From Candidatus Poribacteria bacterium (GTDB lineage: Bacteria; Poribacteria; WGA-4E; WGA-3G), in the NCBI GenBank assembly GCA_022825665.1, contig JAJDWI010000058.1, forward strand, positions 1-61,923: a stretch of DNA of 61,923 nucleotides. The letters run 5' to 3'. The position numbers were made by a program, and so were the translations under genes. A model generated the notes under the pieces. The model had not been told where the DNA came from. It saw only the letters and a program-made list of their open reading frames with translations, and searched no databases. Position 1 is the first letter of the stretch. Every line of letters starts with the position of its first letter. Shown here piece after piece: positions 1-61,923 of this stretch.

Positions 1-1
1 G

Positions 2-91
2 TCTGATAGTGAAGCCATCAGAAGTCTATATAGAGAGATTGCCACAGATTTCAGCAAAAGTCAAGGACTTTTTCAACAATGGAGACGTTAG
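2..91 (+). CDS. C-terminal tail of an unidentified protein (cut by window edge)
   Basis: A plus-strand frame is open from the first bases of the window and stops at a TAG at 89-91. The 29 residues are hydrophilic and protein-like (it ends FQQWRR), unlike the other frames here, which hit stops within a few codons. The gene faces a minus-strand small gene, so the two would converge. No family can be named from such a short tail. It could also be a chance open frame. Confidence 0.35.
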   Translation, partial: SDSEAIRSLYREIATDFSKSQGLFQQWRR

Positions 92-274
92 CCGTTCTAC
101 ATCCCAAAGCTAAAGCATTGGGTTTTGAACAGAACGTTTGATAAGAAGCAATCCCATTCATCGGCATCCGCATGTGAGAAATCATAAGCATAGGCGTGCG
201 CAATGTGTTCATAGTGGTATTCATGTCCATCGTAATCGTGCATGTTCGCGCCGCCAACAATTTGTGCAGTTGCA

Positions 275-444
275 CTACAATGGCTCAGGAACTTTGCCGG
301 GGGACAGGTGTTTGGGATCACCTGTCCACTTCCACTTTGCTTCGAGATCATCATCCCACTCACCTCTCCACTCTCCGCGTGGATTATCCCCGGTCCCATC
401 TGGAAAATACTTGTAATCTTCGCGTGCAGTTAGCCAAAAGCCAT
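275..444 (-). pseudogene. Small hypothetical gene with a one-base frameshift after the start
   Basis: A strong ribosome binding site (AAGGAGG) precedes an ATG at 444, but the ATG frame stops after four codons. If one T is restored in the TTTT run next to the start, the frame continues for about 55 codons (FWLTAREDYKYFPDGTGDN then a Trp/Glu/Lys-rich stretch) to a TAG at 275-277. The peptide is acidic and protein-like. It lies 10 bases downstream of the membrane-anchored gene at 455-1207 and probably shares its transcript. The missing base may be a real mutation or an assembly error in a homopolymer. The function is unknown. Confidence 0.45.
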
Positions 445-454
445 TGTTTCCTCC

Positions 455-1207
455 TTATGGTGGTGTGAGTCCTAAGAACTCGTAAGGATCAATGCCCCCT
501 TCTTCGTAAGGGACCAATTTGATATCCGGTGGTATATCTGCTTCGGTTAAATCATCATCTTCGCCTCTGCTGAATTTCGCTTCTTTAATGGCGCGTAGGC
601 GGTCACCATCATCTGGGTGACCAGTACTTCCTGCGATATACCTATATTCACCGAACGGTGTGTTTTCTGTTTCCCATCGAACATAGCGAATACCTTTGAT
701 AATTGGGTATACCTTGCCATATTTCATACCAGCACCTCTTACGTCTATACCTTGTGAAATCAGTTTTATCCGCACACGTTTGAGCAGTTCATGATTAGCG
801 GATAGGTTATTCCATGTTTTCTTAGGTGTGCCTCTCCATCCTGGTGGCAGAGGTGGATAGGGTCCGAATCCGTAAGGTGAAACAGGCACGTCTGCGTCTG
901 TTTTCTCAGGCGATGCTACCTTTGGGGAGTTGTTGTCTATCTTCTCTGACACAGTACCGGCAGAATTAACTGCCTCTTTGGTAGGCGTAGTTTCCATAGA
1001 GGTGGTGTGTGGTGACTCTGCCTGCCTAATTGATGGGGAAGTTTTAGTCGCTTTTTGAAATGCTTCCCATTGCTTCTGCGTTTCTGCTGCCTCTTGTTTA
1101 TAAGTGCCAATCTCATGCTGAAACCAGAAGTAGCAGCCTATACCGAAAACAATCAGGAAACCAAAACCACCAATAAACCATTTACTGGTAAGAATGTCAC
1201 GAAACAT
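455..1207 (-). CDS. Single-pass membrane-anchored hypothetical protein
   Basis: This is a protein of about 250 residues. The frame opens further upstream, but the ATG at 1207 is preferred because GGAGG lies nine bases before it and the protein then begins with a short charged N-terminus followed by one hydrophobic helix (roughly residues 9-29, GGFGFLIVFGIGCYFWF). A coiled, Gln/Glu-rich stalk and a Ser/Thr/Pro-rich linker (about residues 35-110) lead to a globular C-terminal half with Trp- and Pro-rich segments (YPPLPPGWRGTP). The topology suggests an inner-membrane anchor with a periplasmic or surface domain. I do not recognise a family. The frameshifted small gene follows it directly. Confidence 0.75.
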   Translation of the reverse strand: MFRDILTSKWFIGGFGFLIVFGIGCYFWFQHEIGTYKQEAAETQKQWEAFQKATKTSPSIRQAESPHTTSMETTPTKEAVNSAGTVSEKIDNNSPKVASPEKTDADVPVSPYGFGPYPPLPPGWRGTPKKTWNNLSANHELLKRVRIKLISQGIDVRGAGMKYGKVYPIIKGIRYVRWETENTPFGEYRYIAGSTGHPDDGDRLRAIKEAKFSRGEDDDLTEADIPPDIKLVPYEEGGIDPYEFLGLTPP

Positions 1208-1634
1208 AATTGACCTCCATATATGTTTAGAACATATACAGGAAATGTGTCTTTGATTTGACATGTCATTTCGGTCAAGTTAACTGAATATATACTTCAA
1301 AATTCAGACAAGATTGCCATGTATGTATATTTTTTGATTAGACATTATAACAAATAAATCGTTAATTTTAGTTGGTCTCTGTTAAACTGGTATCAATCTA
1401 CAATCAGTATATTGAATACCTTGTACTGTTAAGACTGATTTTTAGGTGTAAAAGGGTGCATAAAATGAAAAATGACAAACATGATAAAATTACTTCAAAC
1501 TTGAGCAGTACTTAGGAAGTTAACATCACGGCAAACAACACTCAGAACTTTAGTATAAAAAACAATCGGAACATTTCGTCCGGACGCACGCAAGTTACGG
1601 TAAAATTCGTAATTCCTTTTACACACTTTGGTAG

Positions 1635-1690
1635 GTTCGGTTAGGAAACCGAACTTGTATAAATAATGCGGTTAGAAACCGCACCTGCCA
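1635..1690. repeat. REP-like palindrome pair (GGTTAGGAAACC core)
   Basis: GTTCGGTTAGGAAACCGAAC is a 20-base palindrome at 1635-1654. A second, slightly degenerate copy (GCGGTTAGAAACCGC, followed by ACCTGCC) starts near 1667. The same core recurs at about 8669, 8953, 57565, 58055, 61114 and 61144, the last two beside a RAYT transposase gene. Confidence 0.8.
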
Positions 1691-1879
1691 CGGAGTGTGA
1701 ACATATTTTTGGACTTCACTATAAACATGCGATAGTGAGTGTCAATGATTCCGTATTGTTACTATAGTTTGGACAGTTATATTATGATTTATGTTGGGCA
1801 TTCAAGGATTCTCTACTATTTGCGAGTTTTCTTAGAAATCGTAACTCGTAGAAAAGGATGTTTTATACATATCTGAACA

Positions 1880-1942
1880 GCCCCAGCGGGGCGGAATGTG
1901 TATAGAACAAGAAACTCCCAGACATAAAGCCCCAGCGGGGCG
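1880..1942. repeat. Two copies of a GC-rich palindrome
   Basis: GCCCCAGCGGGGCG occurs at 1880-1893 and again at 1929-1942, in the same orientation, with unrelated sequence between. It resembles the CACCAGCGGTGCG units at 8817-8890, so it is probably a member of the same intergenic repeat family. Confidence 0.65.
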
Positions 1943-2123
1943 ACAGGTGGAAAACTGGAGGAAAGTGTTCAGCGGCATAATCACGGAACATGTTTGGTTT
2001 ACACAAATATAGATTAAACTTCAGACCTTGATGTTATCAAACCCCTCTGACTTAATCATTATTATTTCTAATCTAAAAAATTGGAAATTGGTAAAATTTT
2101 GATGAATTATAATAGATTACACC

Positions 2124-3875
2124 CTAATTCTGTAAATAGGGTTTATACTTTAGCACGCCATCTGCATCAGTAAAACGGAGGTATAATGCCCACGTCCAAC
2201 TGTTCTGCTCAACACTGCATACTACCTCATTCCATCCAGCCTTCAACTGACACGGAATAGTATCTGCATCTGGGGTTATACGACGATAGACCCGCTTTCT
2301 ATGGATTTCTGTTCCATTTAGCCAAACAGTAACAGTTTCATCACTGCCTAATAACATTACTGTATCCATTGCTTTAGGGGTATAGACATAAGTAACCGCG
2401 TATCCAATCACGTTTGTGTTCATTCCAATGTTTGACCGTAAATCAAGCAGACCGCTTCGTCTTGTCTCTACTTCACGCCATTGAATAGTTTTACCGTCAA
2501 GACCTATGTAGGTTTCGTTCAGATTTTGTGGGTTGTCAGGGGAAATTGATGAGACTATCTTATTAGCACCTGCCTTAGGAAACGGACCTAACACCATGTA
2601 TCGTTGAACAAACGGAGAAGCATGTAATATCTGATATGAATCAACACCGATTTTGTAACCTGTAGACTCGGTTGATTTGCTAACACTTTTCAAGATGATA
2701 CTGTTATCTCCTTGATTCAAGGGGACTACACCAAATTTCACCAACGTTCCAGCAATCAATTCAGGATTGTAATAATCAAAAGGCTGTCCGACTGTCGTTC
2801 CGTTAACAGATAGTTCTGCAAGTCCATATTCAGGTCCGCGAGTCATGATGGCACTGATTTGATATAGGTTTCTATAGGGAACTCTAATCTTTTGATGGAC
2901 TTCAGCCCCAGCAGCATTAGCATTCAATGCGACATGTCCACCGTCAATATCTATTCCCGCATCACGATAACTCTCTAACTTATACCCATTCGATTCTTGT
3001 TCAACTAACAACGATACTGCTGATTCCGTATTCTTAGGCGGTATTTTCCACGTTTTCTCATACCAAAATTGAGGCAGTGAATAGACATCGCGCGCTTCGT
3101 TTGTCAGATAGAGATTGTACCCTTCAAAACAGATTGCTTCACCTTGAAAGTTGTGTCTTAATTCCCAAGGTTGACTTACTATCGCATCTGATAAGTTTCC
3201 AGCAACATTATACACCCAAAGAGAATTATAGGTACAGACAGCAAGCCGCTTACCATCCGAAGAGATACCCGCACCTGTAACCAGTTTTGCATCTGTAAAC
3301 TCACCAACCTGTTCCAATACCTGTTTTTCCCCTGCTTTCAATTCAGGAAAACGGTATAGCACTGCTTGTGATTGTTCTTTAGAAACAATATAAGGCATTC
3401 CATCAGCAATAAACAAGCCTTCCGCATCAACATTATTATCAGGATAACGATACGGATATTTTGCGATGACATCCGCTTCTGTGTCCGTATTTGGGTTCGG
3501 TTCTTTTATAACTGAAACATTTAGATTAAACCGCATTCTGCTATTGTTGCCGATGTCGCCAATCCAGAGTTGTCCTTTGTCGTCAATACCAAGTGCTTCC
3601 CAATCGAAATTTCGTATGCCATTTATTTTGATTTCTCTGATTAATTCACCATTTCGCTTTGTTGCGTAAAGTACCGCAGGATTGCCCGAGTCGTTCAACG
3701 TCCAATACACACCTTCAAATTGTCTACTTGCAACAATTCCAGAACTCTCACGGATATCGGCATGTGTATATTTTCCAGCAGGTTGCCACGGAGGAGTCCC
3801 AAACGAGGCAGGTTCTTCAGCAATGGTGATTGAGACTATGAGGAAGATAAGAAATGTGGAGAGGAGTTGTTTCAT
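2124..3875 (-). CDS. Secreted beta-propeller-like protein with C-terminal beta-sandwich
   Basis: The 583-residue protein starts with a classical signal peptide (MKQLLSTFLIFLIVSITIAEE). Residues about 25-275 carry repeating segments of the type ESSGIVAS, YWTLNDSG, WEALGIDD and LWIGDIGNN, which suggests a beta-propeller resembling extracellular esterase-like or phytase-like propellers. The C-terminal part (about 290-583) has two jelly-roll-like stretches (LSVNGTTVGQP; WLNGTEIHRK) typical of carbohydrate-associated sandwich domains. It is probably exported. Its substrate is unknown. AGGAAG precedes the ATG. It lies 34 bases downstream of the Gfo/Idh dehydrogenase on the same strand, so the two may be co-transcribed. 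The domain reading comes from motif look only. Confidence 0.75.
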   Translation of the reverse strand: MKQLLSTFLIFLIVSITIAEEPASFGTPPWQPAGKYTHADIRESSGIVASRQFEGVYWTLNDSGNPAVLYATKRNGELIREIKINGIRNFDWEALGIDDKGQLWIGDIGNNSRMRFNLNVSVIKEPNPNTDTEADVIAKYPYRYPDNNVDAEGLFIADGMPYIVSKEQSQAVLYRFPELKAGEKQVLEQVGEFTDAKLVTGAGISSDGKRLAVCTYNSLWVYNVAGNLSDAIVSQPWELRHNFQGEAICFEGYNLYLTNEARDVYSLPQFWYEKTWKIPPKNTESAVSLLVEQESNGYKLESYRDAGIDIDGGHVALNANAAGAEVHQKIRVPYRNLYQISAIMTRGPEYGLAELSVNGTTVGQPFDYYNPELIAGTLVKFGVVPLNQGDNSIILKSVSKSTESTGYKIGVDSYQILHASPFVQRYMVLGPFPKAGANKIVSSISPDNPQNLNETYIGLDGKTIQWREVETRRSGLLDLRSNIGMNTNVIGYAVTYVYTPKAMDTVMLLGSDETVTVWLNGTEIHRKRVYRRITPDADTIPCQLKAGWNEVVCSVEQNSWTWALYLRFTDADGVLKYKPYLQN

Positions 3876-3909
3876 TTGAGAGTACTTCCTTGAAATATAT
3901 GTATAATTA

Positions 3910-4986
3910 TTATTGACTTGTTGAGTCAGATGTTAAAAATTCATTGAACACTTTCACAGGTTTCCCTGTTTCAATCGATTCCCATGCAGCAACACCTACA
4001 GCAATAGATTTCGCACCATCAACCACATTCGGAGACGGGTCTAAATCGTTTTCAAGACATTCCTGAAAATGTCGCATATAACGAATCACCGTTTGTCCGT
4101 GTCCATAAACACTCGTGTCAACTTCAGGGGGACACGCCATCTCAAAGGGTTCTCTCGCAGACATTTTATCAAGCATGAGTTTTACCTGACCACCTTTATT
4201 ATCCGTAAAGTCGCCAATCATAGTACCCTTACTACCGTAAATAGATACCTGCATCATCGGCATCGGAGGATGGACAATATCGTATAGACCCATCGCTCTT
4301 GCGATTTGTCCGTTTTTGAATTTCAGATTGAGGAAGAAGTTGTTTTTGATAGGATATTCAGGTGTGAGTGTGCCTTTCGTGCCATACGCATGGACTTCAT
4401 CAACATCACCGAGAAAACAACGTAATATGTCAACAGGATGCACAACACCACCAAACATCAGGTCTTGTGGAACTTGTAACCTCCACGGTGTAAAATCATA
4501 GACCTCACGCATGTCATGAACATAATACGCGTCTGCCACCATGATGTCACCTAAATCACCATCGTCAAAGAGTCGTTTCATCGTTAAAAACTGAAGGTCA
4601 AATCGCATGGTCTGTCCCACGAGGAATTTGACACCGTGTTGACGTACTAAGTTCACTAAACGTTGTGCATCTTCTAAGGAAGTAACCATAGGCTTTGTAC
4701 AGACTATGTGTTTTCCTGCTTCAATCGCAGCGATGCAGTGTTCAGCATGGAGATGGTCTGGGGAATATATCGCAATAACTGAAATGTCGTCTCGTTGTAC
4801 TAATTCTCTGTAATCAGTTGTCCAAAAATTAACACCGATCTGTTTAGCGTAGTTTTCCAAGACATCTGGACGATTCGCACAGATACCGAGAAGTTCGTAA
4901 TTCAGATCCGGCACATTCTTAAGCAGTGTTGCCGTTGAACCCATATTGGTCGGATTGATTCCAATTACACCTAATCCTATTGCCAT
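3910..4986 (-). CDS. Gfo/Idh/MocA family NAD(P)-dependent oxidoreductase
   Basis: The 358-residue protein has the N-terminal Rossmann fold of this family (GLGVIGINPTNMGS, then the segments around DDISVIAIYSPDHLHAEH) and the hallmark lysine in KHIVCTKPM, where the usual EKP reads TKP. The C-terminal half (VADAYYVHDMREVYDFTPWR; HPVDILRCFLGDVDEVHAYG) matches the substrate-binding alpha/beta domain. Family members oxidise or reduce sugars, inositols or related polyols in the cytoplasm; the substrate here cannot be told. AAAGGAG lies well placed before the ATG. The neighbouring secreted propeller protein suggests a role in carbohydrate use. Confidence 0.9.
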   Translation of the reverse strand: MAIGLGVIGINPTNMGSTATLLKNVPDLNYELLGICANRPDVLENYAKQIGVNFWTTDYRELVQRDDISVIAIYSPDHLHAEHCIAAIEAGKHIVCTKPMVTSLEDAQRLVNLVRQHGVKFLVGQTMRFDLQFLTMKRLFDDGDLGDIMVADAYYVHDMREVYDFTPWRLQVPQDLMFGGVVHPVDILRCFLGDVDEVHAYGTKGTLTPEYPIKNNFFLNLKFKNGQIARAMGLYDIVHPPMPMMQVSIYGSKGTMIGDFTDNKGGQVKLMLDKMSAREPFEMACPPEVDTSVYGHGQTVIRYMRHFQECLENDLDPSPNVVDGAKSIAVGVAAWESIETGKPVKVFNEFLTSDSTSQ

Positions 4987-5136
4987 ATTATATCTCCTTT
5001 GATTGATATAATCATATCATGAATTAGTCTGATTGACAAGTTATCAGTATCATAAGGCAGGTCGGTCATCAGAATAAAGTTGTCTACCTAACTCAGATAT
5101 GATATACTTCTACCAGATTTCTCTACCTAACCTGAT

Positions 5137-6861
5137 ATGATGAATAATAATAACAAACCCCAACAAAACACAGAGATATTCCAACGGACAACAACCGCAA
5201 TTAAGCACGGCATAGACTTTTTGCTTAAGCAACAGCAAGAAGATGGAAACTTTGAGGGACAACTCTCAGCAAGCACGTTTCCTTCTTGTGCGTTTGCATG
5301 GATTCAACTTGCACAAGGTAAAACCCCAGAAACGGATTTGGTTGACTGGTTCATAAACAATCAAAACGAACAGGGCGCATGGGGATTGGATGCTGCAAAT
5401 CAGTCTAATCCCGAATCCACGTTGTTTGTCAGGTTGATATTGGAACAGGTTTGTAAAATTACTTCCACCGAAAGACTTGAGCAAACAATTTCACGTATCC
5501 CACACAACCCACTTGACCTTGCTTTAGTCAAGCTTGCTTACGCAGCATTCAATCAATTTGACTGGAATAGATTGACTGTTCCAAAAAGTGCGTTACCTTT
5601 GATGAAAATCATGAAGAAGATAGCGCGCATACCAATGTTGCAGGCTGTTTTGAAACCACCAAGAAATAAACTTCCGCCAGTAGATATGTTCAACACCTCT
5701 CTATTTGAGGAACTGTTTATCGCTGAACAACACACGTTAGTACCAGTATTTATTTTGATTGAATTGAATACAAGTAGACGTGACAATATGATTGATGCCT
5801 TGCTGACGTGGTTGAAATCACGAGTATTGAGTGATGGCAGTTGGTTCCGAGTAAATTACATCACCGCGCTTTCGGTCTTAGCACTCATTGAGTTAAACAA
5901 GAATGAATATGATGATCCAGATATACCAGATTTAATTAAAAAAGGGATAGAATGGCTACGTGCTACACAGAATCCTGACGGCGGTTGCAGAGAAGCATTG
6001 AACCTAAATATTTGGGATACTGCCCTAAGCATAATCGCTTTAACAGAGATTGATGCAGAATATAATGATAGTACGGAGATTATCCAGAAAGCAGCGCAAT
6101 GGCTTGTTGAACATCAAAATGACGATGGAGGTTGGGCATTTTCTGGATTGCGTGACAGCACACTTCCAACCGATGCAGATGACACCGCTTTAGCAACGCT
6201 CTCCATCATTCGTGCAAAATTGGAATCCGCTGAGGCTAAGAAATCCATTGAACGCGGAATTGAATGGTTAAAGCAGAATCAAGGGAAAGATGGAAGTTGG
6301 AGTACATATCAGCCCGGACGGGGAGATGTTGGATGTGTTAGCATTACAGCACATGCTATTGAGGCATTATTAGCGTCCGGCAACAATCAAGATTATATTA
6401 CTCGTGGTGTCCAATGGTTATGTTCAAACATAAAGAATGAAGGTTATTGGGATGACCTATGGTTAGCAAAACGCACTTACGGAACCGCTTGTGCACTGAG
6501 TGCCCTCGTAAAAGCAGGATTTGCAGAGGCACCGGAGATTGAAAAGGGTGTTCAGTGGTTGGAACAGACACAAAATGCAGATGGTGGATGGGGTGAAGAT
6601 ATGTTTGGTCATCCCTCAGATAGCACAGTGGAACAGACAGCATGGTGCACCTATGCACTTCTAATTGTCAATAGTGAAAGTCAAGCTGCTAAAAATGGTA
6701 TTTCGTTTCTCCTCAAACACCAAAGAGATAACGGTTCATGGCAAGAGAGTTGTGTCGGAATTTATTGGGAGGTAATTGGGGGTTATAGCGATCCGATATA
6801 CGCCTCAGTCTTTCCTATCTTAGCACTGAATCAGTATATCAGGAATACCGACTTACAGTAA
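5137..6861 (+). CDS. Squalene-hopene cyclase-like class II terpene cyclase
   Basis: The 574-residue protein is built from alpha/alpha-barrel repeats with many QW-type motifs (QQQEDGNFEGQ, QNPDGGC, HQNDDGGWAF, QNQGKDGSWS, QNADGGWGED, HQRDNGSWQE). The class II catalytic motif DxDD is present as D346-A-D-D349 in a TDADDTALA context, so acid-initiated cyclisation of squalene or a related polyprene is likely. It is somewhat shorter than typical squalene-hopene cyclases (about 630 residues), mainly in the N-terminal half. The start is unclear: two ATGs sit together at 5137 and 5140 without a good ribosome binding site. A glycosyltransferase follows nine bases later. The product could be a hopanoid or another triterpene. 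Confidence 0.8.
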   Translation: MMNNNNKPQQNTEIFQRTTTAIKHGIDFLLKQQQEDGNFEGQLSASTFPSCAFAWIQLAQGKTPETDLVDWFINNQNEQGAWGLDAANQSNPESTLFVRLILEQVCKITSTERLEQTISRIPHNPLDLALVKLAYAAFNQFDWNRLTVPKSALPLMKIMKKIARIPMLQAVLKPPRNKLPPVDMFNTSLFEELFIAEQHTLVPVFILIELNTSRRDNMIDALLTWLKSRVLSDGSWFRVNYITALSVLALIELNKNEYDDPDIPDLIKKGIEWLRATQNPDGGCREALNLNIWDTALSIIALTEIDAEYNDSTEIIQKAAQWLVEHQNDDGGWAFSGLRDSTLPTDADDTALATLSIIRAKLESAEAKKSIERGIEWLKQNQGKDGSWSTYQPGRGDVGCVSITAHAIEALLASGNNQDYITRGVQWLCSNIKNEGYWDDLWLAKRTYGTACALSALVKAGFAEAPEIEKGVQWLEQTQNADGGWGEDMFGHPSDSTVEQTAWCTYALLIVNSESQAAKNGISFLLKHQRDNGSWQESCVGIYWEVIGGYSDPIYASVFPILALNQYIRNTDLQ

Positions 6862-6870
6862 TGATAAGAT

Positions 6871-7542
6871 ATGATTTCAGTTATCATTCCAATTCTGAAC
6901 GAAGCGAAGATATTGGAAGAAACACTCACTCGTCTTCAACCGCATTTGGAGAACCATGAACTTATTATTGTAGATGGAGGAAGTACTGACGATTCTGTAC
7001 GTATTGCTGAAAGGTATGGGAAAGTTGTTTTATCTGAACAGGGACGTGCGAAACAGTTGAATGCTGGAGCGGCAGCAGCGACGGGTGACATCCTTGTTTT
7101 TTTACACGCAGATGTCCAACTTGAGTCAGAAGCATTCAAAGCCGTAGAGTCGACGTTGTCTTCAGGTTATGTAGGTGGTGGATTCCTTCAAAAAATTGAC
7201 GGGAAAAGCCTGCTATATCGTATAATAGAAATCTCGGCAAATATGCGTGGCAAATTTCTAAAGGTATTTTACGGAGATAGCGGTATTTACGTGCGGCGAG
7301 ATGACTTTCAACATATTGATGGGTTTCCTGATGTGCCAATTATGGAAGAAATGGGTTTTTCCAAGGCGTTACGGAAGTTAGGTAAAACGAAGATGATCAA
7401 ACCTCGTATTCATATATCGGCAAGACGATGGGAAAAGAATGGCATCGTCAGAACAACTGCAATAAACTGGTTTATTACGTTGCTCTACTTTATGGGGTTT
7501 TCATTGGAACGAATTGCGGTGTTGTATCGGGATATACGGTAA
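6871..7542 (+). CDS. Family 2 glycosyltransferase (TIGR04283-like)
   Basis: The 223-residue GT-A fold begins ISVIIPILNEAKILEETL, followed by LIIVDGGSTDDS and the metal-binding region FLHADVQL. GRAKQLNAGAAAATGD is typical of the small glycosyltransferases annotated as arsenosugar or rSAM/selenodomain-associated transferase 2 (TIGR04283). A hydrophobic C-terminal segment (WFITLLYFMGFSLERIAVLY) suggests membrane association. It starts nine bases after the terpene cyclase stop, so co-expression is likely, and a role in glycosylating the triterpene product is an attractive but unproven inference. A hairpin at 7549-7576 ends the unit. Confidence 0.85.
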   Translation: MISVIIPILNEAKILEETLTRLQPHLENHELIIVDGGSTDDSVRIAERYGKVVLSEQGRAKQLNAGAAAATGDILVFLHADVQLESEAFKAVESTLSSGYVGGGFLQKIDGKSLLYRIIEISANMRGKFLKVFYGDSGIYVRRDDFQHIDGFPDVPIMEEMGFSKALRKLGKTKMIKPRIHISARRWEKNGIVRTTAINWFITLLYFMGFSLERIAVLYRDIR

Positions 7543-7548
7543 GAAAAA

Positions 7549-7576
7549 GTGGGAACAGTAAGACAACTGTCCCCAC
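7549..7576. terminator. Hairpin between convergent genes
   Basis: GTGGG-A-ACAGT pairs with ACTGT-C-CCCAC around a short loop, seven bases after the glycosyltransferase stop and 19 bases before the end of the convergent gene at 7596-8342. There is no long T tract on the plus strand, so it is called a terminator from position and stem strength only. Confidence 0.5.
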
Positions 7577-7595
7577 GATTGGTTGATGAGATAAT

Positions 7596-8342
7596 TTAAC
7601 GAACAGTTTTGATATGTCCCCAAGTTGTAGACAACTTGTTTTTAGCGTGAACATCCAAACTTGCATTTTCTGATAACCAATTCGTAATGAATTCTGCCAC
7701 ACCGATACCGCGTGGGTCTGTCCCTATCCAATCAGGTGTAGCCATTTGCCACATCGCAGCAATCATACCGAACCCATCTTTACCTGCCTCTTTGCTGATA
7801 GCTACTGCTGGATCCGCATTATCCGCGTTCTCTTGTGCAAAAACAACTACATCCCAGTTTGAATTGGCAAACTGTTCAACATGCCAAGGGCGGATTGATC
7901 GGAATGCCTTCAGTGAAGGGATATATTTTTCACCCAATTCGGTAGGAACTTGATTACCTGTTCCCCGTTCATTGAATGTTAACCCAGGGATATCAAAAAC
8001 GTTAGCAGCACCGGCTGGTCCATTATCCGCACTCCTGACTCCACCTTCATAACTCATGTAGAAAATCCAGTCAGCTACGCTAATAACAACATTTCCTTCC
8101 TCAATGAAGTTTTCCACATTGGAACCGTCCGGTTTTGCATTCGGAAACGGATATAATGCACTTGGTGCTGTTCCACATGCCAGGAGAATAACATCTTGCT
8201 GACCATTACCAGTGTGTTCTTTACACCATTCTGCCAGCGGAGAACCATCACCTTTTTCATCACCATCACCAAAGTTTTCAATGCTATTGAAGAGTCCTTT
8301 GACTCCGGCGTGGTTCAGAACCGTTTCTGTATTCATTTCCAT
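7596..8342 (-). CDS. Hypothetical protein, possibly glutamine-amidotransferase-like fold
   Basis: The 248-residue soluble protein has no signal peptide. It contains DVILLACGTAPSALYPFP, NFIEEGNVVISVADWIFYMSYEGG and DVVVFAQENADNADPAVAIS, a spacing that recalls class I glutamine amidotransferase/ThuA-like flavodoxin folds in which a long-range GNVVISVADW strand lines the pocket. No catalytic triad can be pointed to, so this is a weak fold guess. It ends 53 bases from the convergent glycosyltransferase. Upstream is a long repeat-bearing spacer. The first ATG (8342) is taken; a second in-frame ATG lies two codons in. Confidence 0.65.
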   Translation of the reverse strand: MEMNTETVLNHAGVKGLFNSIENFGDGDEKGDGSPLAEWCKEHTGNGQQDVILLACGTAPSALYPFPNAKPDGSNVENFIEEGNVVISVADWIFYMSYEGGVRSADNGPAGAANVFDIPGLTFNERGTGNQVPTELGEKYIPSLKAFRSIRPWHVEQFANSNWDVVVFAQENADNADPAVAISKEAGKDGFGMIAAMWQMATPDWIGTDPRGIGVAEFITNWLSENASLDVHAKNKLSTTWGHIKTVR

Positions 8343-8470
8343 TGTCTATAATACTTCTCTTATGGAGATAGATATTGGTTCTATATAGTCTCCATAGCGA
8401 ATATGAATTTGTTTATAGTATGCGACCTATATTGAGATTCCCCGTGTGGTCGCGGTTTGATTATGGGGAT

Positions 8471-8510
8471 TACCTGATTTTTAGGATATGGTTATGGTTA
8501 AAATCAGGTA
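8471..8510. repeat. Inverted repeat with 11-bp arms
   Basis: TACCTGATTTT (8471-8481) pairs with AAAATCAGGTA (8500-8510). It lies about 130 bases upstream of the minus-strand gene start at 8342 and has no T tract, so it could be an operator or a repeat rather than a terminator. Confidence 0.55.
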
Positions 8511-8659
8511 TTGTTAGTATTTTGCTAAAATATCAAATTTTACAAAAAATGTCAAGAACTAATAATATCAGGTCTATTTAGTTTTATGTTCACATTCCCT
8601 GGTAGGTGCGGTTTCATGAAGATTAGGAATTTAATCAGGTAATTTTCAGTTCCTTGTAG

Positions 8660-8689
8660 CGTCCGGTGCGGTTAGGAAACCGAACCATA
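8660..8689. repeat. REP-like palindrome
   Basis: GGTGCGGTTAGGAAACCGAACC contains the GGTTAGGAAACC core seen at other intergenic sites in the window; the outer arms are imperfect. Confidence 0.7.
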
Positions 8690-8725
8690 GGCATCAATTT
8701 AGTGCGTAACGTTGGTGCTTATGAT

Positions 8726-8890
8726 ACACCTTTCGCCCCTCTGGGGCTTGCTGTTAGCAGGATTAACGTTTACTATACACCTTTCGCCTCTACGAGGCTT
8801 TAGGAAATCGTATCTCAGCACCAGCGGTGCGGAAGGTGTGTAGCACCTAATACAACAAAAACCCAAAGCACCAGCGGTGCGAAAGGTGTG
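8726..8890. repeat. Two direct and two inverted copies of an ACACCTTTCGC-type unit
   Basis: ACACCTTTCGCCCCTCTGGG (8726 on) and ACACCTTTCGCCTCTACGAG (8777 on) are followed by two reverse-oriented relatives, AGCACCAGCGGTGCGGAAGG (from 8817) and AGCACCAGCGGTGCGAAAGG (from 8867). Each unit contains its own small GC palindrome. The arrangement looks like a composite intergenic repeat. Confidence 0.7.
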
Positions 8891-8952
8891 AAGTCTGAAA
8901 TCGGTCGGACAAGGAACTACCACAAGAGACTTGTTCTTAAATCGACGCTTAT

Positions 8953-8974
8953 GGTTCAGTTAGGAAACTGAACC
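8953..8974. repeat. REP-like perfect palindrome
   Basis: GGTTCAGTT-AGGA-AACTGAACC has nine-base perfect arms and shares the TTAGGAAA centre of the other REP copies. Confidence 0.75.
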
Positions 8975-9017
8975 TACCAAAGTGTCCAAGTAATTACAAA
9001 TATTACTATGATTATAA

Positions 9018-9046
9018 CAAAAAAGGACAGGCTAATTACCTGTCCT
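9018..9046 (-). terminator. Rho-independent terminator of the secretion operon
   Basis: Read on the minus strand, AGGACAGG and CCTGTCCT form an eight-base-pair stem around a seven-base loop, followed at once by a run of T residues. It lies about 30 bases after the stop codon of the last secretin gene and fits as the end of the general secretion transcript. Confidence 0.85.
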
Positions 9047-9076
9047 AATATAAATCAAGATTTGGAAAGTGTCAAA

Positions 9077-12073
9077 TTAATTTGTGGATTCCTCAAATTC
9101 CTTCATACCGTTTTTTTGCCATTCATCCTCAATTTTTTTCTGCTTCTCGATATCGTCTGATTGCTGGATGTCAATGATATGTGGCGTAATAATGAATACA
9201 ATCTCTGTATCTTGAACTTCGGTTTCGGTGCTTTTAAATAGCCTTCCAAGTAAGGGTATATCTCCAAGAATTGGGACTTTGTTTTCAACCTGCTTCTGCT
9301 TCTTGCGAATGATCCCACCAACGATTAGTGGTTGACCATCCTCAATATCAACATAGGCACTTAGAGAGTTATCGTCTGTAATTGGGGCATTAAAATCAGT
9401 AAATTCAATGAAGTTACTTGCACTGATATTTGTAAGATCCAAGCCGATAGTCCGTTTCCCATCTTCACCCTCCTGAGATTTTGCAATATAAGGTGTGAGT
9501 GAAATGTTGATACCTACGGGAGGATCAATAAAATCGTAGTTGAAAAGCGGTTGTGTAGCCGTATCTCCGAGGATGCTATTCGTATCAACGCTCTGTAGAT
9601 ATGGTATACGTCTGCCGCTGCTCCATGTAGCGGCGCGACTATCACGTGTCGTTATTGTCGGCGTTGAAAGCGTTTTAACTTTATTTTCACGGATAAGTGT
9701 GTGAAGGAGTGCGGCATATTCTTTTGTTGCTAAACTAAAATTAAATCCTGATATTTCTTGTCCAAGTCCAAGTTGTGCATTTGTATCGCCTATAAGTGGG
9801 TTGTCCGGTCCAAGTTCTAATCCTGCAAGTCTTCTTTCATTCGCAGCCATTTCTATACCGAGTTTTGTTGTTTCATCAAGTGTGACTTCAAGGATTTTAA
9901 TGTCAATGCGTACTTGTCCTCGGACAAAATCAAGTTCTTTAATGAGTGCTCTTACCTGCTCAAGATATCGACGTCGAGTTGTTACAACAAGCGAGTTCGT
10001 ATCTGGATCAGCATAGACAGTGACTTTTCCATAAAGAGTATTAATGTCTGTCGGTTCCTGCTGCTGAGATCTGGAATCGCTGAAAAAGATGCTAAAACCA
10101 AAACCTCCATCATTATCTTCTTGTGGGTCTTGCCAAACTTGTGCAAGCACCTGCGCAAGAGAATCTGCGGTTGCATATTCAAGCCGAATTATTTCAGTAA
10201 CCTCTTGTTGAGCTTCGGGAATAGGTATGTCAATCTGCTTGATCAATTCTGCTATAAGGTCGAAGTTCCGTTTAGTACCTGTAGAAACAAGAACAGCATT
10301 GTGAGTAGCCAAGGGTTGGGCAGATACCTTACCTGACAAAGAACCTTGTGCTTGTGGCGTTGATTGACGTTGCGGCAGATAGTAACGATAATATGAGTAA
10401 CTACTACCCCCCATAAAACCATCATCAACTCCTTTGTAATGCGTATTAAGCAGATTTGATACATGGTCAGCATCGGCATGCTTTAGATAGAAAATCCTTG
10501 AACCCCATTCTTGGTCAGGCATGTTGACATCAAGTTTCTCAACTAATTCATCTATCATCGGAAAATTCTGTGCAGCCGTAGAAATGAGCAGAGCATTGAG
10601 TCTAACATCTTCAACCATGTTAACTGTTCCTTGGACACCAAAACCGGTATCTTGGTTTGAGCTACTACGCCTACTATCCCAATCCCACCAATACCTGTTA
10701 CTATCACCACCCGAATCTCCGCCTTCAAACAGTGTTGTTAGAGTCTCTTTAAGAGTTGTCGCGTCTGCAAACTCAAGTAAGTACATCTTGAACTCATTAT
10801 CTGACTGCTGTTGATCGAGTTCCTTAATAATCATTTCAATGATAGTATAATTACGAGGATCAGAAGAAACTACAACGAGGTTAAGCCTATCATCATGAGT
10901 AATATTTACAGTACCTATAATTCCTTGAAAAAGATCAGCTGTTTGACCACGTTCGCGTCGAGTAGCACGCATTTTCTCAGCTTCCCATCTACTAAATCCT
11001 CCACTTTGGTTTGCACCACCCGTAATTATATTTTCAAGAATTGATACCACATCTTCTGCAATTGCATAGTCAAGACGATACGTACGAATATCAGTCGACA
11101 AATTCGGTGATTTATCAAGATGTTGGATAATCTCTTTAAGTATAATTAAATTATCTTCGGTGGATTTAATTATTAAAGTATTTGAATTGCTCTCTGCTTC
11201 TACCTCAACCATACCCACAGTAATTGGCACACCCAAACCTTGTTCAATAGTCTGTCTAATCTCCTCTGGGGTCATGGCAAGTTGACTTGGTAGCTGTTTG
11301 TTATCTTCATCGTTATCATCAAAAATATTATCAAGGGTTTGTTCTAATGCTTCAGCGTCTGCGTAAGTTAGTGGTACTAACGCTATCTTTAATGGAGATG
11401 GGTCACCTTCATCAGCAAATTGCAAAATCGATACGATTCTGCGGATATTAGATGAAATATCCGTAATGACGAGTGCGTTTGTCATCGAATCAGCAAATAT
11501 GTTTGCTTGTCTATTCAATAGAGGTTTTAAAACACCGGCTTGGTCAGATGCAGAGGCATTTTCCAACTGTATAATGTATGTCTGAATTTCATCCGTCATT
11601 TCAACTTGTTCGGGATTAGGTTCAATGACTTTTACCGGCACATTCATTACGGTTGCTTTTTCAAAAGTTGTCACAATGAGCGTGCTATTCACCCTAACAA
11701 AAGTTAAGTTATACTGTGCAAGCACTGTTTTGACATGCTCAATCACTTCATCAAGTGTCACATTCTGTAGGTTGATCAGAGCAAAACGTTTACCTTGTAT
11801 ATCACTTTCACTTGCGATAATGGTGAGATTAGTCTCTCGTGAAAGCATTTCAAACAAGGTTTTGAGTTCATCACTGGTGAAGTTAAAATTAAAGGTGAGG
11901 GCTTCGCCAGTGGCTTCATCCCGTTCAGCAACTTCCATCGTGCCCTGACCTCGCTGTGCAAGTAAATCTCCTTGTAAAACGATGAATAGTCCTATACACA
12001 CCAAAGAAGTTATGAGTAATTTACAGTATTGTTGATATAACCTCTTCACCAAATTACTGCACTTTTTAGTCAT
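9077..12073 (-). CDS. gspD: Type II secretion / type IV pilus secretin, copy 2
   Basis: This outer-membrane secretin has about 998 residues. The ATG at 12073 is chosen over an upstream TTG because GAGG precedes it and it leaves a good signal peptide (LLITSLVCIGLFIVLQGDLLAQ). After an N0/STN-type domain (NFNFTSDELKTLFEML) come six N1-like units, each of the form Y-x-L-x-x-A-x-A ending in a hydrophobic LIKELD-type helix, against three in classical GspD. The C-terminal barrel domain carries KVKTLSTPTITTRDSRAATW and VPILGDIPLLGRLFK. It is the last gene of the gsp locus and a tandem paralogue of the next secretin, with nearly identical N- and C-terminal parts. The multimer would form the channel for secreted proteins or pseudopilus-driven export. 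Confidence 0.92.
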   Translation of the reverse strand: MTKKCSNLVKRLYQQYCKLLITSLVCIGLFIVLQGDLLAQRGQGTMEVAERDEATGEALTFNFNFTSDELKTLFEMLSRETNLTIIASESDIQGKRFALINLQNVTLDEVIEHVKTVLAQYNLTFVRVNSTLIVTTFEKATVMNVPVKVIEPNPEQVEMTDEIQTYIIQLENASASDQAGVLKPLLNRQANIFADSMTNALVITDISSNIRRIVSILQFADEGDPSPLKIALVPLTYADAEALEQTLDNIFDDNDEDNKQLPSQLAMTPEEIRQTIEQGLGVPITVGMVEVEAESNSNTLIIKSTEDNLIILKEIIQHLDKSPNLSTDIRTYRLDYAIAEDVVSILENIITGGANQSGGFSRWEAEKMRATRRERGQTADLFQGIIGTVNITHDDRLNLVVVSSDPRNYTIIEMIIKELDQQQSDNEFKMYLLEFADATTLKETLTTLFEGGDSGGDSNRYWWDWDSRRSSSNQDTGFGVQGTVNMVEDVRLNALLISTAAQNFPMIDELVEKLDVNMPDQEWGSRIFYLKHADADHVSNLLNTHYKGVDDGFMGGSSYSYYRYYLPQRQSTPQAQGSLSGKVSAQPLATHNAVLVSTGTKRNFDLIAELIKQIDIPIPEAQQEVTEIIRLEYATADSLAQVLAQVWQDPQEDNDGGFGFSIFFSDSRSQQQEPTDINTLYGKVTVYADPDTNSLVVTTRRRYLEQVRALIKELDFVRGQVRIDIKILEVTLDETTKLGIEMAANERRLAGLELGPDNPLIGDTNAQLGLGQEISGFNFSLATKEYAALLHTLIRENKVKTLSTPTITTRDSRAATWSSGRRIPYLQSVDTNSILGDTATQPLFNYDFIDPPVGINISLTPYIAKSQEGEDGKRTIGLDLTNISASNFIEFTDFNAPITDDNSLSAYVDIEDGQPLIVGGIIRKKQKQVENKVPILGDIPLLGRLFKSTETEVQDTEIVFIITPHIIDIQQSDDIEKQKKIEDEWQKNGMKEFEESTN

Positions 12074-12259
12074 TGACAATTCCTCGTAATCATTCAATTA
12101 GACAATATATATATATAATATGGCAATTGTTAGATGTTATATGTTTTTAGCATTAGCACTTATGTCTTCACAAGGAAATAGATTTATTTTAAAACTGCGT
12201 ATATCAGATTAACTGAGTATGTCTACATATATAAGTTGGGACAAGGTAGAATTCTGGAA

Positions 12260-15253
12260 TTATTTAATTGAATTCTCTATATTTGACTTCCCATTCTTTT
12301 GCCAATCATCAGCAATCTGTTTTTGCTTCTTAATATCATCGGGCTGCTTTATATCAAAGATATGAGGCGTAATTATGAAAACAATCTCCGTATCTTGAAC
12401 TTCGGTTTCAGTGCTTTTAAAGAGCCTTCCAAGTATGGGTATATCTCCGAGGATAGGAACTTTATTCTCCACCTGTTTCTGCTTCTTACGTATGATACCT
12501 CCAACGATAAGTTGCTGTCCATCCTCAACATCAACATAGGCACTGAGAGAGTTATCATCTGTAATTGGTGCATTAAAGTCTGTAAATTCAATGAAGTTAC
12601 TTGCACTGATATTTGTAATATCTAAACCGATTGTTCGTTTCCCATTTTCACTCGCCTGTGATCTTGCGATAAAAGGAGTGAGAGAAATGTTAATTCCGAC
12701 GGGTGGGTCAATAAAATCGTAGTTGAATAGTGGTTGTGTTGCGGTGTCTCCGAGAATACTATTTGTATCAACACTCTGTAGGTATGGAATACGTCTCCCA
12801 CTGCTCCAAGTAGCAGGACGACTGTCACGTGTTGTTATTGTCGGCGTTGAAAGCGTTTTGACTTTATTCTCACGAATAAGAGTATGTAGGAGTGCTACGT
12901 ATTCTTTGGTTGCTAAACTGTAGTTAAAACCTGAGATTTCTTGTCCAAGTCCGAGTTCGGCATTCATATCACCGATAAGAGGATTATCTGGACTGAGTTC
13001 TAATCCTGCAAGTCTTCTTTCATTTGCAGCCATTTCTATACCGAGCTTGGTTGTTTCATCAAGTGTAACTTCAAGGATCTTAATATCAATTCGCACCTGT
13101 CCACGGACAAAATCAAGTTGTTTGATGAGTGCTTTCACCTGATCAAGATAACGACGACGGGTTGTGACAATAAGCGAATTCGTATCTGGATCAGCATAAA
13201 CAGTGACTTTACCGTAAAGCGAATTAATGTCTGTTGGTTCGTCATCAGTGTCTCTTGAACGGAAAAACCTACTAAATCCGAACTCCTCCTCATCTGATTG
13301 CGGGTCTTGCCAAACTTGTGCAAGCACTTGTGCAATAGCATCTGCCGTGGCATATTCAAGCCGAATTGTAGCAGTGACCTCTGTCTGTGCTTCGGGTGTA
13401 GGTATATCAATTTGTTTAATGAAGTCTTCAATAAGTTCAAAGTTGCGTCTTGTCCCTGTTGTTACGATAAGAGCGTTATGGCTGGCTAAAGGTTGGGCTG
13501 CAACATTACCTGCAAGTGAACCTTGGGCTTGGTTTGTTGTTTGACGTTGAGGAAGATAGTAGCGATAGTAATAGTAGCTATCATAATTACCTACATTGTC
13601 TTGGTTGCCCTGATAATGTGTGTTAATCAGATTTGACACATTTTCTGCATCAGCATGTTTCAGATAAAAGATCCGAGAACCCCATTCTTGGTCGGGTAGG
13701 TTGACATCAAGTTGTTCAATTAACTCATCTATCATCGGAAAATTCTGCGAGGATGTAGAAATAAGAAGTGCATTGAGTCTAACGTCTTCAACCATGTTAA
13801 CAGTACCTTGTACCCCAAAGCCAGAATCTTGGTTTGAGGATCTACTATCCCTGTCCCACCAACTATACCGACTACTACTACCACCTGTATCCTCACCTTC
13901 AAACAGTGTTTCTAAGTTTTGTTTCAGCGTTGCAGCATCTGCAAATTCAAGTAAGTACATCTTGAACTCATTTTCTGTCTGTTTTTGATCGAGTGTTTCA
14001 ATAATCTTATCAATGATAGTGAAATTGCGCGGGTCAGAAGAGACAAAAACAATATTCAACCTATCATCACGGGAAATATTCACCAAACCGACTATACCTT
14101 GAAAAAGATCGCTTGTGTCACCCTCTCTACGCCGATACGTCATCATTTCCAATATATCTTCTCTATCAAAACTTCTCCTACCACCCCCTTGAATATCTTC
14201 ACCAGTGATGATCTCTTCCAGTGTTGTAGCAACATCCTCTGCTATTGCATATTCGAGATGGTAAGTGCGGATTTCGGTCGATAAAGTTGGGGCTTTATCA
14301 AGATGAAGGATAATCTCTTTAAGTATGGTTAAATTATCTTCGGTGGATTTAATAATTATTGTATTCGAATTGGTTTCTGCCTCAACCTCAACCATACCCA
14401 CAGTCAATGGAACACCTAAACCTTCTTCAATTGCCTGTTTGATCTCCTCGGGGTCCATATCAAGTTGACTTCGTGGCTGTTTGCCATCTTCTTCGTTATT
14501 CTCAAAAACACTTTCAAGTGTATTTTCTAAAGACTCAGCGTCTGCGTAAGTTAGTGGTACTAAAGCAATCTTTAATTGAGAACGTTCACCTTCATCTGCA
14601 AATTGTAAAATAGAGACGATTCTACGAACATTAGATGACACATCTGTTATAACGAGTGCGTTTGTCATCGAATCAGCAAATATGTTTGCTTGTCTGTTCA
14701 ATAGAGGCTTCAACACACCTGCTTGGTCAGCTGCAGATGCGTTTTCTAACTGTATAATGTATGTCTGGATTTCATCTGTCATCTCAACCTGTTCGGGATC
14801 AGGTCCAATGCGTTTTACCGGCACATTCATTACAATTGCTTTTTCAAAAGTTGTTACAATGAGCGTGCTATTTACCCTAACAAAAGTTAAGTTATACTGT
14901 GCAAGAACTGTTTTGACATGCTCTATCACTTCATCCAGTGTAACATTTTGTAGGTTGATAAGCGCGAAACGTTTACCTTGGATGTCACTTTCACTTGCGA
15001 TAATGGTGAGATTGGTTTCTCGTGAAAGCATTTCAAACAAGGTTTTGAGTTCATCACTGGTGAAGTTAAAATTAAAGGTGAGGGCTTCGCCAGTGGCTTC
15101 ATCCCGTTCGGCAACTTCCATCGTCCCCTGACCTCGCTGCGCGGACACTTGCCCTTGTATCCCTACAAGTAAGCCGAAGCATACCAGAATAATCAAGTAA
15201 ATATTGAGATTTTGTATCCACATCGAACCAACACGTTTTCTGCACATTTTCAT
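12260..15253 (-). CDS. gspD: Type II secretion / type IV pilus secretin, copy 1
   Basis: The 997-residue secretin has the same plan as its downstream paralogue: signal peptide (YLIILVCFGLLVGIQGQVSAQ), N0/STN domain, six N1-like repeats and the C-terminal secretin domain (VPILGDIPILGRLFK). Its start codon overlaps the stop of the GspM-like gene by one base (TAATG), so the two are translationally coupled. This makes it the ancestral position of the operon's secretin, with the copy at 9077-12073 arising by tandem duplication. The repeats differ most between copies in the Gly/Asp/Ser-rich loops that break each N1 unit (for example DTGGSSSRYSWWDRDSRSS). The two copies may form mixed or alternative channels. 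Confidence 0.93.
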   Translation of the reverse strand: MKMCRKRVGSMWIQNLNIYLIILVCFGLLVGIQGQVSAQRGQGTMEVAERDEATGEALTFNFNFTSDELKTLFEMLSRETNLTIIASESDIQGKRFALINLQNVTLDEVIEHVKTVLAQYNLTFVRVNSTLIVTTFEKAIVMNVPVKRIGPDPEQVEMTDEIQTYIIQLENASAADQAGVLKPLLNRQANIFADSMTNALVITDVSSNVRRIVSILQFADEGERSQLKIALVPLTYADAESLENTLESVFENNEEDGKQPRSQLDMDPEEIKQAIEEGLGVPLTVGMVEVEAETNSNTIIIKSTEDNLTILKEIILHLDKAPTLSTEIRTYHLEYAIAEDVATTLEEIITGEDIQGGGRRSFDREDILEMMTYRRREGDTSDLFQGIVGLVNISRDDRLNIVFVSSDPRNFTIIDKIIETLDQKQTENEFKMYLLEFADAATLKQNLETLFEGEDTGGSSSRYSWWDRDSRSSNQDSGFGVQGTVNMVEDVRLNALLISTSSQNFPMIDELIEQLDVNLPDQEWGSRIFYLKHADAENVSNLINTHYQGNQDNVGNYDSYYYYRYYLPQRQTTNQAQGSLAGNVAAQPLASHNALIVTTGTRRNFELIEDFIKQIDIPTPEAQTEVTATIRLEYATADAIAQVLAQVWQDPQSDEEEFGFSRFFRSRDTDDEPTDINSLYGKVTVYADPDTNSLIVTTRRRYLDQVKALIKQLDFVRGQVRIDIKILEVTLDETTKLGIEMAANERRLAGLELSPDNPLIGDMNAELGLGQEISGFNYSLATKEYVALLHTLIRENKVKTLSTPTITTRDSRPATWSSGRRIPYLQSVDTNSILGDTATQPLFNYDFIDPPVGINISLTPFIARSQASENGKRTIGLDITNISASNFIEFTDFNAPITDDNSLSAYVDVEDGQQLIVGGIIRKKQKQVENKVPILGDIPILGRLFKSTETEVQDTEIVFIITPHIFDIKQPDDIKKQKQIADDWQKNGKSNIENSIK

Positions 15254-16632
15254 TATTGATATACCCTCGCAATCAGAAGAATTTCCACATTGATCTTATT
15301 ATCTTTATTATCAGTGGAAATTTGCAGGTCTCGGACCATCAACCATTTGGTTGTAGTCTCGATTATTCGGTTTAAATTAACGAGTTTTTCAAGTTCGGCT
15401 TTAAACTTCATTTTTACAGTAAAACTTTCAGGTGAATAAGTCGTAGGTGCCAATTTTAACTTCTGAGAAAGCTCAGCAATTTGTAATTGAATCTGTTCAA
15501 GGTATTCAAGAAGATCTTTTCTGAGTTCTTTCTTATTTAAGTCTTCATCATAAGTATCAATAAGGTTCGTGAATTTGGCTAAAATCTGACTATTCGGATT
15601 AAAACTTATTTCTATCTTTGACCTTTTGGCACCGATGCCAAAGATACCTGAAGTGCCACCTGTTTGTGATCTAAAGAATTCGTTTTCAAAGAGAGTTGTC
15701 TGAGCACCGACAAGGTGCTGTTCTACCATTGCCATGATGAGTTCAATCAGTTCAATCCTAATTGGAATTGGAAGACTTTCAGGAAAGGAAGAAAAAACCC
15801 ACTCGGTGTTACCTTCAAGTTTATCTGAATCTTGTTGGTTTTCAGACTGTTCAGTAGACTTATCCTCCTGCCCATCTTTTACTTCCGGGATTTTTTTATT
15901 ATCATCCGATTTATCTTCATCAGGATTCTCTGATTTATTATCTTTTTCGGTTTCCGTATATTCTTTTTCATCAGACTTTTCCTGTTCTTTCTTATCAGGA
16001 TTTTTCTGTTCCTCTGATTCTTGCGATTCAATGTCTTCCTGTTCTATTTCTTCTTCAGTCAGATTATCTAAATCCACATCACCTTCATCTAACCAGGCGT
16101 TCATTAACAAATCTATTGCATCTTCATCAATTTGCATTTCTGGCATTTCAGCATCAAGTTGTGCTTGCATTTCAGCATTGAGTGCTTCTTTTTCATTTTC
16201 TAATAATTTCAGATATGAAAACATCACAAGGTTTCTGCGTGCCTGCGGAGAGGTTCTCTCAGATTTCTTTCCAGGAACTGATTCTACGTTAAGTTGAATA
16301 TTTTGTGGAATTCCAGCTTGTTTGACAATTGCCTGGATTTTTTCACGGACGACAGTTTCCGGGAAATTGCCCTCAAAAATAGTCGTAGGTTCCTCTCCAT
16401 CAGAGAGTCCTGTTTTATGATATAAACCAGATTCAGCAGGTTTCAATATTTGAGAAGCTGCTACTAAATCTTTAGAATTTTGTAAAGTTTCACGCTTTGC
16501 CTTCATATCTGGATTAGAGATCAAGCTGTAAAGCCCTGGTCCCCATTGTGTTGCGATAGCAGCTATCAAAGCAACTACCAGAATCCCAAGCAATATTTTG
16601 GATTGGTTTGTGAGCTGAAGATCTAATTTCAC
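15253..16632 (-). CDS. GspM/PilO-like inner-membrane assembly protein with long acidic linker
   Basis: The 459-residue protein starts at a GTG preceded by AAGGAAATAAA. A single transmembrane helix lies at about residues 12-32 (ILLGILVVALIAAIATQW). The C-terminal part (about 345-459) has the alpha/beta pattern of GspM/PilO ferredoxin-like periplasmic domains (YSPESFTVKMKFKAELEKLVNLN then ISTDNKDNKINVEILLIARVY). Between them, residues about 180-272 are almost pure Glu/Asp/Lys/Ser/Asn and probably disordered. In GspM and PilO the protein bridges GspL/PilN and the outer parts of the machine. It sits between the GspL-like gene and the secretin, as expected. The linker is much longer than in known family members. 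Confidence 0.75.
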   Translation of the reverse strand: MKLDLQLTNQSKILLGILVVALIAAIATQWGPGLYSLISNPDMKAKRETLQNSKDLVAASQILKPAESGLYHKTGLSDGEEPTTIFEGNFPETVVREKIQAIVKQAGIPQNIQLNVESVPGKKSERTSPQARRNLVMFSYLKLLENEKEALNAEMQAQLDAEMPEMQIDEDAIDLLMNAWLDEGDVDLDNLTEEEIEQEDIESQESEEQKNPDKKEQEKSDEKEYTETEKDNKSENPDEDKSDDNKKIPEVKDGQEDKSTEQSENQQDSDKLEGNTEWVFSSFPESLPIPIRIELIELIMAMVEQHLVGAQTTLFENEFFRSQTGGTSGIFGIGAKRSKIEISFNPNSQILAKFTNLIDTYDEDLNKKELRKDLLEYLEQIQLQIAELSQKLKLAPTTYSPESFTVKMKFKAELEKLVNLNRIIETTTKWLMVRDLQISTDNKDNKINVEILLIARVYQ

Positions 16633-16697
16633 TTTATTTCCTTACCTATCCTTGTGGATTTATATATGCCAATAAATGAAGAAAAACAATACAGTTT

Positions 16698-18425
16698 CTA
16701 TTCTTCGTTTTCTTCATTTTCTTCGTTACGATTTTCCTCAGGTTTTTCTGAGGATTCACTGTTTTCTGCTGGAGGTGAAACATTGACATCTTCAAGTTCC
16801 AATTCAACAATTTCTATAACAGGTTTTGGATGGCGTTTTTGTGCAAACATTTGAATTGCTTCATTGGTTAATCGACACGTTAGTTTTACTTCAAATGTCG
16901 GTCTTCTTTCATCACCTGTCGTTGTGATTTCACCCAACTCAATGTTGCTAAAAAGTTTAGCTCGATTTAAAACGCCATGCATAGAGTTAATTTCATCAAT
17001 CGAATTTGCTTGTAGGCTACATGAGATGCGTGTTTTTGCAAGATCATCTAAATTGTGGACTTCAAATGTTTTCCATGCAACCTTTGTTCTATCTTTGAAA
17101 AGTGTGCTAAATGCATGTAATACGTCCAATGGTGAAATTTGATGGCTTAATTTATCTGCCAAAATCAGTTCAAGTGCAAGTTGCTTGTTAGCATCAGTTT
17201 GTAGTCGAGCGAATGTCGCAATCTGTTGATCTAACAAATCCAGTTTAGATTGTTGTGATCTGGAATATGTAATACCGCATAGTGCAATTACTAACAACAA
17301 GAAACCAGCAATTCCTGCAGCGATGAGCTGCTGATGCTTACGACTGGATTCTGCCCGTTTGACACCAACTTCTGTCGGTAAAAGTGAAACAGGTTGTTCA
17401 GCATCTAACAGATGTATGCCAACTCCCAAAGGCACTGCAAGTGTGTCCCCGTATGATTCAAGTGTTCCAGATGGGACATTACTCGTATCTATAGCACTGG
17501 CATAGACTGGATTCCACAATCTCGTAGGAATTTGAAGTTGTTCTTGGCATGCTTCTGCTAATTCTGGGACACGTGCCCCCCCACCACATAACCATATTTC
17601 TTCAATTTCTTCAGGGTCTTCATTGTTAATTTCGCGTTCTGCAGCAGCAATGGAACGTTCTAATTCCACAATGAATCGTCTTGTCCAAGTTCGGGTAGGG
17701 GGTTGATCCGCAGGAGTATGTTGTTTTTCTTGTTCTGCAGTTTCTGCATCAACATCCATTTCCATCATTAATGTGCGCGTCAATTGGTCACCGCTCACAT
17801 GGAAGGCACGTGAAAATTGCAACTTATTCCCGTGCATTAAACAAAAATCTGTAATACCTGCTCCAATATCAACGATTATTGTACGTCCTGAGGAGTCAGA
17901 TAACTGACCACGTGCTACTGTCTCTATGGCTAACATAGAGGGAATAACACCAGATGGCGTGGTTCCAATTGTATTCAATGCCTCTGTATAACGAGTAACG
18001 GTTTCGCGTCGAGTCGAAACAAGTTCAACTGAGAGAACATCTGTAGACCGTTGTACATCGTGGAATGTAAAGATGGACTCTTCAGGTTGAAACGGAAGTT
18101 CAGTTTCTGCAGCCATTTCCACTACCGCTGGTAACTGGGCATCTGTTGTTGACGGAGGTATATTTGGCAAACGTTTCGTGACAACAGATCCGCGAGGAAT
18201 CGCCACACCCACTTCCATCCTATGTTTGTTGAATATGTTCTGCTTTATTCCGATACGATTCCACAACTGTTTGATCGTATCAGATGTTTGTTCAGGAGAT
18301 TCTGGATGTGGATTAGACATTATGTCTGCGTTAATCAAATGCAGAACATCACCGATTTTTTCAATATAGAGTATTTTTACGGTTGATGTACCAATATCAA
18401 TCGCTACAACTTGATCTTTTGCCAT
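16698..18425 (-). CDS. GspL / PilM-PilN-like actin-fold assembly protein
   Basis: The 575-residue protein begins with an actin-like ATPase fold (VVAIDIGTSTVKILYIE; later RTIIVDIGAGITDFCLMHG and EEIWLCGGGARVPEL), as in PilM and the cytoplasmic half of GspL. A transmembrane helix follows at about residues 366-386 (LIAAGIAGFLLLVIALCGITY), then a periplasmic coiled-coil and alpha/beta part like PilN/GspL. The C-terminus is a Ser/Glu/Asn-rich tail (about 550-575). It would dock the ATPase GspE to the membrane platform. AAAGGA precedes the ATG. Order and spacing fit the secretion operon, upstream of the GspM-like gene. Confidence 0.85.
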   Translation of the reverse strand: MAKDQVVAIDIGTSTVKILYIEKIGDVLHLINADIMSNPHPESPEQTSDTIKQLWNRIGIKQNIFNKHRMEVGVAIPRGSVVTKRLPNIPPSTTDAQLPAVVEMAAETELPFQPEESIFTFHDVQRSTDVLSVELVSTRRETVTRYTEALNTIGTTPSGVIPSMLAIETVARGQLSDSSGRTIIVDIGAGITDFCLMHGNKLQFSRAFHVSGDQLTRTLMMEMDVDAETAEQEKQHTPADQPPTRTWTRRFIVELERSIAAAEREINNEDPEEIEEIWLCGGGARVPELAEACQEQLQIPTRLWNPVYASAIDTSNVPSGTLESYGDTLAVPLGVGIHLLDAEQPVSLLPTEVGVKRAESSRKHQQLIAAGIAGFLLLVIALCGITYSRSQQSKLDLLDQQIATFARLQTDANKQLALELILADKLSHQISPLDVLHAFSTLFKDRTKVAWKTFEVHNLDDLAKTRISCSLQANSIDEINSMHGVLNRAKLFSNIELGEITTTGDERRPTFEVKLTCRLTNEAIQMFAQKRHPKPVIEIVELELEDVNVSPPAENSESSEKPEENRNEENEENEE

Positions 18426-18470
18426 TTTGTATATCCTTTATCCTATAATACCTTTAATGTATATTGTCTG

Positions 18471-20042
18471 TTAGTCTTGCCGCCAATATGGTATTGTCAA
18501 TGAATTGCCATTTCGTACTAAGATACCGAGACAAGTTGCAATCGTCTTTCCATTATGATCAATTCCAGATGATACAATACGATACCCATGTGAACGGTAT
18601 GTAACCCAATCTACTATCTCTCTGAATGTATTATTATCTATTTCTTCAATTTCTAACAGTTGTCCTATATCTGAGAATGGATTTCCCCGTATTGGAGGTT
18701 CAGATTGGTTTTGGGTATCCGGGTTTTCTTCTTCTCGTCGCGCGACGATTGCTTGCGCTTTTGTCTGATCCATCCCAGGTAACAGTTGTAATAACTCAAC
18801 AGACGCTGTATTTATGTTGATTAAACCGTTTACAGTTTCTCCATCTCTTGCAGTAATTTTATCTGCGATTCCCGCGAGGTCTTGAACTGATAGTATTCTC
18901 ACCTGTTTTAATTGATCTATGTTTTGGAAAAAGCCTTGTGAGTTGCGGTGTGATATAATCCGTTGGGCAATCCCGTTATCAATCCCTTGAAGTCCTGTAA
19001 GTTCTTCTGAGTCAGCGGTATTTATATTTATTAATGAGTTGCCTTCATCAAATTCTATCTCTTCAAAAACGAAGCCATCTCCTCCACCATTTCTACCATT
19101 ACCTCCGAAATTACCGCCACCTCCACCGTCATTACCACCACTGCTACTTTCTTCAACTGTTATTTCGCTACTGATGTTATTGAATACATTATCTGATACA
19201 GCTGAAGCATCTAACAGATCAGAGATATTGTCATAGTTTCGCTGTTGGATAATTGCATTCGCCTCTCCTTGTGAAAAAATGGTTTGATTATTATTAGAAC
19301 TTATCTGGCTTAGCTGCTGTGCATTCGCGGAATTGATATTAACTCGTTGTTCCCCATTCGCGTCGGTATTTGCATCAATAGAATAGACAGTTGCTGTGTT
19401 TACAAGTCCTCCGACACCTGTCAATGAAATAGTTGGGGGCAATGGTTCTTCAGTTCCACTTGTTGCTTCTTCCACCGCAGCTTGTTGTTGTAATCCGTAG
19501 AGGATCTCTTTCGTCATTCCTTCAACCCTTGCTACATCTCGGACAGTTCGATATGGACGACCTTCAACAATACGTGAAGCCAGATCTCCAGTTTCATTAA
19601 ATTCTGCCTGTACCCCCAAATAAGAGAGTAAATTTCGAATAAGATCTACTTCTGCCTCATTGATGTTGACCCTTGAGGCTTCATCTGTTATGGTGACCTG
19701 AAATGGGATGAATCCTCCGATTTGTATACCGTCTTCAATCTGTTGCTCAATAGGTTGTGCCCATACTTCACCGAGTGAGTCAAAGTTAGTTTCATCCATA
19801 CTTAACATTGCAACACCCACCTCGAATCCCGATTTTGCAGCGTAATGGTATTTCGTTCTATCTAAAAAGTTCCGCTGTGCTTTACTTTCAAGGTCATAAG
19901 AATAGAGCATCCCCATAGCTAAAACAGAAAGTATGGTTAGAATCCATAGCGTAGATATAAGTGAAATCCCAGACGAATCATGTAAACAGAATGGTCCTGA
20001 TGTATAATATTGATTCTGGGGATTGGTGGTTGATTTGCCCAT
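18471..20042 (-). CDS. gspK: GspK-like minor pseudopilin with four helix-hairpin-helix modules
   Basis: In this 523-residue protein the N-terminal prepilin-like helix SGISLISTLWILTILSVLAM lacks the usual Glu at position 5, as is normal for GspK. It is followed by the AKSGFEVGVAML segment typical of the family. The body has four ComEA-like units opening with (V/I)NIN (VNINEAE, VNINSANAQQL, ININTADSEEL, ININTASVELL), twice the usual number of SAM/HhH-like domains. A Gly/Asn-rich spacer (about 19080-19150 in the DNA) separates units two and three. It would cap the pseudopilus tip with GspI and GspJ. It lies between the gspJ and gspL genes of the same operon. Confidence 0.88.
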   Translation of the reverse strand: MGKSTTNPQNQYYTSGPFCLHDSSGISLISTLWILTILSVLAMGMLYSYDLESKAQRNFLDRTKYHYAAKSGFEVGVAMLSMDETNFDSLGEVWAQPIEQQIEDGIQIGGFIPFQVTITDEASRVNINEAEVDLIRNLLSYLGVQAEFNETGDLASRIVEGRPYRTVRDVARVEGMTKEILYGLQQQAAVEEATSGTEEPLPPTISLTGVGGLVNTATVYSIDANTDANGEQRVNINSANAQQLSQISSNNNQTIFSQGEANAIIQQRNYDNISDLLDASAVSDNVFNNISSEITVEESSSGGNDGGGGGNFGGNGRNGGGDGFVFEEIEFDEGNSLININTADSEELTGLQGIDNGIAQRIISHRNSQGFFQNIDQLKQVRILSVQDLAGIADKITARDGETVNGLININTASVELLQLLPGMDQTKAQAIVARREEENPDTQNQSEPPIRGNPFSDIGQLLEIEEIDNNTFREIVDWVTYRSHGYRIVSSGIDHNGKTIATCLGILVRNGNSLTIPYWRQD

Positions 20043-20063
20043 AGTTACCTACTAATATACAGA

Positions 20064-20969
20064 TTATTCCACTGCTGCTTGTGCACTTGATTCAGAATTT
20101 GCACTTGGCGGTAGATATATCATCGTGGATTGTGTTAATGCATCAGGCGGAATACCACCTTCGGGTTGAGCGAATGTTTGTGCAGTGGTGGATTGACGTT
20201 TTTCTTCATCTATAACACTTATCAAAATCGAAATAGCAATTGGGACAGCATCTGTCTGAGTCCAAGTTTCATATTGTGATTCTCCATCAAAATACTTAAC
20301 ATCAAAGTTTACAATTCCATCAATTATTGGATCTACTTTGAAATCAATTGGTGTTCCATTTTCATCTACTGGTGGTACAGCCTCAGAATTCATAAATGCC
20401 GCAACTACAAACTCTGGATCCAGTGCTGTCGTTACGATTCGATAAAGTGAAAGAGGAACTTCTTGACCTGTCGGAACCTGTCCCGGTTGTTGCGTTCCAG
20501 TATATGGTGGCGGAATATTACCAACTTGTCTTTCTTCTATAGGTGTCTGTTGACCGATATAGTAAGCAACACGACGGACATCACTGAACGGCTGGGCTGT
20601 TAAAGTGTCCACTGCACCTATATCTATCAGAAAGGGGTCTGGATCTGTCTTTACCAATGTTACAAAACTGACTATATCCATCTCACCCGATTCTGTGGGA
20701 ATATCTTCGGAAAAAATGGTCAGCAATTCGTCAGATGTATCTGCCTGTATTTGACTTAGATCCGTGTTTATCTTATTTAATGCTACACGTGTACGTTGGG
20801 TCTGAATTAATTTTGATTGCGTTAGATGATATGATTTTATAGCAGTGTTGAAAACAGCGTAAGAGGAACCTCCAAGAATAATCACGACACTAACAGCAGT
20901 TAGCATTTCTACGAGTGTTATTCCGCTTTCACACTTTTTTATTAGTTTTCTCATTATTCTGTGTTCCAT
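20064..20969 (-). CDS. gspJ: GspJ-like minor pseudopilin
   Basis: The 301-residue protein has a class III prepilin leader: a short basic stretch, then G-ITLVEMLTAVSVVIILGG with Glu at position 5 after the cleavage site. The C-terminal globular part contains DGIVNFDVKYFDG and AIPIAISILISVID, the beta-rich pattern of GspJ. Proline- and Gln-rich inserts (IPPPYTGTQQPGQVPTGQEV) make it longer than usual. The first ATG is listed; the in-frame ATG at 20954 gives a shorter leader and is equally plausible. It lies between the gspI and gspK genes. Confidence 0.85.
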   Translation of the reverse strand: MEHRIMRKLIKKCESGITLVEMLTAVSVVIILGGSSYAVFNTAIKSYHLTQSKLIQTQRTRVALNKINTDLSQIQADTSDELLTIFSEDIPTESGEMDIVSFVTLVKTDPDPFLIDIGAVDTLTAQPFSDVRRVAYYIGQQTPIEERQVGNIPPPYTGTQQPGQVPTGQEVPLSLYRIVTTALDPEFVVAAFMNSEAVPPVDENGTPIDFKVDPIIDGIVNFDVKYFDGESQYETWTQTDAVPIAISILISVIDEEKRQSTTAQTFAQPEGGIPPDALTQSTMIYLPPSANSESSAQAAVE

Positions 20970-21095
20970 ATCAGAGATATTGTTCTTGACGTTAATACTA
21001 TTTTCTTATACCATTTTTAAATATAGCATACCTTTCAAGAAGTATTCTCCGTTCAAGCAATCAATGCTTATTCTGTAAACAACATCCGATCTATA

Positions 21096-21503
21096 TCAAT
21101 TTTGCTGTTGTTGGATTTCTCGACTTGCCATATAGGTAAACATCGAAATCGATTGTATCTTTCCTATATGCTCCCATGAGACAGTTAACTCAATTTTCCG
21201 AAGTCCAAGTATTTCATCTGATTCGACATCCGTAACCACGGATTGCCACTCAAAAATGGAACTACCCCCAAAAACATCGCTATCTGATCCGACTTCTGGG
21301 TATCCGATGGCTTCAAGTTCTGCCATTTTGGATTTCAGCAGGTATAGTGCCGTAATTTTATGATCAGTTTGACCAATGGTGGCATTGGTATCACTAAACA
21401 CCTTTAATAAAGCAGGTAATATTGCAGCCATAATTGCTATGGTTACAAGAATTTCAGCAAGCGTGAACCCCTCTTCACGAGCGCAAAATAATTTACTTGC
21501 CAT
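21096..21503 (-). CDS. gspI: GspI-like minor pseudopilin
   Basis: The 135-residue protein has the prepilin signature EEGFTLAEILVTIAIMAAILPAL (cleavage after the Gly, Glu at +5). The short C-terminal domain (ALYLLKSKMAELEAIGYPEVG; LRKIELTVSWEH) matches GspI, including its characteristic KxxELxxxG stretch. Its start lies 11 bases inside the end of the GspH-like gene, so the two are translationally coupled. It would form the tip complex with GspJ and GspK. Confidence 0.87.
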   Translation of the reverse strand: MASKLFCAREEGFTLAEILVTIAIMAAILPALLKVFSDTNATIGQTDHKITALYLLKSKMAELEAIGYPEVGSDSDVFGGSSIFEWQSVVTDVESDEILGLRKIELTVSWEHIGKIQSISMFTYMASREIQQQQN

Positions 21504-22164
21504 TATTTACATCCTCTAAACCTAAAGTTTGAATCTGTTCTGGTGACATCTGTTCAACTCGTGATCGTCCGGTTGCCCCTTCAACTGAGATTGCGACTAC
21601 TTTATCATTAGCATTTGTCAGGTAGACTATAGTATCTTCTGATGCCGCTGTCGGGGAAAAATAGACGTAATCCACCCCTGATATTATTTGTTGAGTTATT
21701 CCATTATGTGAGGTAACTATAGATGCTATTGAAATACCTTGGTTGAGCGGATGCGGTATACCCATGACCCCACCGGTTCTGGAAATTGTGACTTGCTGTC
21801 CGTTTGCAGCAGCTGTAGTAGAAGCAGCAGCGGTATTTGAGGCTTGTCCTACAGAAGCGGATGGATTCTGAGCATCAAAAGTTTCGCTGGAAGCCAACCA
21901 ATATCTATTGTTGTCCACATCAAAAATAACGAGATGTGTAGTCTGTTCTGTTATTGCCATGTCGCGGGCGAAGGAGAGTGTATCAACAATCGCCCGCGCA
22001 GAGGTGTTTAACCGTCGGGATGCAGCAAAACCCCGCATTGCTGGCATTGATATGGAGGATAAAACGGCAATAATTGCCAGAACCACCATAATTTCCATGA
22101 GACTGAAACCTTCCTCATTATTAGAGGAAGTGCGTCGTATGAGGGGTCTTAAACTACCAATCAT
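21493..22164 (-). CDS. gspH: GspH-like minor pseudopilin
   Basis: The frame opens further upstream inside gspG, but the ATG at 22164 is preferred: it lies seven bases after the gspG stop and gives a normal prepilin leader ending EEG before FSLMEIMVVLAIIAVLSSI. The roughly 223-residue protein has the GspH/FimT pattern (ARAIVDTLSFARDMAITEQTTHLVIFDVDNNRYWL). An Ala/Thr-rich loop (about 21800-21860) is low complexity. No clear ribosome binding site is seen, so reinitiation from gspG is likely. Confidence 0.85.
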   Translation of the reverse strand: MIGSLRPLIRRTSSNNEEGFSLMEIMVVLAIIAVLSSISMPAMRGFAASRRLNTSARAIVDTLSFARDMAITEQTTHLVIFDVDNNRYWLASSETFDAQNPSASVGQASNTAAASTTAAANGQQVTISRTGGVMGIPHPLNQGISIASIVTSHNGITQQIISGVDYVYFSPTAASEDTIVYLTNANDKVVAISVEGATGRSRVEQMSPEQIQTLGLEDVNNGK

Positions 22165-22171
22165 AATAATT

Positions 22172-22633
22172 TTATTTCGCTTGTAGTGTTGCTTCTTCAT
22201 CAATCCAGTTGTGGATGTCCGCATCAAGCTTCTCACCGCCCAACTTGCCATCTTTACCATACGACATTAGGTCATAATCATATCCATAATGAGTTCCAGG
22301 ATACCGGTAAATATAAGGATTTCCCCACGGATCAGCGGTTACTGGACTTTTAGTATATGGACCATCCCAGTTGAGAGTTGCTTGGCTTGGTGCCCGCCAC
22401 AATGCGTTTAATCCCTCTTCAGTAGATGGATATGTACCTACATCAATAGAATACTGAGATAAGGCAACGCCAAGATTCGCTATTTCCGTTTCAGCTTTAC
22501 CAACCCGTGCGTCATCAATAGCTGTTATCACACGTGGCGCGATGAATGCTGCCAATATACCTAAGATTGCGATAACTATTGTCAATTCAATTAATGTTAA
22601 ACCTGATTCGTCTGTTCTAAACTGTTTGAACAT
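22172..22633 (-). CDS. gspG: Major pseudopilin GspG
   Basis: The 153-residue protein is a textbook GspG: leader MFKQFRTDESG, then LTLIELTIVIAILGILAAFI with Glu5, followed by the family signatures GTYPSTEEGLNALW, DPWGNPYIYRYPG and YDLMSYGKDGKLGG. The major pseudopilin polymerises into the piston-like pseudopilus and binds calcium near its C-terminus. A good AAGGAG site precedes the ATG. A 133-base gap separates it from gspF upstream and may hold an internal promoter or processing site. Confidence 0.97.
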   Translation of the reverse strand: MFKQFRTDESGLTLIELTIVIAILGILAAFIAPRVITAIDDARVGKAETEIANLGVALSQYSIDVGTYPSTEEGLNALWRAPSQATLNWDGPYTKSPVTADPWGNPYIYRYPGTHYGYDYDLMSYGKDGKLGGEKLDADIHNWIDEEATLQAK

Positions 22634-22766
22634 TTAATTTAACTCCTTTTCGTTTTGCAGAACACTTGTTCTAATTCTATGTTCCTATAACAGTACTTGT
22701 CTTTATTTAGACATATATTTTTTCTGATAGTTTAGACAATAAACCTTGAAAAACTGAAAATCTCCA

Positions 22767-23990
22767 TCAATTGCCTATCAATTTGTTTGCTTCGAAAATT
22801 GGCAAAATCATTGCTACAGCAATAAAACCAATAAGTAAACCCATTATTAAAATGACTAAAGGACCAATTGAACCAGTTACTCGTTCAAGACTTTTCTTGA
22901 TTTCCATGTCGTAGTAGTCAGATAACTTTTTTAACATCGTGACAGGTTCACCGGATTCCTCACCAACAGCGATCATATGTGTCACAAGTGTCGGAAAGTC
23001 TTGGCTCTGGTCAAGTTCTCGAGAAAGCGTAGAACCTTGTTCTACCTCTCTTTCTGCATCAGAGATAATATTGCTGAATACCTTGTTTCCAATAGTATCC
23101 TTAACGACTTGCAAAGCAGGTAGCATACGCACCCCATTTTCCAAAAGTGTAGCCATTGTACGGGTGAATCTGACGATGGCAAAGGTGCTAAATATAGTTC
23201 CAATTAGTGGCAATTTGATCTTAAACCTGTCAAACTGTGTCTTTCCACTATCTGTCTGTAAATAATTGCGCAGCAGAACACCAACAGGTGCAGCCACTAA
23301 TATCCCTATCCACCAATATCCCGCAAGAACATCCGAAATACCAATGAGGACTTGTGTTGGCATCGGCAATTTTCCACCAAGGTCTTCAAACATAGTTGTA
23401 AACTTCGGAATAACGAAAATCATCAAAATTGTAACGGACAGGATCATCAAAGAGGCAAGAATAGCAGGATAGAACAAGGCAGAAACAACTTGGTTTTTGA
23501 GTAGCCGTTGCCTTTCAGCAAATTCTGCAAGTCGTTCCAAAACTTCCCCTAATACACCACCAGTTTCACCAGCCTTTACCATGTTAACGTATAAGTCGGT
23601 AAAGATTTTGGGATGTTGGTTTAATGCATCGTTAAATGTTGCTCCGTGTTCAACATCATATTTGACTTGGGATACAATACGGTTTAATTCCGGGTTGGTA
23701 ATCTGTTCTAATGTCACCTCTAAAGCACGGGGTAGTGCCACGTGAGCATTCAATAAGGCTGCTAACTGATATGTAAAAAACTCAACTTCAGACGCTTTTA
23801 TTTTTTTCGACCCAATACTAAATAATCGTTTTGCTTTAGATTCAAGGGCTTCACCTTCCTCCACAATCTGTGTAGGCCAGTACCCCATCTGCCGCAATTG
23901 GGCTTTCAACTCAGCTGTTGAGTCTGCTTCTAAAGTGTTATTGACTGTTGCACCACTGTGAGTGATAGCTTCATATTGATATCTTGGCAT
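22767..23990 (-). CDS. gspF: Inner-membrane platform protein GspF
   Basis: The 407-residue protein carries two T2SSF domains and three to four hydrophobic helices (ALFYPAILASLMILSVTILMIF; YWWIGILVAAPVGVLL; IGPLVILIMGLLIGFIAVAMILPIF). Landmarks are FTYQLAALLNAHVALPRALE, ETGGVLGEVLERLAEF and GEESGEPVTMLKKLSDYYD. It recruits and couples the ATPase GspE to pseudopilus assembly. Its gene lies 81 bases downstream of gspE on the same strand. Confidence 0.96.
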   Translation of the reverse strand: MPRYQYEAITHSGATVNNTLEADSTAELKAQLRQMGYWPTQIVEEGEALESKAKRLFSIGSKKIKASEVEFFTYQLAALLNAHVALPRALEVTLEQITNPELNRIVSQVKYDVEHGATFNDALNQHPKIFTDLYVNMVKAGETGGVLGEVLERLAEFAERQRLLKNQVVSALFYPAILASLMILSVTILMIFVIPKFTTMFEDLGGKLPMPTQVLIGISDVLAGYWWIGILVAAPVGVLLRNYLQTDSGKTQFDRFKIKLPLIGTIFSTFAIVRFTRTMATLLENGVRMLPALQVVKDTIGNKVFSNIISDAEREVEQGSTLSRELDQSQDFPTLVTHMIAVGEESGEPVTMLKKLSDYYDMEIKKSLERVTGSIGPLVILIMGLLIGFIAVAMILPIFEANKLIGN

Positions 23991-24071
23991 GGTTTTTCTC
24001 TATAGAAAATGTTCTGTATTCATTATACATTATGTTGGACACACCTACACAACAAGTCTGCCCGTGGTTAT

Positions 24072-25955
24072 CTAATTAACCGCACTCTGCTCAGAAGTAT
24101 CTTGATTATCTTCATTAAAATCGAAAACATCTTCTTGCGTAAGTCGTAGGATTTCGTCAATAGTTGTCATACCTTTAGTGACCTTTTGCCAACCATCTTC
24201 GCGTAAACTTCTCATACCTAATTTCACGGCAAGTCGACGCAGTTCGCTGGTAGATACATGCTGAAGTGTCAGATCTCGCAATTCTTCATTCATAAAAATC
24301 ACTTCAAAGATACCGATTCTACCTCTATAACCTCTACCACGGCATTCTTTACAACCACCTACTTTTGCCCGAGGAATTTCCAGATCAGTTGACACATTAA
24401 CACCATTGTTACTAAAGAGTCCAGCAAGATCCTTTTCAGTCGGTTGATACATCTCACAACAAGTTTTGCAAACACGACGTGCTAAACGTTGTGCAATTAT
24501 ACCTTCAACTGTAGACGAAACCAGATACGGTTCCACATTCATATCAATAAGACGCGTGATAGCACCAGGAGCATCATTTGTATGTAATGTACTAAACACA
24601 AGGTGACCAGTAAGTGATGTATGAATTGCCATTTCTGCTGTCTCATAGTCACGAATCTCACCAACCAATACCTTATCTGGATCTTGACGTAGAATATGTC
24701 GTAAACCATCGGCAAATGAAAACTGAATATCTGGATTAACTTGAATCTGGTTTATCCCTTCCAATTCATATTCAACAGGGTCTTCAAGTGTAATAATTTT
24801 GACTTCCGGTGTGTTGATCTCTTTTAAACAAGCATAAAGTGTTGTAGTTTTACCACTACCTGTGGGTCCTGTTGCGAGGATTATACCGTGTGGTCTGTGA
24901 ATCATCCGTTCGAAGAGTTCAAAGTTATCATCAGTAAGACCGAGTTCTGTTAATCCGAATTCAATCGATTGACGATCAAGAATACGTAACACAACACTTT
25001 CACTATGCTGTGTAGCAACAGTAGGTACAGTAGATACACGTAAATCAATCTGACGTCCACCTCGTAAACTCGCAATTTCTTTGTTGATTTTGCCGTCCTG
25101 TGGACGCCGACGTTCTGCTACGTCCATCCCTGCCATAATTTTGATACGCGAGGTAATCGCTGACTGAAGATACGCAGGAGGTTGTTCTTGGTCTTCTAAA
25201 ACACCGTCAACTCGAAATCGGATTTTTAACTCTTCTGGATAAGGTTCAATGTGAATATCACTCGCACCCGCACGGACAGCATCAATAATCATTTGGTCAA
25301 CTGCATTGACAACAGTCGGATCTTCGCTAAGATCCTTTTCGTCTATACCGAAGTCTTCAATTCTTTCACGTTCAATTGTTGCAGCTGCACCGACCGGACC
25401 CTTGATACCTGCACTGAGAAGAGACGCAGCATCTTTACCATAACATCGAACAATAGCATCTGAAATCTCATCTTCGTCAGCAAGTAGGAGATTGATCTCA
25501 CACTCAGTGACAAATTGAATTTCGTCTATCAACATAACATCTTGTACATCTGCTACTGCTACTGTAAGAACATTCCCTTCAAGCCGCACCGGGACAATCT
25601 TATTTCGATTCGCGAAACTGGGAGGTACTTTTTCAAGAGCTTCCTTCTCGGGATTAATATCTAACAATTGAATTATCGGTGTTCCCGATTCACGTCCTTT
25701 TTTGGCAAGTTCAAGGACTTGTTCCGATACGTATGCGGATATAATCGATTCCTCAGTCTCACCCGCCTTTTCAATTTCATCCAGTATTTCCCGATAACCC
25801 TGTGAATCCGAGTCAGGATCCCCATCAAGTTCAATAGGTTTATTTACCCAACCTTCAAGGATTTTTTCATGGATTTGATGATATTCCTGATCTGTTAGCA
25901 AGTTTGCTTCTCGTATTACTTCAACGAGGGATTTTTTGGCTGGCACACCGTACAT
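24072..25955 (-). CDS. gspE: Secretion/pilus assembly ATPase GspE/PilB
   Basis: The 627-residue protein has an N-terminal MshEN-type domain (NRNKIVPVRLEGNVLTVAVAD), a second N-domain, and the RecA-like ATPase core with Walker A GPTGSGKTTT (about residue 357), the Asp-box LEDPVEYELEGINQIQVN, Walker B-like ILRQDPDKVLVGEIRD and the His-box TGHLVFSTLHTND. A zinc-binding tetracysteine (CKTC ... CKEC, about residues 498-536) is present, as in GspE. It powers pseudopilus assembly from the cytoplasm. It is the first gene of the minus-strand gsp operon. Confidence 0.96.
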   Translation of the reverse strand: MYGVPAKKSLVEVIREANLLTDQEYHQIHEKILEGWVNKPIELDGDPDSDSQGYREILDEIEKAGETEESIISAYVSEQVLELAKKGRESGTPIIQLLDINPEKEALEKVPPSFANRNKIVPVRLEGNVLTVAVADVQDVMLIDEIQFVTECEINLLLADEDEISDAIVRCYGKDAASLLSAGIKGPVGAAATIERERIEDFGIDEKDLSEDPTVVNAVDQMIIDAVRAGASDIHIEPYPEELKIRFRVDGVLEDQEQPPAYLQSAITSRIKIMAGMDVAERRRPQDGKINKEIASLRGGRQIDLRVSTVPTVATQHSESVVLRILDRQSIEFGLTELGLTDDNFELFERMIHRPHGIILATGPTGSGKTTTLYACLKEINTPEVKIITLEDPVEYELEGINQIQVNPDIQFSFADGLRHILRQDPDKVLVGEIRDYETAEMAIHTSLTGHLVFSTLHTNDAPGAITRLIDMNVEPYLVSSTVEGIIAQRLARRVCKTCCEMYQPTEKDLAGLFSNNGVNVSTDLEIPRAKVGGCKECRGRGYRGRIGIFEVIFMNEELRDLTLQHVSTSELRRLAVKLGMRSLREDGWQKVTKGMTTIDEILRLTQEDVFDFNEDNQDTSEQSAVN

Positions 25956-26511
25956 AGTATATTTGTTCCTTATTGATTTTCAGATAATCAGTGCTTTATG
26001 ACGCAGCATTACCTATTTGGTTTAAATTCAACCACTCAAAACACCTTCTGTTTAATGTTAGTTTAACCAATGTAAATAATCTTATCGCCACGGATGTGGT
26101 TTGCACAAAGAAAAGTAATATCATGCGGGAATGAATACCCATTTGGGTAATTAATCATCATTATTCAACCAACGACGTTGAAGGTCAAATTTTATCAGTT
26201 TTCCACAAACTTGTCGTTTAAGACGATAAATCATGTAAAAAAGTTTAAAATCAGACTAAAAGGCTTCCCCATTTACTAACAGATTATCGGACATTGCTAC
26301 GAAATGTATCTATTTACTAAAACATTACGTAATAATATATGTTTGTGAATTTCTAATTCTAACTGTGATTTATATCTCATACCCTATTTTGTCTATTAGA
26401 CTGAAATGTGGTGTGTATGTTCGGAATATTGGAAAATTGTTGTGAAAACCGCATTTTAGAAGGTTTTTTCAAGTATTTATATAAATATTTCATTTTTTTT
26501 AAACATTTTGC
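25956..26511. other. Divergent intergenic region between gspE and the sigma factor
   Basis: This very AT-rich stretch has no protein-like frame. It must hold the promoter of the leftward gsp operon, but no single good candidate stands out. The rightward sigma-factor promoter lies at its right edge. No dispersed REP palindromes are present here. Confidence 0.6.
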
Positions 26512-26541
26512 TTGACAAAACGTTATAGTATATTGTATTAT
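26512..26541 (+). promoter_or_regulatory. Sigma-70-type promoter of the sigma factor gene
   Basis: TTGACA (26512-26517), an 18-base spacer and TATTAT (26536-26541) precede the sigma factor ATG by about 50 bases. A strong AAGGAGAGGAG ribosome binding site follows at 26576-26586. Confidence 0.8.
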
Positions 26542-26589
26542 TAATCTCTGGCAGATTTTTTAGCAATTTTATACAAGGAGAGGAGACGA

Positions 26590-27558
26590 ATGGAAACCGA
26601 GTATTTCGGTGAAACAGAAAATATTAATAGTGTTGATACATTTATAGATGATGTGTATCCCTCAGAAGAAACGGAATATGCGAATGACTACAAAGGTAGT
26701 GATAGAAGTGCTTTAACAAGTTGGTTAAGGAGTGTTGCAGGACATCGTTTATTATCTCGTGAGGAAGAAGTAGAATTAGCAAAACGGATTGAGGCTGGTG
26801 ATACATCGGCACGTGACGAACTTGTTCAGGCTAATTTGCGACTTGTCATTTCTATCGCAGTCAAGTATCAAGGGAACAAAGTACCGCTCGAAGATTTGAT
26901 TCAGGAAGGAAATATCGGGTTAATTAAAGCAGCAGGTAAGTTTGATTATCGAAAAGGCTTTAAGTTTAGTACTTACGCAATCTGGTGGATTAAACAGTCG
27001 ATTATGCGAACACTTGATAACTTCGCACGATCTATTAGACTACCCGCTTATATCGTTGCGAAAATGAATAAGTTCGACGCAACGTATGCTGCGCTTTGTC
27101 AAGAACTTCAACGTGAACCCACACGTGCTGAAATCGCTGAAGCACTTGACCTAACTGTACAACAGGTCGAGGAAATACTAACGTTTAATGCAGATACCAT
27201 TTCAATGGATTTGCCGTTGGGAGATGAACGATCATCCCGTTCAGCGGCAACATTGGGTGATTTAATTGAAGATCCAGCTACCGCTTCTCAAGACGGGGCA
27301 ATTGAACAGTTGATCACACACGATTTGGTTGAACAATTTCTCAGCAAACTTTCAGAACGTGAACAACAAGTTCTAAAAATGCGTTTTGGTCTTGAAGATG
27401 GTGAACGCAAAACACTCCGTGAAATCGGAGATGCCCTTGACGTTACCCGTGAACGTATCCGACAATTAGAAATCTATGCAATTTCTCAGTTAAGCAACCT
27501 TTACAACGAAATGGGTGAATTTCGTACAGAATATACGGCTGATCAAACAGCCGCATGA
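26590..27558 (+). CDS. Primary-type sigma-70 factor lacking region 1.1
   Basis: The 322-residue protein has region 1.2/2 (SWLRSVAGHRLLSREEEVELAKRIEAGD; NLRLVISIAVKY; DLIQEGNIGLIKAAGKFDYR at about 102; FSTYAIWWIKQSIMRTL for -10 recognition), region 3 (REPTRAEIAEALDLTVQQVEEIL) and region 4 (LSEREQQVLKMRFGL; TLREIGDALDVTRERIRQLE, the -35 helix-turn-helix at about 275-295). The acidic N-terminus of about 40 residues replaces region 1.1, so it is either a small group 1 factor or a group 2 factor (RpoS/HrdB-like). It directs RNA polymerase to promoters such as its own. nfuA-like follows 21 bases downstream. Confidence 0.93.
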   Translation: METEYFGETENINSVDTFIDDVYPSEETEYANDYKGSDRSALTSWLRSVAGHRLLSREEEVELAKRIEAGDTSARDELVQANLRLVISIAVKYQGNKVPLEDLIQEGNIGLIKAAGKFDYRKGFKFSTYAIWWIKQSIMRTLDNFARSIRLPAYIVAKMNKFDATYAALCQELQREPTRAEIAEALDLTVQQVEEILTFNADTISMDLPLGDERSSRSAATLGDLIEDPATASQDGAIEQLITHDLVEQFLSKLSEREQQVLKMRFGLEDGERKTLREIGDALDVTRERIRQLEIYAISQLSNLYNEMGEFRTEYTADQTAA

Positions 27559-27579
27559 TATGAATCACTAAAGGCACTT

Positions 27580-28194
27580 ATGAAGAATTTATTCAAAAAA
27601 ATCGCTGGGTCTGAAACCTCTTTAATAGAGGTGACGGAAACTGCGCAAGAAAAAATTCAGACTGTTATTGACGCTGAAGATGTGGAAGTGGAAGGACTGC
27701 GGATTAGTATTGAAGGACGTAGTGCTTCTGCTTTCCAATATAGCCTCGGTTTAGCTACAGAAGCTGAAGAAGGTGACATCGTCCTTGACTTGGGAACTTT
27801 TAAGGTACTGGTAGATTCCAAAAGTGCTGATGACCTTAAAGGAGCAGTGATTGATTACGTTGAAGACCTCAATTCAAGTGGATTCAAGATTGACAACCCA
27901 AATACACCAACATGGGACAATCCGAAAGCACAAAAGATTCAGGAACTCATTGACGAGAGGATTAACCCTGCTGTCGCAGCACACGGTGGGCAAATTGAAC
28001 TTCTAAACGTTGAAGATGATGCCATCTATATCCACATGGGTGGTGGGTGTCAGGGGTGCGGCATGGCAAACGTAACGCTCAAACACGGTATTGAAGCAAT
28101 GATTCAAGAAGTGTTCCCAGAAATAAAGCAGGTTATTGACACAACTGACCATGCATCTGGTACTAACCCTTACTATACACAAGGAAAAGGATAA
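27580..28194 (+). CDS. nfuA: Nfu-type Fe-S cluster carrier protein
   Basis: The 204-residue protein joins an N-terminal A-type-carrier-like domain (SLIEVTETAQEKIQTVIDAED; GLRISIEGRSASAFQYSLGL) with a C-terminal NifU domain (IQELIDERINPAVAAHGGQIELLNVED). The Fe-S cluster ligands C157-x-x-C160 are present in GGGCQGCGMANVTLKHGIE. As in NfuA, the N-domain has lost the cysteines of true A-type carriers. It would pass 4Fe-4S clusters to cytoplasmic targets. It lies 21 bases after the sigma factor gene and is probably co-transcribed with it. Confidence 0.9.
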   Translation: MKNLFKKIAGSETSLIEVTETAQEKIQTVIDAEDVEVEGLRISIEGRSASAFQYSLGLATEAEEGDIVLDLGTFKVLVDSKSADDLKGAVIDYVEDLNSSGFKIDNPNTPTWDNPKAQKIQELIDERINPAVAAHGGQIELLNVEDDAIYIHMGGGCQGCGMANVTLKHGIEAMIQEVFPEIKQVIDTTDHASGTNPYYTQGKG

Positions 28195-28351
28195 TAAACA
28201 GATTTTGTTGATTTCTGAATTTTGTTAGTTTAAGCAAGTATTAGGATTGAAATTGAGAATGTTGGCTGAAGCAATAGTGCTTTAGCCATTTTTTATGCAA
28301 TTAGTAGTTTTGGTTTATTATGTATTCCGATTTTGGTATGCGATTATATGT

Positions 28352-28380
28352 TTGACTCTCCTTATTGAATATGATAATAT
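28352..28380 (+). promoter_or_regulatory. Promoter of the restriction-modification pair
   Basis: TTGACT (28352-28357), a 17-base spacer and TAATAT (28375-28380) lie about 30 bases before the methyltransferase ATG; AAGGAG follows at a good distance. The -10 box is weak. Confidence 0.5.
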
Positions 28381-28410
28381 AAAAGATGTATGTCTGAAGG
28401 AGATGCAAGA

Positions 28411-29271
28411 ATGACTCACATTTGGAGAAAAAAACACAAAGACATTAATAGAATCCTTGATAAATTCTACACGAAACAAGAAATAGTCAAAAGGTGTTTA
28501 GATGAAATAAATAAATTACCTTACAAATATGATTGTGTTATAGAACCTTCAGCGGGAGATGGTGCTTTCTATAAGAATATAGAACATAACACCAAAATAG
28601 GAATTGATATTGAACCGCAACATGATGAGATCATAAAAGAGGACTGGTTTAAATACAATATTAGTGAAGAGTACGAGCGAGTATTAGTTGTAGGTAATCC
28701 GCCGTTTGGTCAGTATCAAAAACTATCTTCTGAATTCATAACTCATGCCATCTCATTTAGTAATGTCCAAACAATTGCTTTTGTTTTACCAGATGTTTAT
28801 AGAAAACATACACGCCAAAAAATATTACCATATAATTGGAGAATAGTTTCCATCACAGAATTAGGAAGGGATTGTTTTATATTAGAAGGAAAGGATTATC
28901 ACGTCCCTGCAAGTTTCTTCATTTTTGACAAATCAGAAGGAAAAGATTTAAGAGTTAATCCTAATGCCTACACGGAAGCTAATGATTTTAAATTCTCCAA
29001 TAAATATGACTTTGACATATTTGTTTTTGGTGCTTCTCCAACAAGAATTACAAAAAATCCGACACCAAATAATAGAGGATACTTCCTTAAGTCAAAAATT
29101 CCAGTAGAAGACTTAATATCAAAAGTCAAAGCTGTCGATTGGAATGGTAATTCTTGTGCAAACGGTGGGGTATATTGGCTAACAAAATACGAATTTTTGG
29201 AGCAATATATTAAATGCCATGAACCAAATAGAACTAAAGAAAACCAGAGAACCTTATTTGATCTCCTTTAG
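28411..29271 (+). CDS. Adenine-specific DNA methyltransferase of a type II R-M system
   Basis: The ATG at 28411 is used because AAGGAG precedes it; an upstream ATG in frame (28390) would put the binding site inside the gene. The roughly 286-residue protein has the AdoMet motif I E45-P-S-A-G-D-G and catalytic motif IV N96-P-P-F, typical of N6-adenine (gamma-like) methyltransferases. The remainder is AT-rich and Lys/Asn-rich (IPVEDLISKVKAVDWNGNSC), unlike the neighbouring housekeeping genes, which suggests horizontal transfer. It would protect host DNA against the adjacent nuclease. A hairpin overlaps its stop codon. Confidence 0.85.
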   Translation: MTHIWRKKHKDINRILDKFYTKQEIVKRCLDEINKLPYKYDCVIEPSAGDGAFYKNIEHNTKIGIDIEPQHDEIIKEDWFKYNISEEYERVLVVGNPPFGQYQKLSSEFITHAISFSNVQTIAFVLPDVYRKHTRQKILPYNWRIVSITELGRDCFILEGKDYHVPASFFIFDKSEGKDLRVNPNAYTEANDFKFSNKYDFDIFVFGASPTRITKNPTPNNRGYFLKSKIPVEDLISKVKAVDWNGNSCANGGVYWLTKYEFLEQYIKCHEPNRTKENQRTLFDLL

Positions 29272-29343
29272 ATCAAATGCGTCAAGAAAAACCACCTATT
29301 TCTTTCCCATAAAATTTTATGAACCAGATAGAACTAAAGAAAA
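29219..29343. repeat. 25-bp direct repeat spanning the methyltransferase/nuclease junction
   Basis: ATGAACCA(A/G)ATAGAACTAA plus seven further bases occurs at 29219-29243 (inside the methyltransferase, out of frame) and at 29319-29343 (the start of the nuclease gene), exactly 100 bases apart, with one mismatch. Confidence 0.85.
29256..29278 (+). promoter_or_regulatory. Hairpin over the methyltransferase stop codon
   Basis: ATTTGATCT (29256-29264) and AGATCAAAT (29270-29278) form a perfect nine-base-pair stem with a five-base loop, straddling the TAG. It may attenuate expression of the downstream nuclease, which lacks a clear ribosome binding site. The stem also contains GATC twice, so it could be a methylation target. 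Confidence 0.5.
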
Positions 29344-29909
29344 AAATACGTGAAATCTTAGATAACATAGATAAAAGTAGGAAATTAAGGGAAAGTACCG
29401 AAAGTATTAAAGATGAATTAATTGATTTAACTCTTAGAGCAGAAATCTCTGAACAAGACTTTTACAAAATCAGCAGTATTCTGTCCACACAATCAAGAAG
29501 TCCTTTGTGGGAAAATTATTTCATAAAAAAGCATGATTGTGAAAGAGTTAGTAAAGATGAAAATAGAGGGGATTTTAAAAAGAACGGCAGGTACTATGAG
29601 TATAAAAGCTCTGGGTACAATCAGGCTAATTCTGTGCACATGCTTCAAATTAGACCGTGGCAGGATTGCGACTACATTATCCAGTCAATCTCCGATGATA
29701 AGGCGACCACATTTGTTCTAACGCACGCAGAAATGATGTTAGAAATGGAAAAGCTAAAAGCCTCTCGCGCACATGGAACTCAAGTTTTAGTAAATAATGA
29801 AAATATAGAATACAGAATGACCCTAAAAATAGATTCTGCACATTGGAATAGATGGATTAATAAATATCGCAGAGATGGTGATGTTTTTTATAACTTGAAA
29901 CAGAAATAA
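29319..29909 (+). CDS. Probable type II restriction endonuclease (PD-(D/E)xK fold)
   Basis: The 196-residue protein has a nuclease-like active-site pattern D85-x8-E94-x-K96 in NRGDFKKNGRYYEYKSSG, preceded by a coiled N-terminal third. IRPWQDCDYIIQSI and THAEMMLEMEKLKASRAHGT resemble the cores of orthodox type II restriction enzymes. The gene directly follows an adenine methyltransferase in the same orientation and has the same low GC content, which is the main support for the call. No ribosome binding site is visible before the ATG. The specificity cannot be read from the sequence. Confidence 0.75.
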   Translation: MNQIELKKKIREILDNIDKSRKLRESTESIKDELIDLTLRAEISEQDFYKISSILSTQSRSPLWENYFIKKHDCERVSKDENRGDFKKNGRYYEYKSSGYNQANSVHMLQIRPWQDCDYIIQSISDDKATTFVLTHAEMMLEMEKLKASRAHGTQVLVNNENIEYRMTLKIDSAHWNRWINKYRRDGDVFYNLKQK

Positions 29910-29940
29910 GAAAATCAAAGAATCCTCAAGTCCACGACTA

Positions 29941-30936
29941 CTAATTGTATTTTTTTATCTCAGTTCCTGTATTGTTCGCGGATGTAATAAAGCACGTGCC
30001 ACCATTTGATAAAGTCGATAGGAACATTTCTGTTTTCCGCTTCAACTCCGTAATATCCTCACTTACTGCACATATCGCTGGCCCCCAACTACTTACACCT
30101 GCACCTAATGCACCGTTGTTTTGCATAAATTCAAGAGTTTGCTTTAGTTCAGCACCTTGGGCATCAATTTCCACTTTTTTCCACCCTATAGTTTGTAATT
30201 GATTTAATGCATCACCAAAACTGAACATATTCTTTTCAAGGAGTGCTGGTAACATTTGTAACAGTAGGATGTGTGACAACTTCGGAGCAATAGTTGGTGG
30301 TTGAGGACACAGCGTCCGAAAGAGATTCAGTTCCTGATCCCCATAGATACGCTTGCAATTTGGCATTGCAATTAGGAGTTGCCAATTTGGAAAAGCGTGT
30401 TGGAATAAAATCGGGGGCGGTGCTATATCGTCAGCTGCAGAGGAGGGAAGAAAGGAGGATTTCTGTTCGGGATATTGATGTCCACCGTCTACAATAAATC
30501 CACCTGTGTCAAACGCTGCAACACCGATACCTGATGTGCCACCGCGTCCCACAGTATTAGCAAGTTCCAAAATGCTTAACTTCAGATCGTATAGTACGTT
30601 TACCGCAGAGGCGATTCCAAGTGATAGCTGCGTTCCAGAACCGAACCCGCTATGGGTAGGGATTTCTGAGATAAATCTAAGTTTAATTCCTGGAAACTTA
30701 TAAGCAGATTGAAGTCGGGCAACGATTGTACACGTCCGTTCATGATATGCATCCGACTCAACGTGTATTTCTGTTGACGGTTGTGCTACGATTTGAAAGT
30801 TAGGTTCAGTAATCGCTAAGCCAAACCCGCCATCAATACGTCCGAGTTGTCCATTAAGGTCTATCAGAGACAAATGAAGTCGTGCAGGGGTGGTAATTCT
30901 GACTTCTCTGATAGTATTGCTATTCTCGCCTTTCAT
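29941..30936 (-). CDS. Beta-RFAP synthase-like GHMP-superfamily protein
   Basis: The protein has about 331 residues from the ATG at 30936, which overlaps the ABC ATPase gene by 17 bases; an earlier in-frame start exists. Hallmarks are [44 protein letters not shown] (the GHMP glycine loop), [23 protein letters not shown] and a C-terminal [17 protein letters not shown]. This pattern is that of beta-ribofuranosylaminobenzene 5-phosphate synthase, the first committed enzyme of tetrahydromethanopterin synthesis, known from methanogens, methylotrophs and some planctomycetes. Another GHMP activity is possible. It is the last gene of the export operon. Confidence 0.8.
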
Positions 30937-31600
30937 CACGCTCAATGAGACCATCTCGAATGTGTAGAACACGTCGTGCATGTTCCGCTACTTCCGGTTC
31001 ATGCGTAACCATGATTATCGTATTACCTTCCTCATTAAGTCGGTCAAAAATAGCCAAAATTTCGGCTCCGGAACGTGTATCTAAGTTACCGGTAGGTTCA
31101 TCAGCGAAAAGGAGTGACGGTTTATTCACAAGTGCGCGCGCAATCGCAACACGTTGCACTTGTCCACCAGACAATTCCGTAGATTTGTGGTCAACACGGT
31201 CAGCTAATCCAACCGCTTCCAGCGATTCAAAGGCTCTACGTTTACGTTCCTTTCTCCCTAAACCAGAATAGATAAGCGGAAGTTCAACATTGTGCAAAGC
31301 ACTTGTTCGCGGTAGAAGGTTAAAGGATTGAAACACAAAACCGATCTTCTTATTTCGGATGTCCGCTAACCGGTTATCCGAAAGTTGACCTACCTCTTCA
31401 CCTTCAAGATAGTACTCACCATCTGTTGGAGTCGCAAGGCAACCTAAAATATCCATCATCGTTGATTTACCGGAACCGGAGGGACCCATAATTGCAATGA
31501 ACTCTCCCGACTCAACAGTGAAACTCACACCGCGTAAAGCATGAACTTGCACATCACCCATCTCGTAGATTTTTGTTATATCTTTTACATCTATTAACAT
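30920..31600 (-). CDS. ABC transporter ATPase, MacB/LolD/FtsE type
   Basis: The 226-residue protein has Walker [14 protein letters not shown]-loop [20 protein letters not shown], signature [15 protein letters not shown], Walker [13 protein letters not shown] and the switch His in MVTHEP. The order and sequence are those of MacB-like and LolD-like ATPases working with a membrane fusion protein. Here the fusion protein and TolC genes lie upstream, but no permease gene is present, so the membrane partner must be elsewhere or lost. The downstream gene overlaps its 3' end. Confidence 0.95.
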
Positions 31601-31696
31601 AATTATTTATTCCTATTAATTCAACACAGATTTCAAGTGTTCAACTCAGTTACCGGGAATAGGTTTCATTTCTATTGAACCTAACCACGATGAATT

Positions 31697-33652
31697 TTAT
31701 TTATCCTTGATTTCTTCGCCTTTGGTCAATTCCATCATTGAAGGAACAAAAACTCGGTCACCTTCCTTAAGTCCGCTGACTATCTCAAAATGAGTGTTGT
31801 TACGTCTACCAACTTTTATAAGCGTTTTAACACCCTTTTCACCGTTCTTTTTGGGTGGTTCCCCAGTGTCTAATTTGACAAAATGCTGACGTTCACTCCG
31901 AATCTCTGCCTCAATACCTGTCAATCGATTGTTTTCTGAAATTACGATTGCAATTTCTGTTGGACCAGGACGCATACTTTTCGGTGTTTCGTCAAACAAA
32001 ATCTCAAGGTTTCTGCGGGTTTCCGTAGGGGATATTTTAGATACCTGACCGTCAAACTGTTTCCCAATAAGATTTTGCACTTTTAGCTTCTGTCCTTGCT
32101 GGAACTGACCGAGTGCATCCGGATTTAACGTGGCTTTGACAGTAAACACCTCCGGACTTAACACTGCTGCAATCGGAATCTGAAGAATATCTGGTTTTTC
32201 AAAGACAATAATATCTACATCTGCAGACATTCCAGGTAACAGTTGAAATTCATCATCCGGTATATCTACCTCTATTTCAACCTCAAAGGTTATTACAGAA
32301 CTACCACCTTGACCTCTGGGTGTAGAACTTGGAGAAATTTTACTCACTCTACCATTGAACACTTTTTGACGGAAACTATCAACACGGATTTCTACACGTT
32401 GTCCTTCATCTATCCTACCGATTTCAACCTGATTAATTTGCGTTCTGACAATCATTTGCGATAGATCTGCTATACGCATTATTGCCTCACCACGAGAAAA
32501 TGCGGAACGTCCAGAGGTGATAATCTCACCTTCTTCTACAGAGATGCGGGTGATGGTACCCGACATTGGTGCAGTCACTGTTGTCCATTCAAACCTTTCC
32601 TGTTGCGATTTTAAACGACTTTCAGCTTGATATAGGTTTGCTTGGGCACTTACTTTCGAATGTTTTGTCAGAGCCTTCTCTTCTTCGGTAGTTTCTTCAG
32701 TCTGTTTTAATCGGGCACGCGCGTTTTCTAAATCCGCTAACAGCTGCTTTTCCTGTGCATTTTGTGATTCTATTACCGTTTGAACATTCTTTTTATTTAA
32801 TGCAAGGGTCGCTTGTCTGCTTTGTATCGCTTCCTTCATTGCATTAATCGTCTCGTCTTGGGATTTAATCGTTTCTTGTTGGGATTCAACCTGTTTTTGT
32901 GCCGTCTCGTATTGCGACCTATTTAATACGAGTTGTCTTTGGGATTCCTCTAATGCCTGCTGTGAAATCAATTCCTTATCAAATAGTTCTTTGTTCCGTT
33001 CATGTTCGGATTCAGTTGTCTCAAGTGTGATTTTAGCTGATTGTACGTTTACCTTATTTCGGTCAAGTGTTAGTTTAGCCTGTGTTAATGCGATTTCTTC
33101 TTTTTTGAGTGAGATGTTATCACGGTTTAACAAGTTTTGTGTTGTTGCCACCAGTGTTTCAGCCTCAGTAATACGTTGTTGTCTATTTGCAGCAAATGAG
33201 GTAAGATACGCTTCAGATTTAGCAACTGCATTTTTCGCCTGAAGTAGATCACTTGTTTCACGTTTTTCAGCAATTTGAATACGTAGTTCGGCTTGGTCAT
33301 ATTCGGCTTTTCGCGCATCCCGATTAGCCTCTGCCTGCTTCATGTCTTCTCTAATCTGTTCGTCATCAATTTTGAGGAGCGGGTCCCCTTCTTGAACAGG
33401 GTCTGCTTCCTTAACGAAGATCTCTACTATTTCACCTTCAACATTTGATCTAACGTCTACTTCAATCAGTGAACGTAGTGTACCTGATTCTCGAACTTTT
33501 ACAAGAAATTGACCACGCCGAACAACCTCTCGCTTATCCTCTTCATCATTCTTCTTCGCCCCAAAGTTGATTTGTGTTGCCCCTATCAACCCTACCACGA
33601 CGACAACTATAGCGACAGAACTGATAATAAACCACTTTTTACCTATCTTCAT
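31697..33652 (-). CDS. Membrane fusion (HlyD/MacA-like) protein with extended coiled coil
   Basis: The 651-residue protein begins with a membrane anchor (WFIISSVAIVVVVVGLIGA), then a biotinyl-lipoyl half-motif (GEIVEIFVKEADPVQEGDPLL), a very long coiled coil (about residues 95-345, rich in Glu/Gln/Lys), the second lipoyl half (TAPMSGTITRISVEEGEIIT) and beta-barrel domains (GMSADVDIIVFEKPDILQIP). It is far longer than MacA (about 370 residues), chiefly in the coiled coil and a duplicated C-terminal barrel region. It would link the inner-membrane ABC exporter to the TolC channel. It starts two bases after the TolC stop. Confidence 0.9.
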   Translation of the reverse strand: MKIGKKWFIISSVAIVVVVVGLIGATQINFGAKKNDEEDKREVVRRGQFLVKVRESGTLRSLIEVDVRSNVEGEIVEIFVKEADPVQEGDPLLKIDDEQIREDMKQAEANRDARKAEYDQAELRIQIAEKRETSDLLQAKNAVAKSEAYLTSFAANRQQRITEAETLVATTQNLLNRDNISLKKEEIALTQAKLTLDRNKVNVQSAKITLETTESEHERNKELFDKELISQQALEESQRQLVLNRSQYETAQKQVESQQETIKSQDETINAMKEAIQSRQATLALNKKNVQTVIESQNAQEKQLLADLENARARLKQTEETTEEEKALTKHSKVSAQANLYQAESRLKSQQERFEWTTVTAPMSGTITRISVEEGEIITSGRSAFSRGEAIMRIADLSQMIVRTQINQVEIGRIDEGQRVEIRVDSFRQKVFNGRVSKISPSSTPRGQGGSSVITFEVEIEVDIPDDEFQLLPGMSADVDIIVFEKPDILQIPIAAVLSPEVFTVKATLNPDALGQFQQGQKLKVQNLIGKQFDGQVSKISPTETRRNLEILFDETPKSMRPGPTEIAIVISENNRLTGIEAEIRSERQHFVKLDTGEPPKKNGEKGVKTLIKVGRRNNTHFEIVSGLKEGDRVFVPSMMELTKGEEIKDK

Positions 33653-33654
33653 GG

Positions 33655-34989
33655 TTACTGTAGGACTCCCATAGCATCCAATAACCGCGCACGCGCGATT
33701 TTGTAATCATAAAAAGCATTAACTTGGTTTGTTAAGGCTTGGGCATAACTTGTTTGTGCATCAAGAACTTCAAGCAGAATCGCTTTACCGACCTTATAGC
33801 GACCTTGAATGACATCTAAACTCAGTTGTGCGTTCACTACCTGTGTATTAGAGATTTCGACTGCTGTTTCACTACGTTTCAAATTTAGATAACTTTGACG
33901 GACTCCAAGAGCAACATTTCTCTCCAAGTCGCTGGCATTCTCACGCGCCTGTTCCAACTGCATATTACGTTCCTTGATACGATTACCCAAAACACCCGCA
34001 TCAAATAAGGTAAAATTAAGTGATGCACCTACACTCCAACTACGATAATCAGAGAAATTTTGACGGTCGCGCAAGTAATCATCAAGGAATACATTATAGT
34101 TTGCATTTGCACTCAATCGGGGCCAACGTTGCAATTTCGAAAGCGTTAAACTCCATTCTTGTTGCTTTACTTGTGCTTCAGTTTCCTTAAATTCTGGTCG
34201 GTTATCAAAAGCCGTTTGGATCGCTTCCTCAACAGTAATTTCTATTTTTTCAATTGTACCACGTTCCAGATACTGTTGGAAGGATTCGTCTACAGCAACA
34301 GTTATTAATAACCCCGGATCTAATCCCATAAAACGTGGCAAAGTAGCCTGTGAAATTTGTAGTGCGTTTCGGTTATTTAGTAACGATAATTCGTTATTCG
34401 CCTGACGAACTCTTGCAGTTGCTACATCTGCAGGAATAAGCACACCTGCTTCTTTTAAAGCAATGGTCTGATTAGTGTCATCTATTGATCGCGCTAACAC
34501 ATCTTCACTAACCTTAACGAGTTCAGTATCTTGAAGAACATCATAATATGCTTGCGTTATCTGTAGTATTAAATTCTGTTTTATGCCTTCATTTCTGTTA
34601 GTTGTTGCTATCAATCCTTCCTTCGCTTGAGCAAAACCAACCTCACGTTGTCCATTATCCCAAATAGTATATTGTCCTGTCAATCCTAAATCGTAATTCT
34701 GTTGTTCAAAACCGAAGTCAAGTTGGTCATTAAAACGGTATTGTCCAGATGAAGAAATACTCGGAAAATAACCTGCACGCGCATTTTTAACACGTAACTC
34801 CTGTATCGCAAGACTCAACCGTGCATTTCGCATAGATGTTGCATTTTCCAAACCCAACTGAATACACTGTTCAAGTGTCAGTGGTTGAGTCAGATCAATT
34901 TCCTCTGGTTCTTGGGCACAGACACTTAGGATTGTCAATGTTTGAATTGTGACCAGAATTAACGTTAACCCTATTTTCCATCGAAGCAT
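33655..34989 (-). CDS. TolC-family outer-membrane efflux protein
   Basis: The ATG at 34989 is chosen because AAGGAGATG sits just before it. The roughly 444-residue protein has a signal peptide (WKIGLTLILVTIQTLTILSVCAQ) and two OEP repeats with long helices (LTLEQCIQLGLENATSMRNARL; VEEAIQTAFDNRPEFKETEAQV). VLDAQTSYAQALTNQVNAFYDYKIARARLLDAMG is the usual TolC tail. It would form the outer-membrane channel of the exporter encoded by the next two genes and opens that operon. Confidence 0.93.
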   Translation of the reverse strand: MLRWKIGLTLILVTIQTLTILSVCAQEPEEIDLTQPLTLEQCIQLGLENATSMRNARLSLAIQELRVKNARAGYFPSISSSGQYRFNDQLDFGFEQQNYDLGLTGQYTIWDNGQREVGFAQAKEGLIATTNRNEGIKQNLILQITQAYYDVLQDTELVKVSEDVLARSIDDTNQTIALKEAGVLIPADVATARVRQANNELSLLNNRNALQISQATLPRFMGLDPGLLITVAVDESFQQYLERGTIEKIEITVEEAIQTAFDNRPEFKETEAQVKQQEWSLTLSKLQRWPRLSANANYNVFLDDYLRDRQNFSDYRSWSVGASLNFTLFDAGVLGNRIKERNMQLEQARENASDLERNVALGVRQSYLNLKRSETAVEISNTQVVNAQLSLDVIQGRYKVGKAILLEVLDAQTSYAQALTNQVNAFYDYKIARARLLDAMGVLQ

Positions 34990-35253
34990 TAGCATCTCCT
35001 TAAACAACTTAAAACTATTACTACGGAAGATTGTATTGGTAAGTGATATGTATCTTTTTAGTCAGACAAAAATTAAAGTTCAAAAGTTCAGAACATATTG
35101 ATAAAGTGGTATTACAATTTTGACGCATAATAAGTAGTAAAGTTTAGTTATTATACCCGTAAGTTACCACATACATAGCACAAACATTTATAGTTAACTC
35201 ATAAATCGTTTACTTGATCTCAGGCAGAAAATCATATCTTCATCTTCCTTCTA

Positions 35254-35297
35254 AAAACGTACACAAAAAGGGCGTTTTTCGTTTCTGTGTACGTTTT
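35254..35297. repeat. Perfect inverted repeat with 12-bp arms
   Basis: AAAACGTACACA (35254-35265) pairs with TGTGTACGTTTT (35286-35297), loop 20 bases. It borders the G+T-rich block. Read leftwards it could form a terminator-like or operator structure upstream of the TolC gene. Confidence 0.65.
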
Positions 35298-35596
35298 GGT
35301 TTTTGGGGTTATGCCAGTCTGGAACTGGGTTTATAGGTGTGTACGATACTTTTTGAAATTTTCTGTTTGGTTCGTTTTTGTTTGCTTGGTTATGGTCGGT
35401 TTTTTGGTGGATGTTTTTTGGGTGATGGGTGGCAGTTTTTGTTGTGAATGTGGGGTGTAAGCGTTTTTTGTTTTTCATAGTGGTAGTATTATAACAGGTG
35501 TCGGTAGGGAATGGAAGGGTTTGAGGAGATTGGAACAATATGTTTCATGTATGTTTATGGTAGTTATCAGTTTTCAGTCGTCAGTTTTCAGTATTT

Positions 35597-35755
35597 GTCT
35601 GAACCAGGATGGACAGGATTACAAGATTTCCAGGATTAGGAGTTGGAGTCTATATATCCCGTTTCAAAAAGAAACGGCTACCTTTTGTAAGGGCACATTG
35701 AAATATCAACCTCTTATCCTGCAAATCCTATAATCTTGTCCATCCTGGTTCAGAC
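35597..35755. repeat. Dispersed element with GTCTGAACCAGG termini
   Basis: GTCTGAACCAGGATGGACA (35597-35615) and its exact reverse complement (35737-35755) bound a 159-base element whose inside repeats the CAGGATT theme. Relatives lie at 42151-42186 (short), 57734-57911 and 59868-60010. Confidence 0.8.
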
Positions 35756-35777
35756 AGTAGACGATTCAGACATAATA

Positions 35778-35813
35778 CCTGTCGGAGGTCGCTACGCTCG
35801 CTCCGACCTACGT
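35778..35813. repeat. GGAGGTCG...CGACCTACG palindromic repeat unit
   Basis: GTCGGAGGTCGCTACGCTCG followed by CTCCGACCTACG recurs with small changes at about 53380-53466, 57697-57730 and 59826-59861, always near other intergenic repeats. Confidence 0.65.
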
Positions 35814-35949
35814 CCAACGGGGAAAGTGGTCCGATCACGACAGGGATGTCCGCTCCTACAGAGGAAAAGGGTGAGGGACTGAGAACGAGTAATCTGCGAT
35901 TCTGACAAAAAAATCGACAATTGAATGCCTCTGAAAGACCACTTTAACG

Positions 35950-35978
35950 TTGGTAATAATTCTCAGACGTGCTATAAT
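35950..35978 (+). promoter_or_regulatory. Promoter of the M42 peptidase gene
   Basis: TTGGTA (35950-35955), a 17-base spacer and a perfect TATAAT (35973-35978) stand about 40 bases before the ATG, with AAAGGAAAG as ribosome binding site. The -10 region lies in a small CTATAAT/ATTATAG inverted repeat. Confidence 0.7.
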
Positions 35979-36017
35979 TCACCTATATTATAGTCCTATT
36001 ACTAAAGGAAAGTTACG

Positions 36018-37088
36018 ATGAATGAAACCTCAATAGAACTACTGAAATCACTGACGCAAGCAGATGGAATCCCTGGTTATGAGTCGGAAGTACGAGAAGT
36101 ATTTCGCGATGCTGTCTCCGATATTGGACCGATAGAGACTGATAAGTTGGGAGGTATTTTTTGCACGCGCGCTGGTAGTGCAGAAAATCCACGAATCTTA
36201 CTTGATTCGCATTTAGACGAAATCGGTTTTGTGGTGCAAAATGTCACAGACAACGGATTTGTTAAGTTCCTACCTCTCGGTGGATGGTGGGGACATACCC
36301 TTTTAGCACAGCGGGTCAATATTACAACGAAGGTTGGTAAAATTCCGGGTGTAATCGGTTCAACACCACCTCATTTATTATCAGGATCACGTGATAAAGT
36401 ATTAGAAATAAAAGACCTTTTTATAGATGTGGGTGCCGAGAATGAAGAACAAGCGGCAGAGGAATATGGAATTTTACCCGGATGTCCGATTGCACCTTAC
36501 GGTCCGTTTATGCGGTTGAAAAATGAAAAGTTACTTACAGCGAAAGCATTTGATAACCGAGTCGGTGTTGCACTTGTCATTGAAGCACTCTTAAGGCTTG
36601 AAGACCACCCGAACACCGTTATCGGGGCAGGGAGTGTACAAGAAGAAATCGGATTGCGAGGGGCAAGGACTATGGTTGCGAGTGTAGAACCTGACCTCGC
36701 TATTGTCCTTGAAGGACCTCCTGGTGATGATACTCCCGGTTTAAGTGTTGGAAATTCACAAGGAAAACTCGGTAGTGGCGTACAAATTCGGATTATAGAT
36801 TCTTCAATGATTGTCAATCCAAAATTAGCTGACTATGTAATTGAGACAGCAAAGAAACATGAAATCCCGTATCAACTGGGTGTGCGTCAATCTGGTGGGA
36901 CAGATGGTGGTGCAATACATCAATTTGGTAGAGGCGTTCCATCTGTTGTTCTCGGTGTGCCGTCACGCTATATCCATAGTCATGTCTCAATCATCAACAT
37001 TGATGACTACAATGCAGCGTTGGATTTGACGATGCATCTTGTTCGTGAAATTGACTCCTCTGTTGTGGAAAGTTTTTTGTATGGTTAG
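36018..37088 (+). CDS. M42-family metallo-aminopeptidase
   Basis: The 356-residue protein shows all metal ligands and catalytic residues of the M42 (glutamyl aminopeptidase/TET) family: H65-x-D67 (LLDSHLDEIGF), D179 (AFDNRVGVALV), the catalytic pair E209-E210 (QEEIGLRGA), the Asp of EGPPGDDTPG and the C-terminal His of RYIHSHVSI. SGGTDGGAIHQFGRGVPSVV is also typical. Such enzymes form tetrahedral dodecamers that trim peptides in the cytoplasm. It leads a likely three-gene run with the next two genes, which are in the same direction. Confidence 0.93.
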   Translation: MNETSIELLKSLTQADGIPGYESEVREVFRDAVSDIGPIETDKLGGIFCTRAGSAENPRILLDSHLDEIGFVVQNVTDNGFVKFLPLGGWWGHTLLAQRVNITTKVGKIPGVIGSTPPHLLSGSRDKVLEIKDLFIDVGAENEEQAAEEYGILPGCPIAPYGPFMRLKNEKLLTAKAFDNRVGVALVIEALLRLEDHPNTVIGAGSVQEEIGLRGARTMVASVEPDLAIVLEGPPGDDTPGLSVGNSQGKLGSGVQIRIIDSSMIVNPKLADYVIETAKKHEIPYQLGVRQSGGTDGGAIHQFGRGVPSVVLGVPSRYIHSHVSIINIDDYNAALDLTMHLVREIDSSVVESFLYG

Positions 37089-37126
37089 GATGACGTATAA
37101 TGTGTTTCTTGTGTGGAGGATAAACA

Positions 37127-37963
37127 GTGGTAAATTTACCTAAAGTCTCATTTTGCAATCATGAAATTAGCAAGTTATTAATTGGCGATAATCCAATCTA
37201 TGGTTATTCTCATTTCAATAAACTTCTTTCACAACATCAACAGGAGTTTCATACACCGGAACAGGTTGTTACTACGCTCAAACGTGCTGAGGAAGTTGGA
37301 ATCAATGGTTGGCAGAATAGCGTAACAGAACGTTCAATGTCTGACCTACAACTTTACCGAGATGCGGGTGGCACGATGCACTGGTTTTGCCTCAGTTGGG
37401 GTTTTGTATGGTACGAGGAACCGGACACGGTTTTTGAAGATGCAAAACATAATCCTTTTGGTATGGCACCGCACGGTGGTGGTGTAGGACAACGTTGTCT
37501 ACGGGAAAACAGACTTGACCACTTGCAAGATATACTCAAACGAATACGCGACACGGGTAAGCTTGTAGGGTTATCTGTGCATGATCCAAAACTTTTACAT
37601 ATTGCTGAAGATGAAGCGTGGGATATAGACTACTATATGACAGCACTCTATAATTTACGCGGTGGAAGTCAAAAGTTTACTGAAAAATTTGGCTACGCAC
37701 CTTTAGGTGAAATCTATGCACGCGAAGACCGAGATGAAATGTGTAAGGCAATCCAACGTACTGAGAAACCTTGTCTTATCTTCAAAGTACTCGCAGCAGG
37801 TCGGACAATAGGGAGTACACAACAAATTCGTGAAGAGTTAAAATTCGCTATAGAAAACTCAAAACCGAATGATGTGCTATTACTCGGTATGTATCAACAA
37901 TTTGGTGATCAAATTGGTGAGAATGCTCAATTGGTCGCAGAACTTTGTGCAGAATTAGCATAA
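37127..37963 (+). CDS. Conserved hypothetical protein, TIM-barrel-like
   Basis: This 278-residue protein uses a GTG start with GGAGG seven bases upstream. Segments such as VVTTLKRAEEVGINGWQNS, MHWFCLSWGF, VGLSVHDPKLLHIA, YYMTALYNLRG and PCLIFKVLAAGRTIGS alternate strand and helix like aldo/keto reductase or related TIM barrels, but no catalytic tetrad can be assigned. No signal peptide is present. It lies between the M42 peptidase and a true aldo/keto reductase. The function is unknown. Confidence 0.75.
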   Translation: MVNLPKVSFCNHEISKLLIGDNPIYGYSHFNKLLSQHQQEFHTPEQVVTTLKRAEEVGINGWQNSVTERSMSDLQLYRDAGGTMHWFCLSWGFVWYEEPDTVFEDAKHNPFGMAPHGGGVGQRCLRENRLDHLQDILKRIRDTGKLVGLSVHDPKLLHIAEDEAWDIDYYMTALYNLRGGSQKFTEKFGYAPLGEIYAREDRDEMCKAIQRTEKPCLIFKVLAAGRTIGSTQQIREELKFAIENSKPNDVLLLGMYQQFGDQIGENAQLVAELCAELA

Positions 37964-37968
37964 GTCGT

Positions 37969-37995
37969 CTATAATTCATTTTTGGTGAATTATAG
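37969..37995 (+). terminator. Hairpin after the TIM-barrel gene
   Basis: CTATAATTCA and TGAATTATAG form a perfect ten-base-pair stem around a seven-base loop, five bases after the stop. There is no T tract, so termination is only probable. Confidence 0.5.
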
Positions 37996-38015
37996 AAATA
38001 ATTAGACAGTTAACC

Positions 38016-38081
38016 TGTAGGAGCGATCTCCTAATCACGACCCAACACTGTGGTAGTCGGGAATCGGAGTTCCCTCCTACA
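38016..38081. repeat. Dispersed TGTAGGAGCGATCTCC repeat, inverted pair
   Basis: TGTAGGAG (38016-38023) and CTCCTACA (38074-38081) bound a block containing CGATCTCCTAATCACGAC and GTCGGGAATCGGAGTTCCC, which are inverted relatives of each other. A close relative lies at 59724-59750, and a part of it at about 35837. Confidence 0.65.
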
Positions 38082-38135
38082 ATCCATCAGTGTATAATTT
38101 ATTTTGAAAGCTACCATACAACATGGAGACTGAAA

Positions 38136-39119
38136 ATGGAGATGCGGAGATGTGGGAAATCAGGCATTGAGATTTCACCAATGGGTATCGGTTGTTGGTC
38201 TTATGGTGGAGGTGATTACTGGGGACCGCAGTCACAATCGGATGTAACCACAGTAGCACACGCTGCATTGGATGCAGGTATCAACTTCTTTGATACGGCA
38301 GAAGGATACAATCATGGACGAAGTGAATCAGCATTGGGTCTTGCTCTAAAAGGCAGACGACACGAAGCAGTCATTGGAACGAAAATCAGCACACCAAATC
38401 CTACTACGATACGTGAACGTTGTGAAGCCAGTTTGGAACGTTTACAAACAGATTATATTGACATCTACATGATCCATTGGCCCCACGATGAATTTCCTAT
38501 TGATGAGAGTATGGCTGAGTTAACGAAACTCAAGGAGGACGGACTTATTCGTGCTATCGGAGTCAGCAACTTCGGTATTTCGCAACTCACAGCAGTAATC
38601 GATACAGGAACAGAACTTGCTGTAAATCAACTCTGTTATAACCTTTTATCCCGTGCAATAGAGATTGAACTTCTTCCGTTGTGCCAGAAGAATAACATCG
38701 GTATATTAGGATATATGCCACTCCTACAGGGAATATTGACAGGCAAATATAAATCCGCATCAGAAATACCGCCGACGCATTCTCGTTTCCGACATTTTCG
38801 CGATGATCGTCCAATGGCAAATCATGGTGAAAAGGGTGCTGAGGAAGAGGTATTTAAAACTTTAGAAAGTATTAGAGAAATAGCAGAGGACGAGCAGATA
38901 CCGATGAGTCGTCTTGCGATTGCTTGGACGATGGCAAGAATCGGGATTACATGTATGCTGGTAGGCACACGAAATGTAGACGAATTGACTGAAAACCTGC
39001 ATGCTATTAAATACACACCTTCAAAAGATGTACTTAAACGTCTTGATATATTGACTGCTCCTCTATTAGAAAAAATGGGAGCGAATCCTGATTATTTCAC
39101 AGGAAAGCGGATACGCTAA
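38136..39119 (+). CDS. Aldo/keto reductase
   Basis: The 327-residue TIM-barrel oxidoreductase has the complete catalytic tetrad: D53 and Y58 (FFDTAEGYNHGRSE), K83 (GTKI) and H114 (IHWP). AIGVSNFGISQLTAV, EIELLPLCQKNNIGILGYMPL and MLVGTRNVDELTENL (NADPH-binding end) are standard. It should reduce aldehydes, ketones or sugars with NAD(P)H in the cytoplasm. A TATAAT box about 40 bases upstream suggests its own promoter, though the -35 box is poor. Two phytanoyl-CoA dioxygenase-like genes follow closely. Confidence 0.93.
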   Translation: MEMRRCGKSGIEISPMGIGCWSYGGGDYWGPQSQSDVTTVAHAALDAGINFFDTAEGYNHGRSESALGLALKGRRHEAVIGTKISTPNPTTIRERCEASLERLQTDYIDIYMIHWPHDEFPIDESMAELTKLKEDGLIRAIGVSNFGISQLTAVIDTGTELAVNQLCYNLLSRAIEIELLPLCQKNNIGILGYMPLLQGILTGKYKSASEIPPTHSRFRHFRDDRPMANHGEKGAEEEVFKTLESIREIAEDEQIPMSRLAIAWTMARIGITCMLVGTRNVDELTENLHAIKYTPSKDVLKRLDILTAPLLEKMGANPDYFTGKRIR

Positions 39120-39169
39120 TTTCTACAAAAATCGTGCATACAAAGCATACCACAAGAGAGGATAAATTT

Positions 39170-40063
39170 ATGTCAGAACATACCGGTATCAGATTTAACA
39201 AAGATCTTGGCAAACCTTTGTCATCTGCAGCATCTGACCTGACGACAACAAACGCTGATGGCAAACCTGTTATTCCATTGACCCAGGAACAGAAATATCT
39301 ATTTGACAAAAATGGATGGCTCTTAATACCGGGAGTGTTGACGGAATCTGAGATTGAAGAGATGCGAGATTTCTGTTACAGGTTAAGAAACGAACCCGAC
39401 ACGATCCCAATACCACATCATCGGTCTACTTATGGCGGTCCTTTAGAAGCACTAACAGATCATCCTGTCGTTATCGCTTTTGCAAATGAATTTCTGGCAT
39501 CACCCTATTTATCATCGGAGACGTGCTACGGGTTTCGCATGGAGACAAGCTTCCTGTTTTTACGTTCTACCTCTGACGATAAACCCAAGGCATTTGCTCC
39601 ACACAACGGCAATGGTATGTTTCGGATGCCAGGGGATTGCCATCAATACCAATGTTTACCCGGACAAGCGTATAGTGGATTGACGCGCGTTGTTTGGGAA
39701 CTCAATCCTGTCGGTAAAGAGGATGGTGGAACGTTGTTTATTACAGGTAGTCATAAGGCTGCCTACACTGCACCAGAGGTAGTCCGGAAACAGGAATGGG
39801 AGTTTTGGGACACTTATTCTTGTCCTGCAGGATCGGTTATATTTTTCACTGAAGCGATTACACACAGTGGGCAACCATGGAAGAATCCTGATACAGATCG
39901 AGTTGCGATTTTCAACGGATACAACTCCATTGACAAACGGTGGAAAATCTCACTACCCCCTCAAGCATTACTTGAAAGCATGCCACCTAAACGTCAAACA
40001 CTATTCCGAGATGCCTATGTTAGTGGAAACGTAACAGGAAGAGCGTTTAAGATGTCGTTGTAA
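39170..40063 (+). CDS. Phytanoyl-CoA dioxygenase-like protein with HNG in place of HxD
   Basis: The ATG at 39170 follows GAGAGGATAAATTT; an upstream ATG in frame lacks a binding site. In the roughly 297-residue double-stranded beta-helix protein, LFDKNGWLLIPGVLTESEIEEM and GGTLFITGSHKA mark the PhyH family. The first iron-binding motif, normally HxD, reads H145-N-G147, and no HxD or HxE occurs anywhere in the protein. The distal His is H232 (ITHSGQPW) and an Arg follows for 2-oxoglutarate. The Asp-to-Gly change is what iron/2-oxoglutarate halogenases of the SyrB2/WelO5 kind use. The substrate is unknown. Confidence 0.85.
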   Translation: MSEHTGIRFNKDLGKPLSSAASDLTTTNADGKPVIPLTQEQKYLFDKNGWLLIPGVLTESEIEEMRDFCYRLRNEPDTIPIPHHRSTYGGPLEALTDHPVVIAFANEFLASPYLSSETCYGFRMETSFLFLRSTSDDKPKAFAPHNGNGMFRMPGDCHQYQCLPGQAYSGLTRVVWELNPVGKEDGGTLFITGSHKAAYTAPEVVRKQEWEFWDTYSCPAGSVIFFTEAITHSGQPWKNPDTDRVAIFNGYNSIDKRWKISLPPQALLESMPPKRQTLFRDAYVSGNVTGRAFKMSL

Positions 40064-40093
40064 ATCTCATGCTCATTTCAACGAGGAACATAT

Positions 40094-40918
40094 ATGACAC
40101 CGAAACAACGTTATCTATTTGATGTAACAGGCTATCTTCACCTAAAAAACGTGATTACTGGGGATGCCTTAGCAGATGCTGCTGAAGCAGTTGATAGATA
40201 CATCACGACACCACCCGATGAATTGCCACCCGGTTTTGAACAACGCGGACTCCATCAGCACGGATTCGCTTTTGACAAGTCCCTTGAATGTTTGACGATG
40301 CATCCTGCACTATGGACAATCATTAAGGAACTGACAGACAACCAACCCAGATTTGGCAGAGGTTCACTCAAGCATGATAAGCATGATCTGTGGAAGACTG
40401 GAGAAAATGCACATGTCAATCCGGGAGGACTGCACTGTGCTCGTGATGACTACGGATGGTATAGCACTCGCTATGAAGCACACAACGGACGTATATACTG
40501 TGATAACTTCGTCTGCTTTCCCTATTTTACGGATGTCTATCCGGGTGATGGTGGTCTCATCGTTATTCCCGGTTCGCATAAAAGTGAATTTGATCGTCCG
40601 AAGCAGCTACTGACACTTGATGAAGCGGATGGTATTGATCCGATTGAGGATCCTGTTTTTGTGAATATCACACCAAAGGCAGGTGATATTGTGATAATTT
40701 CGGAGCTGCTAACACATGGAGTACTGCGGTGGAAACCGAAGGATCGAGATAGACGGTTTCTTGTCATGCGGTATTTTCCGCAATATTCTGGCAAGCACAG
40801 CTTACCGCAGCCTATTATTGATAGGTTATCACCTGAGACATTGGAATTGATAGCATCCGAACCTTATGGACATATCAAGGAGATTGTAAAACAGGACGAG
40901 GTTACTTTGACGGTCTAA
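40094..40918 (+). CDS. Second phytanoyl-CoA dioxygenase-like protein with HNG motif
   Basis: This 274-residue PhyH-family protein has FDVTGYLHLKNVITGDAL, DGGLIVIPGSHKSEF, and GDIVIISELLTHGVLRW with distal H208; RRFLVMRYFP supplies the Arg. The proximal motif is again H130-N-G132 (YEAHNGRIYCDNF). HDK and HDL elsewhere do not fit the HxD site. It starts 30 bases after its paralogue's stop, with CGAGGAA upstream of the ATG, so the two are probably expressed together, perhaps as partners. The last 40 bases of the gene are part of a direct repeat whose second copy lies at 41333-41374. Confidence 0.85.
   Translation: MTPKQRYLFDVTGYLHLKNVITGDALADAAEAVDRYITTPPDELPPGFEQRGLHQHGFAFDKSLECLTMHPALWTIIKELTDNQPRFGRGSLKHDKHDLWKTGENAHVNPGGLHCARDDYGWYSTRYEAHNGRIYCDNFVCFPYFTDVYPGDGGLIVIPGSHKSEFDRPKQLLTLDEADGIDPIEDPVFVNITPKAGDIVIISELLTHGVLRWKPKDRDRRFLVMRYFPQYSGKHSLPQPIIDRLSPETLELIASEPYGHIKEIVKQDEVTLTV
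40870..40911. repeat. 42-bp perfect direct repeat, copy 1
   Basis: The 42 bases beginning ACATATCAAGGAGATTGTAA inside the end of the dioxygenase gene recur without mismatch at 41333-41374. Confidence 0.9.
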
Positions 40919-41046
40919 TGGTGGTCAGGAATGCTTGCACAATGCCAGCAACCATATTGAAATTGACCCTATTACATGTTACTATATATATTTAGACTTG
41001 GTTATAGACAGAACAACCGATAACATTTAAGGAGAATAAGCGAGTG

Positions 41047-41262
41047 ATGAACAAAGAACAAATTGTCTCCCAAGACCCACAAGTGATGCACGGCACTTTA
41101 GTTTTTACTGGCACTCGCGTGCCTGTTGAAAGTCTGATTCAACACCTTGTCGCAGGCGACTCTCTTGATTTATTCCTTGATGATTTCCCATCAGTCTCAC
41201 GTGATCAGGCAGTGGCTTATCTGCAAATGACTTTGAAGTTCGCTAATGCGCGTGTTGCTTGA
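41047..41262 (+). CDS. DUF433 antitoxin-like protein
   Basis: The protein has about 71 residues; AAGGAG lies ten bases before the ATG at 41047, with a GTG one codon earlier. VMHGTLVFTGTRVPVESLIQ and DFPSVSRDQAVAYLQM are the core of the DUF433 family, the antitoxin half of VapBC45-like modules whose partner is a DUF5615 PIN-like RNase. The start of such a partner overlaps its last 17 bases but is cut short (next entry). It may now serve as an orphan antitoxin. Confidence 0.88.
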   Translation: MNKEQIVSQDPQVMHGTLVFTGTRVPVESLIQHLVAGDSLDLFLDDFPSVSRDQAVAYLQMTLKFANARVA

Positions 41263-41413
41263 TGAGCATCTACCGCAAAGACTAAAGCAAGTTTTGCTAA
41301 TGTCCATCTTTCTCCAGAATTTGACCGTATATACATATCAAGGAGATTGTAAAACAGGACGAGGTTACTTTGACAGTTCAGGTGTAACTTGTAAACGTTT
41401 AATTTCCTCTTGA
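41246..41413 (+). pseudogene. Truncated DUF5615 PIN-like toxin remnant
   Basis: An ATG overlapping the end of the DUF433 gene opens MRVLLDEHLPQRLK, the classical first strand and helix of DUF5615 toxins with the acidic active-site Asp/Glu. After about 20 codons the resemblance stops, and from 41333 the frame runs through the 42-bp repeat and ends at 41411-41413, giving 55 codons instead of the usual 110-120. The later acidic residues needed for RNase activity are missing, so the toxin is dead. Confidence 0.75.
41333..41374. repeat. 42-bp perfect direct repeat, copy 2
   Basis: This is the exact second copy of 40870-40911. Read on the minus strand it supplies the last two codons and the stop of the Uma2-type gene, so both adjacent reading frames use it. 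Confidence 0.9.
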
Positions 41414-42051
41414 AGTCGAACAACTTCTGCCTCAGCTGTCTCAGCTCTTTCCTCCGCTGATTGTAACCACTCCTCTGTGTCAGGATTATATACACCAAAA
41501 GTCTCATCCTGCAAATGGATTGTCAAGTTCAACGTCTCAGCGAAAAACCCTCCATCAGAACTTTGAGGGATCTCAATATACTCCCCATCAACAAGCCGAA
41601 ATCCCATCAAATAAGATGGCAAATAACGTCTTTCTGCATCATAGAGGAAGTATTCCGATACTCCAATTTTGGCGTATAAATCCACTTTTTTATTTAAATC
41701 ATCTCGGTAGGTGCCTTTACTTGAGAATTCCATTACAAAGTCAGGTGGTTTTCCCTCTTCCCATACTTTATAGGTGCGGCGTCGTTTTTTGCCGATACCG
41801 AAAGTTACAAGGATATCGGGTGAAACAGATTCTTTAGGGAATCCTTCTTTATAGTACATCATGATATTGCCAGAGACATAAACATTTGGCTTTTCAGCGA
41901 AATATGCTTTAAGGATATGCCGCATTCGGATTATTTCGTCTATATGTAGGTCAGTTTCAGCCATAGGTTTTCCATCCGATTCGGGATATATTATATCTGC
42001 TGAATCTGTTGGCGCGTAAGGGAGGGTGCGTGTATTTAAGTCAGGTCCCAT
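41365..42051 (-). CDS. Uma2/DUF820-family nuclease-like protein
   Basis: The 228-residue protein has the PD-(D/E)xK-like Uma2 pattern: EIIRMRHILKAYFAEKPNVYVSGN, SPDILVTFGIGKKRR, PDFVMEFSSKGTYRDDLNKK and VDLYAKIGVSEYFLYD. A C-terminal coiled coil (AEERAETAEAEVVRLQEEIK) is common in bacteria with many copies. The family is abundant in cyanobacteria, planctomycetes and Poribacteria, with unknown function; members are often called putative restriction endonucleases. GGAG precedes the ATG. The stop codon lies within the 42-bp repeat. Confidence 0.88.
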   Translation of the reverse strand: MGPDLNTRTLPYAPTDSADIIYPESDGKPMAETDLHIDEIIRMRHILKAYFAEKPNVYVSGNIMMYYKEGFPKESVSPDILVTFGIGKKRRRTYKVWEEGKPPDFVMEFSSKGTYRDDLNKKVDLYAKIGVSEYFLYDAERRYLPSYLMGFRLVDGEYIEIPQSSDGGFFAETLNLTIHLQDETFGVYNPDTEEWLQSAEERAETAEAEVVRLQEEIKRLQVTPELSK

Positions 42052-42556
42052 CGGTGGTTCTCCTTATATGTTTGTATTGTGTTTATTTAATGCACGTTTT
42101 GGACAGATTTGTTTTAGTATACCTGAATTATTAGCGGGTGTCAAATGTTTGTCTGAAACAGGATTTGTCAATCTTGGTTCAGATAAAAAAGCAGACTAAC
42201 TGTTGAATGTGGGAAAGTGATTATTGGTTGCCCGCAACTTTAATGCGGTTTTGGGTGCGGGCAAGGGCTACCTCAGCACGGGGACGATTCAACTCAGGAT
42301 CATCTGCAGCAAGTTGTTCTTTGGCATGTTCAAAGGCACTTTCAACACACACAATGTCAAAATCTGAATAACTACGTTTTGTTTTAAAATAAGGTGAAAT
42401 CCCATCGTTTCTATGATATACTTATAACGGTTATATCTGACTTACTTTTGCCATTGCAGACAAACTAATTTCGGAAAAAGGATAAATCACATTAATTTGG
42501 TATAAGGTGTTTTTTTACGTCTGTTAAGGTTAGTTACAAGTTATCCGGTCATTACT
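42052..42556. other. Spacer holding an atpC-derived fragment and a short GTCTGAA repeat
   Basis: A short GTCTGAAACAGGATTTGTCA-type repeat lies at 42151-42186, and a degenerate copy of the atpC 3' end at 42221-42358. The right part up to the HicA start shows nothing identifiable, though it must carry the hicAB promoter. Confidence 0.6.
42221..42358 (-). pseudogene. Duplicated fragment of the ATP synthase epsilon subunit 3' end
   Basis: Read on the minus strand, 45 codons plus stop give KEQLAADDPELNRP and ALARTQNRIKVAGNQ, matching KEQLAEESPDLNRP and ALARAQNRIKVASNL at the C-terminus of the intact atpC at 43047-43457. The frame stays open upstream to 42421 (SPYFKTKRSYSDFD) but has no start codon and no epsilon-like sequence there. 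It is a partial duplication lying about 0.8 kb from its source in the same orientation, with hicAB between them. Confidence 0.8.
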
Positions 42557-42748
42557 ATGCCAAAAAAGATACGACAACTTATCTCGGACCTGGAAAAAGC
42601 AGGTTTTACCAACAAAGGTGGAAAAGGTAGCCATAGAAATTATAAACATTCAAAAGGTATGTGTGTTACTATTTCAGGAAAACTTGGTGATGATGCTAAG
42701 CCGTACCAAGAAAAGGAAGTCAAACGAAAAATTGAGGAGTCTCAATAA
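42557..42748 (+). CDS. hicA: HicA-type mRNA interferase toxin
   Basis: The 63-residue double-stranded-RNA-binding-fold protein has LISDLEKAGFTNKGGKGSHR with the catalytic H26 in the GSH motif, and VTISGKLGDDAKPYQEKEVK. HicA cleaves translated mRNAs until bound by HicB. Its stop overlaps the start of hicB by one base (TAATG), giving tight coupling. The gene lies between the duplicated atpC fragment and the real atpC. Confidence 0.92.
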   Translation: MPKKIRQLISDLEKAGFTNKGGKGSHRNYKHSKGMCVTISGKLGDDAKPYQEKEVKRKIEESQ

Positions 42749-42984
42749 TGATAACGCGTGCAAAATATATTAAAATAGTGAAGTGGTCAGACGATGACCA
42801 ATGTTTTATTGGATTTTGCCCAGGGATTATCGGTCCGTGTTGCCATGGCGATGATGAAGTTGAGGTATATCGTGAGTTATGTGAGATTGTTGATGAGTGG
42901 ATAGAAATCGCAAAGCAAGAAAATGAAGTGCTTCCACCACCAACTATCAAATGGAACATTGAAAAGTTGGTAAGTTCCGCTTAA
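42748..42984 (+). CDS. hicB: HicB-type antitoxin
   Basis: The 78-residue protein opens with the degenerate RNase H fold of HicB (KIVKWSDDDQCFIGFCPGI; CCHGDDEVEVYRELCEIVDEWIE). It is short and lacks an obvious C-terminal DNA-binding helix-turn-helix or ribbon-helix-helix, so autoregulation may be weak or of another kind. It directly follows hicA. It converges with atpC, whose end lies 62 bases away. Confidence 0.9.
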   Translation: MITRAKYIKIVKWSDDDQCFIGFCPGIIGPCCHGDDEVEVYRELCEIVDEWIEIAKQENEVLPPPTIKWNIEKLVSSA

Positions 42985-43046
42985 CTAAAATGCCCTTTCC
43001 CTATGCGTGTATGTAAGTGGAATTTCTGACAAGGAAACGCGTGCGA

Positions 43047-43457
43047 TTACAAATTACTCGCAACCTTAATCCGATTTTGTGCGCGGGCGAGGGCTGCCTC
43101 TGCGCTGGGACGATTCAGGTCAGGGGATTCTTCGGCGAGTTGTTCTTTGGCACGTTCAAGGGCACTTTCAGCACGCACAACGTCAATTTCCGCTGCCCAT
43201 TCCGCTGTTTCAACTAATACAGTGACACCAGTGCGGAGCACTTCAAATACTCCACCACTTGTTGCCATGGATCGCAGGGCATCCGATGATTCGTTGATAC
43301 GGATTTCACCAACATCTAATGCTGTAAGAAAAGGGATGTGACCATATAGAATCTGAAAGTTGCCTTCCACACCTGGTGCTTGAACGCTAGTCACATCACC
43401 TTCATATATCAGTTTTTCCGGTGATCGAATTTCAAGGTGAAAACTTCTGCTCTGCAT
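43047..43457 (-). CDS. atpC: ATP synthase epsilon subunit
   Basis: The 136-residue protein has the N-terminal beta-sandwich (FHLEIRSPEKLIYEGDVTSVQAPG; GNFQILYGHIPFLTALDVGEIRI) and the two C-terminal helices (RAESALERAKEQL; ALARAQNRIKVAS). It joins the rotor stalk to the c-ring and inhibits hydrolysis. It is the last gene of the operon. A partial copy of its 3' end sits at 42221-42358. Confidence 0.95.
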   Translation of the reverse strand: MQSRSFHLEIRSPEKLIYEGDVTSVQAPGVEGNFQILYGHIPFLTALDVGEIRINESSDALRSMATSGGVFEVLRTGVTVLVETAEWAAEIDVVRAESALERAKEQLAEESPDLNRPSAEAALARAQNRIKVASNL

Positions 43458-43508
43458 AAGATTATATCTCTTTCTGAAAGCCGATTGCTGTTAGCCGACA
43501 GCCAACTA

Positions 43509-44930
<1,422 letters not shown>

Positions 44931-44964
44931 TTATAAATGAGAAAACACTTATTGATTGTAATTA

Positions 44965-45864
44965 TTAACCTGCCATCAGGTTTGCTATGTTTGCTCTCAT
45001 CGGTTTAAGTGTTCCATTATGTAAATAATTAGCAAATCTTTGGAATTGCCATTCTAAGTTGGAAATTTGTCTTGCCCAGCCCCGTAAAGGTTTAGAGCAT
45101 GTGGTATCATTAGCTAACGTCTGGAGTGTTGGTATATTTTCGCCAATCCGATCAGCAATCTCGTTATAAAAATTACGCCTGGATTCCTTATATTCACTAC
45201 GTTCGTAAATTGGAAAATTCATCTGATATTTTCGTTTGATTGTCTGCGCCCAATATCGTAAGTGTTGACCGTTTACGATGTAAGGATCAACCCTCACTAA
45301 ATTGACATATTGGGTTGAGAATGCACCAATTGGAACTGTACAACTAATTTCAGGATCTTGGGCTTTTTGCTTTCCAAATTCTTGTTTCAACTGATTTCTG
45401 AACTTAATATAAGTGCTTTGAGGGACACCAGAATTAATTGAGTGCATAAATAAACGATTAATATCTTCAACGGTATCAAGTGCTTGAATTTCTCGGTTAA
45501 AGCCCTTTGCACCAGCGGACCAAAGACAGACAGCGACATCAGATGCTTCTATTAATGCCAAGGGGTTCATTTCAAATAGGACCGGACCATAAGGATTTGG
45601 AACGCTATTCGCTCCTTGTGCAAACCCTCTGCCAAAATCCGATAAATTTACAAAGACCTTATCCCAAACCTTATTTTCTAAGTCTATATCATCGGTATCA
45701 AAGGTAGTAAATTGGGCTTGTCTGCTTTGTAACAACGCCCGTGAGGGAATACCGCCAAGAGCGAGATATGAATCAAAATCAATTAGTTGACATGCATGAT
45801 ATAGTGTAACGTGTCTCTTTTGTAAGAGATTAACCAAAGATTGAATCTCATTACCGCTTATCAT
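44965..45864 (-). CDS. Unknown protein inserted in the ATP synthase operon, possible ADP-ribosyltransferase-like fold
   Basis: This 299-residue protein is of no family I can name. The N-terminal half has VTLYHACQLIDFDSYLALGG, then IPSRALLQ, VFVNLSDFGRGFAQGAN, PYGPVLFEMNP and GFNREIQALD. A Tyr-His after a first strand, a Gly-Gly-Ile-x-Ser-Arg turn and a late Glu resemble the layout of DarT-like or other ART-fold toxins, but the match is only by eye. The C-terminal third is helical and basic (NLEWQFQRFANYLHNGTLKP). Its ATG overlaps the stop of the next gene upstream (ATGA), so the two are coupled. Its position between atpG and atpD is abnormal. Confidence 0.7.
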   Translation of the reverse strand: MISGNEIQSLVNLLQKRHVTLYHACQLIDFDSYLALGGIPSRALLQSRQAQFTTFDTDDIDLENKVWDKVFVNLSDFGRGFAQGANSVPNPYGPVLFEMNPLALIEASDVAVCLWSAGAKGFNREIQALDTVEDINRLFMHSINSGVPQSTYIKFRNQLKQEFGKQKAQDPEISCTVPIGAFSTQYVNLVRVDPYIVNGQHLRYWAQTIKRKYQMNFPIYERSEYKESRRNFYNEIADRIGENIPTLQTLANDTTCSKPLRGWARQISNLEWQFQRFANYLHNGTLKPMRANIANLMAG

Positions 45865-46814
45865 GCTTTTGTTCCTTCGGATGGTGAGAACAAACTAAAT
45901 TGTTGACTATCGGTAATGTTATTCCTTAGACCACTGTTATTGGCATAAAGGTGATGTTCAAGTCGTTCTGATTCATCACGTAGCAATTCAATAAAACGTG
46001 GCCGTGCTTCTGTCCATATTGATTCTGCCTCGTCAAGTGAAAGTCCTACTTTGCTAAGCCTCCATTCCACCTCTCTGTCCCACCATCGTGATGGCACTTG
46101 GTTATAAACGATACCACTTTCACAATAAAAACTAACCCAATTCAGTTGACGCCAAGGGAATCCCATCTCTTTTGCAAGTTTACTAATTACGGCTTTTCCT
46201 TGAGGAGTATGTCGATCCAACGCAATCCAAAACGGAAATTTTGATTCCTTTTTAATTCCTAACTGTAATTTCGGAAAACCATCCATTACAACTAAATATG
46301 CTGAAGCCTGTATAAATGCTCTATCCCAAGGCCATCCGCCTTTTCGATACGCTACAGAAGTTCGTTCTACGAAACGTTTAGTCATATCACATGAGCACTG
46401 AGAAGAAATCCATTTCCAATAATTATCTTTATTCTTAATTGCAGCACAAATATGTTTTATGTATGTATCATCATCTGAACCACTCAATACAGAATCGTCT
46501 CCTTCTGAGAGCGCGTAAGCAAGAGAACCAAGTCCAGCCGCATCTTTAAATTTTATGTATCGTGCTGCCTGACTGAGAATCTCTTGTGATGCTGTTTGTT
46601 GCATATCTCTTTTTTGGGGTAATTCCCATTCTCCCATGAGAGGCCAGCATTCTTCCGCGATGATAACACCCACCCGTTGTTTTAACCAATTAATATCTCC
46701 GATTTCATAGAGATGGTTTACTACTTTAACAACAAGATCGGATTCCCCACGGCGCACCGCTTTTTGAAGTAAGGATCTACAATCTTGGTGAGTATTTGGA
46801 TTCGCTTTACGCAT
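45861..46814 (-). CDS. Unknown protein inserted in the ATP synthase operon, N-terminus like clamp-loader collar domains
   Basis: In this 317-residue protein, residues about 10-60 (CRSLLQKAVRRGESDLVVKV, then VGVIIAEECWPLMGEW) resemble the helical C-terminal domain of RarA/MgsA-type clamp-loader-like ATPases (SALQKAIRRGD, later RRLxxIASEDxG), but no ATPase motifs are present. The rest has KGGWPWDRAFIQASAYLVV, FPFWIALDRHTPQGKAVI and a Trp-rich segment (VPSRWWDREVEWRLS). It is coupled by a four-base overlap to the following gene. Together they form a two-gene cassette, plausibly a toxin-antitoxin or defence pair, in the atp operon. The function is unproven. Confidence 0.7.
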   Translation of the reverse strand: MRKANPNTHQDCRSLLQKAVRRGESDLVVKVVNHLYEIGDINWLKQRVGVIIAEECWPLMGEWELPQKRDMQQTASQEILSQAARYIKFKDAAGLGSLAYALSEGDDSVLSGSDDDTYIKHICAAIKNKDNYWKWISSQCSCDMTKRFVERTSVAYRKGGWPWDRAFIQASAYLVVMDGFPKLQLGIKKESKFPFWIALDRHTPQGKAVISKLAKEMGFPWRQLNWVSFYCESGIVYNQVPSRWWDREVEWRLSKVGLSLDEAESIWTEARPRFIELLRDESERLEHHLYANNSGLRNNITDSQQFSLFSPSEGTKA

Positions 46815-46882
46815 CTATCTAACCTATTGTCAAAGATTGAGTAAGGACTATTAAGCTGTGTATGTTTACATTTTGTTTGTTG

Positions 46883-47761
46883 TTAACCTTCTAACGCGGC
46901 TGCGCCACTGACTATTTCTGAAATTTCTGTTGTAATCTGTGTCTGACGTGCTCTATTGCGTTGTAGGACTAATTCATCAATGAGTTCTTTTGCTTTTTGT
47001 GTTGCGTTTTCCATCGCTGCCATTCGTGCTGCTTGCTCTGCTGCATTTGAGTCTAAAAGCACTTTCCACATTTGCATATTTAAATCTTTATGGAGTAACA
47101 TTTCGAATAACTCCACCTGTCCCGGTTCATAGATATAGTCAAGGAATAAAGAATCCCCTTCTGGTTCTATCGGTTCTAAAGGCAACAACTGTTCTACAAG
47201 CACCGTCTGAAGAATAGCAGATTTGAAGTTGTTATATATAACCTCAACCTTGTCAATCGTTTTGTCAACATAGAGATGTTCAAACTCTTGGACAACATCA
47301 ACAGCGGTCTGAAATTCAAGTTGACGGAATATATTGATATAAGAGTCCGTTATGTCGTAACCACGTCTCTCAAAATGCTCTTGAGTCCGTCTACCTATAC
47401 AGATAAGTGTTACATCTGCCCCAGTTTCTTCGTAGTGCTGTATACGTTCAGTTGTAGTGCGTATGACATTACTGTTGAAACTACCACATAGCCCGCGATC
47501 TCCCGAAACAGAGATGATACAGACATGTTTGACTTCGCGCTCCTCAAGTAGCGGATGTGTTAATGCCTCTTCCTCAACGTTCATCTGCGAAATAAGATGA
47601 CCGAGAATAGTATTAAGTTTTTCTGCATAAGGACGCGTTGCCATGATATTCTCTTGGGCACGTCGGAGCCGTGCTGCAGCAACGACTCGCATCGCATCTG
47701 TAACTTGCTCAATATTCTTAATGCTGGCGATACGCCGCCGTATTTCTCGTAACGTAGCCAT
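46883..47761 (-). CDS. atpG: ATP synthase gamma subunit
   Basis: The 292-residue central stalk subunit has the N-terminal helix (TLREIRRRIASIKNIEQVTDAMRVVAAARLRRAQ), the HVCIISVSGDRGLCGSFNSNV core, and the C-terminal helix (ARMAAMENATQKAKELIDEL, then RNRARQTQITTEISEIVSGA). It transmits rotation between the c-ring and the F1 head. It lies two bases after atpA. A 68-base gap separates it from the inserted cassette downstream. Confidence 0.97.
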   Translation of the reverse strand: MATLREIRRRIASIKNIEQVTDAMRVVAAARLRRAQENIMATRPYAEKLNTILGHLISQMNVEEEALTHPLLEEREVKHVCIISVSGDRGLCGSFNSNVIRTTTERIQHYEETGADVTLICIGRRTQEHFERRGYDITDSYINIFRQLEFQTAVDVVQEFEHLYVDKTIDKVEVIYNNFKSAILQTVLVEQLLPLEPIEPEGDSLFLDYIYEPGQVELFEMLLHKDLNMQMWKVLLDSNAAEQAARMAAMENATQKAKELIDELVLQRNRARQTQITTEISEIVSGAAALEG

Positions 47762-47763
47762 TG

Positions 47764-49374
47764 TTATTCACCTTCAGGTGCTGTCTCGGTATCTGTCTGT
47801 TCTTCCTCTGCGGAGGATTCTTCGGATGACACCGCTTCTATTTGTGCTGATGGTGTCTCACTCCAATTTTCCATGAATGCCTTTACAGCAGCATGCATAG
47901 TTTCAAGTAATTCATCACCTAACAGACCGGTTTCTGCGATTTCAGCAAGGAGTTCTGCATGATTCCTGTCAAGATATTGTAGGAATTCAGACTCAAATCT
48001 CGCAACTTCCGATTCAGGAACTTCGTCTAAATAGCCATTTGTGCCACAGAAGATTGAAGCGACTTCCCGCTCAACAGGCATCGGTTCATATTGCGGTTGT
48101 TTCAGCAATTCCACGAGACGTGTCCCTCGTGTAAGAAGAGATTGTGTTGCCGCATCCAAATCAGATCCAAATTGTGCGAAAGCAGCAACTTCTCGGAAAC
48201 TCGCAAGATCAAGCTTCAGGGTCCCCGCAACTTCATCCGATTTCATCGCCTTAACTTGTGCATCCCCTCCCACTCGCGATACAGATGTACCGACATCTAT
48301 GGCAGGTCTAACACCTTGGTTAAACAGATCCGTAGTCAAATATATCTGTCCATCGGTAATAGAGATAACATTCGTTGGGATATAAGTCGTCAAATCCCCT
48401 TCAAAAATTTCAATAATCGGCAACGCAGTCAGAGAACCGCCACCCAAGTCATCGCTAAGTTTTGCTGCGCGTTCTAACAAACGTGAGTGTAGATAGAACA
48501 CATCACCCGGATATGCCTCACGACCCGGAGGTCTACGGGAAAGCAGTGACATCTGTCGGTATGCCCACGCATGTTTCGTCAAGTCATCGTAGATGATAAG
48601 TGCGTGTTTACCGTTATGACAGAAGTATTCCGCCATTGATGTTCCTGAATAAGGAGCGAGATATTGTAGCGGAGAGGGCGCGCTTGCTGGAGCAGAAACA
48701 ATGGTGGTATATTCCAGTGCATTATGTTCACGAAGCGTATTCGCTACTTGCGCCAACGTAGAACCTTTTTGACCGATAGCAACATAGATACAATAAACAT
48801 CTGTGTTCTTTTGACTAAGTATAGCGTCTATAGCAATCGCAGTTTTTCCTGTTCGTCGGTCACCGATGATGAGTTCTCGTTGTCCTCTACCAATTGGTGT
48901 TAAACTGTCAATAGCTTTTAAGCCGGTATAAAGTGGTTCACTGACGGGTTGACGTTGAACGATACCTAACCCTTTCTGTTCCACGGGGAGTCTATGTTCA
49001 GTTTGGATATCTCCCAACCCATCAATAGGTTGTCCAAGTGCATCAACGATTCGTCCGAGGAGTGCTTCACCTACTGGGACTTCTGGAAGCCTACCCGTGC
49101 GTTTGACAGTGTCGCCTTCATGTATAAGTTGGTCTTCTCCAAACAGCACACAACCGACGTTGTCTTCTTCAAGGTTGAAAGCGATTCCGTAAATATCGTT
49201 CGGGAATTCAATCATTTCACTTGCCATCGCGTTAGCAAGTCCATGAACCCGCGCGATACCATCGCCTACCTCCAGCACAGTACCGGAGTCATAGACATCC
49301 ACGTCCTGTTCAAATTGTTGGAGTTGTTGTTTAAGGATATTTGATATTTCGTCCGGACGGACTTCTCTTGCCAT
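47764..49374 (-). CDS. atpA: ATP synthase alpha subunit
   Basis: The 536-residue protein has Walker [55 protein letters not shown] and the [18 protein letters not shown] region ([15 protein letters not shown]). It is the non-catalytic nucleotide-binding subunit of F1. A Ser/Glu/Thr-rich acidic tail of about 25 residues after the usual C-terminus is an extra. It lies between atpH (175 bases away, with a repeat between) and atpG. Confidence 0.98.
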
Positions 49375-49465
49375 ATTTTCAATCCTCTATGGGTTCGCAA
49401 TTGTCTTCATTTATAGAGTATAAAATCAAGTGAACATATTCTTAGGATTTATAGCGTTTGTAGTC

Positions 49466-49481
49466 GCGCAATTCATTGCGC
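49466..49481. repeat. GCGCAATTCATTGCGC palindrome inside the atp operon
   Basis: This palindrome, embedded in TTTGTAGTCGCGCAATTCAT, lies in the atpH-atpA gap. The same longer string (GTAGTCGCGCAATTCATTGC) recurs at about 57619 and 58013, and with one change at 53268. Confidence 0.7.
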
Positions 49482-49549
49482 CCTTACATTACATTTATAG
49501 TTGGGAAACCTGTGAGTTACGTGGAATTTACTACAATATGTACAGTAGG

Positions 49550-50089
49550 TTATCCTTTTGCAAGTTGCTTTTTCAATCGTTGTAGTTGTGTCGCGACGCT
49601 TGCATCAAAAACGGTGTCGCCTAACTGCACTATAAACCCGCCTTGAATCCGTTCATCAGTTTCGGTTTCCAACCGCACCTGTTTGCCCGAATATGCACTT
49701 AATTGCTGTACAAGCCTTTGTTCTTGGTCTTGTGTTATCGCTACTGCTGTCGTCACTTTTGCGACAATCCTACCAGCAGCTTCATCAACGATCTCTGCAA
49801 ACACATCCATTATTGCCACAAGATAACGTTCACGCTGCTTTTGTGCAAGAAGTTTGAAGAAATTAAGTGTCAAAGGATGCATTCCATCTGAAAAAAGCTG
49901 CTGAAATGTGTCACTTTTGATTTGCGGTGATAGCAGAGGTGTGTTGATAAATTGTTTCAATTCCTCTGACTGTTCAATCAACGCTTGCATCTTTTCAATA
50001 TCAGTAATGATAGATGATAAAGCATTCTGTTCGACAGCTGCTTCATATAAGGCGCGAGCATAAGGTTTTGCGACCCGAATGTCTCTCAT
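49550..50089 (-). CDS. atpH: ATP synthase delta subunit
   Basis: The 179-residue protein has AKPYARALYEAAVEQNAL, FINTPLLSPQIKSDTFQQLF, LTLNFFKLLAQKQRERYL and the C-terminal DERIQGGFIVQLGDTVFDASV, the full AtpH pattern. It forms the top of the peripheral stalk joining alpha and b. It lies about 50 bases after atpF. Confidence 0.95.
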   Translation of the reverse strand: MRDIRVAKPYARALYEAAVEQNALSSIITDIEKMQALIEQSEELKQFINTPLLSPQIKSDTFQQLFSDGMHPLTLNFFKLLAQKQRERYLVAIMDVFAEIVDEAAGRIVAKVTTAVAITQDQEQRLVQQLSAYSGKQVRLETETDERIQGGFIVQLGDTVFDASVATQLQRLKKQLAKG

Positions 50090-50138
50090 TGTTCGTTTTC
50101 ACCTATAAAGAATAACGATCAAAAGTAGTTTGAAAGCT

Positions 50139-50729
50139 TTACTGAGGTGTATCCGTTGATAATCTGCTAATGGATGCATCAATGATATTGTGGTGTCTCT
50201 CTGGGTTGAGTTCTGCACTTATAATTTTTCCGGCTGCATCAATAGCGAGTTCAGCAACAACACCGCGCAGTTCAGAAATAGCGTCATCTTTTTCACGCTG
50301 AATCTCAGCACGGGCTCTTGTAATCTCATCTGCCGCTTCTTGCCGCGCTTGATCGACGATTTGCTGTCGTTCTGCATTACCCTGATCAATAGCAGCTTGG
50401 ATCTTGGCTTGCGACTCATTTTCAATATCACCTAAACGTTGCCGTGTTTCAGCAGTAAGTCGGTCCAATTCTTCTCTGTCAGTTTTGAGTTGTTCTATCT
50501 GCAAGTTGATTTCGTTGCGACGTTCCTCTAAGAGTCCACCGACTTTACCGAAAACGAATATCCGTAAAACAAGAAGCACCACAAGAAAACCGAGCACCTG
50601 TACCAGAATGGTCTTTGGATCAATACCGAGGTCCGACAATAATCCGCCTCCAGCAGGAGCCTCAGCGGCGAATACACTTGTTACACAAACACCCATTAGA
50701 ATAAGACAACATGTATATAATTTTTTCAT
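50139..50729 (-). CDS. atpF: ATP synthase b subunit
   Basis: The 196-residue protein has two hydrophobic segments: a signal-like N-terminus (LYTCCLILMGVCVTSVFAAE) and the real membrane anchor (ILVQVLGFLVVLLVLRIFVF). The long charged helix that follows (ERRNEINLQIEQLKTDREEL onward) is the dimeric peripheral stalk. Only one b-type gene is present, so a b2 homodimer is expected. The signal-like leader is unusual for AtpF and matches that of AtpB in the same operon. Confidence 0.95.
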   Translation of the reverse strand: MKKLYTCCLILMGVCVTSVFAAEAPAGGGLLSDLGIDPKTILVQVLGFLVVLLVLRIFVFGKVGGLLEERRNEINLQIEQLKTDREELDRLTAETRQRLGDIENESQAKIQAAIDQGNAERQQIVDQARQEAADEITRARAEIQREKDDAISELRGVVAELAIDAAGKIISAELNPERHHNIIDASISRLSTDTPQ

Positions 50730-50808
50730 AAACGGTCTCTACATAGTAAACATGTAATACGTAGTAGGAAATAGTCAATCCACACAAATAACCTGTAATG
50801 TATTGATA

Positions 50809-50824
50809 CCCCAACATGTTGGGG
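50809..50824. repeat. CCCCAACATGTTGGGG palindrome between atpF and atpE
   Basis: The perfect 16-base palindrome is followed about 15 bases on by a second, partial copy (ACCCAACATGTTAGA near 50841). In the transcript it would form stable hairpins in the spacer just after atpE, a spot where processing often sets subunit ratios. Confidence 0.65.
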
Positions 50825-50878
50825 CAGTAACTGTTTAGATACCCAACATGTTAGAGTCAAGTATTTATTAATGTTAGT

Positions 50879-51205
50879 CTATTCAAGGGATGCATTGTTA
50901 TCACTTGCTGGTGCTTCGCGTGCAGCTTCTATTGCTTCTTGTACATCAATTGTGTCTGGATTTACATCAACACCGGGGAGTTTTGGAAGTAAAAGAAAGA
51001 ACATGAGCAACGCATAAATTACGAGTGATTCAATGAGTGCCAAACCGATAATCATTGCAGTTTGAATTTTCGCTGCTGATTCCGGTTGACGTGCAATACC
51101 TTCCAGAGCGGTACTTGTAGCGGCACCTTGTGCTCTTGAAGCAAAAATAACAGCGATCGGCAATCCTAAAGTTACGCCAAACGCTAACACTGCTAAGTAA
51201 ATCAT
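50879..51205 (-). CDS. atpE: ATP synthase c subunit with Na+-type binding residues
   Basis: The ATG at 51205 is chosen: AAGGAGG lies nine bases before it, and the frame's earlier start lacks one. The roughly 108-residue hairpin has helix 1, the polar loop ARQPE and helix 2 with the ion-binding E59. Q26, E59, S60 and Y64 occupy the places of the sodium ligands Q32, E65, S66 and Y70 of Ilyobacter, with the same spacing. The Gly-x-Gly pattern of helix 1 is degenerate (G10, G14, P16, A18, A22). About 30 acidic residues after helix 2 are extra. The ring may carry Na+. Confidence 0.93.
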   Translation of the reverse strand: MIYLAVLAFGVTLGLPIAVIFASRAQGAATSTALEGIARQPESAAKIQTAMIIGLALIESLVIYALLMFFLLLPKLPGVDVNPDTIDVQEAIEAAREAPASDNNASLE

Positions 51206-51259
51206 GAAATGTCCTCCTTGGACAGAAATGGACAAGATAACACTTGTCAAATATAAGAG

Positions 51260-52144
51260 TTAATGATGCGCTTCATGCGCTTCGTCATGGTGCTCTATAA
51301 ACAGCACTATATATATAGTTGTTAAGAGTGTGAAAACGAACGCTTGTAGAAGTCCCCCAAACATAGCAAAAAACATCATTGGCACTTGAACCGGTATCGG
51401 TAGGAAAAAAGACCCAACGGAGATAATGCCAAGTCCTGTAAGTTGAATAACAACTGATTTTTCTCCAAAGATATTCCCAAATAGACGGATAGCAAGTGAC
51501 CCAGCACGTGACAACTGCGCAACTACCTCAATAGGAAACATTAAAAATCCCAACCACGTAGGATTCCCAATCAAATGTTTCAGATAACCTCCGAACCCAT
51601 TTTCTTTGATGGCGATAATCTGAACACCGATTACAGCGGTTAATCCGAGGGCAAGTGTTGTATTGAGATCTGCTGTTGGGGCTTGAAAACCTGGGATGAG
51701 CCCTATATAGTTTAGTGAGAGTATGAAAATAAAAAACGAACCTACAAAAGGTAGATATTTTTTACCGTCTTCCCCCAAGATACCACCGAAGAAATCCGTT
51801 ATTCCACCAACAAATACTTCTAATAACGTCTGTGCATTTCCTTCAGGAATCCGCTTCAATTTGCGGGTTGCAAAAAAGAAAAGTACAGTTAATAAAACAA
51901 CTACAAATAATGTGTTGGGGATTAAGTCTGGTTGATGCCATACACCAGGTTCAGGAATTATATTATTTGGTAATAACTGTGATATAGGAGAGAACCACGA
52001 ACGGTAACCGTAGTGTTCTATGGGGGTTTTACCATGTTCATCCGCGTGAGATTCATCTGCATAAGTATCTGCTTCTGCGAATGTGCCAGCCATTGCTATA
52101 AAAGAGAGAGCAACGACCAAGCAAATAAACGAAATTTTTTTCAT
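51260..52144 (-). CDS. atpB: ATP synthase a subunit
   Basis: The 294-residue membrane protein begins with a signal-like leader (FICLVVALSFIAMAGTFAEA) and a His/Asp-rich stretch, then the canonical helices. The essential Arg lies in SRAGSLAIRLFGNIFGEK, and LPFVGSFFIFILSLNYIGLIPG and FVFTLLTTIYIVLFI are standard. The C-terminus ends HHDEAHEAHH. It forms the ion half-channels against the c-ring. The gene lies between atpI and atpE. Confidence 0.97.
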   Translation of the reverse strand: MKKISFICLVVALSFIAMAGTFAEADTYADESHADEHGKTPIEHYGYRSWFSPISQLLPNNIIPEPGVWHQPDLIPNTLFVVVLLTVLFFFATRKLKRIPEGNAQTLLEVFVGGITDFFGGILGEDGKKYLPFVGSFFIFILSLNYIGLIPGFQAPTADLNTTLALGLTAVIGVQIIAIKENGFGGYLKHLIGNPTWLGFLMFPIEVVAQLSRAGSLAIRLFGNIFGEKSVVIQLTGLGIISVGSFFLPIPVQVPMMFFAMFGGLLQAFVFTLLTTIYIVLFIEHHDEAHEAHH

Positions 52145-52196
52145 CTTGTATTGTTGACTTTTTAGATGTGGGTTATATTCTTCACCTATGTATATT

Positions 52197-52604
52197 TTAA
52201 GGTTGTTCAGGATCTTTATTTCTAAGAATTGTTATCATCAAACCGACTGCTTTAATGATAATAGCAACTTGTACTAAAACTATTCCTCCACCGAATGCAT
52301 ATATATTCAACCACTTCATTTGAAACAAAAAATAGAGAAGTACACCCAGTATTGTATATTTTCCGAGTGCGATAAATCCAAGCAAATACTTCGTTTTCTG
52401 TGTTTTCCCTGGTCGCAACAGTCTGCGTATCACGAATTCAATCGACCAAAACATACTCAGACCAATAGCACTACCGATTAAAAAACTTGGAAGTGTAGCA
52501 CGTTTGATGACTAACAACACTACAGCAATTGCAACTGTAAGGAAGATTGTTACGACATAAACGTGACGAATAAATCGGTCACCAAATTCAAGCGTGGGAC
52601 CCAT
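52197..52604 (-). CDS. atpI: ATP synthase subunit I (AtpI-like)
   Basis: The 135-residue protein has four predicted helices (VYVVTIFLTVAIAVVLLVI; LPSFLIGSAIGLSMFWSIEF; YTILGVLLYFLFQM; AFGGGIVLVQVAIIIKAVGL), the size and place of AtpI, which helps c-ring assembly. It lies between the AtpZ-like gene and atpB. The sequence itself is weakly conserved, so position carries much of the call. Confidence 0.8.
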   Translation of the reverse strand: MGPTLEFGDRFIRHVYVVTIFLTVAIAVVLLVIKRATLPSFLIGSAIGLSMFWSIEFVIRRLLRPGKTQKTKYLLGFIALGKYTILGVLLYFLFQMKWLNIYAFGGGIVLVQVAIIIKAVGLMITILRNKDPEQP

Positions 52605-52662
52605 TTAAGTAGGTGACTCCTTTGTCAAAATACCAACGAATCAATGTTGATTCTCAATAGTT

Positions 52663-52962
52663 TCAAGGGTTGTTTTCTTCAGTTTCTTGATCTTGCTGTG
52701 CAGCGTCTCGTTTCTGTTTTTCCATACGTTCCAGTTGCCGGTTCCACCGTGCTACTGAACGGAACATTTCAATGAAACCTGCAGCGGTTCCAATCGCAAA
52801 ACCAATATACGACCCGATATCAGCGTTGCCTAATTTGCCTCCAACCCACTTACCTCCGAAGAAACCGATAACAATAGCGAGCGCAAGTGTTATCCCTATT
52901 GAGGCGAGGTCAAACATTCCAACATTTTCACGGTTGAATTGGTCTAACCGACGTTTAAACAT
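52663..52962 (-). CDS. AtpZ/AtpI-family small membrane protein
   Basis: The ATG at 52962 is preferred because GGGAG precedes it; the frame opens 18 codons earlier. The roughly 99-residue protein has two helices (LASIGITLALAIVIGFFGG; IGSYIGFAIGTAAGFIEMFR) with the GxxxG-rich pattern of AtpZ, and a charged Gln/Glu tail. It is the first gene of the ATP synthase operon, just after a strong promoter. AtpZ proteins are thought to aid assembly or Mg2+ uptake. Confidence 0.82.
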   Translation of the reverse strand: MFKRRLDQFNRENVGMFDLASIGITLALAIVIGFFGGKWVGGKLGNADIGSYIGFAIGTAAGFIEMFRSVARWNRQLERMEKQKRDAAQQDQETEENNP

Positions 52963-53024
52963 TGCGGTTACTCCCGTAAATGAAAATGATATGAGGGTAT
53001 GTTCCACCTTAAGCAACGGTATAT

Positions 53025-53053
53025 ATTATACTATATGATTTATGTTAATGCAA
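53025..53053 (-). promoter_or_regulatory. Promoter of the ATP synthase operon
   Basis: On the minus strand TTGCAT (53053-53048), a 17-base spacer and a perfect TATAAT (53030-53025) lie about 60 bases before the atpZ-like start. The sequence around it is AT-rich. Confidence 0.75.
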
Positions 53054-53584
53054 AAATATTGGGATTTATTCAAGTTAAGTTTGTATCAATATTACAACGA
53101 CATAAAGACATGCAAGATAAAGAAACTTACTGCTATCGTAGTGTTAAGAGCATCAAAGATAAATAACGGATTTCCGTATCCTACTATTTAATTGTATAGT
53201 AGTTTGCCATTTTGTGTACCTAATATCAATTCTGTATAATAACTTCTCATTAACAAAATACGCGTTCGTAGTCGTGCAATTCATTGCTAAATCAACGCTA
53301 AATGCGCTTTTGGCATTTGTCGACTCGGACATTATCGTAGGGGCGAGGTTTCCCGTCCGTATTCTCTTATACAGTCTTGTAGGTCGGAGCGAGCGTATCA
53401 ACCTCCGACATGGGAACTCAATGAAATGATACGGGTCGGAGGGTGCTGTTCTCGCTTCGACCTACGATCCTAATTCTTATCCTTCACATTTGTGATAAAA
53501 TATGGCAGAATTCTTGAAAACTAATAACCCCGCATTTACATCAGGGTTATTTAGTTTTATAAAATTATAGTTGACGAGTTTTAC
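53054..53584. other. Repeat-bearing spacer between the atp operon and an IS
   Basis: The spacer contains a block of dispersed repeats (53268-53466), but no gene. Small frames over it encode only repeat translations shared with similar blocks at 57.6 and 59.8 kb. Confidence 0.6.
53268..53466. repeat. Composite dispersed repeat block
   Basis: The order is GTAGTCGTGCAATTCATTGC, then a GACATTATCGTAGGGGCGAG unit, a CGTATTCTCTTATACAGTCT unit and GTAGGTCGGAGCGAGCG...CTCCGACATG, followed by a partial second copy. The same units in the same order recur at 57619-57730 and, without the first, at 59780-59861. Confidence 0.75.
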
Positions 53585-54464
53585 TACAGCGTATCTCATA
53601 AATATTTTAATGACATCCGTCCGCAAGCAAGAAATGCAAAACCTAAATAATTTTCAGCATAATATTCCCAACGAACGACTAAACACCGAAAATCCTCTAA
53701 CCAACTGAAAATCTTTCTACTTTGAAACGGCGTTTATATCGGCGTCCACGCCGACCATCCTGTGTCGCCTGTTTTTTGCGATTCTTTTTATGAGGTGATA
53801 CCATTTCAATACCACGCTCCCTCAAAGACGCATCTAAAGGATCAGAGTCATAGACTTTATCCCCAATCAACACTGCGGGGAGTTCGGATGTCCAACAGGC
53901 ATCCAAGGTCGATTCAACCAAGCGCACTTCATGACAAGAAGCATCTGAAATCAGAACACTCACAGGTCTACCGCGTTTCTCTGTAATCGCCATGAGTTTT
54001 GTCCCTTTGCCACACTTCGTTGGACCAACACAAGTGCCACCTTTCTTGGCAGGCACGAATTTCGCATCAATACAACATTCACTCACATTTATTTTTTTTC
54101 GTTTTTCAAGCATTTCTGTGAGTGCCATTTGAACTTTTTCAAGCGTTCCATCCGAGGACCATTGCTGAAAACAACGATGACAAGTTTGATAAGGCGGATA
54201 CTTTTCTGGTAAATCCCGCCAAGGGGCTCCTGTCCGCAATACCCAAAGTACACCATCTAACACTTCTCTATTACCATGCCAAGGTCTGCCTTGTTTACCC
54301 GAAGGCAGTTCTTGCATTAGGGGTTCAATAATCTTCCATTCCTTATCACTTAATTCCATTCAAATCATCTCCTGACTCATCGTAGAAATACAAATAGTTT
54401 AGCAGGCATAGTGAGTAATTAAAAGAAAAATTCAAACCAATTAATATTTATGAGATACACTGTA
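53585..54464 (-). mobile_element. IS5-like insertion sequence, about 880 bp
   Basis: Terminal inverted repeats start TACAG(C/T)GTATCTCATAAA and continue to about 22 bases with a single mismatch, at 53585 and 54464. One frameshifted transposase gene fills the inside. The outermost TA on each side could instead be a 2-bp target duplication, with the repeats starting CAG. No longer duplication is visible. Confidence 0.85.
53596..54359 (-). pseudogene. IS5-family transposase with one frameshift
   Basis: The first frame runs 220 residues (54359-53697): ELSDKEWKIIEPLMQELPSG, WVLRTGAPWRDLPEKYPPYQ, a DDE-type Asp in CIDAKFV, a second in LIGDKVYDSDPLD, then KRRFKVERF. There it stops early, but one frame over continues WLEDFRCLVVRWEYYAENYL, then GFAFLACGRMSLKYL to a stop at 53596-53598. 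This is the expected end, including the last catalytic Glu region (KVERFFSWLEDF). A T has been lost after VERF. The element is probably immobile unless a programmed shift occurs. Confidence 0.85.
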
Positions 54465-54490
54465 TAAGCATTACCTCTTATTTCAGAAGT

Positions 54491-54700
54491 TCATGGTGTA
54501 AGTGGCGTTTTATATTCAGGGTTTGGATGTCTATGAAGTGTTGGATAGTGAAAATCATCTGAACGTTTTCGAAAAATATGTTCTGCAGCTGAGGAGGCTT
54601 CTTTCATTATTTCACCAAGCGTTTGATTTACTTTTTGTATCTCCCATTTACTTTTTTTTATTTCAATAGTATACCCGCTAATTGACATTATTGACATCAT
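54491..54700 (-). CDS. Small hypothetical protein next to the protease
   Basis: This is a 69-residue protein. AAGGAA lies about ten bases before the ATG at 54700, and the gene starts 24 bases after the end of the trypsin/TPR gene, so co-transcription is likely. The sequence is amphipathic in its first half (EIKKSKWEIQKVNQTLGEIM), ending in a His/Pro-rich tail. No family is recognised. It could be a partner of the protease. Confidence 0.5.
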   Translation of the reverse strand: MMSIMSISGYTIEIKKSKWEIQKVNQTLGEIMKEASSAAEHIFRKRSDDFHYPTLHRHPNPEYKTPLTP

Positions 54701-54723
54701 ATCTGATTTCCTTATAATAAGAG

Positions 54724-55998
54724 TTATATAGCCAATTCTTGATGTTTAAGTTTGTCTTTCACGCGTCTTAGGTCATCGGATATTGTTGAGTCGTTGGTAT
54801 ACTCGGAATTCGTCATAGCTTTCTCGAAATCGTTTTTTGCTCCAGAAAGGTCACCAATTGCTTCCTTTATCTCACCCCGCGTGTGATGGAAAAGTGCAAT
54901 GTCTGTGTTCTCTTCTATTGAATTATTTGCATGTTTTGCAATGGCACTATTAATGTCAGTAATGGCATCGTGGTATAAAACTTGGGATGTCTCCATATTT
55001 TCAGATTTTGCTAAATGTAGTTTTGTATCTGCCCGATTGTTGTATGCTGGAGCATAATCTGGACATAGGTTAATTGTTTGAGTAAAATCATCAACAGAAC
55101 TCCAAATAAGTTGTTGTCTATCCACTAAATTATCTTTTCCAGTCTTAGATTTACCTATGTGTGATTTGGACAATCCACGATTGTTGTATGCTGGAGCATA
55201 ATCTGGACATAGGTTAATTGTTTGAGTAAAATCATCAACAGAACTCCAAATAAGTTGTTGTCTATCCACTAAATTATCTTCTTCAGAATCACATTGAGCA
55301 AGATTTTGCCTCAGGGTTCCGCGATTGAAGTGAGCCAGGATAATCTCAGGGTTTAGTTGTATTACTTTATCTAAATCAACTATAGCATTAGCATAATCTT
55401 TTGTCTTACTTTGAACTAAATAGTCATAAGCACATATTGTCTCCCTCTTTTGCCATTGATCCAAAGATTCTATTGAACGTGTTTGGACAACCAATTGCTT
55501 CAGGATATTCGAGGAAATAGCACCACTATAATCTCCATCTCCAAAGTTAACTCCTATAACCAGTCCTTTACCGTCCAGCAAGGGACCTCCACTATAACCA
55601 TTCTTAGTTCTGGCTGTTGTCTGCAACCATTGTCCGTTGTTCACGGAACTGTGAAATTCTCCTTTTTTAGCCACGTATTCTCCATCAATACAGCCCACTG
55701 CTTTTACGGGTTCTCCCTTTTTGATCATATTACTGTTACCGATTGGAAAAGGCGCACCTATACCTGACACTTTCAGAATGGCAAGATCGTTTTTGTCATC
55801 AAACGCTACTACACCTTCAACACTATACTTTGTATTAGTGTCTAACAGTTTTACCCAGACTGAAGTTGCCCCCGCAACACAGTGAATATTTGTCGCAATT
55901 AGGTTCTCTCTAACAAAAAAACCTGTTCCCCAACCTGCACTACTTGTAATCGAAACGAGCATTGAGGGACTTTGTATTTCTTCATTACAGTGCTGCAT
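54724..55998 (-). CDS. Trypsin-like serine protease with C-terminal TPR repeats
   Basis: The 424-residue protein has a chymotrypsin-fold domain with the full triad H39 (ATNIHCVAG), D71 (NDLAILKV) and S136 (GYSGGPLL). No signal peptide is present, so it probably acts in the cytoplasm. The C-terminal part (about 190-420) is a row of TPR-like units (AIVDLDKVIQLNPEIILAHF; DYAPAYNNR; ALFHHTRGEIKEAIGDLSGA). Two adjacent 48-residue units are near-identical, including 103 identical bases in the DNA. The pairing recalls trypsin-like effectors in bacterial conflict or signalling systems, but the substrate is unknown. Confidence 0.88.
   Translation of the reverse strand: MQHCNEEIQSPSMLVSITSSAGWGTGFFVRENLIATNIHCVAGATSVWVKLLDTNTKYSVEGVVAFDDKNDLAILKVSGIGAPFPIGNSNMIKKGEPVKAVGCIDGEYVAKKGEFHSSVNNGQWLQTTARTKNGYSGGPLLDGKGLVIGVNFGDGDYSGAISSNILKQLVVQTRSIESLDQWQKRETICAYDYLVQSKTKDYANAIVDLDKVIQLNPEIILAHFNRGTLRQNLAQCDSEEDNLVDRQQLIWSSVDDFTQTINLCPDYAPAYNNRGLSKSHIGKSKTGKDNLVDRQQLIWSSVDDFTQTINLCPDYAPAYNNRADTKLHLAKSENMETSQVLYHDAITDINSAIAKHANNSIEENTDIALFHHTRGEIKEAIGDLSGAKNDFEKAMTNSEYTNDSTISDDLRRVKDKLKHQELAI
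55034..55280. repeat. Tandem duplication of a 48-codon TPR unit
   Basis: The 103 bases at 55034-55136 are repeated without mismatch at 55178-55280, 144 bases on, keeping the reading frame. The rest of the 144-base unit has diverged. Confidence 0.9.
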
Positions 55999-56083
55999 AG
56001 TTTCTCATTTTCCTCCATATTACATTCACGTTTGTGATAAAATTTATCAGAAAAACCAAAAACTAAATAACCCCGCATTGACA

Positions 56084-57517
56084 TTATCTTACTTGAACCA
56101 AAACTGCCCAATGCGCTTCGGTCGGCGCAGTTAACGTAAGACTATCGGTTAGGGTCATTTCCTTCTTCTTTGTCCATCTACTATGTCGTATATTTAGCCA
56201 TCTGATAGTTACCGTTTTTGCATCTGTCTTATCAACAGCCCTCAAATCAAGATCAACTGAACCACCTTTTGGAAAATAGACAGCATATTCCTCACCCGGA
56301 TTCGCGAAGACATAAGCTTCGTTATCTTCTCTATTTGAGAGCAGATCATTGTTTGGTTCACACTTAAACACATCCATTTCGTCTGTGATCGTACGCATAC
56401 TCTTTAAGCTGGCTTGTGCTGTCTTCCCCAAACCAAGTCCGTTAGGTGGACGGTGGAACCGTGCTGATGCCAATCCACCAAAAATATTTCGCCAGAACCG
56501 TTCCAATCCATTTTGTGTCGTACCATATTTCCCAGTATCAGCACCGTAAATCTTAACATTATTGATTGGTCGGATTGGGGAGAGTTCAGCCCTATATTTT
56601 TGTGCGTTGTCCCAATGTGTTTGCCGCTTCTGCATATTATTCTGTGATATATCACAAAAGGAATATGTTTCTGGGTGATCTTTTGTATTTTCATGTTGTT
56701 CATGATCTATTTCCCACGGATTCCAACTCTCAGTCGTTTCAACACCACGTCCTGCTTCAGCTGCGCGCTTCTTGATATAGGTTGACCAGTATTCTCCCCA
56801 TGCAGGTGTAACTGCAGTCTCGTTGTCCATACAGTAGAGTATGTGTCCATAAGGTAACGTCTCAGAAAGAAGTTTATCCACATATTTTCGTTGATATTTA
56901 AGGACAATTTCCTGATTGCGTTTTTTGGGGACTGACCGGAAGAAGTTATTTTCCGCTGCACTTGGATGGCTTTTGACAACAGTAGGTAACGCTGTCTCTT
57001 CTGCGGTGTAATTGCTATTATTTTTTGGATTAAATGGATTGACATCCCAATAATCTCTATAATAGTTGAAAGTTGCCCAAACTTCAATTTGGACTATAAT
57101 ATCCATCTCGTAAGTCCATCTGATAAAGTTCCGAAATCGTGTCCAAAATTCATCGCTCCACTGATTTAAGTCATACAGATCACCGACTTTTTTGAAAGGA
57201 GGCACATCGACTGCCTCAGTCCATCCCATCGTAGACCTAACATAATTTCCACCGACTGACTTCAATAATTCAAGATGCTCTTTGAGATTCGGTATCTGAA
57301 ACAGATTATCATCAACAGAACCACCGATGAGGAGGACAGGTTCACCTTTGTACTGCCAGTAACGTGGGTTTTCCTTATATATCTGTATCCTATTTTTATC
57401 CATTTCTATATCCTTTTTTACATTGTTATCCTCTGCTATAGAACTTAATGATGTAAATAGAAGCAGAACCAATATAATCTTGCAAATAGTAATGTATGGA
57501 TTGCATAACATTCTCAT
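56084..57517 (-). CDS. Secreted glycoside-hydrolase-like protein, copy B
   Basis: The 477-residue protein has an N-terminal signal (ITICKIILVLLLFTSLSSIAE). The body looks like a TIM-barrel glycoside hydrolase of the DUF4038/GH140-like kind: PRYWQYKGEPVLLIGGSVDD, LLKSVGGNYVRSTMGW, IIVQIEVWATFNYYRDYW, GHILYCMDNETAVTPAW with a likely catalytic Glu, and RFWRNIFGGLASARFHRP. The C-terminal 90 residues form a small beta-sandwich. Plant or algal polysaccharide side-chain cleavage is a guess. AGGAGTGATC precedes the ATG. Its paralogue lies 0.6 kb upstream on the same strand. Confidence 0.82.
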   Translation of the reverse strand: MRMLCNPYITICKIILVLLLFTSLSSIAEDNNVKKDIEMDKNRIQIYKENPRYWQYKGEPVLLIGGSVDDNLFQIPNLKEHLELLKSVGGNYVRSTMGWTEAVDVPPFKKVGDLYDLNQWSDEFWTRFRNFIRWTYEMDIIVQIEVWATFNYYRDYWDVNPFNPKNNSNYTAEETALPTVVKSHPSAAENNFFRSVPKKRNQEIVLKYQRKYVDKLLSETLPYGHILYCMDNETAVTPAWGEYWSTYIKKRAAEAGRGVETTESWNPWEIDHEQHENTKDHPETYSFCDISQNNMQKRQTHWDNAQKYRAELSPIRPINNVKIYGADTGKYGTTQNGLERFWRNIFGGLASARFHRPPNGLGLGKTAQASLKSMRTITDEMDVFKCEPNNDLLSNREDNEAYVFANPGEEYAVYFPKGGSVDLDLRAVDKTDAKTVTIRWLNIRHSRWTKKKEMTLTDSLTLTAPTEAHWAVLVQVR

Positions 57518-58120
57518 CAGATCACTCCTGTCATTAAAATAAAAGCTATAATTACACCCAACGGTAGGTTCAGTTTCCTAACCCAACCATAAGCGTCAAT
57601 TTTATGAGGAGATGCGTTTGTAGTCGCGCAATTCATTGCGCCTCGGACATTATCGTAGGGGCGAGGTCTCCTCGCCCGTATTCTCTTATACAGTCCTGTA
57701 GGTCGGAGCGAGCAAAGCGACCTCCGACATGTTGTCTGAAACAGGATTTGCAGGATAAGAGATTTGTATGCCAATGTTCCTTTGCAAAAGGCAGCCCTTC
57801 ATCCTTACAACGGAATATATACTCACCAAATCCTAATCCTGAAAATCTTGAAATCCCGGGGAATGCCAAAAGGCATTCATACCGTTGATTTGTAAATCCT
57901 AGTTCAGACAGACAAGAATCACTAAATTGACGCTTATGGTGCGGTTTACTAACCAATGCAGAATACCAAACGCGTATGCTGTCATAACGATAATATTAGG
58001 AGGAGATGCGCTTGTAGTCGCGCAATTCATTGCGCCTCTTACATTCACCTGTAGGCGAGGTTTCCTAACCTCGCTTGTTAATAGTGTCTAAGTAATGCTA
58101 AAAACCTCTATATTTATAGT
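57518..58120. repeat. Spacer made almost wholly of dispersed repeats
   Basis: From left to right: a CACCCAACGGTAGGTTCAG unit with a REP core (57553-57582), a composite block (57619-57730) like that at 53268, a GTCTGAA-bounded element (57734-57911), a degenerate REP near 57945, a second GTAGTCGCGCAATTCATTGC unit (58013-58032) and a REP palindrome at 58055-58074. The frames across it are repeat translations. Confidence 0.75.
58055..58074. repeat. REP-like palindrome
   Basis: GCGAGGTTTCCTAACCTCGC is a perfect 20-base inverted repeat with four central bases and the shared GGTTTCCTAACC core. Confidence 0.8.
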
Positions 58121-59557
58121 TTACTTTACTTGAACCAAAACTGCCCAATGTGCTTTTGTCGGTGCGGTCAATGTTATGCTATCGCTTAACGGAACTTCTT
58201 CAGACTTTCTCCATTTACTATTATTGATGTATAACCATCTGATTGACAACGATTTAGCATCTGTATTTTCAACAGTACTGAGGTCAAGATCAACTGAACC
58301 CCCATTTGGAAAATAGACAGCATATTCCTTTCCAGAATTAGCGATCGTATACGCCTCATTATCTTCTCTGTTGGACAGCAGATCAATGTTGGGTTCGCAT
58401 GTAAATATGTCTATCTCATCTGTGATCATTCGCATACTCTTGAGATGTGCCTGTGCAATTTTGCTCAAACCAACTCCACTGTCGGGACGGTGAAACCGGG
58501 CTGATGCAAAACCGCCAAAGACATTTCGCCAAAACCTTTCCAACCCATCTCGCGTGCTACCGAATCGTCCACCATCAGCACCATATATCTTTATATTATT
58601 TATGGGACGAATTGGAGTAAGTTTAGCGCGTATTTTCTGTGCGTTATCCCAATGCCTTTGCCGTTTCTGGTGGTTATTTTGAGATATATCACAAAACGAA
58701 TAGGTTTCAGGATGATCAAAAGTCGCTTTATGTTTGTCATCTGATAAATCCCAAGGATCCCACATCTCAGTCGTTTCAACGACACGTCCCGCTTCTGTTG
58801 CTTTCTCTTTAATATAGGTAGACCAATATTCACCCCAAGCAGCTGTAACAGCAGTCTCGTTGTCCATACAGTAGAGGATATGTCCATACGGCAACGTCTC
58901 TTCAAGAAGTTTATCAACGTATTTCTCTTGATATTTCAAAACAATTTCCTGATTCCGCTCTTTCGGTACAGACCAGAAAAAGTTGTTCTTCGTTGCAACG
59001 GGATGACTATTAACAACAGTGGGTAACCCTGACTCTTCAACAGAGTAATTACTATTATTTACTGGATTGAAAGGATTGGCTGCCCACGGTTCACGGTAAT
59101 AATTAAAGGTTGCCCACACCTCAATTTGGACGATAATATCCATCTCATCTGTCCATTTTAGGAAGTTTCTAAAACGTTTCCAAAATTCTTCATTCCACTG
59201 ATTTAGGTCGTATTTATCACCGACCTTTTTGTGTGGTGGCACATCACCTTCATCAACCCAACTCATCGTAGACCGCACATAGTTACCGCCCACAGATTTC
59301 AACAGTTCAAGATGTTCTCTGAGATTCGGTATCTGAAAAAGGTTATCCTCAACTGAACCACCAATTAAAAGAATTGGTTCACCTTTGTATTGCCAATAAC
59401 GTGGATTTTCACTATAGATTTTGATTCGATTTTTTTCCATATCTACTTCCTTTTCGGCTTTAGTTTCTTGTGTTGCAATTGAGCATAAGGATACGATTAT
59501 GAGTAGAGTCGACACAAACTTGCCGATTGCATAATGTGGATCAAACACACTGTTCAT
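58121..59557 (-). CDS. Secreted glycoside-hydrolase-like protein, copy A
   Basis: The 478-residue paralogue of the preceding protein is similar throughout: PRYWQYKGEPILLIGGSVED, VEVW-type strand IIVQIEVWATFNYYREPW, GHILYCMDNETAVTAAW and RFWRNVFGGFASARFHRP. A signal peptide is present (VSTLLIIVSLCSIATQETKA). The ATG at 59557 is preferred over a TTG one codon earlier because GAGGCAACTTG precedes it. Both copies keep the same candidate acidic residues, so both are probably active. The tandem pair suggests gene duplication with later insertion of repeats between. Confidence 0.82.
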   Translation of the reverse strand: MNSVFDPHYAIGKFVSTLLIIVSLCSIATQETKAEKEVDMEKNRIKIYSENPRYWQYKGEPILLIGGSVEDNLFQIPNLREHLELLKSVGGNYVRSTMSWVDEGDVPPHKKVGDKYDLNQWNEEFWKRFRNFLKWTDEMDIIVQIEVWATFNYYREPWAANPFNPVNNSNYSVEESGLPTVVNSHPVATKNNFFWSVPKERNQEIVLKYQEKYVDKLLEETLPYGHILYCMDNETAVTAAWGEYWSTYIKEKATEAGRVVETTEMWDPWDLSDDKHKATFDHPETYSFCDISQNNHQKRQRHWDNAQKIRAKLTPIRPINNIKIYGADGGRFGSTRDGLERFWRNVFGGFASARFHRPDSGVGLSKIAQAHLKSMRMITDEIDIFTCEPNIDLLSNREDNEAYTIANSGKEYAVYFPNGGSVDLDLSTVENTDAKSLSIRWLYINNSKWRKSEEVPLSDSITLTAPTKAHWAVLVQVK

Positions 59558-60097
59558 CAAGTTGCCTCTTGAATGTTAGAAGATAAAATTGAATATAAAC
59601 AAGTGCATCATTTTGCACCGACATATATTATATCATGAGATTTTTCAGGATACAATTATTCGGTATGAGGACCAGAGCCATTCAGTTTTCCAAACCCTAT
59701 TATCTTTAATATTAATCCTTCCTTTGTAGAAGCGATCTCCGAATCGCGACCTCTTATCCTGTAAAACTTGGTTCAGACAACATCGTAGGGGCGAGGTTTC
59801 CTCGCCCGCATTCTCACATACAGTCCCGTAGGTCGAAGCAAGCATAGCGACCTCCGACATGCATTATGTCTGAACAAGGATTTTCAAGATAAGAGATTTG
59901 TATGCCAATGTTCCTTTGCAAAAGGTAGTCCTCCATCCTTTACAACGGAATATATACTCACCAACTCCTAATCCTGAAAATCTTGTAATCCTGAAAATCC
60001 TGGTTCAGACAAAACATCAGTATTCACTTTTGTGCCAAATTCTTTAAAAAAAACGAAACTAAATATACCTATATTATGACAGGATAACACTTTCAAC
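59558..60097. other. Spacer with composite dispersed repeats
   Basis: The left part shows nothing recognisable. From 59724 to 60010 repeats follow one another: a TGTAGAAGCGATCTCC unit, a CATCGTAGGGGCGAGG unit with the GGTCGAAGC/CTCCGACATG part, then an element beginning GTCTGAACAAGG and ending GGTTCAGAC that is about 90 percent alike by eye to 57734-57911. Confidence 0.7.
59724..60010. repeat. Composite repeat block
   Basis: The second half (59868-60010) shares long strings such as AAGAGATTTGTATGCCAATG and AACGGAATATATACTCACCA with 57734-57911, so it is a true mobile or amplified unit rather than chance palindromes. Confidence 0.8.
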
Positions 60098-60126
60098 CTG
60101 ACATTTCTCAGAAAACATGCTATACT
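60098..60126 (+). promoter_or_regulatory. Promoter of the ThuA-like gene
   Basis: CTGACA (60098-60103), a 17-base spacer and TATACT (60121-60126) precede the chosen ATG by about 37 bases. Confidence 0.7.
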
Positions 60127-60163
60127 GCACACATAAAATCTAATGAACTGGAGTTTATATTTG

Positions 60164-61099
60164 ATGAATAATGAATGGGTTGTATATGATGGTAATCATG
60201 GAGTCGGCAACGGCAAACATATTGTATTAGTCAGCGGAGACGAAGAATATCGTTCCGAGGAAGCATGTCCGATGTTAGGAAAGATTTTAGCAGTACACCA
60301 CGGTTTCCGATGCACCGTGCTATTTGCAATTAATCCCGAAACCGGTGAAATTGACCCGACGAACCAAACAAACATACCGGGATTAGAAAACCTTGAAGAA
60401 GCGGATATGATGGTGCTGTTCACACGATTCCGCGAGCTGCCAGATGAACAGATGAAATATATTGTAGACTATACCAACGCTGGCAAACCTGTGATGGGTT
60501 TACGCACTGCCACACACGCATTCAACTATACACGAAATCAGGATAGTCCTTATGCAAAATATAGTTTCAACAATAAAGATTTTGACGGTGGGTACGGTAG
60601 GCAAGTACTCGGAGAAACGTGGATAAATCATCACGGACACCACGGCAAAGAAAGCGCGCGCGGCGTTATTGACGAGGAAAACAAAGATCATCCAATTCTT
60701 AAAGGTGTTACAGATATCTGGGGACCTTCAGATGTTTACGGTATAAAGGAATTAACGGGAGACTCTGAGGTATTAGTACACGGACAAGTCCTCGTTGGAA
60801 TGAAACCCACAGATCCACCAAAACCGGATACTGTCACAATGCCGATGGCGTGGATCAAAACCTATACTGGTGATACGAGGAACACCTCACGCGTCTTTAA
60901 TACTACGATGGGTGCATCAGTTGATTTAGAGAGCGAAGGACTTCGTCGTCTGCTTGTTAACGGATGTTTTTGGGGTATGGAGATGGAAGATCTCATTCCT
61001 GATGAAAGTAATGTTGATTATGTCGGCAATTATGATCCCACCTTCTTCGGTTTCGGCACATATAAAAAAGGTCTCAAACCCTCTGATCATGCCCTATAG
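60164..61099 (+). CDS. ThuA-like domain protein
   Basis: The ATG at 60164 follows GGAG by ten bases; an ATG seven codons earlier has no binding site. The roughly 311-residue protein has the class I glutamine-amidotransferase-like ThuA fold: KHIVLVSGDEEYRSEEACPM, EEADMMVLFTRFRELPDEQM, GKPVMGLRTATHAFNYT, and the C-terminal HPILKGVTDIWGPSDVYG and WIKTYTGDTRNTSRVFNTTM (then GASVDL). ThuA-like proteins are frequent in Poribacteria and planctomycetes beside sugar-use genes; their reaction is unclear. No signal peptide is present. Confidence 0.85.
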   Translation: MNNEWVVYDGNHGVGNGKHIVLVSGDEEYRSEEACPMLGKILAVHHGFRCTVLFAINPETGEIDPTNQTNIPGLENLEEADMMVLFTRFRELPDEQMKYIVDYTNAGKPVMGLRTATHAFNYTRNQDSPYAKYSFNNKDFDGGYGRQVLGETWINHHGHHGKESARGVIDEENKDHPILKGVTDIWGPSDVYGIKELTGDSEVLVHGQVLVGMKPTDPPKPDTVTMPMAWIKTYTGDTRNTSRVFNTTMGASVDLESEGLRRLLVNGCFWGMEMEDLIPDESNVDYVGNYDPTFFGFGTYKKGLKPSDHAL

Positions 61100-61113
61100 A
61101 TTAATGTCGGTAG

Positions 61114-61166
61114 GTGCGGTTTCCTAACCGCACTATTTGCATACGTTCGGTTAGGAAACCGTAACG
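61114..61166. repeat. Inverted REP pair beside the RAYT gene
   Basis: GTGCGGTTTCCTAACCGCAC (61114-61133) is followed by the opposite-phase CGTTCGGTTAGGAAACCGTA (from 61144). The pair ends 18 bases before the RAYT start, the arrangement expected for a REP doublet mobilised by its own RAYT. Confidence 0.85.
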
Positions 61167-61183
61167 AATTTAGAGAAACAAAC

Positions 61184-61657
61184 ATGAACTTTTCACACAA
61201 ATACCGTAGCCAAAATCTTCGAAAAGGTCGGATTTCAATACAAGGGGTATATTATCACATCATCATTTGCACATATCAACGCCAACAACTTCTCACCGAA
61301 AACAAAGTCTCATCAATTATTTTCAGTACATTTGACTGGCTACAAACAGATAATCGTCTACTATGGATATGTATCATGGTGATGCCAGATCATGTACATA
61401 CGGTCATAAAACTTGATGAAGGACAGACGCTACCGAAAGTTTTACATTCCATGAAACTTTTCTCTGCCCGCAAAATTAACAAACACCTATCCCGAAGAGG
61501 ATCTCTCTGGCAGAAAGGTTACACCGACTGGTGCATTCGGAATGAAACTACATTAAACAAGACAATTCGTTATTGCTATATGAATCCTGTGAGACAAGGA
61601 TTAGTCACATCGCCGCGAAATTATCCGTATTGGCGATGTAAATACGATTTGGAATAA
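61184..61657 (+). CDS. REP-associated tyrosine transposase (RAYT, IS200-like Y1 family)
   Basis: The 157-residue protein has the Y1 fold: QGVYYHIIICTYQRQQLL, the HUH pair H70-x-H72 in MVMPDHVHTVIKL, SLWQKGYTDWCIRNE, and RYCYMNPVRQGLV which matches the usual YIxxNPVRAG tail with its Tyr. RAYTs are single-copy domesticated relatives of IS200/IS605 transposases that process REP palindromes as single-stranded DNA. The REP pair directly upstream and the many copies of the same core across the window support the match. A terminator-like hairpin follows. Confidence 0.92.
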   Translation: MNFSHKYRSQNLRKGRISIQGVYYHIIICTYQRQQLLTENKVSSIIFSTFDWLQTDNRLLWICIMVMPDHVHTVIKLDEGQTLPKVLHSMKLFSARKINKHLSRRGSLWQKGYTDWCIRNETTLNKTIRYCYMNPVRQGLVTSPRNYPYWRCKYDLE

Positions 61658-61700
61658 CCCAATGCCTACGATAGTTTCATTATAGTAAAACCCATAATTA

Positions 61701-61743
61701 TTTACACCCAACGGTAGATTCGGTTGGGTGTGTAAAGTTTTTT
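61701..61743 (+). terminator. Hairpin with T tract after the RAYT gene
   Basis: TTTACACCCAAC (61701-61712) pairs with GTTGGGTGTGTAAA (61723-61736) with a two-base bulge, and six T residues follow. The stem also carries the CACCCAACGGTAG motif seen at 57553, so it may be a repeat as well as a terminator. Confidence 0.65.
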
Positions 61744-61752
61744 GCATGAACA

Positions 61753-61923
61753 TTATGCAGCTTTTGTATCTGGATACCAATAGCTGTTCCAATCTTTATT
61801 TTTATATAAACACTTCCATTTCAGCACAGCGTTGATCCCTTGTTCCTCCCATCTCATAGAAGCTTGTTTACATCTTTGTCCCACCACATGTTTACAGGCA
61901 CTCTCAATCACACCACTTCCAAT
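61753..61923 (-). CDS. ISKra4-type transposase, C-terminal end (cut by window edge)
   Basis: The minus-strand frame is open from the last base of the window to a TAA at 61753-61755. Its 56 residues begin IGSGVIESACKHVVGQRCKQ, the conserved end of ISKra4-family (IS1634-related) transposases, in which the Glu is catalytic, followed by the usual MRWEEQGINAVLKW helix. The start and the rest of the element lie beyond the window, so intactness is unknown. Confidence 0.8.
   Translation of the reverse strand: MGSGVIESACKHVVGQRCKQASMRWEEQGINAVLKWKCLYKNKDWNSYWYPDTKAA

Follow-up and report, generated by a model that had tools for sequence, protein, structure and literature searches.

A gene pair in the atp operon of Poribacteria combines an ATPase-less relative of the RarA collar domain with a candidate effector

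RarA is a widely conserved fork-repair protein. In its full-length form, the C-terminal (collar) domain (MgsA_C, PF12002) is accompanied by an AAA+ ATPase domain with Walker motifs. Two described two-gene systems are also relevant to the locus reported here. DarTG modules combine DarT (PF14487) with a macrodomain or NADAR antitoxin, DarG (PMC5179494, PMC11543638). SocAB is a clamp-targeting toxin-antitoxin system of Caulobacter (Aakre et al. 2013) and, as far as the citing passage in PMC10305079 describes it, is an earlier example of a two-gene conflict system with a link to the sliding clamp. According to that passage the SocAB toxin itself binds the clamp, whereas in the pair described below a clamp-type motif resides on the other protein; the comparison is a working one and implies no homology. 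With DarTG, this pair shares a two-gene make-up, a patchy and mobile distribution, and a weak profile similarity between its second protein, B, and DarT. By the features compared at the sequence level, it belongs neither to DarTG nor to full-length RarA: B has no PF14487 match, the first protein, A, resembles the RarA collar and matches neither macrodomain nor NADAR antitoxins, and searches of Pfam, NCBIfam and PDB found no ATPase domain in A.

The window analyzed here is a 61,923-nucleotide stretch of DNA (contig JAJDWI010000058.1, assembly GCA_022825665.1) from a Candidatus Poribacteria bacterium. Its minus strand reads atpF-atpH-atpA-atpG-A-B-atpD-atpC, with the following features:

46883-47761, minus strand: atpG, flank upstream of A-B (open reading frame and homologues)
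45861-46814, minus strand: gene A, 317 aa, ATPase-less and RarA-collar-like (open reading frame, purifying selection, relatives in 10 of 85 genomes and in phages)
46644-46814, minus strand: A residues 1-57, matching the start of the RarA C-terminal (collar) domain
46194-46217, minus strand: A residues 200-207, family motif D-x-HT-x-x-GK, common to the phage homologues
45888-45902, minus strand: A residues 305-309, QFSLF, clamp-binding-type motif Q[LF]xLF in the disordered tail
45861-45864, minus strand: ATGA overlap of the A stop codon (TGA) and the B start codon (ATG)
44965-45864, minus strand: gene B, 299 aa, candidate effector, weakly DarT-like (open reading frame, purifying selection, always with A)
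45739-45801, minus strand: B residues 22-42, YHA...GGIPSR, in register with the first conserved DarT motif
45574-45591, minus strand: B residues 92-97, YGPVLF, conserved with Salinivibrio relatives
45331-45354, minus strand: B residues 171-178, PEISCTVP, near the DarT catalytic strand (AECLVP)
43509-44918, minus strand: atpD, flank downstream of A-B (open reading frame and homologues)

The initial annotation had described two genes with a four-base overlap between atpG and atpD, and both open reading frames are indeed found there, separated from atpG by 68 bp and from atpD by 46 bp. Several genomes carry intact homologues of A and B, and dN/dS ranges from 0.06 to 0.26 in every pair with estimable dS, indicating purifying selection on both. 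We therefore regard A and B as genuine genes. A scan of the minus strand from 43000 to 48000 detected no terminator-like site, so cotranscription with the atp genes on the same strand is possible; three copies of the pair are located outside the atp operon. Pfam, NCBIfam, PADLOC and PHROGs named neither protein convincingly, and the literature searched describes no system of similar make-up. A-B is a real accessory gene pair that carries no library name. A putative endonuclease gene of the Uma2 family (PF05685) lies just downstream of the atp operon in the window (41365-42051).

The insertion had seemed surprising on the premise that this atp gene order is almost never broken. Within the phylum that premise does not hold for atpG-atpD: 43 of the 58 resolved junctions are longer than 350 bp and 15 are shorter. 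Interruption of this junction is common, and the position of A-B is less surprising than it first appeared. Among the longer junctions, 38 contain a DJC28_CD gene (DUF1992, DnaJC28-domain), 5 a cupin gene, and three both; a few junctions hold other genes, encoding an EthD-like repeat protein or exported proteins. Examples of this recurrent insertion place include L026:11473-11958, L034, L081 and L082. Short, empty junctions occur mainly in the genus of the window, where they often measure 47-50 bp and retain the ribosome-binding sequence of atpD. A-B follows atpG directly in this genus (window and G009; the G016 contig ends upstream of A), and in a second genus it follows the DJC28 gene or, in G065, the remnant of that gene. 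Inspection of the junction sequences revealed no target-site duplication. The atp operon of Poribacteria is thus a recurrent landing site for unrelated genes, and to lie within this housekeeping operon does not establish a housekeeping function.

Of the 85 genomes of the phylum, 10 contain both genes, and none contains just one. Seven genomes carry them between atpG and atpD (the window, G009, G016, G065, G066, G072 and G074; in G016 and G065 a contig end is reached on one side of the copy), and three carry them elsewhere (G018, G023 and G076). The initial annotation had suggested looking for the pair at other sites and in the company of defence genes. One of the three non-atp copies, that of G018, does lie in a defence-type island (L024:4938-15274), while the majority of copies lie outside such islands. 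In this island, HsdR_N proteins are encoded together with an HD/dGTPase-like gene that overlaps a gene for a protein resembling the C-terminal region of DarG; A-B comes next, then the genes for a GmrSD_N protein and for an N6_N4 methylase that carries an HNH domain.

In AU tests covering eight genomes, the trees of A and B exclude one another (p = 1e-9 and 8e-8), so the two genes have separate histories and recombine between lineages. Comparison of the window with G016 shows 0.90-0.94 identity for most of A, a sharp step at the A/B boundary to 0.71-0.77 for B, and 0.85-0.92 for atpD. In several genome pairs, though not in all, dS of the cassette is lower than that of atpG: 0.49 (A) and 0.21 (B) against 1.15 between the window and G009, and 0.38 (A) against 2.13 between G065 and G072, but 0.66 (A) against 0.54 between G074 and G072. 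Two genomes contain an intact A next to a broken B, by a frameshift in G066 and an internal deletion in G072; both are draft genomes, in which the breaks may be sequencing or assembly errors. Two adjacent, co-inherited genes of patchy and mobile distribution are what toxin-antitoxin or defence pairs look like, and to this extent the earlier idea of a toxin or defence function fits the data.

The proposal that A resembles the collar of RarA-type proteins without any ATPase is supported. The profile of A found only three matches in the PDB, all of them weak (E = 0.3-0.95) and all of them RarA C-domains, and its profile-profile score against Poribacteria RarA was equalled by 1 of 200 column shuffles. 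Homologues of A are encoded by the Stenotrophomonas phages Summit, DLP_5 and DLP_3 and by the Vibrio phage KarBoss. This makes the link to RarA firmer, because the Summit protein matches RarA structures (E = 3.7e-4) as well as RarA genes (E = 8e-4 to 3e-3). A can be aligned with the phage proteins from residue 1 to about residue 267, nearly end to end in the case of the uncharacterized Summit, DLP_3 and DLP_5 proteins, and 26 columns are invariant among phage and bacterial members, including D-x-HT-x-x-GK and a later F-x-x-E-x-G. An unannotated Nonomuraea sequence is also matched by a phage homologue. The AlphaFold model of A is all-helical (mean pLDDT 65). A Foldseek search of a viral library with this model returned six proteins at probabilities of 0.90-1.00 followed by a sharp drop to 0.11; most of the six come from giant viruses, including one with the name RarA, and the E-values are modest (0.005-0.29). 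The same search against the PDB gave only noise. Taken from sequence and model comparison, the firmest new result is that A represents an ATPase-less family related to the C-terminal domain of RarA. It differs from RarA itself in scoring below the Pfam cut-off for PF12002 and in containing the additional conserved D-x-HT-x-x-GK region, which has no RarA counterpart. Searches for PF12002 were negative in all 59 genomes of the family to which the window belongs and positive in all 12 order relatives tested; the absence appears as a lineage-wide loss. Since all 59 family genomes are without a detectable RarA, A is unlikely to act on that protein in its host, and we rejected the idea that A poisons host RarA.

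In all seven atp-located copies, the disordered C-terminal tail of A ends with the motif Q[LF]xLF, which fits the clamp-binding consensus QL[S/D]LF or QxxLF (PMC12309361). Identity is 81% over this motif and 38-45% over the rest of the tail. The motif arises by chance with a frequency of 0.0003-0.0024 per shuffled tail, a figure to be read with the caveat that the copies are not independent. Neither the three non-atp copies nor the phage homologues have it, and the latter also lack a B-like gene within about 4 kb. The motif is therefore not a universal part of the mechanism.

The second protein is harder to place. Profile alignment (hhalign) of B with Poribacteria DarT (PF14487) gave a score of 23.3 that none of 200 column shuffles equalled and one of 26.0 that 1 of 200 equalled, and brought YHACQLIDFDSYLALGGIPSR of B into register with YYITHIDNLPSILxxGILSH of DarT. 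The absolute hhalign probability is low (3-6%), and the score of a control alignment of A with DarT was equalled by only 6 of 200 of its own shuffles (the 3 percent level); the resemblance of B to DarT is therefore weak and suggestive only. B matched nothing in Pfam, NCBIfam or the PDB, none of the eight B proteins reached the PF14487 cut-off in Pfam, and the AlphaFold model was uninformative (pLDDT 43). The ART- or DarT-like start noted by the initial annotation finds weak support in the shuffle-tested scores and in the register with the first DarT motif, against these database and model results. The region containing REIQ, which had been listed as a further ART feature, is missing from the Salinivibrio relatives. 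We also withdrew Glu172 as a candidate catalytic residue: near the DarT catalytic strand the alignment, itself weak, puts Ser174 into the Glu column, and the Salinivibrio relatives have no Glu in this column either. True DarT was detected in 42 of the 85 Poribacteria genomes by the same family search that gave no match to B. It often occurs in several copies per genome, many of them fused to or followed in frame by a DarG-like part, and one is encoded in the genome of the window (G000:C18:7316-7882).

Outside Poribacteria, the searches turned up just two relatives of B: a Salinivibrio plasmid protein (WP_269598743.1; pairwise E = 5e-8 over residues 8-99) and a Salinivibrio viral-contig protein (IMGVR_UViG_2871219911) that is 80% identical to it. 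Both are homologous to approximately the first 100 residues of B; they differ from B in having 236 aa and no A-like partner nearby. The plasmid gene sits among transposases, and the viral-contig gene lies directly downstream of a dGTPase gene. On that contig (L140:3402-6447), the dGTPase, the B-like protein and a small membrane protein are encoded in a row that looks like a phage-borne defence cassette. The helical C-terminal half of B weakly matches the 273-position PADLOC profile "DrmD" (best E = 0.0006), at residues 183-273 in L025 and 203-266 in L023 on the same diagonal; we do not read this match as DISARM. A match of B on a Cronobacter plasmid was dropped, being antisense to an annotated gene, and a weak match to the B profile in G003 proved to be a sigma-factor-like open reading frame.

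How might such a pair work? Its presence inside the atp operon of seven genomes could point to a housekeeping or regulatory partner of ATP synthase. However, most relatives with the same operon have no A-B, three genomes carry it elsewhere, and the junction accepts unrelated genes. We rejected this role on distribution and consider it extremely improbable. It is also very unlikely that A is a replication-repair factor replacing the missing RarA, with B as an accessory: the kinship of A with RarA in a family in which all 59 genomes are RarA-less would suit such a substitute, but 49 of these genomes contain no A, and A has no ATPase. A classical addiction pair would consist of B as toxin and A as the antitoxin that binds it, the replication fork being uninvolved and Q[LF]xLF incidental. 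The translational overlap of the two genes, their mobility and the loss of B next to a retained A in two genomes all agree with this proposal. Against it speak the size and very high conservation of A, its kinship with a replication-fork protein, its stand-alone phage homologues, and a Q[LF]xLF motif that varies less than the surrounding tail; on balance we find it rather doubtful.

A separate question is whether B is an ADP-ribosyltransferase at all. That it is some other undescribed effector or DNA-associated protein, and its likeness to DarT a matter of chance, has about an even chance of being correct. The empty HMM and PDB searches, the serine in the catalytic column of B and the non-Glu residues there in its Salinivibrio relatives, the control alignment of A with DarT at the 3 percent level, and the unexplained "DrmD" match all favour a different identity; the DarT profile scores, higher than those of 199-200 of 200 shuffles and aligned at the first DarT motif, speak against coincidence.

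We consider it fairly likely that A-B is a conflict module. The reading we favour, at a probability of roughly 0.4, is that of a mobile conflict pair (toxin-antitoxin or phage defence) in which A, presumably docked at the replication clamp, would position or restrain the effector B. The argument for it draws on the strict co-occurrence in 10 of 85 genomes, the three non-atp sites including one in a defence-type island, the tree conflict, the identity step, the low cassette dS in several pairs, the broken B genes next to intact A, and the B-like gene adjoining a dGTPase in Salinivibrio. It also draws on the RarA-collar relation of A, its Q[LF]xLF tail and the weak DarT relation of B. Against the favoured reading stand the missing HMM or PDB match and assignable catalytic Glu of B, the copies of A that have no motif, the possible assembly errors behind the broken B genes, and the location of most copies outside defence islands. 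In this proposed mechanism, the cassette would take up sites that tolerate it, with the atpG-atpD junction as the commonest. Its tail and collar-like domain would bring A to the sliding clamp or the replication fork, and B would be an effector, possibly a DarT-kind ADP-ribosyltransferase acting on nucleic acid. A could then position B, hold it in check until a phage or some other disturbance affects replication, or do both.

A more specific version, which we regard as unlikely, would make A-B a new class of conflict system, in which an ATPase-less RarA-collar protein, docked on the sliding clamp of host or phage, brings a divergent DarT-like enzyme to the fork or licenses it there, in lineages that have lost RarA. 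Should the favoured reading be right, A-B would tie the replication-fork and clamp machinery to a toxin or defence effector, and the linking protein, from a family for which we found no function here, would have its kin in phages and, by predicted fold, in giant viruses.
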